Shown one piece after another: positions 1 to 45,067 of a stretch of DNA of 45,067 bases. The first letter of the stretch is position 1, and each line of letters starts with the position of its first letter. The DNA is from Balnearium lithotrophicum (GTDB taxonomy: Bacteria; Aquificota; Aquificia; Desulfurobacteriales; Desulfurobacteriaceae). A program made the position numbers and the translations under genes. The notes below the pieces were generated by a model. The model had not been told where the DNA came from, ran no database searches, and saw only the letters and a list, made by a program, of their open reading frames with translations. The stretch covers positions 1 to 45,067 of the forward strand of contig NZ_FXTM01000018.1 in the NCBI RefSeq assembly GCF_900182585.1, given 5' to 3'.

Positions 1-23
1 TTGAATTTCTTTAATTGTTTCAT
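1..23 (-). CDS. Start of a probable transposase gene (first 7 codons only)
   Basis: An ATG at 23 on the minus strand has a strong AGGAGG site 8 bp upstream and begins MKQLKKF before the window ends. Its position just inside an IS terminal repeat suggests it is the 5' end of the transposase whose 3' end, from another copy, lies at the right edge. Seven codons cannot identify a family by themselves, so this rests on context. Confidence 0.4.
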
Positions 24-75
24 TGGTGGACACCTCCTTTTGTTGGAGTTCAAATCTTATTTTAGGGTGTCCACC
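1..75 (-). mobile_element. End of an insertion sequence (transposase 5' side), cut by the window edge
   Basis: The 12-bp word AGGGTGTCCACC at 64-75 recurs in opposite orientation at 44848-44859 beside a transposase gene, so I read it as the terminal inverted repeat of the same IS type. Reading leftward on the minus strand, the repeat is followed by a leader, an AGGAGG ribosome site (33-38) and an ATG at 23 that opens a frame running off the edge. A second copy of the repeat core (25-34, GGTGGACACC) is inverted relative to 66-75. The exact outer boundary cannot be fixed without the rest of the element. Confidence 0.6.
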
Positions 76-119
76 TTCTTTCTGAACTTCAACACCCTTT
101 TTTCAAATTTTTTATGTAA

Positions 120-139
120 AAGGGAGCTCTGGAGCTCCC
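120..139 (-). terminator. Intrinsic terminator after the transglutaminase-like gene
   Basis: The sequence AGGGAGCTCTGGAGCTCCCT forms a perfect 9-bp stem with a 2-nt centre, starting 6 bp past the stop codon of the minus-strand gene at 146-1063. On the minus strand it is followed by TTTTACATAAAAAATTTG, a moderate T tract. It separates that operon from the IS end and could also work in the other direction. Confidence 0.6.
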
Positions 140-145
140 TAAAAG

Positions 146-1063
146 TTACTTCACTTTAACTACTTTAAATTTGGTCTGAACATCCTGGTTTGGTTTTAAA
201 TCAACCTCTTCATAGGCTTTGTACAGGTAGTTAAGTCTCTCGCCATGCTGGGGAGGATTTAGGAGAATATCCCTTCCTCTCGTTATACCGATTCTATGGT
301 CGCAAAGGTGACCAAAATAGTACCTTCTCTTTTCAGGGTGTTTTGAAGCTTCAGAAGCATCTATTCCGTACGTATAACCCTTAGGGAAAGCCATAACCCA
401 ACAGTGGTATCCTTTTACCTCTCCATTTCCATTTATCGGAAGGCCAATTTCAAAGACAGCAGGAATTCCAGCAGCTCTACATAGAGCTATGAATAGGGAG
501 TGAAAGTCGGTGCAGTTACCGTGCTTTGCGCTACAGGCCCATATAGCATCTCCCCTTCCCCAACCTTTTCCTGTTTTACTGTACCTCATATGGGAAACTA
601 CGTAGTTGTAAATTGCTTTCATCTTCTCAAGGTCTGTTTTCTTTCCTTTCGTTATAGCTTCTGCAAGTTTCTTGAACTTCTCAACTGGAACGAGCCTATC
701 TGAAAGGTAGTACCTTGCAGGAACAGGACAGTTTCTCTTTGTAGGTGACACTTCCTTTCTATCTATTAAGGTCTCTATTCTGATTCTAAACGGTTCTTTA
801 ATTCCATTTTCTTTTCTTACGTAGATAAATCTGTTTCCATACTCATCTTCCTTTGTTAAAAGGTATGGGTAGGGGGAGGAAACCTCAATTTTTCTGATTT
901 TCTGCCATCTGCTTTCGTAGGGAATGGGAATCCAGATTTCTACCAATTTGGAATTGGGTTGAGGTTTAACGTCAACAGTTTCCGTAAGTTTATAGAGAGC
1001 TCCAAGGGCTCCCTGAGAGATAAGAGTTAAAAGAAGAGTTACTGTCATTAAAATTCTATTCAT
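146..1063 (-). CDS. Secreted transglutaminase-like (papain-fold) domain protein
   Basis: The 305-residue product starts with a signal peptide (short basic start, hydrophobic stretch to about residue 18, ALGA near the cleavage site). The C-terminal half holds the transglutaminase-core triad: Cys in GNCTDFHSLF, His in GYHCWVMAF and Asp in YGIDASEA. The N-terminal half (about 25-130) is beta-rich, as in many bacterial members. Such proteins are usually peptidases or peptide-modifying enzymes acting outside the membrane; the substrate here is unknown. ATG at 1063 has a GGAGGGAG ribosome site. The gene lies 8 bp behind the molybdopterin oxidoreductase gene and is probably co-transcribed with it, so a role in processing or maturing periplasmic proteins is conceivable but unproven. 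Confidence 0.8.
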   Translation of the reverse strand: MNRILMTVTLLLTLISQGALGALYKLTETVDVKPQPNSKLVEIWIPIPYESRWQKIRKIEVSSPYPYLLTKEDEYGNRFIYVRKENGIKEPFRIRIETLIDRKEVSPTKRNCPVPARYYLSDRLVPVEKFKKLAEAITKGKKTDLEKMKAIYNYVVSHMRYSKTGKGWGRGDAIWACSAKHGNCTDFHSLFIALCRAAGIPAVFEIGLPINGNGEVKGYHCWVMAFPKGYTYGIDASEASKHPEKRRYYFGHLCDHRIGITRGRDILLNPPQHGERLNYLYKAYEEVDLKPNQDVQTKFKVVKVK

Positions 1064-1071
1064 TCTCCCTC

Positions 1072-4000
1072 CTAAATCTTTTCTATCTTTACTCTTGTAC
1101 TACTGAAATCGGGAATTCCTCCTATAGGTTCAACTAATGGGAGATTGAAGAGCTTTTCATCAAGTCTTGTCAGTTTGTTCATTGTGACTCCAACGCCTCT
1201 CCTCTTATCAACCCTTGTCCAGTTTCCTCTTGCAACCTTTTCTCCTCCTAAGAGAACTTTAGGAGCTCCCTCTATGTAAACGGGTGATGCTCCGTGCTGC
1301 CAGTGGCCAAAGTGATGGGAGTAGGCAACCGTTCCCGGACGAACGAGGTTTGTAACTTTAACTTTTGTAACTACCCCCTCTTTGTTACTCTTTGAGTAAA
1401 CCCTTACTCTATCTCCGTCCCTTATTCCCAATTTTTTAGCATCTTCAGGATTTACCTTAAGCTCAAAATCGGGGTCATAGATGAGAGCCTGGTTGTAGAC
1501 AATAGTCCTTGACTGTGTGTGTAGTGCCGACTTGTAGGTAATTACGTTAAAAGGATACTCTTTATCTACTTCTTCAATTGGCTTTCCAAAGTAGTCAGTT
1601 GATGGATAGTATTGGAGAGTTCCCCATAGTTTTTCCCCGGTCAGTGAATTTCTGCTCGTTCCAAGTTTTTCGTTCCAGATACATACCTTTGGAATTCCAA
1701 ATTTGAAGTTACCGTTTTTATCAAAGGTTTTCTCGTAAGGAACGAAAACACCTCCTCTTACAAGGACTGTACATACTCTTTCCCACTCTTCCTTTGAGAG
1801 AGTGTTTTTAAACTTTGAAACTGGATAGTTTTCATCAACAAACTTGACCTCCTCCCTTGGAGCTCTTTTAACGTTTGCATTGTATGCAAGGTTTGAAATA
1901 CCCCTCAGATAATAGTCTTCAGGAGTTACAAGTGGATAGAGTTTTCCGTCCTTTCCAGGAATTGCTCTCTCTCCGTATCCAGGAAGTTTTAAGTACCTTG
2001 ATACGTCGATAATAAAGGTCTCCATACAGAATGGTCTTCCATCCTTTGTTCTTCCTGTTAGCGGTTCAACGACAGGTGTTCTTACAGCTGTAAACTGGCA
2101 CCCCGGAGCGTGAGGTGTCAGAAATCCATAGTGGCCTTCGAGGTAAGTTACATCGGGGACTATATAGTCTGCATAGATGTTTGTCTCGTTTATTGTCGTG
2201 TCAATAGAGATGTAGAGGGGAACCTTTCCATGGTCTTTGAGTGTTTCTATGAATCTCCTTCCTCCAGGCATGCTGTAAATGAGGTCTGAGAAGTAGGTAA
2301 TAACAACCTTAGCTGGATATGGATACTTCTGGTCTATTCCAGAGATTGCGGAGACGGATAGTCCTCCCTTTGTGAATGAGAACCATGGAAGCTTTGAGGG
2401 ATAGCCTTTCTTCTTAAATTCTGTTGATTTTTCGTACTTTGCCTTCTCCCTTGATATTTTTACTCCCTTGGGCTTTTTCATTCCCGGGAACTTCTTAAGG
2501 TCGTACAGACCTCTTTGCCAGCTTGCAGCTCCCCTGCCGTTGCAGAGGTAACCACCCTTTTTGTTTATGTTTCCAACGAGAGCGTTCATCATTGCAAGGG
2601 CGTAACTAGCGTACGTTCCACCAACATAGTTGCCACCTCCGTGGTAGGCGTATGCAACTGCGTACGGAGAGTGTTCCCAGAACTCCTTTGCAATTTCTTC
2701 TATCGTTTTCTCATCAATACCCGATTCCCTGGCATAGAAGGATAAAGAGTGTTTCATAACACTGTCCTTCATGAGTTTAAACGCCGTCGCGACCTTTATT
2801 CCGCTAATTTCTCCTTCCCACTCAAGGAGAGCTCTATCTACAGAGGTTGAAGGGACAGGCCTCTCTGTTTCAGGGTTAATTACCACTTCCTCTTCCCGTC
2901 TTCCTTTCAGCCCTTTTACATCCCTTACTCTGAGAATTCTTCCAGCTTCCGGGTGTTTATCGTCGACAATTACCAGGTGAGTAGCATTTGTGTAAACGTT
3001 CCTCCCTGCCCTTTTTGCAGACTTCATTGATGGTATAGAGAGGAAATCCCTGTCGAACCACCCTCTTTCAAGCATTACCCTAATAAATCCCATTGCAAGA
3101 GCTCCGTCCTTAGTTGGCCTTACAGGAAGCCACCTGTGAGCATGGGCGACTGCCTTTGGAGCTCTCGGGTCTATTAGAACAAGCTTTAACTCTCCAGAGG
3201 CTATTCTCCTTGCTATTATTGCTCCCGATGTATTTACTCCCGGCTGTTGGGCAGAGTAGATGTTTGAACCAAAGACCAACATGTACTTGCTGTTCCAGTA
3301 GTCTGCCTTAAACTCTGCCTTCTTTCCATCTGAAAGTGCATAGTTACCCATCCTAAAACCGATACCGCAGATATCGGTATGTGCCAGGTAGTTCTTACTT
3401 CCTATTGCATTGAGTACCCACCTCTTTATAAAGTGGCTTCTGCCCCCCTGAGAGCGACCTGTAAACCAGACCAACTGGTTGCGTTTAGGTCCAAGTTCCG
3501 GAGCTTCCGGGTCAACAGGGTCGTCTGAGAGAACGTCCTTTATTCCCGGATAGTACCTGTTATCCCCTATCTCCTTAAAAAGATATCCCCCTTCAGAAAC
3601 CTCCCTTATGAGCTGTTCCCAGCTTATGGGCTTAAACTTCCCCTCTCCCCTTTTTCCTACTCTCTTTAAAGGTTGTGTTATTCTGTAGGGATTGTAGAGG
3701 TAATCGTTGTCCATTTGGGGTTTTGCACAAGTTGTTGCAACGGCCTTAAAGCTCCTTTCAAGAGGTGTATCGTAGGGTATTTCCTTTCCTGAACGGTTGT
3801 AAGGGTGGTATGGATTTCCATCTACTTGAATCAACTTCCCATCCTTCACCGTAACCCTAAGTCCGCAGCGGGCATTACAGGCCAGACATACCGTATTAAC
3901 GATTCTGTCTCCCTTTGGCTTCTTAGTTTCTGGGTAGGAATAGGGGTTTCCATTTTCTGTCTCTGGAACTATCACTGAGTGGTGGTTTTTAAGGAGGGTT

Positions 4001-4587
4001 CTTCTCACTTCAGGCCTTGAGTTTAAAAGCTCGGCCAACGGCCCTTCTGGTTTGTACAGGTTCCCGAAAATAAGAGCTCCACTTGGACAGACAGAGACAC
4101 ACCTTGGAATATCTCCTTCCTCAATAGCTCTCTCAAAACACATATCGCACTTTCTTGCCTTTCCTCTTTTATCAATTACTATTGCATCAAAGGGGCATGC
4201 AGGAACACACTTTTCGCATCCTGTACACTTTTTCTCATCTATAACAACGACTCCTCCTTCCCTTACAGAAATTGCATCAAATGGACATGCAGAAACGCAC
4301 AGATGGTCAAAGCACTGTTTGCATATCTTCTCCTGGTCAAAGATTAATTTTGCCTTTGGATACTCTCCTATTTCCCTCTCCTTTATCCAAAAGAGGTTAA
4401 TTTCGGGAGTCCCATTCAGTCCGTTTTCAAGCTGGCATGCTGCCATACATGCCTTACAGCTCATACACCTTCCCTGGTCGAAAATAAGAACAGGCTTAAA
4501 TACTTCAGTTTGAGCCTTTCCGATTTTTACTCTGGCACCTAAAAGTACAGTAAGTCCAGCTACTTTAAGAAACCCCCTTCTATCCAT
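1072..4587 (-). CDS. Tat-exported molybdopterin oxidoreductase with fused 4Fe-4S subunit
   Basis: The 1171-residue protein belongs to the DMSO-reductase superfamily. The start is ATG 4587 (MDRRGFLK), which has GGAGG 5 bp upstream; a TTG four codons earlier overlaps that site and is unlikely. RRGFLK plus a hydrophobic stretch is a Tat signal, so the enzyme should be periplasmic. Residues about 35-200 form a multi-cluster ferredoxin domain of the NrfC/PsrB/TtrB type (CMSCKACMAAC, CKQCFDHLCVSACP, CTGCEKCVPACP, CDMCF...CVSVCP). From about 225 the catalytic subunit begins with CLACNARC and resembles TtrA/SrdA-type enzymes of tetrathionate, polysulfide or selenate metabolism; Cys in HTDICGIG may bind Mo. 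Beta and alpha subunits are normally separate genes, so the fusion is unusual. No NrfD/PsrC membrane subunit is nearby. The substrate cannot be read from the sequence. Confidence 0.85.
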   Translation of the reverse strand: MDRRGFLKVAGLTVLLGARVKIGKAQTEVFKPVLIFDQGRCMSCKACMAACQLENGLNGTPEINLFWIKEREIGEYPKAKLIFDQEKICKQCFDHLCVSACPFDAISVREGGVVVIDEKKCTGCEKCVPACPFDAIVIDKRGKARKCDMCFERAIEEGDIPRCVSVCPSGALIFGNLYKPEGPLAELLNSRPEVRRTLLKNHHSVIVPETENGNPYSYPETKKPKGDRIVNTVCLACNARCGLRVTVKDGKLIQVDGNPYHPYNRSGKEIPYDTPLERSFKAVATTCAKPQMDNDYLYNPYRITQPLKRVGKRGEGKFKPISWEQLIREVSEGGYLFKEIGDNRYYPGIKDVLSDDPVDPEAPELGPKRNQLVWFTGRSQGGRSHFIKRWVLNAIGSKNYLAHTDICGIGFRMGNYALSDGKKAEFKADYWNSKYMLVFGSNIYSAQQPGVNTSGAIIARRIASGELKLVLIDPRAPKAVAHAHRWLPVRPTKDGALAMGFIRVMLERGWFDRDFLSIPSMKSAKRAGRNVYTNATHLVIVDDKHPEAGRILRVRDVKGLKGRREEEVVINPETERPVPSTSVDRALLEWEGEISGIKVATAFKLMKDSVMKHSLSFYARESGIDEKTIEEIAKEFWEHSPYAVAYAYHGGGNYVGGTYASYALAMMNALVGNINKKGGYLCNGRGAASWQRGLYDLKKFPGMKKPKGVKISREKAKYEKSTEFKKKGYPSKLPWFSFTKGGLSVSAISGIDQKYPYPAKVVITYFSDLIYSMPGGRRFIETLKDHGKVPLYISIDTTINETNIYADYIVPDVTYLEGHYGFLTPHAPGCQFTAVRTPVVEPLTGRTKDGRPFCMETFIIDVSRYLKLPGYGERAIPGKDGKLYPLVTPEDYYLRGISNLAYNANVKRAPREEVKFVDENYPVSKFKNTLSKEEWERVCTVLVRGGVFVPYEKTFDKNGNFKFGIPKVCIWNEKLGTSRNSLTGEKLWGTLQYYPSTDYFGKPIEEVDKEYPFNVITYKSALHTQSRTIVYNQALIYDPDFELKVNPEDAKKLGIRDGDRVRVYSKSNKEGVVTKVKVTNLVRPGTVAYSHHFGHWQHGASPVYIEGAPKVLLGGEKVARGNWTRVDKRRGVGVTMNKLTRLDEKLFNLPLVEPIGGIPDFSSTRVKIEKI

Positions 4588-4639
4588 ACTTTCCTCCAAG
4601 GGTTTAATTCACACGTAATTTTAGAGAAATTTCTTCAAT

Positions 4640-4645
4640 ATTATA
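4640..4645 (-). promoter_or_regulatory. -10 element for the molybdopterin oxidoreductase gene
   Basis: TATAAT on the minus strand lies 52 bp upstream of ATG 4587. The expected -35 position shows no TTGACA-like hexamer (AAGTTA at best). A perfect 19-bp palindrome begins at the edge of the -10 and fills the spacer. A good -10 with a poor -35 suggests an activator-dependent promoter. Confidence 0.5.
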
Positions 4646-4663
4646 AATAGATACTATCTATTT
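4645..4663. promoter_or_regulatory. 19-bp perfect palindrome, candidate operator between divergent genes
   Basis: AAATAGATA-C-TATCTATTT is a perfect inverted repeat with 9-bp arms. It lies between the divergent oxidoreductase (start 4587, minus) and DUF2155 lipoprotein (start 4743, plus) genes and occupies the -10/-35 spacer of the minus promoter. The protein that binds it is unknown. Confidence 0.5.
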
Positions 4664-4684
4664 AACTTTCCCCTTTGATAGCTG

Positions 4685-4712
4685 TTGTTTAAATACCCCA
4701 ACTTGGTAGAAT
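4685..4712 (+). promoter_or_regulatory. Candidate promoter of the DUF2155 lipoprotein gene
   Basis: TTGTTT (4685-4690) and TAGAAT (4707-4712) are separated by 16 bp and lie about 30 bp before the ATG at 4743. The match to sigma70-type hexamers is moderate. Confidence 0.35.
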
Positions 4713-4742
4713 AAGGGAAAATTTTTATTGAAGGAGAGTGCG

Positions 4743-5351
4743 ATGAACTTAAGGACAGCACTGATAGGTTTAGCTGTGTGTTTGACTGCCTTTTCATGTG
4801 GAGAAAAAAAGGCAGAAACTTCCTCAAAACAGACTACAAAAAGTGAAGTTGCTCCTAAACCCTTAACTTCCCTCGAAGAAGGGAACCAATCCAAACTTCC
4901 TCCAGGACATCCTCCGGTGAACAAGGAACTCCCTCCTGGCCACCCTGCGGTTAACAAGGACATCATGTCAATGCACACGAGTAAGGGAATGACAAAGTTT
5001 GACCGTCCAATAAACATTCCTGAGGAGGTTCAAAAAACCTGGAAGGTTGCGACCTTAGATATCGTTGATAAGGCCTCAGGAAAGGTTGTCAAAGAGTTCA
5101 AAGCTCATAAGGGGGATACTTTAAAGTACGAAGGGCTTCAGATAAAAGTTCTCTACATTGTTCCCCACTTAGTTCTCGACAACGGCTACACTTCAGGTTC
5201 TAACGAACCTCAAAACCCTGCTGTTCTCATAGAGGTTAAGGAAAACGGAAAAACAATATACGCTGGACCTATCTACCAGAAGTTTCCATCGATGTACAAC
5301 ATAAACCACCCTAAGTTTGTAATTCTCCTAAAGGGTATATCAAAAGGTTAA
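4743..5351 (+). CDS. DUF2155-family lipoprotein
   Basis: The product is 202 residues from ATG 4743 (AAGGAG upstream); an in-frame TTG at 4728 is less likely. The N-terminus is a lipoprotein-type signal ending near AFSC, so the protein is probably lipid-anchored. Residues about 90-200 match the DUF2155 pattern: a conserved Trp (KTWKVATLDIVDKASGK), a stretch rich in conserved Ser/Asn (SGSNEPQNPAVL) and PSMYNINHPKFVILLKGI near the end. DUF2155 has no established function. Ahead of the domain is a tandem pair of LPPGHPxVNK units (4896-4958), a Pro/His-rich linker. The gene is monocistronic or followed by the CBS gene after 64 bp. Confidence 0.75.
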   Translation: MNLRTALIGLAVCLTAFSCGEKKAETSSKQTTKSEVAPKPLTSLEEGNQSKLPPGHPPVNKELPPGHPAVNKDIMSMHTSKGMTKFDRPINIPEEVQKTWKVATLDIVDKASGKVVKEFKAHKGDTLKYEGLQIKVLYIVPHLVLDNGYTSGSNEPQNPAVLIEVKENGKTIYAGPIYQKFPSMYNINHPKFVILLKGISKG

Positions 5352-5358
5352 TCCCTTT

Positions 5359-5417
5359 ATCTCTCCCTCCTAAAGCCTTATTATTAGTATTAGAATACCT
5401 AAAAAGGAGGGAGAGAT
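5359..5417 (+). promoter_or_regulatory. 13-bp inverted repeat covering the ribosome site and start of the CBS gene
   Basis: ATCTCTCCCTCCT (5359-5371) is exactly complementary to AGGAGGGAGAGAT (5405-5417). The right arm contains the whole AGGAGGG ribosome site and the first two bases of the ATG. RNA that starts upstream of 5359 could therefore fold with a 33-nt loop and hide the start site. The complementarity is directly visible; regulation is inference. Confidence 0.6.
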
Positions 5418-5820
5418 GCCTGTTAAAGACCTAATAAAGAGAAAAGTTGTTGTTATTGAGCCAGACGACCCAGTAAAGCTTGCCGCAAAGAGAATGGAGG
5501 ACAAGTTAGTAGGAAGCTTAGTTGTCATTGATGGGGATAAACCAATAGGAATTATTACAGACAGGGACATTGCAATAAGGGTTGTTGGAGGGGAAAAGTC
5601 TCCAGATACTCCTGTCAGAGAGGTAATGACAAAGGACCCAATAACAATTAGTGAGGATGCTTCCTTCTTTGAGCTTACAAAGACATTCAGAGATAGTGCA
5701 GTTAGAAGGCTTATAGTTGTTGATAAGGAAGGAAGGTTAGTTGGTTTAATTTCAATTGACGATGTGATGGAGCTCCTTACAACAGAGTTTGCAAATTTGA
5801 TTAGTGCTATAAGGGGATAG
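5416..5820 (+). CDS. CBS-domain pair protein
   Basis: This 134-residue protein consists almost entirely of two CBS domains (about 1-60 and 68-130), as shown by GSLVVIDGDKPIGIITDRDI and RRLIVVDKEGRLVGLISIDD. The intervening VREVMTKDPITISEDAS is typical of stand-alone CBS regulators. Such modules bind adenine nucleotides and sense energy state, usually by acting on partner proteins. It ends directly against the scpA start (TAG then ATG with no gap), so the two are translationally coupled. Its ribosome site lies in the inverted repeat described separately. Confidence 0.9.
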   Translation: MPVKDLIKRKVVVIEPDDPVKLAAKRMEDKLVGSLVVIDGDKPIGIITDRDIAIRVVGGEKSPDTPVREVMTKDPITISEDASFFELTKTFRDSAVRRLIVVDKEGRLVGLISIDDVMELLTTEFANLISAIRG

Positions 5821-6552
5821 ATGGAAATAAGGGTAGAGACTCCTGTTTTTGAGGGGCCTTTAGACCTTTTAGTTTACCTTATAAAGAAGAGGGATTTAAG
5901 CATATACGATATTCCTATTGCAGAGATTACTGAGGAATTTCTCAACTACATATACACAATGCAGGAGCTCAACATTCCCCTTGCCTCTGAGTTCCTCCTG
6001 ATGGCCGCTACTCTTGCAAGAATAAAGTCTGAGTACCTCATTCCTAAGGAAGAGAGTGAGGACCCGAGAAGGGAACTGGTTCAAATAATAGAGGAGTACC
6101 TAAAGTCAAAAGAGGCAGCGAAGAAGTTAGAGAAACTGGAGGAGGAGGCTTTAAGGTCTTTTACCCATGACCCTTCTGATTTGATATTTCAGTTTCAGGA
6201 TAGGATAAAGATTTCAAATACTGTTAACGATTTAAAGGAGGCTTTTAAGAGGGTTTTAGAGAAAGAGGAGAGAAAAAATAAGTTTAAGATAGGTATAAGA
6301 ATTTCAAGTGAGACTTTTAAGGTTTCCGATAAGATAGAAGAGATAAAAAATGAAATGAAGGAGAAATACTTAATTCCTTTTACAGAATTTTTAAGAAAAA
6401 GTTCCTGTAAGGCTGAGCTTATAACCTACTTCTTAGCGATTTTGGAGCTTTCAAGATTGGGAGAGATAACAACTTTTACAGATGGAGAAGAAATTTTCAT
6501 TTCCCGCCTCTTTCCCTTGAATAGGAGTACTAAACTATTAATTGCTAAATAA
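5821..6552 (+). CDS. scpA: Segregation and condensation protein A
   Basis: The 243-residue product has the kleisin signature: the N-terminal FEGPLDLLVYLIKKRDLSIYD, followed by IPIAEITEEFLNYI and LAARIKSEYLIP-like helices that contact the SMC neck, and a C-terminal winged-helix region (about 170-235). ScpA bridges the SMC ATPase heads together with ScpB to condense and segregate the chromosome. SMC is encoded at 40338-43832 in this window; ScpB was not seen. ATG 5821 immediately follows the CBS stop codon and uses an AAGGGG site inside that gene. Confidence 0.93.
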   Translation: MEIRVETPVFEGPLDLLVYLIKKRDLSIYDIPIAEITEEFLNYIYTMQELNIPLASEFLLMAATLARIKSEYLIPKEESEDPRRELVQIIEEYLKSKEAAKKLEKLEEEALRSFTHDPSDLIFQFQDRIKISNTVNDLKEAFKRVLEKEERKNKFKIGIRISSETFKVSDKIEEIKNEMKEKYLIPFTEFLRKSSCKAELITYFLAILELSRLGEITTFTDGEEIFISRLFPLNRSTKLLIAK

Positions 6553-6582
6553 AAATTTATCTTCTATAAGGTCTGTTTTGTT

Positions 6583-8244
6583 TTAATGCTCTCTCGAATC
6601 TTTCTGTTGATGCCTCGAGAAAATCTTCCACTCGTTTCCCTTTCCATAGAGGTTTGAATAGAAGTACAGATTAACGTAGGTTCTTTTAACGTAGTTTCTC
6701 GTTTCAGAAAATGGAATGAAAACCTCATTTAAGAGTATCAAATCTTTAGGAGTCTTGGGAAACTTAAAGAGTTTGATAGCTCTCCTCACCCTTGAAGGAC
6801 CTCCGTTGTACCCAGCTGCTGCAAGTGGGAAGAGTTTAAATTCTCTAAGGAGATTGTGTATGTAGTATGAGCCAAATCTGTAGTTCGTCTCCTCATCAAA
6901 GAGGTCTGAGGATTTAAACGAAGAGACCTTTAGTTTTTTAGCAATGTATTTTCCCGTTTTTGGCATTATCTGCATTAACCCTATTGCTCCACTTCTTGAG
7001 AGAGCTCTCTTTTCAAAGAGACTCTCCTGTCTTGCAATTGAAAGGGAGTAGACGTCATTCTCGAAAACAGAAGGTTTAGGATAGAGAACTGCAAGTAAAT
7101 AAGGATACTTATTTATTTTTTTCCTAAAGGGAAGGGCCAATTTAATACCCTTCTTATAGTTACCACAGAGATACTGGGCAAGGGCATTTTGGGGAGATGG
7201 CCTATCTATTAGGGAGATAACATAGCATAGATTGTTTTTGTAGAGCTCTAAAAGTCCTTTGTTCCTTAATTTTAAGCTTCTAAAAACACTCTTTCTTCCA
7301 ACTAAAAATTTTTTTGGAGGAGATAGGAGAAGGGAGTAAAAATCGGTCTTTCCCTTCCATTTGAAATGCTTAACACCACAGGCCTCCTCAAGAGCCCTTA
7401 CTTCTCTACTCTGTGGTAGTTTCTTTAACTTTTCGCACTGGAAGTTGAATACGTAGTACCTTGCTAAGTAGTAGTTGTATATGTCTGGAAAGACCCGTGA
7501 CAGCTCAAGGGCTTTCCTGAATAGGCCGAAATCGTTCATAAAAAACTTGTCTAAAATGTAAACGGATGCCAGTCTCTTAAAGGACTTTCTTGCCGAGCTC
7601 TTCATCAGTTTTTCATAGTAAAAAAATTTCTCTGGATACTCCTTTGACAGATAGGTCAGAAAGAAAAAGCTCTCCGGAACGGTGTCCGATGCCATTTTAA
7701 AAAACTTTTTAGAAAGTTCCCTCTTTCCTGCCTTTAAAAGTGTATAGGCTAAGAGGTACCCGTAAAATGGATCATCCTTGAGATAGTCTAAGTAAAAGAG
7801 AGCCTTCCCAATTTCCCTATTCTTCGCTGCTCTCCAAACTTTTCTTCTTAAAACTTTTGGTTTAAACAGATATTCAATTTTTCCTGAATTTTCGGTTAAG
7901 ATATCCTCATCTAAGGAGTTGGTCTCCTTGAAGATTTCTGAGTAGATTTCTTTAGCTTTTTCTTCACTACCAATTTCCTTTAACGCTTTAGCTATTTCTA
8001 ATTTTCCATAGGGATTTTTTGGCAGTGGAAGATTAGATACTACTTCTTTCGAGCAGCTGGATGAGGAGAGTAATAGAACAACTTCCCTTAAATCTGTTTT
8101 TTCCAGTTCCAAAAATGTTTTGGAACAAAAATCCTTATTTTTGAGGCTATTTATGAATTTCCTTGCGTATTCCTTTTCTATAGCCTGACTTTGGGATATG
8201 AACAGAACAAAAATAAGAAAAATGATAATTAACAATTTGTTCAT
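6583..8244 (-). CDS. Soluble lytic murein transglycosylase (Slt-type)
   Basis: The product is 553 residues from ATG 8244, with a clear signal peptide (MNKLLIIIFLIFVLF...SQA). An upstream in-frame ATG at 8265 overlaps the promoter and adds residues before the signal, so it is rejected. The long N-terminal part (about 25-400) is helical and repeat-like, as in the ring of Slt70. The C-terminal domain has the GH23 motifs: catalytic Glu in SIARQES, GAIGLMQIMP and AAGYNGGPSRVRRA. It should cleave peptidoglycan glycan strands in the periplasm. It converges on scpA with a 30-bp gap and no clear terminator. Confidence 0.88.
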   Translation of the reverse strand: MNKLLIIIFLIFVLFISQSQAIEKEYARKFINSLKNKDFCSKTFLELEKTDLREVVLLLSSSSCSKEVVSNLPLPKNPYGKLEIAKALKEIGSEEKAKEIYSEIFKETNSLDEDILTENSGKIEYLFKPKVLRRKVWRAAKNREIGKALFYLDYLKDDPFYGYLLAYTLLKAGKRELSKKFFKMASDTVPESFFFLTYLSKEYPEKFFYYEKLMKSSARKSFKRLASVYILDKFFMNDFGLFRKALELSRVFPDIYNYYLARYYVFNFQCEKLKKLPQSREVRALEEACGVKHFKWKGKTDFYSLLLSPPKKFLVGRKSVFRSLKLRNKGLLELYKNNLCYVISLIDRPSPQNALAQYLCGNYKKGIKLALPFRKKINKYPYLLAVLYPKPSVFENDVYSLSIARQESLFEKRALSRSGAIGLMQIMPKTGKYIAKKLKVSSFKSSDLFDEETNYRFGSYYIHNLLREFKLFPLAAAGYNGGPSRVRRAIKLFKFPKTPKDLILLNEVFIPFSETRNYVKRTYVNLYFYSNLYGKGNEWKIFSRHQQKDSREH

Positions 8245-8253
8245 GCTTTGTAT

Positions 8254-8281
8254 ATTATATCGCATTGGGTAATTGAGTAAA
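8254..8281 (-). promoter_or_regulatory. Promoter of the lytic transglycosylase gene (leaderless-type)
   Basis: TTTACT (8276-8281) and a perfect TATAAT (8254-8259) are separated by 16 bp on the minus strand. The ATG at 8244 begins only 9 bp after the -10, so transcription should start at or within about 2-3 nt of the start codon. No ribosome-binding sequence is present between them. Confidence 0.6.
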
Positions 8282-8310
8282 ACTTGGCTGAGCTAAATTA
8301 TCATGATTTG

Positions 8311-8339
8311 TTGACTTACGTTCTACGGCTTTACTATAT
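8311..8339 (+). promoter_or_regulatory. Promoter of the candidate selenoprotein gene
   Basis: TTGACT (8311-8316) and CTATAT (8334-8339) are separated by 17 bp; shifting by one gives TATATT with 18 bp. The predicted start, about 8345-8347, leaves a leader of roughly 30 nt with a GGAG site at 8367-8370 before GTG 8378. Confidence 0.5.
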
Positions 8340-8377
8340 TCCATCCAGAAAACTTCAGAAATTTTCGGAGCTAGTTC

Positions 8378-8614
8378 GTGGCAGGACTTGTTTATTACTA
8401 TTTTGGATGTACAGATGAAGACATTAAAAACGATGTTCTCAAACATAGAGGAATATCCACAATTGCCAGTAAGATTGTAGGGATGAAGAAGGAAGGACTT
8501 TGCCAGTGTGAGGTAAAGCATCCTGAAGGGAGGTGATGCTTGTCTGACGTTCACCGAGTTGTGAACGAAGCTATTAAAGAGATGGGAAAATCAAAAAATT
8601 TTGAAAATAAGTAA
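8378..8614 (+). CDS. Candidate selenoprotein: small [2Fe-2S]/BFD-like protein with in-frame TGA
   Basis: Reading from GTG 8378 (GGAG 7 bp upstream) to TAA 8612 gives 78 residues if TGA 8534-8536 is read through. The frame on both sides of TGA belongs to one recognisable small family: [25 protein letters not shown], then TGA, then [16 protein letters not shown]. Relatives as I recall them (BFD/CopZ-type 2Fe-2S domains) have a Cys pair, GxCC, at the TGA position, so residue 53 would be selenocysteine beside Cys54. Just after the TGA lies a bSECIS-like hairpin. The usual early Cys-x-Cys pair reads Tyr-Tyr-Tyr here, so a decaying gene with a nonsense mutation is the main alternative. It has its own promoter and ends 20 bp before trmFO. 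Standard gene callers would miss it. Confidence 0.6.
8538..8571 (+). promoter_or_regulatory. bSECIS-like stem-loop downstream of the in-frame TGA
   Basis: CGTTCAC (8548-8554) pairs perfectly with GTGAACG (8561-8567) around the loop CGAGTT. The stem extends through GCTT (8538-8541) with AAGC (8568-8571), leaving a 6-nt bulge on the 5' side only. The apical loop lies 19-24 nt after the TGA and contains two G, which fits the known spacing and loop features of bacterial SECIS elements bound by SelB. Confidence 0.55.
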
Positions 8615-8634
8615 ATTTTTTAACGGATGAAAAT

Positions 8635-9942
8635 ATGGAAAAGGTTATTAACGTCATAGGTGGTGGTTTAGCCGGTGTTGAGGCTGCTTACAGGGCTGCA
8701 GAAGAGGGAAAGAAAGTTGTACTCTTTGAAATGAGACCACGGAAATCCACTCCAGCTCACAAAACGGACAAGTTAGCAGAGCTTGTCTGTTCAAACACTC
8801 TTGGTGGGATTGATATAACTACACCAAGAGGCCTTTTAAAGGCAGAAATGGAAAAGATAGGTTCATTAATTATAGAAGCGGCCAAGAAAACGAGTGTCCC
8901 TGCCGGCGGAGCTCTTGCAGTTGATAGGGAGAAGTTTTCAGAGTATATAACAGAAAAAATAGAGAAAAATCCAAATATAGAAGTTATTAGAGAGGAAATT
9001 ACCGAAATTCCAAAAGAGGGAGTAACAGTTGTTGCAACTGGTCCCTTAACCTCTGATAAGTTTTCAGAATTTTTGAGAAATTACTTAGGAGAGGAGGAGT
9101 TCCACTTCTACGATGCCATTTCTCCAATAGTTTATGCAGATACTATCGACTACTCTAAGTGTTTCTGGGGGTCAAGGTACGGAAAGGGAGGGGACGATTA
9201 CCTTAACTGTCCTATGACTAAAGAGGAGTACGAGAGGTTTTACAGGGCTCTGATGGAGGCAGAAAAGGTTCCTCTGAAGGACTTTGAGAAGGCCTGTTAC
9301 TTCGAAGGGTGTATGCCAATAGAGGAGATGGCAGAGAGGGGAGAAAAAACATTACTCTTTGGTCCTTTAAAGCCTGTTGGTTTAATAGACCCAAGAACAG
9401 GAAAACAGCCTTATGCAGTTGTTCAGCTGAGAAAGGAAAACAGGGAAGGAACTCTTTTAAATTTGGTAGGTTTTCAGACAAAGCTAAAATATCCTGAACA
9501 GAAAAGGGTCTTTAGGCTCATTCCGGGCTTAGAGAATGCAGAATTTGCAAGATACGGGAGTATCCATAGAAATACGTTTATAAATTCTCCAAAACTCCTT
9601 ATGAGAACTCTACAGCTCAAAAAGAACCCTAACGTCCTCTTTGCAGGCCAAATAACGGGAGTTGAGGGCTATCCTGAATCTGCTGCTACAGGTATAGTTG
9701 CAGGAATCAATGCATCGAGGTTGGTTGAGGGGAAAGATGCAGTCTATCCTCCAGAAACAACAATGATTGGGGCTCTCCTTAAGTACATAACATCTGCTGA
9801 CCCTAAACACTTCCAGCCCATGAATGCCAATTTCGGCCTTCTTCCTCCTCCTGATAGGAAAATAAGAGGTAAACTTAACAGGAGAAAGTATTTAGCTAAA
9901 AGGGCTTTAGAGGATTTAGAGAAATGGTTAGGAAGTTTATAG
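8635..9942 (+). CDS. trmFO: Methylenetetrahydrofolate-tRNA-(uracil-5-)-methyltransferase TrmFO
   Basis: The 435-residue flavoprotein starts with a dinucleotide-binding motif ([15 protein letters not shown]), followed by [16 protein letters not shown] and [11 protein letters not shown], all typical of TrmFO (formerly Gid). Later motifs, [14 protein letters not shown] and [12 protein letters not shown], also fit. It makes 5-methyluridine at position 54 of tRNA, using methylenetetrahydrofolate as carbon donor and FADH2 as reductant. Length is normal for the family. The start codon ATG 8635 has only a weak GGA upstream. The LysM gene starts inside its last 19 bp, so the two form an operon. Confidence 0.95.
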
Positions 9943-11132
9943 TTTCCCTTCTTCTTTCAGTTTTCCTATTTTCTAATGCACTTTCCAACGTTTATCAAAT
10001 TAACATTGTCAAGGAAAGAAAACAAAAGAAAAGTAAGAATAGTTTCATTCTTTACGTAGTAAAAAAAGGTGACTATCTCTCAGAAATTTTAGAAAAGTTT
10101 TCTATTCCTCTTAAATTTCTCTACCGTATAGTAGAAATGAACGGTATAAGAAACCCTAACTTTATCTATCCTGGCCAGAAATTAAAAATACCTTCATTCT
10201 CCCTTACAGGACATAAAGCAAGAAAAATTAACTCTGATACGTATGAAAAATTGGATTTGCTCAGGAAATTGGGAGCTAAGATAGATGATAAGGGATACAT
10301 ATTTTTGGGAGATAGAAAGATTTCTCTTAGGAAAAATCCAAAAATTATAGTGGGAAACCGTGAGTATTTAGTAGATTTTGGGAACCTGTCTGTAAAAGAT
10401 ATCAAATTTTTAACTTCAGTAGGAATTAATGTTTTGGAACCAAAGCAGTTGGGAAAAATCATCGATAAATTTATAGAATCCAATTTCTCTCAGGTTTTAA
10501 AGAATGGAAAATTTATTCTCGGAGCAAGTGACATACTCATCTACAAGTACGATTACTTAGTCTATGATACAGTCTCTGGGAGGAGGATTGTTATTAATAA
10601 GGAACCTGATACTCCACCTGCCTTAAGAGGACTTTTAAACTCCTACGGAATTTATGTTGTTGAACCTAAGTTTGTTAACCCAAACCCATCAGAGGGACTT
10701 GGTAAACTGGTAATTTTAAAGGGAGAGGGAATAAGCAAAATTTCCAACCTCCTGTTTCTACTAACCGGAAAAAAATTCAAAAGGATAGAGGACGGAGTTA
10801 TCTTTCCAGACTTAAAAATTGCAGTGGTTTACGATTCAATAACTCCTGAAGAGTCTGTAAAGCTTAAACTTGAGGGAAATAGAGTTTCTGTTTTAACAGG
10901 AAATTTCCTCTACGATGTCAAGAATATTCTCTCGTTGGTTCCAGTCGCCAACAAGGAAGTAGTACTTGTTCTAAATGAACCTCCAGAGACAAACGGTAAA
11001 AGAGCCCAGTTTAAGAAGAGGGGACTTCTCATAACAACTCAAAAGAGGACCTGGTTTATGGTTGACGATGTGGAGAAACCGGAGGAGATACCTTACCTCC
11101 GGTACAGGGGCGTAAATTTAATTTTCTACTGA
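9924..11132 (+). CDS. Secreted LysM-domain protein
   Basis: The 402-residue product has a signal peptide ([21 protein letters not shown]) and one LysM domain at about 43-90, from [16 protein letters not shown] through [19 protein letters not shown]. LysM binds N-acetylglucosamine-containing glycans, so the protein is probably tethered to peptidoglycan in the periplasm. The remaining 310 residues are mixed alpha/beta and I do not recognise a domain in them. The gene overlaps trmFO by 19 bp, and its 3' end overlaps the convergent pgk gene by 15 bp. Confidence 0.75.
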
Positions 11133-12341
11133 TTTATCTGTAAGGGCAACAACTCCAGGGAGCTCCTTTCCAGCTAAAAACTGAAGGAAAGCACCACCTC
11201 CGGTTGAAACGTGGTCAACCTCGTGCTCAAGGCCTAAGAGCTCTATTGCAGCAACGCTGTCTCCACCTCCGACTATTCTCAGGGCCTCCTTGTGTTCTGC
11301 AACTATTTTTCCTACTGCCATCGTTCCGAATCTGAACTTCTCGAACTCAAATACCCCCATAGGACCGTTCCAGAGGATTGTTTTTGCATCCAACAGGGCC
11401 TCCTTGAAGAGCTCAACCGTTGCAGGTCCTATGTCAAGTCCCATCATGTCGTTAGGAATCTCCTTGTATGTTGTGAGTCTTGACTTAGCAGTTGGGGAGA
11501 ACTCCTCGGCATTGTTGCTGTCAACTGGTATGTAGAACTTAACTCCGTTCTGGTCTGCTTCCTCCATGATTCTTTTTGCAGTTTCAATAAGTTCCTCTTC
11601 TACCAAGGACTTTCCTACGTTGTAACCTGCCGCTTTTAAGAACGTGTATGCCATTCCGCCACCTACGAGCATCTTATCAACAATCTTTAGCAGGTTTTCT
11701 ATGACCTCAAGTTTTCCAGAAACTTTTGAACCTCCAATAATTAGAACTAATGGCCTTTCGGGATTATCCAGAGCTCTCTGCAGGTACTTGATTTCCTTTT
11801 CAAGTAAAAATCCTGCAACTGCAATCTTCACAAACTTTGTTATTCCGTAAGTTGAAGCGTGCTTTCTGTGGGCAGTGCCGAATGCATCGTTAACGTAAAT
11901 GTCTGCAAGTTCTGCAAGTTTCCTTGCAAATTCGGGGTCGTTCTTCGTTTCCTCAGGGTAGAACCTGACGTTTTCAAGGAGGGCAACTTCTCCAGGCTGG
12001 AGCTCCTCAACAACCCTCTTAACCTCCTCTCCGACACAGTCAGGGATGAACTTTACCTCCTTCTCAAGGAGCCTTGAGAGCCTTTCGGCAACAGGTTTTA
12101 AGGAGAGCTTAGGGTCCCAACCCTTAGGCCTGTCCAAGTGGGAGCAGAGAATTACCTTTGCACTGTGGTCCAACAAATAATTAATTGTTGGGAGGGCAGC
12201 TCTTATTCTCTTGTCGTTCTGAATTACGCCATTTTCAATGGGAACGTTGAAGTCAACCCTAACAAACACCTTCTTTCCTTTTAGCTCCTCAGGGGGAATA
12301 TCCCTCAGCGTCATCTTGTTAAACATTTTCCTGTAGGCCAT
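11118..12341 (-). CDS. pgk: Phosphoglycerate kinase
   Basis: The 407-residue product carries the classical signatures: KVFVRVDFNVP near the N-terminus, ILCSHLDRPKG, LLENVRFYPEE, GGSKVSGKLEVI, ILWNGPMGVFE and GGGDSVAA...TGGGAFLQFLAG. It transfers phosphate between 1,3-bisphosphoglycerate and ADP; in an autotroph it would mainly serve gluconeogenesis. Start ATG 12341 is preceded by AGGAGG; a second ATG five codons in (MFNKM) is possible. It overlaps the nadD stop by 23 bp, so the two form an operon. Confidence 0.97.
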   Translation of the reverse strand: MAYRKMFNKMTLRDIPPEELKGKKVFVRVDFNVPIENGVIQNDKRIRAALPTINYLLDHSAKVILCSHLDRPKGWDPKLSLKPVAERLSRLLEKEVKFIPDCVGEEVKRVVEELQPGEVALLENVRFYPEETKNDPEFARKLAELADIYVNDAFGTAHRKHASTYGITKFVKIAVAGFLLEKEIKYLQRALDNPERPLVLIIGGSKVSGKLEVIENLLKIVDKMLVGGGMAYTFLKAAGYNVGKSLVEEELIETAKRIMEEADQNGVKFYIPVDSNNAEEFSPTAKSRLTTYKEIPNDMMGLDIGPATVELFKEALLDAKTILWNGPMGVFEFEKFRFGTMAVGKIVAEHKEALRIVGGGDSVAAIELLGLEHEVDHVSTGGGAFLQFLAGKELPGVVALTDKSVEN

Positions 12342-12960
12342 TCTCCCACCACCTCCTGATTTCTTCCTCTACAACTTCTGGAACCAAGTACTTAATTGAT
12401 TTGCCCAATTTTAACCTTTTCCTTACTTCCGTTGAACTGATTTCCAAGAGCCTTCCCTCGTAAATGGCAACTCTCCAGTTCCTTTCCTCTACATTTCCCC
12501 TTTTAAATCTCCTTACGGGAATTTCTACCCCTATTCTCCTTAAAATCTCCTGTGGATTAAAGTCATACCCAGGACGGGAGAGAATCAGGATTTTTGAAAG
12601 TTCTAAAATTCTTCTTGGCTTCTTCCATCTATCAAAAGAGAGGAATGAGTCTGCTCCCATTATAAAAATTGGTTCTTCGTTGTACTTTTTTCTAAATTCC
12701 TCAAGAGTTTGATACGTGTAGGAAACTCCCTCCTTTTTTACTTCGTAGTCCCAAACGGAAAAGTACCTTTCCCCCTCTACCGCCATCTGTAGAGCTCTCA
12801 ACCTCACCTCTGGAGGGATGAGGAGCTCCCCCTTTAGAGGCTGAACGTAGGCTGGAACAAAGATAACCTCTGAAAAATTAAAGTCCTCCAAAACGTCCCT
12901 TGCCAGTATTAAGTGACCGTTGTGAACTGGGTTAAAGCTTCCTCCAAATAAAGCCCTCAT
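12319..12960 (-). CDS. nadD: Nicotinate-nucleotide adenylyltransferase
   Basis: The 213-residue product has the nucleotidyltransferase motif GGSFNPVHNGH at residues 6-16 and the C-terminal EISSTEVRKRLK motif. PVYVQPLKG-like and IMGADSFLSFDRWK segments are typical of NadD. It adenylates nicotinate mononucleotide in NAD synthesis. It is the first gene of a two-gene operon with pgk and is divergent from leuC across 65 bp. Confidence 0.94.
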   Translation of the reverse strand: MRALFGGSFNPVHNGHLILARDVLEDFNFSEVIFVPAYVQPLKGELLIPPEVRLRALQMAVEGERYFSVWDYEVKKEGVSYTYQTLEEFRKKYNEEPIFIMGADSFLSFDRWKKPRRILELSKILILSRPGYDFNPQEILRRIGVEIPVRRFKRGNVEERNWRVAIYEGRLLEISSTEVRKRLKLGKSIKYLVPEVVEEEIRRWWENGLQENV

Positions 12961-12981
12961 TTATGGAAAATCCCCTGCCGT

Positions 12982-12990
12982 TGCTATAAT
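12982..12990 (+). promoter_or_regulatory. Extended -10 promoter of the leuC run
   Basis: TGC followed by TATAAT (12985-12990) forms an extended -10. The word TTGCTATAAT recurs at 20725-20734 before the c-di-GMP gene. No good -35 is visible, which fits extended -10 promoters. Confidence 0.5.
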
Positions 12991-13025
12991 TTCAAACCCT
13001 ACAAATCCCTTAAAGGAGTTGCCAG

Positions 13026-14303
13026 ATGGGAATGACAATTACACAGAAAATATTAGCAGACCACGCTGGGAAGAAGGAGGTTTACCCCGGCGAACTCATA
13101 ATGTGTAAGGTTGATGTTGCACTTGCAAATGACGTTACGGCTCCCATAGCAATAAAACAGGTGAAAGCCTTAGGAGCAAAGAAGGTCTGGGATAGAAAGA
13201 GAATAGCCTTGGTTCCTGACCACTTTGTTCCAGCAAAGGATATAAAGGCAGCAGAACAGGTCAAGATGATGCGGGAGTTTGCTAAAGAGTTTGAAATTGA
13301 AAACTTCTGGCCTGAGGGAAGGGTCGGTATAGAGCATGCTCTTTTACCAGAACAGGGAGTTGTTGTTCCCGGAGATGTTGTAATAGGGGCAGACTCCCAT
13401 ACATGTACGTACGGAGCTCTCGGAGCATTTTCAACAGGAGTAGGTTCAACCGACATGGCCTACGCCTGGTTGACGGGGGAAGTCTGGTTCAAAGTTCCGG
13501 AGCAGATGAAGTTTATCTACTACGGTAAGAGACAAAGATGGGTTGGTGGTAAGGACATAATCCTCTACGTAATCGGAATGATTGGAGTTGATGGAGCTCT
13601 CTACAAGACAATGGAGCACACCGGAGAGGCTATAAGGGAGCTCCCAATGGACGATAGGTTCACAATATGCAATATGGCAATTGAGGCTGGTGCGAAGAAC
13701 GGAATTATCGAACCGGACGAAAAGACTGTTGAGTACGTGAAGGGAAGGGCTAAGAGACCTTACAAGCTCTACAAATCTGACCCTGATGCCGAGTACTCAG
13801 AGGTTTACGAGATAGACGTTTCAAAAATAGAGCCTCAGGTTGCATTTCCCTACCTTCCATCAAACACAAGACCTGTGACGGAGGCAACCCACGTAACAAT
13901 TGACCAGGTTGTTATTGGTTCCTGTACAAACGGTAGGATTAGCGACTTAAGAATTGCTGCAAAGATACTGAAGGGTAAAAAGGTCAATCCGAACGTTCGC
14001 TGTATCGTTATACCAGCAACTCAGGAAATTTACAGGCAGGCCCTTAAGGAAGGATTGATTGACATATTCTTAGATGCTGAGTGTGTCGTATCGACTCCAA
14101 CATGTGGTCCGTGTCTTGGTGGGCATATGGGAATACTTGCAAAGGGAGAGAGAGCTGTTGCAACTACAAACAGGAACTTTGTCGGAAGAATGGGGCATCC
14201 AGAGAGTGAAGTTTACCTTGCATCACCTGCAGTAGCAGCTGCCTCAGCGGTTTTAGGAAGGATAGCCCACCCAGATGAAGTTGTTGGAAGTGAGGAACAG
14301 TAA
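13026..14303 (+). CDS. leuC: 3-isopropylmalate dehydratase large subunit (aconitase family)
   Basis: The 425-residue product is of the short LeuC/HACN type. Three Cys that bind the 4Fe-4S cluster are present in [14 protein letters not shown] and [14 protein letters not shown], and [20 protein letters not shown] is conserved. It isomerises 2- to 3-isopropylmalate in leucine synthesis, together with a small subunit (leuD) that is not in this window. A homoaconitase-type substrate cannot be excluded. The start ATG 13026 has AAAGGAG 7 bp upstream. It heads a plus-strand run in which the next gene is 12 bp away. Confidence 0.92.
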
Positions 14304-14315
14304 GGAGCTTTTTGA

Positions 14316-14924
14316 ATGGACTTTTTTGAGATTAGAAACTGGTTTGCCCATAACCTCTGTGACTATTTGAGGGAGAAGGAGGAGAAGGAGCTGAAAAAGC
14401 TCCTCTCCGTAATTTCCATTTTTGAGGATGTTGAGCCTCCAGAGGAGAGTGTCCTTAAGGAAGTTTCTGAGGAGGCTCCAATTTTTAAGTTGGAGGGAGG
14501 AAAGTTCACCATCTCAGAGGACCCCTTTACTGTAGATTACGTAAGAGAAAAGACTGAAAAATACTGGGAATTTTTAAAGGAGCTCTCAGAAAACTTTGAA
14601 CCGGTAGGGGAAGACCTTAAAAAGAACGTTGAAATAGCAAGGGAGCTCTTTAAAAAGGGGCTCTACTTTGAAGTTCACGAAATTCTTGAAGAGGTCTGGA
14701 TGGGGGAGTTTGGAGAGTACAGGGACTTCCTTCAAGCTCTAATTCAGATAGGAGTTGCCTACTACCACAGGGAGAACTACAACGAAAGGGGATTTAAGCT
14801 CTTGCTTGAAAATGCACTTGAGCTTCTGTCGTGTTACAATGGTGAGGTTTTGGGAGTTAAAGTTGATAAACTGAAAGAGGATATTAAAAGGGCTAAGGAG
14901 GAGGGAACGTTAATAGAATTTTGA
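14316..14924 (+). CDS. DUF309-domain protein
   Basis: The 202-residue product has a C-terminal DUF309-type helical domain (about 105-195), recognised from GLYFEVHEILEEVWMGEFG and FLQALIQIGVAYYHRENYN. The His/Glu-rich pattern suggests a metal site, but the family has no known role. The N-terminal 100 residues are acidic and helical and not recognised. ATG 14316 has AAGGAG upstream, and the gene follows leuC by 12 bp. Confidence 0.75.
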   Translation: MDFFEIRNWFAHNLCDYLREKEEKELKKLLSVISIFEDVEPPEESVLKEVSEEAPIFKLEGGKFTISEDPFTVDYVREKTEKYWEFLKELSENFEPVGEDLKKNVEIARELFKKGLYFEVHEILEEVWMGEFGEYRDFLQALIQIGVAYYHRENYNERGFKLLLENALELLSCYNGEVLGVKVDKLKEDIKRAKEEGTLIEF

Positions 14925-14962
14925 TAGAATTTAAACTGATTTGAATTTTATTGGGGGATGAT

Positions 14963-15292
14963 ATGGCAAGGGTTAAGAGCTTTTCAGACGGCCTTGCAAA
15001 GGGTCTTGGTTTAGGAGCAACAATTGTAGGACTTTACATGATGACAATGTTTTCCCTTCTTCCTTTAGGAATTTTCTCAAAAGTGCTGAATTTAAAGGAC
15101 TTCTTTGGCCTTAAAATTGGAATTGCAGCTGTTTTTTCTCTGATAACTTTTATTTACTACGTTCGCTATGTTAAGTCCCTCAAACTCCCTCCTATTGTTT
15201 GGGGATTTGGGGCAATGATTTCTCTAATTATGTCTGGTGTTCTAATGTTCGTAACCGTCGATGTAATTCTTAAGCTGATAGGACTTGAGTAA
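14963..15292 (+). CDS. Small membrane protein, three predicted helices
   Basis: The product is 109 residues from ATG 14963; an in-frame TTG 12 bp earlier lies in the ribosome site (GGGGGATG) and is not the start. Hydrophobic segments fall at about 16-38, 47-66 and 78-104. No family was recognised. Its TAA overlaps the ATG of the LysR gene by one base (TAATG), indicating translational coupling; it may be a membrane partner of whatever LysR controls. Confidence 0.6.
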   Translation: MARVKSFSDGLAKGLGLGATIVGLYMMTMFSLLPLGIFSKVLNLKDFFGLKIGIAAVFSLITFIYYVRYVKSLKLPPIVWGFGAMISLIMSGVLMFVTVDVILKLIGLE

Positions 15293-16182
15293 TGGACATT
15301 AAACAGTTAGAGGTTTTTGCAAGGGTTTTTGAGAATAACAGCTTTTCAAAGGCGGCCCACAAGTTGGGTCTATCCCAACCTACCGTTAGTGCCCACATAC
15401 AGAACTTAGAGGAATCTATAGGTAAAAAGCTCTTTGATAGGGTAGGTAGGAGGATTGTTCCTACACAGGAGGCAAAGATTCTATACAGACACGCCGTCGA
15501 AATTTTGAAAAAGAGGGATGAGGCCCTTTCGGAGCTCCGCTCCCTCAACGGTAAGGGATTTTCAGGCCTCGTCAGAGTTGCAGCAAGTAACATACCTGGG
15601 GATTACTTCGTCCCCCACATGCTAAAAAGGATAAGGGAGAAATTTCCAAAGGTTCTCTTTAGAGTTGAGATTTTAGATTCGAGCAAGGTTCTAAAGGCCT
15701 TAACGGAGCAGATTCCAATCTACGACTTGGGTTTTGTTGGAATGGAGCCTCAGAATAAGAGGCTTGAGTCAAAAAGGATTCACGATGATGAGATTGTCCT
15801 TATAGCTCCTCCGTACTTTAAGAAGGAAGAAGTGGAACTTAAGGAGGTTCTCCAACTTCCACTCCTTTTCAGGGAGGAGGAATCTGGAACGAGGAAAACG
15901 GTGGAGGGAGCCCTGAAGGAGTTGGGAATAGGAGTGAGCTCACTCAACGTTGTGGCCTACCTTGGAAGTAATACGGCAATAAAGGAGGCTGTAAAGAAGG
16001 GAATAGGGTTTGGTCTCGTTTCAAGGTACTCCGTTCAGGACGATGTTAAGTGTGGAAAGTTAAAAATTGTTAAGGTTAACGGATTGAATATAAAACGCTT
16101 CTTCTACGCGGTTAAGAGAAAGGACATTACTCCCCTTCCTGTTGTCAAGGAAATCTGGGATAGGTTGGAAAAACTCCTCTAA
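15292..16182 (+). CDS. LysR-family transcriptional regulator
   Basis: The 296-residue product has an N-terminal winged helix-turn-helix (FSKAAHKLGLSQPTVSAHIQ at about 18-37) and a substrate-binding-type effector domain (about 88-290). The effector domain (VRVAASNIPGDYFVPHML, then LGFVGMEPQNKRLESKRI) resembles, from memory, the CysB/CysL-like group annotated as selenium-metabolism-associated LysR regulators; this is not verified. It is coupled to the membrane-protein gene upstream. The DUF6884 gene begins 31 bp after it. Confidence 0.88.
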   Translation: MDIKQLEVFARVFENNSFSKAAHKLGLSQPTVSAHIQNLEESIGKKLFDRVGRRIVPTQEAKILYRHAVEILKKRDEALSELRSLNGKGFSGLVRVAASNIPGDYFVPHMLKRIREKFPKVLFRVEILDSSKVLKALTEQIPIYDLGFVGMEPQNKRLESKRIHDDEIVLIAPPYFKKEEVELKEVLQLPLLFREEESGTRKTVEGALKELGIGVSSLNVVAYLGSNTAIKEAVKKGIGFGLVSRYSVQDDVKCGKLKIVKVNGLNIKRFFYAVKRKDITPLPVVKEIWDRLEKLL

Positions 16183-16213
16183 TACCTTCCTGCCGGTTAA
16201 ACGGAGTGAAGAG

Positions 16214-16633
16214 TTGAGATTGGCTTTGGTAACGGCCTGTGGGGGAAAAAAAGAAGGGACAAAGAGAAAGGCCGGGCTTCTCTACAAATCTGCAAGGATA
16301 AGACACCTCTATAGGAAAAGTAAGGAACTTAAGATTCCGATGTTTATAATCAGTGCAAAGTACGGTCTTGTTTCTGCAGATGATGAGATAGAACCCTACG
16401 AAGCTGTGATGACCGATGAGAGGTGCAGGGAGCTCCTTCCGACACTTTTAAAAAAATTAAAGGACTTTGACGTTGTTATCTACTTTCGGGGAGGGGCAAG
16501 GAAGGAGTACTACAACTGCATAAGGGAAGCGGTAGATACTTTAAAAAAGGAACTTGTGGTCTTTGGCTACGGAAATATGGGGGATATAGGGAAACTCCAA
16601 GGGATAGTAGAAGAGGTTAGAAGTCGGGGATGA
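16214..16633 (+). CDS. DUF6884/YaaA-like protein, first gene of the DpdA cassette
   Basis: The product is 139 residues from TTG 16214, chosen because GGAG lies 7 bp upstream; the longer reading from 16142 runs inside the LysR gene. Key motifs are LALVTACGGKK, AGLLYKSARIRHLYRK, FIISAKYGLVSADDEIEPYE and VVIYFRGGARKEYY. These match the DUF6884 pattern (a Cys-Gly-x-Lys-Lys loop and a SAKYGL-like segment), which is related in fold to YaaA. Proteins of this type occur near 7-deazaguanine DNA-modification genes, but a catalytic role here is inference. The helicase-nuclease gene starts one base after its stop. Confidence 0.65.
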   Translation: MRLALVTACGGKKEGTKRKAGLLYKSARIRHLYRKSKELKIPMFIISAKYGLVSADDEIEPYEAVMTDERCRELLPTLLKKLKDFDVVIYFRGGARKEYYNCIREAVDTLKKELVVFGYGNMGDIGKLQGIVEEVRSRG

Positions 16634-16634
16634 G

Positions 16635-19394
16635 GTGTTGTTAAACAGGGAGCAGTTGGACGTTGTTAACTTTGAAAGGGGAGTTTTACAGGTCATTGCA
16701 GGGCCGGGAACTGGAAAAACAGAGGCACTTGTCAGCCGGGTTGTAAACCTCTTAAAGAAAAAGGTTCCTCCCTCCTCTATTATGGTCGTTACCTTTACGA
16801 GAAAAGCTGCTGAGGAGTTCCTCTCACGGCTCCTTTCAAGCTGCCGTAAGGAGAACGTTGACCCTGTAGGGATTTACTGTGGAACCCTCCACTCCCTCTG
16901 TTTTTCCATTTTGGAGGAGTTTGGGTACGGTGAAATTTCAAAAAAGAAATTGGTTGAGGAATTTGGAAGGGACGTTCTAATATTTGACCTGTTTAAAAAC
17001 GTTGGATTTGAGAAGTTTGAAAACCTATTTGGCTTTATTTTCGGTGATAAATGGAAGGAAAAGAGTGAAAGGCAGCTCTTTGAAGCTCTAAAGGGTCTCA
17101 TAGATAGGATTTCCCTCTACAGTGTAGACCTTGAAAGGCTGAGTTCGCAGGGAAGGGTCGGCTTGGAAGCAGCAGAGGCCTATAGAATCTATTCAGAATT
17201 CGTGGAGAGCAGGAGTTTCATTGACTTTAACGGAATAGAGAAGCTCTTTTTAGAGTTCCTCTCCTCCAATCAGGGAAGAGAATTTCTCTCTAAAATCTCC
17301 CACCTTTTAGTGGACGAATACCAGGATACAAATCCCTTAGATGAGGAGATTTACTTTAAGATAGCTGAAAATTGTGAAAGTTTTGTTGTTGTGGGGGATG
17401 AGGACCAGGCCCTTTACGGATTCAGGGGAGCTACCGTTAACAGCTTTATCCTCTTTGAGGAGAGGGTAAGAAGAAAACTGAAAAAGAGGTTCAAGAAAGT
17501 TTTTCTTAAGAGAAACTACCGTTCAAATCCTGACATCGTTGATTTCCTCAACTACTACATAAACAGCTTTACCGAGCTCCGCCGTGTCGATAGAAAACCT
17601 AAACTGAAATGTGAGGCTAATACCGATTTTAAGGAAAGGTCGGTCGGTTTTTTTATAAGAAGGAGAGGGGAAAATTTAGAGGACTTTGTCAGTCGGTTTG
17701 TCAATCTCCTTGAAAAACTTGTTGAGTATGAAATTGTAGGGAATCCTTCGGACTGCGTCCTACTGGTGCCTTCGGCAAGGGAAAGGGAGGGTTCCTTTGT
17801 TGAAAAACTAAAGGCCATTTTGGAGAGAAGGGGAATTAAGGTCTACAATCCGCGGTCAAGGAACTTCGGAAGAAAAGAGGGAGTAAGAAGAGTTATTGAC
17901 TACTTGGAGTTTATAGTAGGAAGTACGGACCAGTTAAGAGGGGTAGATTCTCTAAAGGAGGAAATTGAAAAACTGAGAGAGGAGTTTGAAGAAGGAAATT
18001 TGGGACTCCTTGACTCCTACTACGTACTGCTCTCTCTTCTTGACGTTCCAAACTCTGAAAATCCTGAGGAGCTCTTTGACTACTCCCACCTTTCACAGTT
18101 TATATCCCAGTTTGAAAGCGTTTACAGTAGAGGTGAAATTCCAGAGAAGTTCTCGTCGGTTTTTATTCCGTTTTTAGAGTCAACCGATGAACCGGAAGTT
18201 CCCCCTGACTACCTTCCCGAGGACCACCTTCCGGTAATGACGATTCACCAGGCAAAAGGCCTCGAGTTTCCGGTAGTCTTTCTTGCCGTTGACTATTTGA
18301 GAGAGGACGAGAGGGAGGTCACTTTAGATATTGTAAGGGAGGCCGTTCCAGAGGAGGTGAGGGAGCTCCTTCCTCCAACTCCAGACTTTGAAACTGTTAA
18401 GAGAAAGCTCTACGTTGCCTATTCAAGGGCTAAAAACCTCCTCATCATCGTTGATGGAAGGGAGAGAAGAAACAGGAGTGATGACGAATCCTCTCTCTAT
18501 CCCGATGGGAACTTGAGGAGTATAAGGAGTTATTCAAAGGGTTCCTCAGAAAGGTTGGACTTGAAAAAATTCAAAAACAGACATTTTTCGAAGGAAAAGT
18601 TTCTAAGGCCTAAGGTATACTCCTTTACAGGTGATATTGTTTCATTTCAGATATGTCCGAAACAGTACGCCCTTAAGAAATTCTTTGGATTCTCTCCAAC
18701 AAACTCAGTTCAAGAGTGGTTCGGAACGGCCATCCACAGGACGTTGAGGCAGGTCTACATCTTCTTTAGAGATAAAGGAAGAATTCCAAATGGAGCAGAA
18801 ATTGAGGAGCTCTTTAAAAGTGTTTGTGACTACTTGAAGTTGGAGGGAATCAGTCCAAGTGATGAAAAGAGGAAAAAAACTGCCTTAAAGGTTGTCAAGG
18901 CCTTTGTTGAAAGGGAGGGAGAGGAATTCTACAGTAATTTGAGGGGAGTTGAGTACAAGGTAAGTATTGAAAGGGACGGTTATCTAATTCAGGGAACTAT
19001 CGATGCCATCGTTGAGGGAGAGGACGGTTTGGAGATTTGGGACTTTAAATCAATGAGGAACTTAGAGAGAACGGGGAGACTCAAACACTTGGAGCTCTAC
19101 AAAAAACAGCTCCTCTTTTACAGTATCCTCCTAAACAAAGAGAAGGTGAGTAAACTTGTCCTCTACTTCCTCAACGAGCTTCTTGAGGACTCTTCAATGG
19201 AAAAGTTTGTATTTCTCCCGGAGAGAGCCGATGAGTTCTGGGAGGAGATTAGGGGAATTATTGAAAAAATTGAGGAGTGCAGAAGTAGAAAACACTGGCC
19301 TTACGCCGATTCAGTAGATGAAAATACCTGTAAGGTATGCGACTTTAGGTACAGCTGCTCAACCTGGAAAAAATACAGAGAGGAGCTCCATTGA
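16635..19394 (+). CDS. UvrD/AddA-type helicase fused to an Fe-S PD-(D/E)XK nuclease
   Basis: The 919-residue product has all superfamily 1A motifs: I (AGPGTGKTEAL), Ia (VVTFTRKAAEEF), II (LLVDEYQDTNP), III (VVGDEDQALYGFRG), IV (LKRNYRSNPDI), V (MTIHQAKGLEFPVVFL) and VI (KLYVAYSRAKN). The C-terminal region (about 660-919) is a Cas4/AddB-type nuclease. A first Cys (QICPKQYAL), GTAIHRTLRQVY, the metal-binding IQGTIDAIVEG and IWDFKS, and a Cys trio (CKVCDFRYSC) suggest a 4Fe-4S cluster. Recombination relatives usually pair with a second large subunit, which is absent here. Start GTG 16635 is coupled to the previous stop, and the stop TGA overlaps the next start. Confidence 0.88.
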   Translation: MLLNREQLDVVNFERGVLQVIAGPGTGKTEALVSRVVNLLKKKVPPSSIMVVTFTRKAAEEFLSRLLSSCRKENVDPVGIYCGTLHSLCFSILEEFGYGEISKKKLVEEFGRDVLIFDLFKNVGFEKFENLFGFIFGDKWKEKSERQLFEALKGLIDRISLYSVDLERLSSQGRVGLEAAEAYRIYSEFVESRSFIDFNGIEKLFLEFLSSNQGREFLSKISHLLVDEYQDTNPLDEEIYFKIAENCESFVVVGDEDQALYGFRGATVNSFILFEERVRRKLKKRFKKVFLKRNYRSNPDIVDFLNYYINSFTELRRVDRKPKLKCEANTDFKERSVGFFIRRRGENLEDFVSRFVNLLEKLVEYEIVGNPSDCVLLVPSAREREGSFVEKLKAILERRGIKVYNPRSRNFGRKEGVRRVIDYLEFIVGSTDQLRGVDSLKEEIEKLREEFEEGNLGLLDSYYVLLSLLDVPNSENPEELFDYSHLSQFISQFESVYSRGEIPEKFSSVFIPFLESTDEPEVPPDYLPEDHLPVMTIHQAKGLEFPVVFLAVDYLREDEREVTLDIVREAVPEEVRELLPPTPDFETVKRKLYVAYSRAKNLLIIVDGRERRNRSDDESSLYPDGNLRSIRSYSKGSSERLDLKKFKNRHFSKEKFLRPKVYSFTGDIVSFQICPKQYALKKFFGFSPTNSVQEWFGTAIHRTLRQVYIFFRDKGRIPNGAEIEELFKSVCDYLKLEGISPSDEKRKKTALKVVKAFVEREGEEFYSNLRGVEYKVSIERDGYLIQGTIDAIVEGEDGLEIWDFKSMRNLERTGRLKHLELYKKQLLFYSILLNKEKVSKLVLYFLNELLEDSSMEKFVFLPERADEFWEEIRGIIEKIEECRSRKHWPYADSVDENTCKVCDFRYSCSTWKKYREELH

Positions 19395-20644
19395 AGTACT
19401 TCCTTCCCTACTGGGAGGACTGGGTTCACGCCGATTTTGACCCGACTTCCGACACCTACTCAGGCGGCTTTAAAAATGCCCAGTTTACCCATGAGATTTT
19501 TGAAACTCCTCCTTACGATGGTATTCTCCTCAGCCTTGGAATGTTCGAATTCAAACTGAAACTCCTCAGGGTAGATGGGAAACCCACAATAAGGGGATTT
19601 GAAAACGTAAGGGACTACTTGAGGCTTCATAGGTTTCCTGAAATTCCCGTCATGGGGGACTGTGGAGCCTTTACGTACGTCAATGAAAAGGAGCCGATTC
19701 TTAAGGTTAGCGATGCCTTAGAGACTTACTCAAAACTCTCCTTTGACTACGGAATTTCAGTTGACCACATCTGCTCAGAGTGGATAACTGTTGAGAGGGG
19801 AAAGGAGGAGCTCTTCTCCTATACAGAAGAGAAGGAGAGCAGAGGAAAGCTAAAAATTAAACTCTCCGAATCCGAACTTGAGTGGAGAAGGCAGTTGAGT
19901 TTAAGGAACGGTGAGGAGTTTTTAAAAAAGGCTGAGGGATTTCATCCCATCGGCGCAGCCCAGGGTTACTCAATACCTTCCTATGTTGATAGTGTCGGAA
20001 GTTTGATTGATATGGGTTACGACTTTATAGCCATTGGAGGATTGGTTCCAAGGAGGAGCAGTTTTATATCAGAGCTCCTTTTGGAACTCTCCAAAAAAGG
20101 ACTTCTGAAGAAGGCGAGGTTTCACCTCTTAGGGGTTTTGAGGGAGGAACTCCTTCCTCTGATGAGAGAGTTGAAAATCTACAGCTTTGACAGTGCTTCA
20201 TACCTTAGAAAGGCCTGGCTTAAGGCGGTAAGCAACTACTATGGAGTTGACGGAAGGTGGTACTCATCCATAAGGGTTCCCGACTGCAAAAATAGAAGGC
20301 TTTTAAACAGGACGAAAGGACTTCCTTCCAATATTGATAAAGTAGAGAAAAAAATCCTCAAAGGTTTGAGGGATTACGATAGGGGGAATTTAAAAAACTT
20401 TGAAGAGCTCTTGGAAGAAATTGTTGCCTACGATAAACTCTTTCTAAGAAACGAGTTTAACGAGGAGAAGTACAAGAAACTCTACAGGGAGCTCTTAGAG
20501 AGCAAAATCTGGAAGAGGTGTGACTGTCCCATTTGCAGGCAGTTAGGAATAGACGTTGTGATTTTCAGGGGGGCAAATAGAAATAAAAGAAGGGGATTTC
20601 ACAATGTTTGGTTGTTTTATCTCTTCCAAGTGAAAACTTCTTAA
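19391..20644 (+). CDS. dpdA: DpdA-type 7-deazaguanine (DNA/tRNA-guanine) transglycosylase
   Basis: The 417-residue product has a TGT-like barrel. Asp90 (MGDCGAFTY) and Asp267 (IYSFDSAS) align with the general base and nucleophile of TGT. GAAQGYSIP and DFIAIGGLVPR match the substrate-binding loops. Cys377, Cys379, Cys382 and His404 form the zinc site, which is complete. The FRGANRNKRRGFHN ending is characteristic, as I recall, of DpdA enzymes, which place preQ0-derived bases into DNA rather than tRNA. Start TTG 19391 overlaps the helicase stop (ATTGA) and has AGGAG upstream. The preQ0 synthesis genes and the other dpd genes were not seen in the window, so preQ0 must come from elsewhere. Confidence 0.8.
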   Translation: MKYFLPYWEDWVHADFDPTSDTYSGGFKNAQFTHEIFETPPYDGILLSLGMFEFKLKLLRVDGKPTIRGFENVRDYLRLHRFPEIPVMGDCGAFTYVNEKEPILKVSDALETYSKLSFDYGISVDHICSEWITVERGKEELFSYTEEKESRGKLKIKLSESELEWRRQLSLRNGEEFLKKAEGFHPIGAAQGYSIPSYVDSVGSLIDMGYDFIAIGGLVPRRSSFISELLLELSKKGLLKKARFHLLGVLREELLPLMRELKIYSFDSASYLRKAWLKAVSNYYGVDGRWYSSIRVPDCKNRRLLNRTKGLPSNIDKVEKKILKGLRDYDRGNLKNFEELLEEIVAYDKLFLRNEFNEEKYKKLYRELLESKIWKRCDCPICRQLGIDVVIFRGANRNKRRGFHNVWLFYLFQVKTS

Positions 20645-20725
20645 AATTACCTCTGGTAGACGAGCTTAAAACACGCAGAGAGTGAGTGGCTAATTATAAA
20701 GAATTTCCTTAGAATTTTATTTTAT

Positions 20726-20734
20726 TGCTATAAT
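20726..20734 (+). promoter_or_regulatory. Extended -10 promoter of the c-di-GMP turnover gene
   Basis: TGC plus TATAAT (20729-20734) is a perfect extended -10, 43 bp before TTG 20777. The rest of 20645-20776 is AT-rich and shows no gene or clear terminator. Confidence 0.5.
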
Positions 20735-20776
20735 TAATGTTCGTATAACCTTTATTAACCTAATGGAGAGATTAAG

Positions 20777-23238
20777 TTGAGGCTATTTAGCCTTCGTACT
20801 TTTGTATGGCTTGTTAGTGTATTAAGTTACGTTATACTATCCCTATTTTTAATTTACTCTCTTAACCAAAGGGCTAAGAGTATTCTTGCAGACCATACAT
20901 TAAATATGCTAAAAAACATTGTAAATAAGGAAATTAATGAAAAAAAAAATGTCCAATTAATGATTTAAAAAATTTTGGTTTTGTCAACTATCCTTTTAGG
21001 TCAGAAGTTCACTTTGATAACTTTGAAACTAAATATCTTCTCCAAGATGGCAAACTTTATATTAAATTTCCCATTAAAGTAAGGAAATATTGCATTGATT
21101 GTCATAAGAATTTTTCTTTAGATAGTGTGAATATTATAAAGATTGCCTATCCATTAGAAAATGAATTAGAAAAAATGAAGTTTTCTCTATTACAAGTTTT
21201 GGCTTTCCTTATTATTATCCCCTTAGTCTTTGGTACAGTTATTAGCGAGTCTATCAGAAGATTAATACTTAACTATGTCGTTAGAATACAGAAGATTATA
21301 CAAAAGAACCAATCGTTAGAGGAAACTATTTGTGATTTAGAGCAGTTTTTGCTGACTGAAAAGTCTGGATTTGAAGAAATAGAAAAGTTAAGAAAGAGTC
21401 TTTATCTTTTATTGGATAAAATAGAGAAGCTTTCCGTAGATAAAACTACCTTGGAGAAGCAGATAAAAGTTTTGAATAAACTTATTATTACTTCAGATAT
21501 TTTAAAGGATTGGAAAGAGCCAGTTGAAAAGATTTTTAAAGTTGTATCCGATGTAGTAGATGTAAAACTTGGTTTTCTAATCTTTGATTTTAGAAATAAA
21601 GATAATGAAAATAGATATTATGTTTACATATTTTGGTTCTGTAAACCTGATGATAAGTTTTTGGTTGCTACAGAAGAAATTATAAAGGAATTGATAGGAA
21701 CAGAGAGTATAAAAATTAAACATAAGTTTATAAAAGATGAAACTAAGGAAAATAAGTGTTCTTTCTTGGAACCTTCGCAGGAGGAGATAAAAAATCACTT
21801 AAAATACTTAATTTTCCCTGAATCTAAGGTTGGAGGAATATTAGGTGTAGGGTTTTTACCTTCAAAAAGTAGTTCTGAATCACAAAAGTTAACATTAGAA
21901 AGTTTGTTACCAACACTTTTAAGTGCTGCTGGTTCTATAAAAGCTATTAATAAATACACGAAAGAGATTGAGTATTTTGCTACTCGTGACCCATTAACAC
22001 ATTTATATAACCAACGTGTTTTTTGGGAACTTCTTGAGTATGAAATAAACCGTGCTTCGAGAAGAGGATACAAATTTACTTTACTTGTTGTAGACCTCGA
22101 TAATTTTAAGTTTGTAAACGATACCTATGGACATAAGTTTGGTGATGAATTCTTAAGGAATTTTGCGAAACTACTTAAAAAAACTATTCGCAAAGAGGAT
22201 ATAGTAGCAAGGTTTGGTGGGGATGAGTTTTGTGTCATTATGCCGGAAACGGATAAAGAAGAAGCCCTTATAGTAGCGAAAAGGATTTTAGAAGAAGCTG
22301 AAAATAAATCTATCTTGGCTCCTGATGGAAAGACCATTATGGCTACAGTTTCAATAGGGGGAGCTGTTTTTCCTGACCATGGAAAAACTGCAAAAGACTT
22401 ATTCAATGTTGCAGATAATATGATGTATAAAGCAAAGAGAGAGGGAAAGGACAGAATAAGATTTCCTTCAGATGAAGACTTAAACATGTTATTTAAAGAA
22501 CAAGAAAAGGTAGCTATATTAATCACAAAGGCTATCAGAAATAGAGATATTATACCATTTTACCAGCCTATAAAGTCTTTAAAGTCAGATTCTATAGATG
22601 CTTATGAAGTGCTAATGAGAATAAAGGATGAAAATGGGAAGCCTATATCTGCTTATAAATTTATAGAGTTTGCTGAGCAATTGGGTTCTATTTATAAAAT
22701 GGAATTGATTCTTTTTGAAAACTTTACAAAATACGTGACATCTTGTCAATTTAATGGAAAAATATTTTTTAACTTCTCTCCGAAATCTATAACTAATCCA
22801 GATTATCTAAATTCTATTAAGAGTATTGCTTCTAATTATCACTTAAGTCCAGAAAATATTGTCTTTGAAATAACTGAAAGAGAAACTTTAAAAAACTTGG
22901 ATATACTAAAGTATTTTGTAGAGGACTTAAAGGATTTAGGGTTCAATTTTGCTATTGATGACTTTGGTTCTGGGTATTCATCTTACTTATATCTTAAATA
23001 TTTGCCGATAGATTTTGTAAAAATAGAAGGAGATTTCGTCAAGGACATGGTAAGAAGTAGGTTAGATTTTGCAGTAGTCAACAGTATTTCCGTTTTATGT
23101 AAGGATTTAGGAATTGAAACAGTCGCAGAATTTGTAGAATCTGAAGAAATCTATGAACTCTGTAAGAAATTAGGTATTGACTTTGTTCAAGGATACTTTA
23201 TAGGTAAGCCAAGTGAAAAATTGCAAAACTGTAACTAG
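20777..23238 (+). CDS. GGDEF/EAL protein with possible heme-binding sensor; frameshift at A10
   Basis: Two frames together make one protein of about 820 residues. The first (20777-20968, TTG start with GGAGA upstream) gives a membrane helix. The second resumes at the A10 run (20940-20949), with KKCPINDLKNF as its first coded residues. It continues through a periplasmic stretch with CIDCH (about 21094-21108, a c-type heme motif), a second helix, a linker, GGDEF and EAL. An extra A restores the frame. GGDEF has RFGGDEF with the inhibitory RxxD site (RKED) five residues earlier. The EAL domain has YEVLMR, EITERE, DDFGSGYSS, FVKIEGDF and VQGYFIGKP, so most catalytic residues remain. The gene is AT-richer than its neighbours. 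It may be expressed by slippage, be phase-variable, or be broken or mis-sequenced. Confidence 0.75.
20940..20949 (+). repeat. Run of ten A at the frame change
   Basis: Ten consecutive A join the two frames of the GGDEF/EAL gene. One added A (or two lost) gives a continuous frame, and a -1 ribosomal slip at A-AAA-AAA gives the same result. Such runs are well-known slippage sites for RNA polymerase and ribosome. Confidence 0.7.
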
Positions 23239-23250
23239 TAAAAATTTTTC

Positions 23251-24048
23251 TTAGTCAATTTTAATCCTTACAACTTTTTCTATGGTATTTTTGTCCACTA
23301 AATCATATTTGCTATCTTGAGATAGAAGTGTTAGAAACTCTTTGTTGCCTTTTGGTCCTTTTGGTTTAGAGACGGTTAATTTTTCAGGAAATAGTCCTAT
23401 TCTCCTTGAGAAGTTGAGAACTTTATTTATTGCTTTCTTGTGGAGTTCCTGACTTTTAATAACTCCTTTTCCCTTATCGACCTCTCTTTTTGAAAGCTCA
23501 AACTGAGGTTTTATAAGGGCAACTATCCTTCCGTTAGGTTTTAAAAATTTCTTTACAACGGGGAGAATCTTCTCAAGGGATATAAACGAAACGTCAATCG
23601 TAATGAGGTCAACCTTTTCAGGAACTTCCTTTTCCGTTAGGTACCTTGCATTAAATCCCTCAATTGAAATTACCCTTTCATCGTTTCTCAGCTTCCAATC
23701 AAGCTGTCCCCTTCCAACATCAACAGCGTAAACCTTCTTAGCTCCATGCTTTAAAAGGCAGTCTGTGAATCCTCCCGTTGACGCTCCAACGTCAAGGCAT
23801 GTAAATCCAGTAACGTCCAATCCAAATTCCTTAATTGCCGTCTCTAACTTTAAACCCCCCCTTGAAACGTAGGGAATGTCCTCTCCCTTTAATTCAATTT
23901 TTGAATCAATAGGGACCGAAGTTCCTGCCTTATCAACAACCTTTCCGTTAACAAGAACCTTCCCTGCCATTATGAGAGCCTTAGCCCTCTCTCTGCTCCT
24001 TACAATACCCCTTTCAACTAACAGTTTGTCTAACCTTTCCCTCTTCAT
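23251..24048 (-). CDS. tlyA: TlyA-family rRNA 2'-O-methyltransferase / hemolysin-like protein
   Basis: The 265-residue product combines an S4 RNA-binding domain (about 1-60: ERLDKLLVERGIVRSRERAK) with an FtsJ-type methyltransferase domain. SAM-binding motif DVGASTGGFTDCLLKHGAK and FISLEKILP, ALIKPQFE fit TlyA. Known TlyA enzymes methylate cytidines in 16S or 23S rRNA. It overlaps the rseP stop by 4 bp and is the last gene of the operon. Confidence 0.92.
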   Translation of the reverse strand: MKRERLDKLLVERGIVRSRERAKALIMAGKVLVNGKVVDKAGTSVPIDSKIELKGEDIPYVSRGGLKLETAIKEFGLDVTGFTCLDVGASTGGFTDCLLKHGAKKVYAVDVGRGQLDWKLRNDERVISIEGFNARYLTEKEVPEKVDLITIDVSFISLEKILPVVKKFLKPNGRIVALIKPQFELSKREVDKGKGVIKSQELHKKAINKVLNFSRRIGLFPEKLTVSKPKGPKGNKEFLTLLSQDSKYDLVDKNTIEKVVRIKID

Positions 24049-25331
24049 TGGCTAACCAATCTCATTATGTCGTTGTAGAAAACTATTATCATTAAAAGCC
24101 CTAAAATCAATAGGCCAACCTGTTGGAACTTTTCCCTGAACTGTGGCGATAGACTCCTCCCTTTCAGAATTTCTATGAGGAACAGCAGGATAAGTCCCCC
24201 GTCTAAAACGGGAAGGGGAATTAAGTTGAAGTATCCTAACTGAAGGCTGATAAATCCCATAAAGTAGAGGAAATTTGAGATTCCGGCCTGTGCAGCCTTT
24301 CCTGCAACTTCAGCTATCAAAATTGGCCCACCTAAACTCTTTATAGATGCCTGTCCTGTGATGAGTTTGTAGAGAAATGTGAAAAAGAGGTTGGTCTGGG
24401 CTTTGAATTCCTCTACGCTCTTCTTTAGTGATTCTGATAAGGGATACTTCATGAATACCAAATCTACTTTTGGAACAATACCAATCGTGTATCTTCCATA
24501 CTTTTTGTTAAACTCCGGCTTAACCTTTAACGTCAGTTGTTTTCCGTTTCTAAGAATGAGGAGCTCTACCTCCTTTCCGTTGCTCTCTCCTATTGTCCTT
24601 ACAACCTGTTCCCACCTTGTGATTTCCACTCCGTTTATTTTAAGAATAACATCTCCCGGCTTTAATCCCGCCCTATCGGCTGGCGAATTGGGAAGAACCT
24701 TTCCTATTACAGGTTTTACAGCCGGGACTATCGGCAGAACCCCTATTCCGTTCTTTTTATCAACTAACGTGTGAACTTTAATCTCCTCAACTTTGTTTCC
24801 CCTCTTAATCTTTATCCTTAAGTCTCTATCAGGGTTAAGGGAAACTATCTGATTAAACTCCTTCCAGTTTTTGACTCTTTTACCGTTAACCTCCAATATT
24901 AAATCCCCAGGTTTTAGCGGAACTTTTTCAGAAAGGACAAATCCCACCCTTGCAGATTCCACCTGGTACGAAGGAACGTACCTTCCAATCGTGTACGATG
25001 CAGCAAAAAAGAGGACTGCCAGAAGGAGGTTCATTAGAGGACCTGCCAATGCTATAACTATTCTCTGCCAGGGAGGTTTTGCGTAGAACTCATCGGGACT
25101 TTTTGGAGGTTTATCGGGGTCCTCCCCTGCCATTTTAACGTATCCACCTAAGGGGATGAGGCTTACTGCAAACTCCGTTTCGCAACATCTGAACTTAAAG
25201 AGTTTTGGTCCAAAACCTATTGAGAATGTTTCAACTCTTACGCCAAAGAACCTTGCAGCTAAGAAGTGTCCAAGTTCATGGACAAATATCAGAACTCCGA
25301 GGGCTACTATAAAGTAAAAAAGTGTTGCCAT
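24045..25331 (-). CDS. rseP: RIP metalloprotease (RseP/MmpA, site-2 protease)
   Basis: The 428-residue membrane protease has the zinc motif HELGH at about residue 19, an N-terminal helix, two PDZ domains (about 120-195 and 205-285, e.g. NSPADRAGLKPGDVILKING) and the second active-site motif LPVLDGGLIL near the C-terminus. It cuts membrane-bound regulators such as anti-sigma factors, and possibly leftover signal peptides, inside the membrane. The start ATG 25331 has GGGAGG upstream. It lies between holA (34 bp) and tlyA (overlap). Confidence 0.94.
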   Translation of the reverse strand: MATLFYFIVALGVLIFVHELGHFLAARFFGVRVETFSIGFGPKLFKFRCCETEFAVSLIPLGGYVKMAGEDPDKPPKSPDEFYAKPPWQRIVIALAGPLMNLLLAVLFFAASYTIGRYVPSYQVESARVGFVLSEKVPLKPGDLILEVNGKRVKNWKEFNQIVSLNPDRDLRIKIKRGNKVEEIKVHTLVDKKNGIGVLPIVPAVKPVIGKVLPNSPADRAGLKPGDVILKINGVEITRWEQVVRTIGESNGKEVELLILRNGKQLTLKVKPEFNKKYGRYTIGIVPKVDLVFMKYPLSESLKKSVEEFKAQTNLFFTFLYKLITGQASIKSLGGPILIAEVAGKAAQAGISNFLYFMGFISLQLGYFNLIPLPVLDGGLILLFLIEILKGRSLSPQFREKFQQVGLLILGLLMIIVFYNDIMRLVSQ

Positions 25332-25365
25332 TCAACCTCCCATTTCGTTTGAAAGGAAATTTATG

Positions 25366-26316
25366 TTAAAAGCTTCTGAATTCAAAAATTAACCGCTTAA
25401 GGGCTTCATCCCCTGTTAACTTTCCCATTTTCACCGAAAACTCAGTCTCATTTAGGGTTTTCAGTAATTTTAGGGCCTTTAAAATTCCCATTTTTCCCGA
25501 TGCCAACTGAACTTTCTTGAGGACTTCCTTTGGAAGTTTTACCTGTCTCCCAGATAGAACGTTAACGATTTGTCTCGTTTGTGTCTGAAATAAACCTATA
25601 ATTTGGAGGGGTTCTGTTCCTTCGTTTAAAAGTTTGTTAATTTTATTCAGGTATTCCCTCTCTTCTCCATTGATGAGAAGGAATATTAGTTCAAACACGT
25701 TTACCTTTCCACTTGATGAGAGGAGAAGCTTGACTACTTCTTCATTAAGTTCCCCAGGATAGTTCAGGAGCTTGTCAGTTTCGTTTCGGAGCTCCCTAAG
25801 TTCTGCTCCAACAGTTTCAACTATTAGGGAAAGTATTTCATCGGATACGTTTTTCTCTAAAAGTTTTTTCCTTAAAAGTTTCTTCAATGCACTTTCTGAG
25901 TAAAAATCCGAATAGATAACTACTTCCGAAAGGTTTAAAATTCCCGAAAAGAGCTCTCCCTTTAAACTCCTGTAGTCTAAGTCTGAAAAGGATGCAACTA
26001 TAAACTTATTAAGCCCCTTCAACTTTTGGAGAAACTTTTCTATCTGTTTTTTACCTTTTATTACTGAGGGAAGGAGCTCCCCGTGAACGATTACCGGAAC
26101 GGGAGACTCTCCAAAGAGAGAAGTTCCGGTAAAGGAGAAAAACTCGTTAATGTTTTCAGGGTAGAAATTCTCTGTCTTCCACCTTTTAGAAAACTTCTTT
26201 AAAAACTGTTCCGTTAAGTAGTCCTCAGGACCGTAAATGAATATTTTATCTCCAACACTTCCTTTCTCTATTTTTTTTAGGGCTTCCTGAACCTTAACCT
26301 TCCCCTTTGACTTCAA
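25366..26316 (-). CDS. holA: DNA polymerase III subunit delta
   Basis: The 316-residue product has the shape of HolA: IFIYGPEDYLTEQFLKKF at the N-terminus, then a degenerate AAA+ region without a full Walker A, and a C-terminal collar domain (LIFLLINGEEREYLNKINKLL, IIGLFQTQTRQIVNVL). It opens the sliding clamp for loading. Sequence conservation in this family is low, so identification rests on pattern and length. The start appears to be TTG 26316, 23 bp inside the upstream ferredoxin gene, with a weak AAGG site. Confidence 0.8.
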   Translation of the reverse strand: MKSKGKVKVQEALKKIEKGSVGDKIFIYGPEDYLTEQFLKKFSKRWKTENFYPENINEFFSFTGTSLFGESPVPVIVHGELLPSVIKGKKQIEKFLQKLKGLNKFIVASFSDLDYRSLKGELFSGILNLSEVVIYSDFYSESALKKLLRKKLLEKNVSDEILSLIVETVGAELRELRNETDKLLNYPGELNEEVVKLLLSSSGKVNVFELIFLLINGEEREYLNKINKLLNEGTEPLQIIGLFQTQTRQIVNVLSGRQVKLPKEVLKKVQLASGKMGILKALKLLKTLNETEFSVKMGKLTGDEALKRLIFEFRSF

Positions 26317-26851
26317 CCTTCACCATCTCTATCGATTTTGGATTTGTGGGACAGGAGTGGATACACCTCCCGCAGCCAATACAGTGTTCAGAGTGAAATT
26401 CGGGATAGGTTACATCAATTAGTGTAATTGCTCTATCCATCTTAGGACAGCTCCAGTAACAGCTCTGGCAGAATATGTGTTCAAAGGCTACACAGGTCTC
26501 TTTTTTAAGCCTTGCCACCAACTTAAACTTTTCAAGGTTTTCCCTTTTGAGAGCTCCACTCTTACAGGCATCTATGCAACTGTAGCACTTTTCACAGTAG
26601 TTGTTTTCAAAGTTCATGTATGGAGTATCTAAAACGACGGGATGCATGTCCTTCACTAAATTCAAAACCCCCGTCGGACAGCTCTTTACACACTCTCCAC
26701 ACTTTGTACAGAGCTTTAAGAATGTATCCTCATCTGCACTTCCCGGAGGCCTAACGTACTCTTTGTTGGGTTTTGTTGCCTCGTAGGTAAATTCGGCTGC
26801 AGCCTGAGCTATTGACTTTCCTAACAGTTTAAAGAAGCCTCTTCTACTCAT
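26294..26851 (-). CDS. Tat-exported 4Fe-4S ferredoxin, NapG/MauM-like
   Basis: The 185-residue product begins with SRRGFFKLLGKS, a Tat-type signal. Four cysteine groups suggest up to four 4Fe-4S clusters: CTKCGECVKSCP, CEKCYSCIDACK, CQSCYWSCP and CIGCGRCIHSCP. This resembles NapG/MauM-type periplasmic electron carriers. No nitrate reductase genes are adjacent, so its partner is unknown. It overlaps the DedA-like gene by 4 bp and holA by 23 bp in a housekeeping operon. Confidence 0.75.
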   Translation of the reverse strand: MSRRGFFKLLGKSIAQAAAEFTYEATKPNKEYVRPPGSADEDTFLKLCTKCGECVKSCPTGVLNLVKDMHPVVLDTPYMNFENNYCEKCYSCIDACKSGALKRENLEKFKLVARLKKETCVAFEHIFCQSCYWSCPKMDRAITLIDVTYPEFHSEHCIGCGRCIHSCPTNPKSIEMVKVEVKGEG

Positions 26852-27429
26852 GGAAGAACACCCTTTCTATACCTTCTGTAGATTATAAAGCTGACCAAAA
26901 TCAGAAGACCAATTATTAAGGATATTAGGTTCAAGTTTCTCAGTGCAAAGTTCTTTACATCCTCACCGAAAAAGTATATCAGAGCTCCCTCAGCGAAGAA
27001 CCTGCTTCCCCTTCCAATTAGGGAGAAGATAAAGAGTTTCTTAAGGGATGCAAAGAGAACCCCAGACGTTACTGTAAAGAGTTTATATGGAAGGGGAGAA
27101 AATCCTGCAAGGAGAATTATTACACTCTCGTAGGACTCGTAGAGCCTGTGGACCTTTTTGACCTTTTCCTCCCCGAAGAACCTCTCTGCAAGGGGCTTTC
27201 CCCCGAAGTAGCCTACGTAGTAGCCAACAACGCCACCCAACGAGGAAAAGAGGGTTGCAACGATTGCATAGAGAAATGAATTTTCTGGATTTGTTAAGCA
27301 GAGTGTAATAAGGAGAACGTCAGGCGGTATAGGGAAAAAGATTGCCTCTATGAAGGCATTAAAAGCTAAAGCATAAACTCCGTACTTTAATGCTAAGGCC
27401 TTCCAGAAAGCAACTGTTAGAAACTTCAT
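26848..27429 (-). CDS. DedA/YqaA-like membrane protein
   Basis: The 193-residue protein has about five hydrophobic segments. It carries the family pattern FIEAIFFPIPPDVLL, GGVVGYYVGYFGGKPLAERF and FSPLPYKLFTVTSGV of the SNARE-associated/DedA superfamily (YqaA branch). DedA proteins act in membrane lipid homeostasis, probably as flippases or transporters. It abuts surE directly and overlaps the ferredoxin gene. Confidence 0.8.
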   Translation of the reverse strand: MKFLTVAFWKALALKYGVYALAFNAFIEAIFFPIPPDVLLITLCLTNPENSFLYAIVATLFSSLGGVVGYYVGYFGGKPLAERFFGEEKVKKVHRLYESYESVIILLAGFSPLPYKLFTVTSGVLFASLKKLFIFSLIGRGSRFFAEGALIYFFGEDVKNFALRNLNLISLIIGLLILVSFIIYRRYRKGVLP

Positions 27430-28188
27430 CTACCACTCGTAGTTTTTCAGGATTTCAAGAGCTCTGTAGTCTGTCAGGTCCAAATGGATTGGAGTTATTG
27501 AAACGTATCCATTTTTAACTGCCCAGTAGTCCGTTCCAGGCTCAGCCTTCCAGTTTGGTTCCTCTCCACCTATCCAGTAGTACACCCTTCCCCAGGGGTC
27601 TCTCCTCTCTTCAACCCTTTCGGTGTAGTCCTTTTTTCCCTGTCTCGTGACCTGAACTCCCTTCACCTCCTCGTAAGGAAGGTTTGGAATGTTTACGTTT
27701 AAACAGCACCCTTCGGGAATTCCCTCCTCTAAAACCCTCTTTGAAATTCTCTTAGCCCACCTTGCTGCACTTTCCCATTGGAAGTCCTTAAATGTTGCAA
27801 GGGAGAAGGCAATCGATGGAATTCCAAGGAGAGCTCCCTCCATCGCAATTGAAACGGTTCCAGAGTAGGTTATGTCCTCTCCCAAGTTCGGTCCCCTGTT
27901 TATTCCACCAACTACCATGTCCGGCTTTCTCTTCATAATGGCATGGATTCCTATGTAGACACAGCTTGTCGGTGTTCCATCAACTGCATACCAGTTCTCA
28001 TCAACCTTTTCGCACCTTAAAGGCCTGTGGAGCGTAAGTGCCCTTCCAACTGCACTCCTTTCCCTATCTGGAGCCACAACTGTAACATCTGCAAACTCAC
28101 TCAGAGCTTCGTAAAGAACCTTCAGTCCTTCCGACCTTATCCCATCATCGTTTGAAAGGAGGATTCTCGGCCTTTTATCAACTTCCAT
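27430..28188 (-). CDS. surE: 5'/3'-nucleotidase SurE
   Basis: The 252-residue product has the metal-binding LLSNDDGIRSEG at the N-terminus, then VVAPDRERSAVGRALTLHRP and GGINRGPNLGEDITYSGTV, diagnostic for SurE. It removes phosphate from nucleoside 5'- and 3'-monophosphates and is often encoded with repair or stress genes. It overlaps the small membrane protein gene by 11 bp and abuts the DedA-like gene. Confidence 0.95.
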   Translation of the reverse strand: MEVDKRPRILLSNDDGIRSEGLKVLYEALSEFADVTVVAPDRERSAVGRALTLHRPLRCEKVDENWYAVDGTPTSCVYIGIHAIMKRKPDMVVGGINRGPNLGEDITYSGTVSIAMEGALLGIPSIAFSLATFKDFQWESAARWAKRISKRVLEEGIPEGCCLNVNIPNLPYEEVKGVQVTRQGKKDYTERVEERRDPWGRVYYWIGGEEPNWKAEPGTDYWAVKNGYVSITPIHLDLTDYRALEILKNYEW

Positions 28189-28429
28189 TGTTTACTCCTA
28201 TGAACACCCACCTTATTATCCCTACAATCTCAACAGTTCCATAGATTAGAGAGCTTACCATTATTCCGTACTGCTTCGTTAAGTAACCGTAAGTCGCATA
28301 GAGGGCAGATGCAAAAAGGGCTATTACGAATCCAACCTGAGGGTAGCCCAAGGCAGTAATCAACAGGGCTAAAACGCCTATTACAGAGGCAACTATTTCA
28401 AGAAATTTTTGGAATTTCGTTCTCTCCAA
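28178..28429 (-). CDS. Small membrane protein, about three helices
   Basis: The 83-residue protein starts at TTG 28429 behind AAAGGAGG. Hydrophobic segments lie at about 8-27, 31-48 and 53-77. The pattern (GYPQ, ALYATYGYLTKQYG, IIRWVF) faintly recalls half-transporters of the SWEET/PnuC kind, but I cannot place it firmly. It is the first gene of the surE operon. Confidence 0.55.
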   Translation of the reverse strand: MERTKFQKFLEIVASVIGVLALLITALGYPQVGFVIALFASALYATYGYLTKQYGIMVSSLIYGTVEIVGIIRWVFIGVNNGS

Positions 28430-28463
28430 AACTCCTCCTTTAAATTGCTGTTGTGAAAGATAG

Positions 28464-28491
28464 AAAATAGAGAGGAAATCTGAAACTTCAA
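28464..28491 (-). promoter_or_regulatory. Candidate promoter of the small-membrane-protein/surE operon
   Basis: TTGAAG (28486-28491) and TATTTT (28464-28469) are separated by 16 bp on the minus strand, 35 bp before the TTG start at 28429. The same TTGAAG -35 is used at 37123-37128. Confidence 0.4.
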
Positions 28492-28495
28492 ATTG

Positions 28496-29767
28496 TTATT
28501 GAACGAACTTCTTTATTATCCTTGGCTTGTCAACCTTTTCATTCCCTATTCTGTAGGAGGATAGGAACTTCCTTTTAAACTCCTCAACGTTTCCTCTGTT
28601 GTAGTAAATTTCTCCAATAGGTTCTCCCTTCTCTACCTTGTCCCCTATCTTTTTGAAAAACGCCAGTCCAACGGAGTAGTCTATACTATCCTCAGCCCTT
28701 TTCCTTCCTCCTCCCATCTCTACCACAAGCCATCCTAAACTTTCACCATCTATCGACTGAACGTATCCACTTAGTGGAGATTCAACTAAGAGTCTCTTTG
28801 CATTCACTTCCCTTTGAAGGTCTCCACCTAAATACTCAATCCAACTTACAAACCTGTCTCTTGCCCTTCCTTCCCTTATTACCATTTCGGCGTCCCGTTT
28901 CCCTTCCTCAAAGCTTCCCCTCTCCGTAAGCTCGTAGAGAGCTCCAACCAAGGAGGAAACAACCTCTAAAAGGTCAGGCTCTATACTTCCACCTAACGCA
29001 TCTAAGGCTTCTCTTACCTCTAAAAGATTTCCTGCAAAGAGTCCCAAAGGTTGCCCCATCTCCGTTATCAGAGCTCCAGCCCTTTTACCGTAGAGCTTAC
29101 TCACCTCAACCAATCCCTTTGCAAGCTCCTCAGCCCTTTCCATCGTCTTCATAAATGCACCGCTTCCCACTTTTACGTCAAAAACAATTGCATCTGTATT
29201 TACTGCAAGCTTTTTACTTAAAATACTCGACACAATTAGAGGAATACTCTCAACCGTTGCAGTAGCATCCCTGAGGGAGTATATCTTTCTATCGGCAGGT
29301 GCTATTTCAGGAGTCTGAGCTGATATTGAAAATCCAAACTTCTCAACAACTTCCGAGATTTCGTCAGAGGAGAGCTCCACCTTCATTCCCGTACTTTCCA
29401 ACTTATCTATCGTTCCACCTGTAAATCCAAGAGCTCTCCCTGCAAGAAGTGGAGCCTTAAATCCCAACTCTGCCAAAACGGGAGCTATGACCAGGGAAAC
29501 CTTATCACCAATTCCGCCGGTACTGTGTTTATCAACCAACGTTCCTCTTGTCTTTACCTCTATTTTCACTCCCGAATTCAGCATAGAATCGGTTAAGTAG
29601 AGGGTTTCGTTGTAGTTAAGCCCCCTGAAGAAGACTGCCATCAGAAGGGCAGCCATCTGATAGTCTGGTGTTTCACCCCTTGTGTAGGATTTAACTATGA
29701 AGTCTATTTCTTCTTTAGAGAGTTCCTCTCCATCCCTCTTTTTCTTTATAAGTTCTTTAAATAGCAA
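28496..29767 (-). CDS. Pyrimidine-nucleoside (thymidine) phosphorylase
   Basis: The 423-residue product has the family signatures MAVFFRGLNYNETLYLTDSM, VDKHSTGGIGDKVSL, SLRDATATVESIPLI and FDVKVGSGAFMKT. It splits pyrimidine nucleosides with phosphate into base and (deoxy)ribose 1-phosphate for salvage. DeoA and Pdp cannot be separated with confidence; the length is slightly short, as in Pdp types. Start TTG 29767 has a GAGGTAAGG site and follows the M50 protease gene by 14 bp. Confidence 0.93.
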   Translation of the reverse strand: MLFKELIKKKRDGEELSKEEIDFIVKSYTRGETPDYQMAALLMAVFFRGLNYNETLYLTDSMLNSGVKIEVKTRGTLVDKHSTGGIGDKVSLVIAPVLAELGFKAPLLAGRALGFTGGTIDKLESTGMKVELSSDEISEVVEKFGFSISAQTPEIAPADRKIYSLRDATATVESIPLIVSSILSKKLAVNTDAIVFDVKVGSGAFMKTMERAEELAKGLVEVSKLYGKRAGALITEMGQPLGLFAGNLLEVREALDALGGSIEPDLLEVVSSLVGALYELTERGSFEEGKRDAEMVIREGRARDRFVSWIEYLGGDLQREVNAKRLLVESPLSGYVQSIDGESLGWLVVEMGGGRKRAEDSIDYSVGLAFFKKIGDKVEKGEPIGEIYYNRGNVEEFKRKFLSSYRIGNEKVDKPRIIKKFVQ

Positions 29768-29781
29768 CCTTACCTCTGCAA

Positions 29782-30393
29782 TCAGGTTAAAGTTAGAATT
29801 ACTCTAACAAATCCATCTACAAGAGGAATTAAAATCCAGTTTATAACAGGGGTAATAATTAAAATTATCAGAATGATAGGGCCGTAAGGTTCAATTTTCT
29901 TGTACTGAATCCAGTATTTGTATGGAAGGATAGCTTCTAAGATTTTTGAACCATCGAGGGGAGGAATCGGTAAAAGGTTAAAAATTCCGAATGCTACATT
30001 TATAAACAGGGAGTATTTGAGCATCAAAAAGAGGGGTTCAGAGATTGATGGAGAAATGGCGTAAAATGGGAGGTACTTGAGGAGTAGAGCGCTAACAAAA
30101 GCACTCAAGAAGTTAGCTAAAGGTCCTGCAAATGAGACTAAAATTTCTCCCGTTCTCCATGAGGAAACCTTGGTGAAATTTCTAGGATTAATCGGAACCG
30201 GCTTTGCCCATCCAAAGTGAACTAAAAATAGAGCAATAAAACCTAATAGGTCTATGTGGGCAATCGGATTTAAAGTTAACCTTCCTGCAAGTTTTGGTGT
30301 AGGGTCCCCTATTTTGTATGCCACGTAACCGTGGGCAAACTCGTGAATTGTAAGAGCCCAAAGTATCCCCGGTAGAGCTATGAGTAAGTTCAA
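29782..30393 (-). CDS. Site-2 protease family membrane protein (M50)
   Basis: The product of about 203 residues has HEFAH near the N-terminus and NLLPIPPLDGSKI at about 140, the two active-site motifs of the short M50 family without PDZ domains, with about five membrane segments. The substrate is unknown. The start is uncertain: TTG 30393 has AGGA 7 bp upstream, but an in-frame CTG at 30408 has a better GGGAGG at 5 bp and would give a more typical N-terminus. Confidence 0.85.
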   Translation of the reverse strand: MNLLIALPGILWALTIHEFAHGYVAYKIGDPTPKLAGRLTLNPIAHIDLLGFIALFLVHFGWAKPVPINPRNFTKVSSWRTGEILVSFAGPLANFLSAFVSALLLKYLPFYAISPSISEPLFLMLKYSLFINVAFGIFNLLPIPPLDGSKILEAILPYKYWIQYKKIEPYGPIILIILIITPVINWILIPLVDGFVRVILTLT

Positions 30394-30474
30394 AATCCAG
30401 TCCTGCAGATTGACCTCCCTTTAGCACAGTTTTAAACACATATAACTTAATTCCAGTAATTTAATTTATGCAAG

Positions 30475-30900
30475 CTATAGCTTTTTATTCTTTAAGTACA
30501 ACTCTTTAGAAAGGATTAAGCTTTTTCTTAATTTTTCAAGGGCTTCATAGATACTTACTAAATCCCTATCAGCTAAATAGCTGATATTCATCTTAGTTTC
30601 CAAATTCCCCCTTGCCAGTTCTTTTGCTAGGTTTTCTACAGTTTCATAATCTTTCGATGCATTTACAGTGTAAATTATAGTAAATAGAAAAGGGAAAAAA
30701 CTAAGAAGCAATGCATATAGAAATAGGTCCTTTATTATTTTAACGGCTCCTACATTAACAGGATATTTTACAGTTAATACGTAGTAAGCACTAATTAAGA
30801 AAAAACCGACGATTAACCAGAAGAATAGTGCCATTCTAAGTGGGTAGGATAGTCTGATTTTGACGTTTGAGAGAAAGAGTAGTCTTAATAGTTTCTTCAT
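30475..30900 (-). CDS. Two-helix membrane protein with HAMP-like tail
   Basis: The 141-residue product has two hydrophobic segments (about 24-46 and 58-80), followed by a soluble amphipathic region (ENLAKELARGNLETKMNIS, YEALEKLRKSLIL) resembling a HAMP signalling linker. No output domain follows. It is AT-rich relative to its neighbours and could be a sensor remnant or a small regulator of a membrane kinase. ATG 30900 has AGGAGGT upstream. Confidence 0.5.
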   Translation of the reverse strand: MKKLLRLLFLSNVKIRLSYPLRMALFFWLIVGFFLISAYYVLTVKYPVNVGAVKIIKDLFLYALLLSFFPFLFTIIYTVNASKDYETVENLAKELARGNLETKMNISYLADRDLVSIYEALEKLRKSLILSKELYLKNKKL

Positions 30901-30956
30901 AGTACCTCCTTAATAATTTTTAAATAATTATAAATAAATTTAAGTGGAAATCAATA

Positions 30957-31058
30957 ATGATTTTAATTATATTAAGCGTCCTGAATATTTTGACATTTGT
31001 ACAATTAAGGAATCAGGAAAATTACTTAATAGAAAAACTTGGAAGTAGAAATATTTGA
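30957..31058 (+). CDS. Possible 33-residue single-helix membrane microprotein
   Basis: ATG 30957 opens a frame of 33 codons ending at TGA 31058. It has a hydrophobic first half (MILIILSVLNILTFV) and a charged second half, a common shape for membrane microproteins. The ribosome site is weak (GTGG) and the region 30901-31061 is AT-rich, so it may be chance. Confidence 0.2.
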   Translation: MILIILSVLNILTFVQLRNQENYLIEKLGSRNI

Positions 31059-31061
31059 AAT

Positions 31062-31478
31062 TTATAGAGATTCAATAAGTTTCTTCACACGTTTGATAAC
31101 TTCGTTTCTAACCTCTCTAAAGGCTTTTAATTTTTCTTCTATTGTTCCTTCCACCCTTACCGGGTCGAAAAGTCTCCAATGTTGGACGTTAGCTCTAGGT
31201 ACAATAGGACAGTTCTCAGCTGCATCTCCACAAAGGGTTACAGTTAGGTCAAGTTTATTTAAAGGAATTTCTTCAAGGGATTTGGATTTTTGTTTTGATA
31301 TATCAATTCCAATCTCCCTCATAACCTCTACTGCAAGGGGATGTACGTATCCGGCAGGACTTGAGCCTGCCGAGTAAACTTCAACGTTCTTTCCTAATTT
31401 CTTTGCGTAGTATTTAGCAAAACCCTCAGCCATCTGGCTTCTTGCAGAGTTTCCGGTACATATAAAACCTATTTTCAC
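31062..31478 (-). CDS. arsC: Arsenate reductase, LMW-phosphatase type
   Basis: The 138-residue product has the P-loop CTGNSARS (Cys7 to Arg13) and the second reactive pair in LCGDAAENCP, typical of thioredoxin-coupled ArsC. It reduces arsenate to arsenite; a plain low-molecular-weight phosphatase is the alternative, but the distal Cys pair argues for ArsC. Start GTG 31478 overlaps the RND pump stop (GTGA), making it the last gene of the efflux operon. Confidence 0.9.
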   Translation of the reverse strand: MKIGFICTGNSARSQMAEGFAKYYAKKLGKNVEVYSAGSSPAGYVHPLAVEVMREIGIDISKQKSKSLEEIPLNKLDLTVTLCGDAAENCPIVPRANVQHWRLFDPVRVEGTIEEKLKAFREVRNEVIKRVKKLIESL

Positions 31479-34400
31479 TTCTCTTCTGCCTCCTGAGGTT
31501 TTCTAATCAGGTAATCCCTTATATCCTCGATGAGGGATACTAATACGGGAACGAAGAAGAGGGTCATAAACGTTCCAAAGATGAGTCCCCCGATTGCTAC
31601 CACTGCGAGGGGAGCTAACCTCTCAAGTCCTAACGCCCATCCCAGGGCAATGGGAATCATACCAACGGCCGTTCCAAATGCTGTCATTAAAACGGGACGA
31701 GTCCTGATTTTTATAGAGTTTATAACTGCATCCTTTGTTGACTGTCCCTGCTCCTTTGCCCACTTGAAGAAGTCTATGAGAAGGATAGAGTTTTTAACGA
31801 TGATTCCTGCAAGGAGAATCATTCCCATAAAGGAAGGCATACACTGGGGTTTGTGGGCAAGGAGCATTGAGAAGGCTGCTCCAATCATAGCAAGTGGAAT
31901 TGCTGCAACTATAGATATTGGATAGGTAAACGAGGAAAATGCAGGTACTAGTGAGAAGTAGAGAATGATTATTCCTATTAGAAGAGAGTGCATCAATCTT
32001 GTAAAGCTCTCCTTCATCTGCTTGATTTCACCCTCGTGAGAAATTCCGTATCCTACAGGAAGTTCTAAAAGCTTGTTTTCTAACTTGTTTACCTGCATTT
32101 GAAGGAATGTTGTTGGAGCTGTTGAACGGTAACCGTAAACATCTACAGTATTGAGTAAGTCCTGATGAGTAATTCTGCTTTGAGTATTCTGCTCTTTTAA
32201 TTTCACAAAGTAAGAAAGGGGAACAAAACCCTTTTTTGTAGGAATAGGAACAGACTTCAACTTATCTGCAAAATCCCTTTCATCGTTAGGCAGGATTAGC
32301 CTTATGATGATTCCATTTTCCATAGGAACAACAAATGAGGAAGCAGGAATTCCCCTTACGAATCCTCCTACGTAGGAAGCTATTTGGAGTGGAGTAAGTC
32401 CGTAGTTTGCTGCTCTGTTTGAATCAATCTGAATTATTACCTCTTTTTTATCGAGGTACCAGTTTCTTGAAATATCTGTTATTCCACGAACCTTTTTAAG
32501 AAGACCTGATAATCTCTCTGCGAGTTTGTCAAGAACTTTAGGGTCTCTTCCGTAAATCATTTCATCAATTGTTGAGGCAATTGATGATAGAGGTGTTGCT
32601 CCAAAGTCCATTATTGTTACGTATCTGAGGTCTGGAATTTGATGGAACTTTTGACGGAGCTCCTCCTCAATCTGCCAGATTGTCTTTTTCCTGTGGAACC
32701 TATCTACAAACTGAATTTTCATTTCTATCTGCTGAGGAGTTTTTCCACTTCCAAAGGATAGGACTCCAGGTTCAGAACCTATAGTTGATGAAACCCTTAC
32801 AACACCAGGCATTGAATAGAGAACCTTTTCCATTTTTGATAAAACTTTCTCAGTTTTCTCAAGGGATGTATTTGAATCCGTTTCTGCTCTAACTATGACA
32901 ATTCCAGTATCCATAGGTGGCATTAAATCCCTTCCCAAAACGGGAATTACGTTTTTCATCGTTATCACAAAAAGGAAAAATCCAACAACTACAACTATCA
33001 GTTTGAGCCAGAAGTGGGGAAGTAAAGGCTCTGTTATTCCTGCATAGAAATTCCTCAATCTATAAACTACTGCCTTAACAAAGTAATCGTAGATTTTTCT
33101 CTCTAGCCAGTTCTTATCGGGTGTTTTCTTCAAGATATAAGGAGCAACAATTGGAATTACCGTTACTGCAACTACGTATGAAACGACAAGGGCAATAATC
33201 AAGGTTAGCGAAAGGGGTCTTAGTATGTGTTGAACGTATCCACCTATAAAGACTATGGGAATCAACATTGCAACCGTTGTGTACGTTCCACTTAAAACGG
33301 CAAGCATTATCTCCTTTGTTCCATCTATCGTTGCCTGCCAGATGTCCTTTTTAAGTTCAAAGTAGTGCCTTTCGATGTTTTCAAGTACAACAACTGCATC
33401 ATCTGTAAGCATACCTAAGGCGAGGATAACGGCCGTCAGTGTTACGATGTTGAAGTTGAATCCAAAGAGCCACATAAGTCCTATTGTTATTAAGTAGGTT
33501 ACAGGAATTGAGAAGAACGAAACTATTAGCATTCTTACGTTTGCTAAGAAAATGAATATGACGAGGAGTGTAAATACAACGGCATCCCTTAAGCTTTCCA
33601 ACATGTTTTTGTTAGAGAGCTCTATCAGCCATTCTTGAGTATCTGCAACTTCAAAGTTAAGTTGTGGATACTCCTTTTTGAGTTTCGGTAGAAATGCCAT
33701 AACAGACTTTATTGCTGGAAGCTCGTAACCTTTTGGAGAGCGGAGAATAGATATTCCAATGGCCCTATGTCCGTTTCCGTGGTAGGCTGAAAGTCTGTCC
33801 TTGTACCCCCACTCTACCTTTGCAACGTCCTTAAGCTGTACGTTTGGTTTAATGTAAATATCCTTTAATTCCTCAATTCTCTTGGCCTCATCCTCTAACT
33901 TTAACATTAAAAGGCCGTCCTTGCTTATGAGGAGTCCAACTGGAGCGTTTCTGTTGTTCTGTCTAACGGCGTCAGCAAGCTGTTTTAGAGTTATGTGGTA
34001 TTTGGCCATTTTTATGTAGTTGGGATAAATTCGAATTTCCCTCTGGTATCCTCCAAATACCTCAACATCGGAAACGTGAGGGAGGTTAAGGAGTTCATCC
34101 TTTATCTCGTTTTCAGCCAATTCCCTAACTTGTGCAAGGGAGAGGTGAGAACCCTTTTTGGGATAGACTGCAAGGATTAAAACTGGCTGCGTTGCATCTG
34201 TAATTTTGTAAACCTGTGGAGGGAGGATATCCTTAGGGAGAAATGGGAGAACCTTTGAGAGTTCGTTTGAAACGTCGGTTGCTGCAGAGTCTATTCCCTT
34301 CTTGTACTCAAACTCGACAGTTACAACCGAAACCTCATCCTTTGAAACTGAGCGAACAGTTCTTACAAGGTCTAAAGTCTTTAACCTCTCCTCAATAGGC

Positions 34401-34597
34401 CTTGTTATATGGGATGCTACATCCTCAGCAGAAGCTCCAGGCTCAACTGTTACAACGGCTATTTGAGGTCTATTTGCATCCGGAAAGAACTTTCTCGGTA
34501 TCTCTATGTAACCTATAATGCCTATTGCACAGAAGAATAGGATGAATGCCAAAACGCCGTGAGGTTTTTTTACGTACCAGTCAACCAATTTACCCAT
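31475..34597 (-). CDS. RND-family efflux pump permease
   Basis: The product is 1040 residues from ATG 34597, which has GGAGG 6 bp upstream; a TTG five codons earlier is unlikely. It has the AcrB/HAE-type layout: helix 1, a large periplasmic loop (PGASAEDVASHITRPIEERL), helices 2-6 with GMLTDDAVVVLENIERH (proton-relay Asp pair), a second loop and helices 7-12 with GIIVKNSILLIDFF. It exports compounds from the inner membrane or periplasm with proton drive. The substrate cannot be told; drugs, bile-like compounds or organo-arsenicals are options. Its start overlaps the adaptor stop. Confidence 0.93.
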   Translation of the reverse strand: MGKLVDWYVKKPHGVLAFILFFCAIGIIGYIEIPRKFFPDANRPQIAVVTVEPGASAEDVASHITRPIEERLKTLDLVRTVRSVSKDEVSVVTVEFEYKKGIDSAATDVSNELSKVLPFLPKDILPPQVYKITDATQPVLILAVYPKKGSHLSLAQVRELAENEIKDELLNLPHVSDVEVFGGYQREIRIYPNYIKMAKYHITLKQLADAVRQNNRNAPVGLLISKDGLLMLKLEDEAKRIEELKDIYIKPNVQLKDVAKVEWGYKDRLSAYHGNGHRAIGISILRSPKGYELPAIKSVMAFLPKLKKEYPQLNFEVADTQEWLIELSNKNMLESLRDAVVFTLLVIFIFLANVRMLIVSFFSIPVTYLITIGLMWLFGFNFNIVTLTAVILALGMLTDDAVVVLENIERHYFELKKDIWQATIDGTKEIMLAVLSGTYTTVAMLIPIVFIGGYVQHILRPLSLTLIIALVVSYVVAVTVIPIVAPYILKKTPDKNWLERKIYDYFVKAVVYRLRNFYAGITEPLLPHFWLKLIVVVVGFFLFVITMKNVIPVLGRDLMPPMDTGIVIVRAETDSNTSLEKTEKVLSKMEKVLYSMPGVVRVSSTIGSEPGVLSFGSGKTPQQIEMKIQFVDRFHRKKTIWQIEEELRQKFHQIPDLRYVTIMDFGATPLSSIASTIDEMIYGRDPKVLDKLAERLSGLLKKVRGITDISRNWYLDKKEVIIQIDSNRAANYGLTPLQIASYVGGFVRGIPASSFVVPMENGIIIRLILPNDERDFADKLKSVPIPTKKGFVPLSYFVKLKEQNTQSRITHQDLLNTVDVYGYRSTAPTTFLQMQVNKLENKLLELPVGYGISHEGEIKQMKESFTRLMHSLLIGIIILYFSLVPAFSSFTYPISIVAAIPLAMIGAAFSMLLAHKPQCMPSFMGMILLAGIIVKNSILLIDFFKWAKEQGQSTKDAVINSIKIRTRPVLMTAFGTAVGMIPIALGWALGLERLAPLAVVAIGGLIFGTFMTLFFVPVLVSLIEDIRDYLIRKPQEAEEK

Positions 34598-35774
34598 TGA
34601 AGGCCTCCACAAGGTTTACATTCTTAACCCTTAAAACCTCTAACAGCTTGCTTTCCCTTCCAACTACTACCTTTTCACCTTCCAATAGGTTACCTGAAAC
34701 GACTACCCTGTTGTTTACCCTCTTTATTACCTTAACTGGAACGGCCTTTACTGAATGTCCCTGAACGGTTAAAACGTAACTTCCATCCTTTAGGTGGAGA
34801 ATTGCTGAATAGGGAAGAACAAAACCTTCGTAGCTTTTCCCCTCTAAAACAGTTTCTACTAATTCACCCGGTTTAATTCCTTTGAGTTTGTTTAACCTTA
34901 TTTCAACTGTGTAGAGGCTGTTTTTCTGGTTTGCTGCAGGGTAGATTTTCTCAACTCTTCCAATTTCAAGGCCTTCTACCTTTACAGGAGAACCCAACTC
35001 AGTTTCTCTTGCATCCCTTGGTGGAACGTTTACAAGAACTCTGAATCCGTCACTGTCGTAAAAGACCTTCATTATTGGTTTTCCAGGGAGGGCTTCATCC
35101 CCTGGATAGAGGAGAACGTTTGCAACTGTCCCACTTTTGAGAGCTCTGATTTCTGTGTACTTCAGTTTTGAAGCTACAGATTTTTCCTGCTTTTCAATTG
35201 AAATTATGGCGTGCTTTAACTCTCTCATTTGTGATTTAATGGTTTCAACCCTTGCTTTTGCACTTTCGTAGAGATTTTGATACTTTTCAACAGCTTCCTT
35301 TGGAACAGCTCCCCTTCTAAAAAGAAAGAGCTCCCTTTCGTACTCGTTCCTTGCATTTTTCTCCGCAACTTCAGCCGCCTTTAGCTGTGACTCCAAACCC
35401 TTTAAAAGGGACTCCTTTGCCTTCTTTTGATTTTCAAGGGCAAGGATTGTGTTCTCAATTTCGGAACTATCAATCCTTGCTAAGAGCTCTCCCTTTTTGA
35501 AGTGTTCACCTTCCCTCTTGTATACTTTCAAAACTGTCCCGGAGACCTTTGTTGAAATGGATGCGTAGGTGTACGGTAAAACCTGACCTAAGTATTTAAA
35601 CCTTTCGTTAATATTTCCCCTTTTTACAACTGCATATTCAACTGGTAAAGGGTAGCTTTTAGGTGGTGTGTACGAGAGGAGCTCCACCCTCCTCTTCTTT
35701 ATGAGAACTTTTCCAACAACAACACCTAAAGCTATTAGAATAACCAGGACTAGTATTGCCTTAGAGCTCTTCAT
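34590..35774 (-). CDS. RND pump periplasmic adaptor (membrane fusion protein)
   Basis: The product is 394 residues from ATG 35774 (GGAGG 6 bp upstream). It has one N-terminal membrane anchor, a lipoyl half-motif (ISTKVSGTVLKVYKREG, ELLARID), a coiled-coil hairpin at about 100-190, a second lipoyl half (TEIRALKSGTVANVLLYPGD) and a beta-barrel region. It links the RND permease to the outer membrane channel. The gene overlaps the upstream outer membrane factor gene by 14 bp and the pump gene by 8 bp. Confidence 0.92.
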   Translation of the reverse strand: MKSSKAILVLVILIALGVVVGKVLIKKRRVELLSYTPPKSYPLPVEYAVVKRGNINERFKYLGQVLPYTYASISTKVSGTVLKVYKREGEHFKKGELLARIDSSEIENTILALENQKKAKESLLKGLESQLKAAEVAEKNARNEYERELFLFRRGAVPKEAVEKYQNLYESAKARVETIKSQMRELKHAIISIEKQEKSVASKLKYTEIRALKSGTVANVLLYPGDEALPGKPIMKVFYDSDGFRVLVNVPPRDARETELGSPVKVEGLEIGRVEKIYPAANQKNSLYTVEIRLNKLKGIKPGELVETVLEGKSYEGFVLPYSAILHLKDGSYVLTVQGHSVKAVPVKVIKRVNNRVVVSGNLLEGEKVVVGRESKLLEVLRVKNVNLVEAFNG

Positions 35775-37050
35775 CTTCAACCTCCAGTATTGTTTCTATC
35801 CTTCTCTTTTCAATTTCCCAGTCGTAGTAAGCTCCAGAGAGCTCCGCCTCCGTCATGTAAAGGTGGGACTCTGCAAGGAGGAGGTGGTCCATGTCTCCCT
35901 TACCGCTCTTGTACTTCAACCTCTCTATTCTCTCAACTTCCTTTGCATAGTCCAACTTTTTCCTGTAAGCCTCAATGTCAGACTGAATTGACTTTATCCT
36001 CCCAATTGCCTTTGAGAGCTCCCTCTTTATCTCAAGTTCTGTAGATTTGAGTTCCTTCTCCTTTGAAAGCTTTTCCAACTCCTTTGAAAGAACTTCTCTC
36101 CTTTTTCTTCCCCATTCAAAAATCGGATATCTAACCTCAAAGGATAATGAACCTACTCCAATATTTTCACCAGAGTCAAATCCATAATTCCTTGTATAAG
36201 TTCCAGAGATTAAGAAGTTTAAGCCGTACTTCGAAGCTGTTAACTCCTTGGTCTTTTCCGATATCTTTACATTCCTCTCCTTTGACTTAATTAGACTGTT
36301 TCTCTTTAAAGCCTCACTGTAGAGGTCTGTCAGTTCGAAGTTTTTCGGTGAGTATTCAAATCTGTAGGGTTCAATTCTGCTGATTTTCTTCCCAATGAAT
36401 GTTTCAAGAACTGTCTTTATTGTTTTCTGGTTTTCCTCTACCTCTGAAATTCTTGATTCAACGTCTTTTAGAGAGTACTCAACCTTTAACAGGTCAACCT
36501 TTGCAAACTTTCCAAGTTTTACACCGTAGGAGACGTCAGAATAGAGCTTTTTAAGACTATCCCTGTACTTTTTTAGAGCTCCCTTTATTTTTTCAAGCTT
36601 TAAGTACGTTAAATAGAAGGAGTCAACGTTGAACCTAATCTGCCATGCCGTTGCCTTCTTTAAATTCTTAAAAAGTTCTGACTTCAGTTTTGATATCTCC
36701 TCTCTCCTTGAAATTGTTCCTCCCAAGTAGATAGGTGCAGTGTAGCTGATTCCGTAGATGAACTTCTGACTGTCAAATGGAGGGGGATTTTTAGGATTCA
36801 TCATGTGGTACATAGGAGTCAGGATGAAGTTTTTGTTGTAGGTTGTGTAGGTTGATAGGAGATTGACCGTTCCAAGCCTTTCCCTCCTTACAGCCTCTGC
36901 TTCCTTAAGGGAGCTCTCCCTTAAAAGTTCCAACTTCTTTATTTCTGGGTAGTTTTTAACTGAAAGTTCCTCTGCCTCTTTTAGGGTTATAGAATTTCCG
37001 GTTGAGGAGAGGAGGAGAAAAAGTGTTAATATCGAAAGAGTTTTTTTCAA
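35761..37050 (-). CDS. TolC-family outer membrane efflux protein
   Basis: The product is 429 residues from TTG 37050 (GGGGGAG upstream), beginning with signal peptide LKKTLSILTLFLLLSSTGNS. A longer reading to 37128 runs through the promoter and is rejected. It is helical with two repeated halves (LKEAEELSVKNYPEIKKLE, SEALKRNSLIKSKERNVKI) as in TolC-type outer membrane factors. It is the first gene of a four-gene operon with the adaptor, pump and arsC. Confidence 0.9.
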   Translation of the reverse strand: MKKTLSILTLFLLLSSTGNSITLKEAEELSVKNYPEIKKLELLRESSLKEAEAVRRERLGTVNLLSTYTTYNKNFILTPMYHMMNPKNPPPFDSQKFIYGISYTAPIYLGGTISRREEISKLKSELFKNLKKATAWQIRFNVDSFYLTYLKLEKIKGALKKYRDSLKKLYSDVSYGVKLGKFAKVDLLKVEYSLKDVESRISEVEENQKTIKTVLETFIGKKISRIEPYRFEYSPKNFELTDLYSEALKRNSLIKSKERNVKISEKTKELTASKYGLNFLISGTYTRNYGFDSGENIGVGSLSFEVRYPIFEWGRKRREVLSKELEKLSKEKELKSTELEIKRELSKAIGRIKSIQSDIEAYRKKLDYAKEVERIERLKYKSGKGDMDHLLLAESHLYMTEAELSGAYYDWEIEKRRIETILEVEDEEL

Positions 37051-37072
37051 TTTCTCCCCCAAAATTAGGTAA

Positions 37073-37101
37073 TTGACGAAATTATCAATCTTGAATAATA
37101 T
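37073..37101 (+). promoter_or_regulatory. Promoter of the TauE/rhodanese/ArsR/carbonic anhydrase operon
   Basis: TTGACG (37073-37078) and TAATAT (37096-37101) are separated by 17 bp. The -10 overlaps the -10 of the divergent efflux operon within the palindrome TAATATATTA (37096-37105). Confidence 0.65.
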
Positions 37102-37128
37102 ATTAGCACATCCGAAAGATAACTTCAA
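37100..37128 (-). promoter_or_regulatory. Promoter of the efflux/arsC operon
   Basis: On the minus strand TTGAAG (37123-37128) and TAATAT (37100-37105) are separated by 17 bp, leaving a leader of about 40 nt before TTG 37050. Confidence 0.65.
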
Positions 37129-37139
37129 GGAGAGGAAGA

Positions 37140-37874
37140 ATGGTAAGCGGCCCGGTCATTGGAGCAGTTTCATTTGTAGCTTCTTTCATATTTGCCCTCG
37201 GTGGCGTTGGAGCAGCTGTAGTAATTATTCCCATTTTAGTATTCTTAGGGGTTCCATTCTCAGTTGCCAGACCTGCAGGACTCTTTGCAAACTTCTGCTC
37301 AATGACTTCTGCAACTATCCATAACCTAAAGGAAGGCTTGTTAGACTTTCGACTCGGAATACCTATAGTTGTTTCCTCAGTAATTGCTTCTCCGATTGGA
37401 GCCTATACCTCCCACCTACTTCCCGAAAGAATCGTAGGGATTGCCTTTACACTCTTTCTCTTCTTTGCAGGAGCAATGGTTTACATACCTAAAAAGGAGG
37501 TATTTGAGGAGAAAAGTAGCCTGGTTTATCCAACCTTCGTTGGAGCTCTTGCCGGCTTCCTTTCGGGACTACTTGGAGTTGGAGGAGGAGGAGTAATCTC
37601 TCCAATGCTCATAATTGCCGGATACCATCCAAAGAAGGTAGCTTCAGTTACACCTTTTACTGTCCTATTTTCATCCTTTACAGGTTTTCTTGCCTACTGG
37701 AAATTAGGGAGTGTCGATTGGAAAATAGTTCTTTGGGCTGCCATTCCAGCTGTTATTGCTGGATACCTTGGAGCTTTTATCACCCACAGGTATTTAAAGC
37801 CCTCTCACGTAAAGAAACTATTAGGGATTATATTTTTCCTTTTAGGAATTAAGTTCCTGTTAAAATTCATCTAA
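37140..37874 (+). CDS. TauE/SafE-family membrane transporter
   Basis: The 244-residue protein has about eight membrane helices and the family's two Gly-rich repeats (ALGGVGAAVVIIPILVFLGV, LSGLLGVGGGGVISPMLII). TauE/SafE proteins are thought to export sulfite, sulfoacetate or related sulfur anions. Together with the rhodanese gene 10 bp downstream, a sulfur role is likely. ATG 37140 has AAGGAG upstream. Confidence 0.88.
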   Translation: MVSGPVIGAVSFVASFIFALGGVGAAVVIIPILVFLGVPFSVARPAGLFANFCSMTSATIHNLKEGLLDFRLGIPIVVSSVIASPIGAYTSHLLPERIVGIAFTLFLFFAGAMVYIPKKEVFEEKSSLVYPTFVGALAGFLSGLLGVGGGGVISPMLIIAGYHPKKVASVTPFTVLFSSFTGFLAYWKLGSVDWKIVLWAAIPAVIAGYLGAFITHRYLKPSHVKKLLGIIFFLLGIKFLLKFI

Positions 37875-37884
37875 GGAGGTGTTT

Positions 37885-38265
37885 ATGGAATTGAGGGAAT
37901 TTGTATCCCAGTTTGACCTTAAAGGAGTTTTGGAGAAGGAACCAAAAATCTCCCTTGATGGATTCCTTGAGAAGTGGCAGAACGGAGAGGCAATTCTTTT
38001 GGATGTAAGAACAAATGAGGAACAGGCTTTAACTCCACTAACGGCATTTGGAATTCACATTCCTTTAAACGAGCTTCCCGAAAGGCTCTCAGAAGTTCCA
38101 AAGGACAAGTTGGTGTGTACACTCTGTCCTGGAAAAATAAGGGCTACAATAGCCCTCTGCTATTTAGTTTCAGAGGGTTTTGAAAACGTTAAAGTTCTCA
38201 ACTCATCTCCTTCAGAAATTGTTGATAAAATGAAACCACCAGTAGTATCAAAATTGAGGAAGTAA
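37885..38265 (+). CDS. Rhodanese-domain sulfurtransferase
   Basis: The product is 126 residues from ATG 37885 (AAGGAGG 5 bp upstream; an in-frame GTG at 37879 lies against the site). A single rhodanese domain has AILLDVRTNEEQ and the active loop CTLCPGKIRAT with a catalytic Cys. It moves sulfane sulfur between carriers. The N-terminal 30 residues are extra. It sits between the TauE-type transporter and the ArsR regulator. Confidence 0.85.
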   Translation: MELREFVSQFDLKGVLEKEPKISLDGFLEKWQNGEAILLDVRTNEEQALTPLTAFGIHIPLNELPERLSEVPKDKLVCTLCPGKIRATIALCYLVSEGFENVKVLNSSPSEIVDKMKPPVVSKLRK

Positions 38266-38268
38266 ACT

Positions 38269-38655
38269 TTGGAATTTGAAAGGTTTGTTGAAGCTTTAAA
38301 GGTTCTTTCAGACGAAACGAGAATAAGAATTCTCAAACTTTTGGAGAAAAGCCCGGCCTACCTGTGTCAGATAACGGCAGTGCTGGGCTTTTCCCCTTCA
38401 ACAGTTTCTGCTCACATGGTAAAACTTAAACACTTCGGTTTTGTTAGTGAAAAAAGGGAAGGAACTAAGGTTCTCTTCTCCCTTTCTGAGCCGGAGGACG
38501 AGAATTTAAGAAAAGTAATGGCCTCGATTTTGGAAAAGGCCGAGAGTTTTCCCTCTGTTCTTGAGGATAGGCAGAAGTTTAAGGAATCGACCCTTGACAG
38601 GGTCTGCCCTCCCGGAGGAATTGTTGGAAAGAAGAAAAGCCGAAGAGGTAGTTAA
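38269..38655 (+). CDS. ArsR-family winged-helix regulator
   Basis: The 128-residue product has the ArsR fold: VLSDETRIRILKLLEKSP, then LCQITAVLGFSPSTVSAHMVKLKH as recognition helices, and the wing VSEKREGTKVLFSL. One Cys lies in the helix where ArsR proteins carry their metal-binding CxC (here YLCQIT) and another in the tail (DRVCPPGG), so metalloid or thiol sensing is possible. TTG 38269 has GAGGAAG upstream. It could control this operon and the divergent efflux/arsC operon. Confidence 0.85.
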   Translation: MEFERFVEALKVLSDETRIRILKLLEKSPAYLCQITAVLGFSPSTVSAHMVKLKHFGFVSEKREGTKVLFSLSEPEDENLRKVMASILEKAESFPSVLEDRQKFKESTLDRVCPPGGIVGKKKSRRGS

Positions 38656-39289
38656 GGAAATCCTTTTAGACAATGAAACCTTTGTTTCAGATAGGGGAAG
38701 GGAATTTTTTGAGGACCATATAGAAGAACAGCATCCCACTGTAACATTGGTAACCTGTTCTGATTCAAGGGTTCATCCCACAGTTCTTTCCAGGGAAGTA
38801 ATGAATAGGGTTTTTGTCATTAGAAACATAGGAAATCAGATAGAGAACTCCTTAGGCTCTGTAGACTACGGAGTCTTTCACCTTAAAACGCCCGTTCTTC
38901 TCATTTTAGGTCACGTCAACTGTGGGGCTATAAAGGCATTTTTAGAGGGTTATGAGGATGAGAGGGAAAGCATAAGGGGAGAGCTTGATCACTTATGTAT
39001 TCCCGTTTCAAGGTTTAAAAGGACAGGGGACTTTAACAGTGATTGGCTAAGGGCTATTGAGGAGAATGTAAATTGGCAGGTTAGAATTGCCCTTGAAAGA
39101 TACGGAATTTTAATAAGGAGAAATCTCCTTGTCGTTCTTGGTGCTATCTATGATTTTGCAAATGTCTACGGTAAGGGTTACGGAAGGATTGTTTTAAAAT
39201 CTGTGAACGGAATTAGGGACAGGGAGGGGATTTTAAAACATGGAGCTCTCTCCTTAATTCCCCAGGAACTAAGGAAAAATTTTGTTTAA
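38624..39289 (+). CDS. Beta-carbonic anhydrase
   Basis: The product is about 221 residues from TTG 38624 (GGAGG 5 bp upstream); a second TTG three bases earlier is too close to the site. Zinc ligands are present in TCSDSRVHP and GHVNCGAIKAF, typical of beta-class enzymes. It interconverts CO2 and bicarbonate, useful in autotrophic CO2 fixation. It overlaps the ArsR gene by 32 bp and the convergent epimerase by 4 bp. Confidence 0.9.
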   Translation: MERRKAEEVVKEILLDNETFVSDRGREFFEDHIEEQHPTVTLVTCSDSRVHPTVLSREVMNRVFVIRNIGNQIENSLGSVDYGVFHLKTPVLLILGHVNCGAIKAFLEGYEDERESIRGELDHLCIPVSRFKRTGDFNSDWLRAIEENVNWQVRIALERYGILIRRNLLVVLGAIYDFANVYGKGYGRIVLKSVNGIRDREGILKHGALSLIPQELRKNFV

Positions 39290-40260
39290 GGTAGGGGAAT
39301 TGTTCTGACAAATTCCCTGTTTTCAATGTGCCACTCTACAGTTCTCTTTAGTCCCTCCTCTAATGGAACGTTTGGTTCCCAGCCTAAGATTTTCCTTGCC
39401 TTTTCAATGTCAGCCCACGTTGCCTTGAGGTCAGCCTTGTGGAACGGTTTGTATACAATTTCCGCCTTCTTTCCTAAAAACTTTTCAATGAGTTCAATAA
39501 CCTCATTCAGCTGGTGGGGATGGTTGCCCCCTAAGTTGATAATTTCGTATCCAGTTTCGGTTTCGTAGGCTTTGATAGTTCCCTCTGCTATGTCGTCAAC
39601 GTACGTAAAGTCCCTGCTCTGGGTTCCATCTCCGTAAACAGTTATAGGTTCTCCTTCATCTATCCACTTAATAAACCTGAATATGCACATGTCGGGCCTT
39701 CCTGCAGGTCCGTAGACTGTAAAGTACCTTACAACGGTAACGTCAAATCCGTACAGATAGTGGTACGTATAGGACATAACCTCTGCAGCCTTTTTACTTG
39801 CTGCATAGGGGGAAATGGGGGTATTTACAGGTAGGTCCTCCTTAAACGGCATAGGTTGACCTGCATACAGTGATGATGTTGAAGCGAGAACAAACTTTTT
39901 AATTCCAAACTCCCTCATAAGTTCAAGGAGGTTCAGCGTTCCAAGTGAGTTTGTCGTTTCGTAAACGAAGGGATTTTCAATGCTGTATCTAACTCCAGCC
40001 CTCGCTGCAAGGTTTATGACTCCTTCCGGTTTCTTTTCTTGAAAGATTACCCTTAGAGCTCCCCTGTTTTCAATATCAACCCTGTAGAAAACGAAATTTT
40101 TATTTTCACTCAACTTCCTTAATCTGTACTCCTTTAACTTTGGGTCGTAGTAGTCGTTTAAGTTATCCACTCCAATCACTTTGTATCCCTTTTCCAAGAG
40201 CTTCTCGGCAACTTTGCTTCCTATAAACCCTGCTGCTCCGGTAAGTAAAACCTTTTTCAT
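39286..40260 (-). CDS. NAD-dependent sugar-nucleotide epimerase (UDP-glucuronate 4-epimerase-like)
   Basis: The 324-residue extended SDR protein has TGAAGFIGSKVAEKLL, the catalytic YAASKK and YFTVYGPAGRPDM. The NLAARAGVRYSIENP segment and DNLNDYYDPKLKE are typical of UDP-glucuronate or related 4-epimerases, which feed surface polysaccharide. Exact substrate is not determinable from sequence. It is divergent from smc over 77 bp that include an inverted repeat (TTTGAAG 40290-40296, CTTCAAA 40311-40317). Confidence 0.88.
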   Translation of the reverse strand: MKKVLLTGAAGFIGSKVAEKLLEKGYKVIGVDNLNDYYDPKLKEYRLRKLSENKNFVFYRVDIENRGALRVIFQEKKPEGVINLAARAGVRYSIENPFVYETTNSLGTLNLLELMREFGIKKFVLASTSSLYAGQPMPFKEDLPVNTPISPYAASKKAAEVMSYTYHYLYGFDVTVVRYFTVYGPAGRPDMCIFRFIKWIDEGEPITVYGDGTQSRDFTYVDDIAEGTIKAYETETGYEIINLGGNHPHQLNEVIELIEKFLGKKAEIVYKPFHKADLKATWADIEKARKILGWEPNVPLEEGLKRTVEWHIENREFVRTIPLP

Positions 40261-40289
40261 CCCTTACTCCTTTCTTTACTCCCCTAAAA

Positions 40290-40317
40290 TTTGAAGTACC
40301 ATTATATTTCCTTCAAA
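40290..40317. promoter_or_regulatory. Inverted repeat TTTGAAG-N14-CTTCAAA between epimerase and smc
   Basis: Perfect 7-bp arms flank an AT-rich centre that contains TATAAT on the minus strand (40301-40306). It could be a regulatory site or shared promoter parts; the evidence is positional only. Confidence 0.3.
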
Positions 40318-40337
40318 AGAATTTAGGGAGCGTAGAG

Positions 40338-43300
40338 TTGATTAGAAGTTTAAGGTTGAAGGGATTTAAATCCTTTGCAGATGAAACAGAGATAAGGTTT
40401 ACAGAGGGTATTAACTGCATTGTAGGACCGAACGGCTGCGGAAAGAGCAACATTGTTGATGCCCTAAAGTGGATAGTTGGGGTTACTTCAGCAAAGGGAA
40501 TGAGAGCTGACAACATAAGGGATTTAGTCTTTAAGGGAACGGAAAGCAGAAGGCCATCGAGGAGCGCTGAAGTTTCCGTTGTTGTCTCATCAAGGGATTT
40601 AACAGTTCCGGAGACGGAGGTAACGAGGAGAATAAAGTCTGACGGTGATAGTGATTTTCTCATAAATGGTAAAAAGGTAAGGTTAAAGGACATTCAGGAG
40701 CTCTTTTCAAAGTTAGGAATCTCAAACAGGGACTACGCCTTTTTTGAGCAGGGGCAGATTGACAGAGTTTTGAGAATGAAGCCCTCTGAAAGGAAGGCTC
40801 TCATAGATGAAGCTGCAGGAATTACTCCATTTAAGGAGAGGAGAGAGGAAACTTTAAGACAGCTTGGAGAGGCCGAGCAGAATCTTGAGAGTACGAGGGG
40901 AATAATTGATGAGGTTGCAAAGAACCTGAGGGTTCTCAAAAGTCAGGCAGAAAAGGCTAAAAAATTTAAGGAACTCAGAGAAAAGGAGAAGAAATTAGAA
41001 CTTTCTCTTTACGGATTTAAGCTCAAAAGGGTTCAGGAGGAGAAGTCAAAGTTAGAGGGTATTCTAAAGGTTTTCCAAGAGGATAGGGCATCTTTGGAGA
41101 GGGAGAGAGCTCTCTTAGAGGTAGAGATTGAGGATAGGAGAAGGGAATTAGAGGAGTTAAACAGAGAGGTTGAAGGGACGAGAAGTGAGCTTTACGAGGT
41201 GGAGAAGAGTAAAAAGGAAGCTTCTGTTAAGGGAGAGTTTCTAAAGAAGGAAATTGAGAGATTGGAAGGTGAAATTGAAAAGAAAAGGGAGGAAATTGAG
41301 AAAAAATTAAGCAAAATTTCCATTCTAAAGGACGAGATTGAAGAACTTGGTTCCAAAGAGAGGAAACTCGTTAAAAAACTCTCTATTTTGGAAAAGAGGG
41401 AGAGGGAAATTAAAGGGAACTTGGATAAGCTAAAGGCTGAAAGGGAGAGGTTGGAGGAGATAGAAATTTCAACTTCACGGAAAATTTCCTCGATAAACTC
41501 TCAGGTAAGTAAACTCCAGTTGGACCTTGCAAGAGAGGAGGAGAGATTTAAATCACAATCTGCCCTTTTAAAGAGAATTCCTTTAGAGAAACAGGAGTTG
41601 GAAAAGGAAAGGAAATACTACGCATCCCAAATAGATAGGATTGAGGAAAAAATAGAGAATTTAAAAAGTGAAATTTCTCAGATTGAAGAAAAACTCAGTG
41701 AAAAGAAGAGTGAACTGAGGGACGAAGAGGAGAGGTTTGAGGACTTTAAAGAGAAGTTGGAGGAAAAGAGGAGGGAGCTCCTTAAACTAAATACCGAGAT
41801 TGAGAACACTGAAAGAATAGTATCGTCCATGAACTTAAAGAAAGTTGAGCAGAAGATAGTTGAGAGTGGAAGAGAGGGGAAAGTAAAGGGATTTTTAGGA
41901 CTCCTTCTGAATTTCTTAGAGGTTGAACCCGGCTGGGAGAGGTTGGTTGAAAATTACGTTCGTCAATTTGGAGCTGGTATTGTCTTAGAATGTGCAGGTG
42001 ACGTTGTCTGGGTGAAGAATAGGATAAGGGGAAAGGGAAGAATTAATCTACTGTTCTCTTCTGTACCGGAAGTTCCAGACTCTCCCGAAATTGAGGGAGC
42101 TCTCCCCGTTGAAAAATTCTTAAAAGTGAAGGACAGTAAGGTAAAAAACTTGGTAAAAGCCCTATTCCACAAGGTTTACTACTCACCTGAGGCTGCACCA
42201 AAATTGGCAGAGAAATATCCAGATTCCGTTTTTATCGATGGTGACTTTAACGTTTTCTCTGCAAAGGGATGTATTGTAGGAAAGGGAAGAGAATTTTCAT
42301 TTTTGGAGCTTGAAAGGGAGTTGAAATTAAAGAGGGAGCTTGTTAGGAAAATAGCAGAAGAATTAGGGGAGCTTTCCAATAGGAGGAGTGATTACGCAAC
42401 TGAAATTGAGAGAGTAAGGGAGATAATTGACGACCTGAAGGGGGAGCTCCAGAAGAGGAGAATGGAGCTCTTTGAATCTGAATCAAAGCTGAAAGAGATG
42501 AGGAACAGGCTTAGAGAGGTTGAAAGGAGAGAGAGTGAACTCCTTGAAAAGTATGAGAGGGCTAAGGAGAGTATAGGGTCCTTTGAAAGGAGGAAGAAGG
42601 TATTTGAGGACAAAATTTCAAAGCTAAATGAGGAAAAAACCTCCCTAATTGCGAAGTTGGGGGAGTTAAAGAGAAAAAGGGAGGAGGTTGAAGGGGAATA
42701 CGACAGGTTAAGGGAGGAGCTCTCAAAGGAGAGGTCCGAATCTTCAGTCTTAATTGAAAAGCTCTCCTCCCTCAGGGAAAAATTAAAGTCAAAGGAGGGA
42801 TTCTTAAGGAACCTTCAGAGGGAGATTTCAAACTTGGAAAAGTCGTTAGAGAGGGATAGAGAGGAGTTTAAAAGGGCAAAGGAGGAACTTTTAAAGACAG
42901 AGGAACTCCTTTCTGGGGTTGATGAGGCTATAACCGACATTAAAGAGGAACTGAGAAGGCTTGAGGAAAAAAGGGGAGAGCTCTTAGAGATATTGGGAAA
43001 CAAGGAGAGAGCTCTAAAGCAGAGACAAAGGGATTTGTCTGAAGTTTCAAAGAAACTGAAGGAGGCCGAAGTAAAGCTTGCCAAGCTGACGGTTCAGGAG
43101 GAGGAGCTCCTTGGTAAGATTGTTGAAATTGATGGCTCTGTTTCTGAGGCTTTGGAGCTCTCTGAAGGTGTAGAAAGTGAGGAGGAGTTAAGAAGGGAGC
43201 TCACAAACTTAAAGGAGAAAATAAGCAGAATGGGTGCAGTTAACATGCTTGCCGTTGAGGAGTACGAAAAAATTAAGGAGAGGTACGGATTCATCCTCCA

Positions 43301-43832
43301 GCAGGAAAAGGACTTGATTGAATCTATTAAAAATCTGAAGGAAGCCCTCAAAAAGCTTGATGAGGAGATAGAGAAGAAGTTCTTTGAAACCTACAAAAAG
43401 TTGAATAAGCACTTTAGAGAAACTGTTGAGAGGGTTTTCAACGGAGGTAAGGGTAGGCTCATCTTAACCTCTGAAAAGCTATCGGAAGCCGGACTTGAAA
43501 TTGAGGTTAAGCCTCCAGGAAAGAGACACGCAAATATAAATCTCCTATCGGGAGGAGAGAGAACCTTAGTTGCAATAGCCTTCCTCTATTCCCTCTACTC
43601 TGTAAGGCCGGCTCCGTTCGTTGTTTTGGACGAGGTGGATGCAGCCCTTGACGATGTCAATACTCTAAGGTTTACAGAACTTCTGAAACAGATGGCGGAG
43701 GAGACTCAGGTTATCGTTGTAACCCACAACAAGCTGACTATGGAGGCTGCAGATTCAATTTATGGAATAACTATGGAGGTTCCAGGGATTTCAAAGGTAA
43801 TAGGAGTTTCCTTTGAAGCCATAAGCACTTAA
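40338..43832 (+). CDS. smc: Chromosome segregation protein SMC
   Basis: The 1164-residue product is of normal length. The N-terminal head has Walker A (GPNGCGKSNIVDALKW) and the C-terminal head has the signature LLSGGERTLVAIAF and Walker B (FVVLDEVDAALDD). Two coiled-coil arms (about 165-500 and 670-1000) flank a hinge domain (about 510-655) with GFLGLLLNFLEVEPGWERL. SMC with ScpA (5821-6552) and ScpB compacts and segregates the chromosome. Start TTG 40338 has GGGAG upstream. Its last 4 bp overlap the convergent NIL-ferredoxin gene. Confidence 0.97.
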   Translation: MIRSLRLKGFKSFADETEIRFTEGINCIVGPNGCGKSNIVDALKWIVGVTSAKGMRADNIRDLVFKGTESRRPSRSAEVSVVVSSRDLTVPETEVTRRIKSDGDSDFLINGKKVRLKDIQELFSKLGISNRDYAFFEQGQIDRVLRMKPSERKALIDEAAGITPFKERREETLRQLGEAEQNLESTRGIIDEVAKNLRVLKSQAEKAKKFKELREKEKKLELSLYGFKLKRVQEEKSKLEGILKVFQEDRASLERERALLEVEIEDRRRELEELNREVEGTRSELYEVEKSKKEASVKGEFLKKEIERLEGEIEKKREEIEKKLSKISILKDEIEELGSKERKLVKKLSILEKREREIKGNLDKLKAERERLEEIEISTSRKISSINSQVSKLQLDLAREEERFKSQSALLKRIPLEKQELEKERKYYASQIDRIEEKIENLKSEISQIEEKLSEKKSELRDEEERFEDFKEKLEEKRRELLKLNTEIENTERIVSSMNLKKVEQKIVESGREGKVKGFLGLLLNFLEVEPGWERLVENYVRQFGAGIVLECAGDVVWVKNRIRGKGRINLLFSSVPEVPDSPEIEGALPVEKFLKVKDSKVKNLVKALFHKVYYSPEAAPKLAEKYPDSVFIDGDFNVFSAKGCIVGKGREFSFLELERELKLKRELVRKIAEELGELSNRRSDYATEIERVREIIDDLKGELQKRRMELFESESKLKEMRNRLREVERRESELLEKYERAKESIGSFERRKKVFEDKISKLNEEKTSLIAKLGELKRKREEVEGEYDRLREELSKERSESSVLIEKLSSLREKLKSKEGFLRNLQREISNLEKSLERDREEFKRAKEELLKTEELLSGVDEAITDIKEELRRLEEKRGELLEILGNKERALKQRQRDLSEVSKKLKEAEVKLAKLTVQEEELLGKIVEIDGSVSEALELSEGVESEEELRRELTNLKEKISRMGAVNMLAVEEYEKIKERYGFILQQEKDLIESIKNLKEALKKLDEEIEKKFFETYKKLNKHFRETVERVFNGGKGRLILTSEKLSEAGLEIEVKPPGKRHANINLLSGGERTLVAIAFLYSLYSVRPAPFVVLDEVDAALDDVNTLRFTELLKQMAEETQVIVVTHNKLTMEAADSIYGITMEVPGISKVIGVSFEAIST

Positions 43833-44245
43833 AACTCCGCAGAGTATATGATTCTCAAAGGACAGGCTGGAATGCAGTGCCCACAGCCCACACACTTATC
43901 CTTGTCAAACTCGACCCTGTAGGTTTTAGGGTCTAAATAGAAGGCATTCGTAGGACAGGGAGCTATGCACGCTCCACAGTGAACGCACTTTTCGTCCTCT
44001 CTGAAGATATCAAGCTCTAAGGGTTTTATTTTTATCTTTAGATTCCTTAGAAACTTTACAGCTTCTCCTATCTTTTTTCTGTCTCCACGGAGCTCCACAA
44101 CTGCAGAGCCTTCCATCTTAGGGAGAATTTCAGCCCTGAGTATGTTTACAATAAGGTCGTAGTCCTTCACAAGCTTATAGATTACCGGTTTATCCCAGGT
44201 TTCCTTTGGAAAGTGCAAAACTAACCTTGTTGAGGTTTCTTTCAA
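43829..44245 (-). CDS. NIL-domain 4Fe-4S ferredoxin
   Basis: The 138-residue product has an N-terminal NIL-type domain (about 5-78: RLVLHFPKETWDKPVIYKLV) and two 4Fe-4S motifs (CVHCGACIAPCP, CVGCGHCIPACP). This architecture occurs in anaerobes next to sulfur-assimilation or methionine/homocysteine genes; none is adjacent here. Start TTG 44245 has AAGGGA upstream. 44246-44456 upstream is AT-rich with no gene seen. Confidence 0.85.
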   Translation of the reverse strand: MKETSTRLVLHFPKETWDKPVIYKLVKDYDLIVNILRAEILPKMEGSAVVELRGDRKKIGEAVKFLRNLKIKIKPLELDIFREDEKCVHCGACIAPCPTNAFYLDPKTYRVEFDKDKCVGCGHCIPACPLRIIYSAEF

Positions 44246-44436
44246 TTTCCCTTACCTCATACCGAAATTCAAGTTCCGTTCTAATTTTAACTTAATTTGT
44301 TGAAATTAGTATTCATTTGCAAGAACCAACAGTTTTATTAATTAGGGTGTAATTTTAGAACCTTAGAAATTCCAAAAGTTTCCTATAGTAACAATTATCC
44401 TGATTGCTATGGAAAATAGCTTAACGAAGCCAAATA

Positions 44437-44452
44437 GGGGGGCAAGCCCCCT
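44437..44452 (-). terminator. Hairpin after the HU gene
   Basis: GGGGGC/GCCCCC form a strong G+C stem just after the HU stop codon on the minus strand. The following T tract is weak (TATTTGG), so termination may be partial or factor-assisted. Confidence 0.5.
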
Positions 44453-44456
44453 AAAT

Positions 44457-44744
44457 TTACTTCTTGATTTCCTTTTCTGTTGCTTCTTTTAGGTCCTTTC
44501 CAGGCTTAAAGGCAGGAACCAATTTAGCAGGAACTTCCACTTTTTCTCCAGTTTTTGGATTCCTTGCAACCCTTGGAGCTCTCTCCTTCATGAGGAAGGT
44601 TCCAAATCCCCTAATTTCTATTTTGTCCCCCTTCTTAAGAGCTTCCTCAACAACTTGGATGAAGGCATTGAGAGCTGCTTCTGCATCCTTCTTTCTAATT
44701 CCTGCCTTTTCGGCAATAGCTGCTACGAGTTCGCTTTTTGTCAT
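44457..44744 (-). CDS. HU-family DNA-binding protein
   Basis: The product is 95 residues from ATG 44744 (MTKSELVAAIAEKAGI), with TAGGAGGG upstream; the longer frame to 44783 is not used. It has the HU/IHF fold signatures FGTFLMKERAPRVARNPKTGE and the DNA-binding arm. It bends and compacts DNA as a nucleoid protein. HU and IHF subunits cannot be separated reliably by eye; HU is most likely. Confidence 0.94.
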   Translation of the reverse strand: MTKSELVAAIAEKAGIRKKDAEAALNAFIQVVEEALKKGDKIEIRGFGTFLMKERAPRVARNPKTGEKVEVPAKLVPAFKPGKDLKEATEKEIKK

Positions 44745-44779
44745 GCCACTCCCTCCTAAATGGGTTTTACTTTGGATTT

Positions 44780-45067
44780 TCAATACCTTAAGACGAAAAT
44801 ACTATTTAATTCCTTTATTGTCAAGGCTTTGTTCTCGTTCAATACATGGTGGACACCCTGGAGTTTTTTAATATATTCCTCAAACTTCTCTACTGGAGTC
44901 TTATAACCAAGACCTTGATGAGGCCTAACGAAGTTGTAAAAGCTTAGATACCTAAATAGTTTCCTGTTCATTTCATCAACTGTCGGCTCAGTCCCTTCTA
45001 TCATCCACAGTTCCTTCTCCACCGTCTGTATGAACCTTTCAACATGTGCATTGGTCTTGGGAGACCT
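44780..45067 (-). CDS. C-terminal part of an IS481/IS3-like transposase (truncated by window edge)
   Basis: In-frame from the window edge, 95 residues of the end of an rve/DDE transposase are present: SPKTNAHVERFIQTVEKELW contains the catalytic Glu, followed by the typical YNFVRPHQGLGYKTPVEKF ending. The frame has no stop inside the element; it reads through the terminal repeat (LQGVHH) into host DNA, and the last ~20 residues (to TGA 44780) are encoded by the HU promoter region. The family is IS481 or a close IS3 relative. Confidence 0.85.
   Translation of the reverse strand, partial: RSPKTNAHVERFIQTVEKELWMIEGTEPTVDEMNRKLFRYLSFYNFVRPHQGLGYKTPVEKFEEYIKKLQGVHHVLNENKALTIKELNSIFVLRY
44796..44824 (-). 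promoter_or_regulatory. Promoter of the HU gene
   Basis: A consensus TTGACA (44819-44824) and TATTTT (44796-44801) are separated by 17 bp on the minus strand, about 50 bp before ATG 44744. The IS end is only 23 bp upstream of the -35. Confidence 0.7.
44848..45067 (-). mobile_element. Second IS copy, transposase 3' side, cut by the window edge
   Basis: GGTGGACACCCT (44848-44859) is the exact inverse of the repeat at 64-75 and marks the element end next to the transposase 3' end. The element is inserted upstream of the HU promoter. Orientation (transposase minus) is the same as at the left edge. Confidence 0.7.

Follow-up and report, generated by a model that had tools for sequence, protein, structure and literature searches.

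A predicted CopZ-type selenoprotein gene with an altered cysteine motif in Balnearium lithotrophicum

Two reviews include two selenoprotein forms, 1 and 2, of the '(2Fe-2S)-binding protein (copper chaperone CopZ family)' (PMC9312934, PMC13188914). Form 1 corresponds to cd10141, with WP_245779778.1 as its exemplar, and is credited there to Zhang & Gladyshev 2008 (PMC9312934, PMC13188914). The newer review gives GxUC as the motif of form 1 and names neither Thermovibrio nor Desulfurobacterium (PMC13188914). For the bSECIS, a small apical loop containing G has been described (PMC1088965).

Here we analyzed a stretch of 45,067 nucleotides from Balnearium lithotrophicum (contig NZ_FXTM01000018.1), referred to as the window. 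It very probably contains a genuine selenoprotein gene (copZ-U) in which UGA is decoded as selenocysteine. Its GRUC motif, together with the description in the reviews, places the gene with form 1. Since a CopZ form with GxUC is already listed there, the gene does not represent a novel type of selenoprotein. New are a Desulfurobacteriaceae member of form 1 and an oddity of this member, namely Tyr-x-Tyr together with an A at position 24 of the hairpin loop.

Reading frame and homologues

The features of the locus are collected in Table 1. The GTG is the earliest start codon past an in-frame TAG (8372-8374), and the TGA is the sole in-frame stop before the frame ends with TAA 25 codons later. 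An earlier note on this DNA had read the TGA and the 25 codons to TAA in the same way. That note had also considered promoter, ribosome-binding site and start codon to be in place. The latter two were confirmed, whereas the promoter-like match is at chance level, with 2 such matches observed in the region and 1.4 expected.

Table 1. Coordinates of the copZ-U locus in the window
Feature	Position	Strand	Basis
Predicted gene for a stand-alone selenoprotein, CopZ N-terminal/BFD-like, 78 aa, U53	8378..8614	+	GTG to TAA; single TGA; TGA homologues in 4 other genomes; NF047645 E 5e-10
In-frame TGA, predicted to be read as selenocysteine (GR-U-C motif)	8534..8536	+	TGA at this codon in G001, G247, G384, G157; TGC/TGT in Cys homologues; full Sec machinery
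Tyr-Tyr-Tyr (TAT TAC TAT); Cys-Tyr/His-Cys in relatives	8393..8401	+	Alignment, 19 homologues
Second CxC (C42-Q-C44); C44 invariant in alignment	8501..8509	+	Alignment
Ribosome-binding site GGAG, 7 nt upstream of GTG	8367..8370	+	Read from sequence
Promoter-like TTGACT-18-TATATT	8311..8340	+	Not above chance expectation
Putative bSECIS hairpin: 7-bp stem 8548-8554/8561-8567, loop CGAGTT 8555-8560	8548..8567	+	Shared register, MFE fold
Outer 4-bp stem GCTT (8538-8541)/AAGC (8568-8571)	8538..8571	+	MFE fold
trmFO, 20 nt downstream, possibly co-transcribed	8635..9942	+	Named from sequence

The window protein matched the NCBIfam profile NF047645 (CopZ_Nterm_CC) with 39.6 bits over profile positions 88-137 of 138. 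Only the C-terminal third is present, and the full-length cut-off of 100 bits was not reached. The match to the CopZ N-terminal family is real, although partial. The score for NF045877 (CopZ_Nterm_CU) was 21.8 bits, below the cut-off of 190. GRUC coincides with the GxUC motif in the CopZ N-terminal-like domain, and the 78-residue product appears to correspond to the Fe-S (BFD-like) half of the N-terminal domain of the metallochaperone CopZ, occurring on its own. Searches with the window protein returned no match in Pfam and nothing relevant among the PDB sequences, and the plasmid collection yielded only a distant CopZ from Deinococcus. Four homologues (P0002 and P0005-P0007) gave weak, sub-threshold Pfam matches to Fer2_BFD (PF04324). 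An AlphaFold model of the window protein was helical (pLDDT 81), with metals not resolved and a shallow alignment as input. Foldseek with this model retrieved Bfd only at an insignificant E of 5.6-8.8.

Homologues were searched in whole genomes with stops read through, and family-wide in 391 genomes. A Thermovibrio MAG of the same genus (WFNZ01, G001) encodes a copy, LFKPEDKICYCFNHTYQDIKEDFLKHGRSTILSSILKAKKEGTCKCEIYHPEKR-U-CLGDLQRALEQVIKETKG, with 50% identity to the window protein. The 391 genomes contained three further TGA copies from two families outside the phylum, two of them in one genus (G247 and G384) and the third in G157. All five copies are stand-alone proteins of 72-83 aa with the TGA at the identical GxUC position, and the frames are otherwise intact. 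Cys homologues without the stop were found as well, with TGC or TGT at this codon; most of those aligned have an additional region at the N-terminus (zf_CopZ in P0003). Thus, the TGA interrupts the frame at the Cys position of GxCC, as had been supposed from the sequence. The concern that it might be a misread TGC or TGT was dispelled by its independent recurrence in five genomes. TGA copies occurred in 2 of 136 Aquificota genomes, and four congeners had no copZ-U homologue. In a tree of the homologues, the Sec forms could not be traced to one origin.

We then compared the window gene with that of G001 codon by codon. In the 48 codons before the TGA, codon positions 1, 2, and 3 showed 20, 12, and 29 differences, respectively; in 18 codons after it, the counts were 7, 6, and 11. 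On either side of the TGA, differences are most frequent at third positions and pS is greater than pN; the 25 downstream codons therefore look constrained at the protein level.

A lytic transglycosylase gene is arranged divergently to copZ-U. TrmFO proteins of the genus share 89-90% identity, but neither copZ-U nor this transglycosylase gene was found upstream of trmFO in G001-G006. Synteny therefore failed as support for vertical descent. The different loci and the protein identity of 50% suggest separate acquisition or rapid change, and we do not call the window and G001 copies orthologues. Probably, copZ-U has been passed between lineages. The G001 copy (L012 4640-5780) has as neighbors a small zinc-ribbon gene of FmdB type and a toxin-antitoxin pair resembling HigB/HigA, both named by eye, which fits a mobile setting.

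Two other regions of the window were likewise named by eye. Positions 31062-38655 hold a metal/arsenic-type cluster with an ArsC-like phosphatase, an RND efflux pump with adaptor and outer-membrane protein, a TauE/SafE-like exporter, a rhodanese-like protein, and an ArsR-type regulator. At 1072-4599, a frame of 1175 residues has a Tat-type signal and a 4Fe-4S ferredoxin domain at its N-terminus, fused to a molybdopterin oxidoreductase, a combination that is normally split into two subunits.

Hairpin and selenocysteine machinery

Just 3' of the UGA, the window gene carries a hairpin with a small, G-holding apical loop. Its stem of 7 bp (CGTTCAC/GTGAACG) is perfect, and the 6-nt loop is located 19-24 nt after the TGA. 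The minimum free energy (MFE) fold of the region, at -10.3 kcal/mol (z -2.0), includes the outer stem. The two stems, the position of the loop, and its G had been pointed out in the earlier note. Taken alone, the window hairpin is only moderately unusual: a stem of at least 7 bp in this distance range was present in 1.1% of synonymous recodings and after 0.75% of all TGAs in the window. At this site, Rfam gave nothing but chance matches.

The hairpin evidence is strong because the homologues share the register. When nucleotides are counted from the T of TGA as 1, the stem is formed in each of the five TGA copies by 16/17-21 and 28-32/33, which enclose a loop at 22-27. The hairpins read GUUCAC-CGAGUU-GUGAAC in the window, CUCCAG-CGUGCU-CUGGAG in G001, UCCAC-CGUGUA-GUGGA in G247 and G384, and GUCCGC-CAGGUG-GUGGGC in G157. 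In the ungapped alignment of the five, 93% of the cells pair, compared to at most 50% when the partners are slid. Three of the six hairpin pairs are altered on both sides and thus show compensatory changes, here from five sequences only. The shared register was reached by a single synonymous recoding in 1.5% of the trials for the window and in 3.1% for G001. Given these low rates, a register common to several genomes is not expected by chance, and the hairpin has withstood the conservation check that the earlier note had proposed. The three Aquificota Cys genes did not form it. In G001, another fold was slightly better, so that the shared hairpin is not the MFE structure. The window stem is the longest perfect Watson-Crick stem among the five copies; nucleotide 24, in the loop, is A, in contrast to the U of the fdh element and of three among the other four TGA copies.

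The host genome (1.73 Mb, 49 contigs, 99.9% complete) encodes selA, selB, selC, and selD, every one above its curated cut-off, and so answers a further check of the earlier note. Scores were 625 bits for SelA, 428 bits for SelB, 368 bits for SelD, and 78.9 bits for the tRNA-Sec, which ARAGORN also calls as tRNA-SeC(tca). selD has its own in-frame TGA. With the full machinery including a TGA-bearing selD, we conclude that the pathway is present and, by inference, in use. All five TGA genomes (the window's own, G001, G247, G384, and G157) contain SelB; in the three tested Aquificota genomes with the Cys form (G024, G103, and G106), no SelB reached the set threshold. Among the known selenoprotein genes checked, selD and copZ-U were the only TGA genes seen in the host genome; its formate dehydrogenase-like matches had no in-frame TGA.

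Within the Desulfurobacteriaceae, SelD is UGA-coded in 21 of the 22 genomes searched, with the motif SG-U-GAK (host locus L020, G000:C4:49883-50809). A selD hairpin after the TGA, AGCCC-GGUC-GGGCU with the loop GGUC, is nearly invariant across the loci of the family; the elements have almost the same sequence throughout and are one base out of register. Two residues past Sec, SelD of this family has Ala, where E. coli SelD has Cys. Of the Fdh-alpha matches (L046 and L047 versus L051), only those in G007 and G014 contained an in-frame TGA.

Altered cysteine motif and competing explanations

The replacement of the upstream Cys-x-Cys by Tyr-Tyr-Tyr, already observed in the earlier note, is confined to the window copy; the other 18 of the 19 aligned homologues all have CxC. 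Relative to TGT codons, it corresponds to two G-to-A changes. Sixteen columns are invariant in the other four Sec proteins, and the window protein differs at exactly two, the CxC cysteines. Its branch in the tree measures 0.29, versus 0.76 for G001. Judged from this pattern, the substitution looks like a focused change, not general decay. In the CopZ structure 2hu9, the matching residues are C75-x-C77, C109, and C118-C119. We take C75, C77, C109, and C119 to be the [2Fe-2S] ligands; Sec would then presumably sit at the non-ligand C118, adjacent to the cluster. Since Tyr-x-Tyr removes two presumed ligands, a classical [2Fe-2S] site is doubtful in the window copy, whose metal site must have changed or disappeared. 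Thus, from the proposal of a Sec-Cys pair in an Fe-S or metal-carrier protein, the GRUC pair in a CopZ-like frame stands, whereas the label of a [2Fe-2S] protein has become questionable with the loss of CxC.

These changes could mean that a genuine CopZ-type selenoprotein gene has recently started to decay, with the cluster-binding CxC lost and the SECIS loop weakened by U24 to A. The patchy distribution, including the absence from four congeners, would fit as well. However, the frame contains no further stop, frameshift, or loss, the deviation from the invariant columns is targeted rather than random, the branch is short, and the stem exceeds those of the other four TGA copies in perfect pairing. 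We therefore regard incipient decay as unlikely. Even less probable, to a degree that makes it hardly credible, is an ordinary stop at the TGA, which would leave a 52-residue peptide or nothing and make the downstream codons and the hairpin products of chance. About 1% of the TGAs in the window do precede a hairpin of at least 7 bp at that distance, but five SelB-bearing genomes have in common the TGA codon, conserved residues at the C-terminus (UCLxDV...), and the hairpin register, and the Cys homologues read on through the same position.

The selenoprotein reading of the earlier note is thus supported by the machinery, the TGA homologues, and the conserved hairpin register. Points against it are Tyr-x-Tyr, A24 in the loop, the missing Pfam match, the insignificant structural match to Bfd, the better competing fold in G001, the presence in only 2 of 136 Aquificota genomes, and covariation drawn from five sequences only. 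According to the selenoprotein model, ribosomes would arrive at the UGA in codon 53, SelB with GTP and Sec-tRNA(Sec) would dock on the downstream hairpin and insert selenocysteine, and translation would proceed to the UAA. In the predicted BFD-like product, GR-Sec-Cys would lie beside C-x-C. The selenolate/thiol pair would most likely bind and hand on a soft metal ion or a [2Fe-2S]-type center, or carry out redox chemistry there.

As a sub-case of this model rather than an alternative to it, the protein may be functional with a site that is no longer [2Fe-2S], in which C11, C42, C44, U53, and C54 provide another metal or redox site. Only the two N-terminal cysteines changed; C42, C44, U53, and C54 persist, and C11 lies nearby, although the shallow-alignment model does not resolve metals; we rate this sub-case at slightly short of an even chance. 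More tentatively, tyrosines might have taken the place of the two N-terminal cluster cysteines in this lineage, with Sec, the remaining cysteines, and the SECIS retained, which would give a selenolate site with a metal or redox role different from that of its [2Fe-2S] parent.

Comparison with known CopZ and BFD proteins

Standard gene calling would truncate or miss this gene and its relatives, and the annotation is corrected here. The analysis adds a small predicted selenoprotein to the hydrothermal-vent Desulfurobacteriaceae. With Tyr-x-Tyr, this member is a natural variant in which the cluster-binding cysteines of the CopZ/BFD site and the role of the Sec-Cys pair can be addressed.

Among the described systems, Bfd (Fer2_BFD, PF04324) is linked to the family through the weak matches of the four homologues, but not through the window protein itself. 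The N-terminal domain of Archaeoglobus fulgidus CopZ (PDB 2hu9) has the CYC ... C ... NPSGRCC spacing of the homologues. It differs by an N-terminal zinc-binding half, which is missing from the window protein, by Cys in place of Sec, and by C75/C77 in place of YxY. NF045877, the Csac_0668 family 2Fe-2S cluster-binding (seleno)protein or form 2, belongs to the same domain superfamily and is a related selenoprotein form. There, however, Sec follows Cys in the pair (CU, versus UC in the window), and the profile spans 161 positions. With the CopZ form 1 selenoprotein, the window copy shares the GxUC motif of a CopZ-like BFD domain, in which Sec takes the place of the initial GxCC cysteine, but it has lost the N-terminal CxC.
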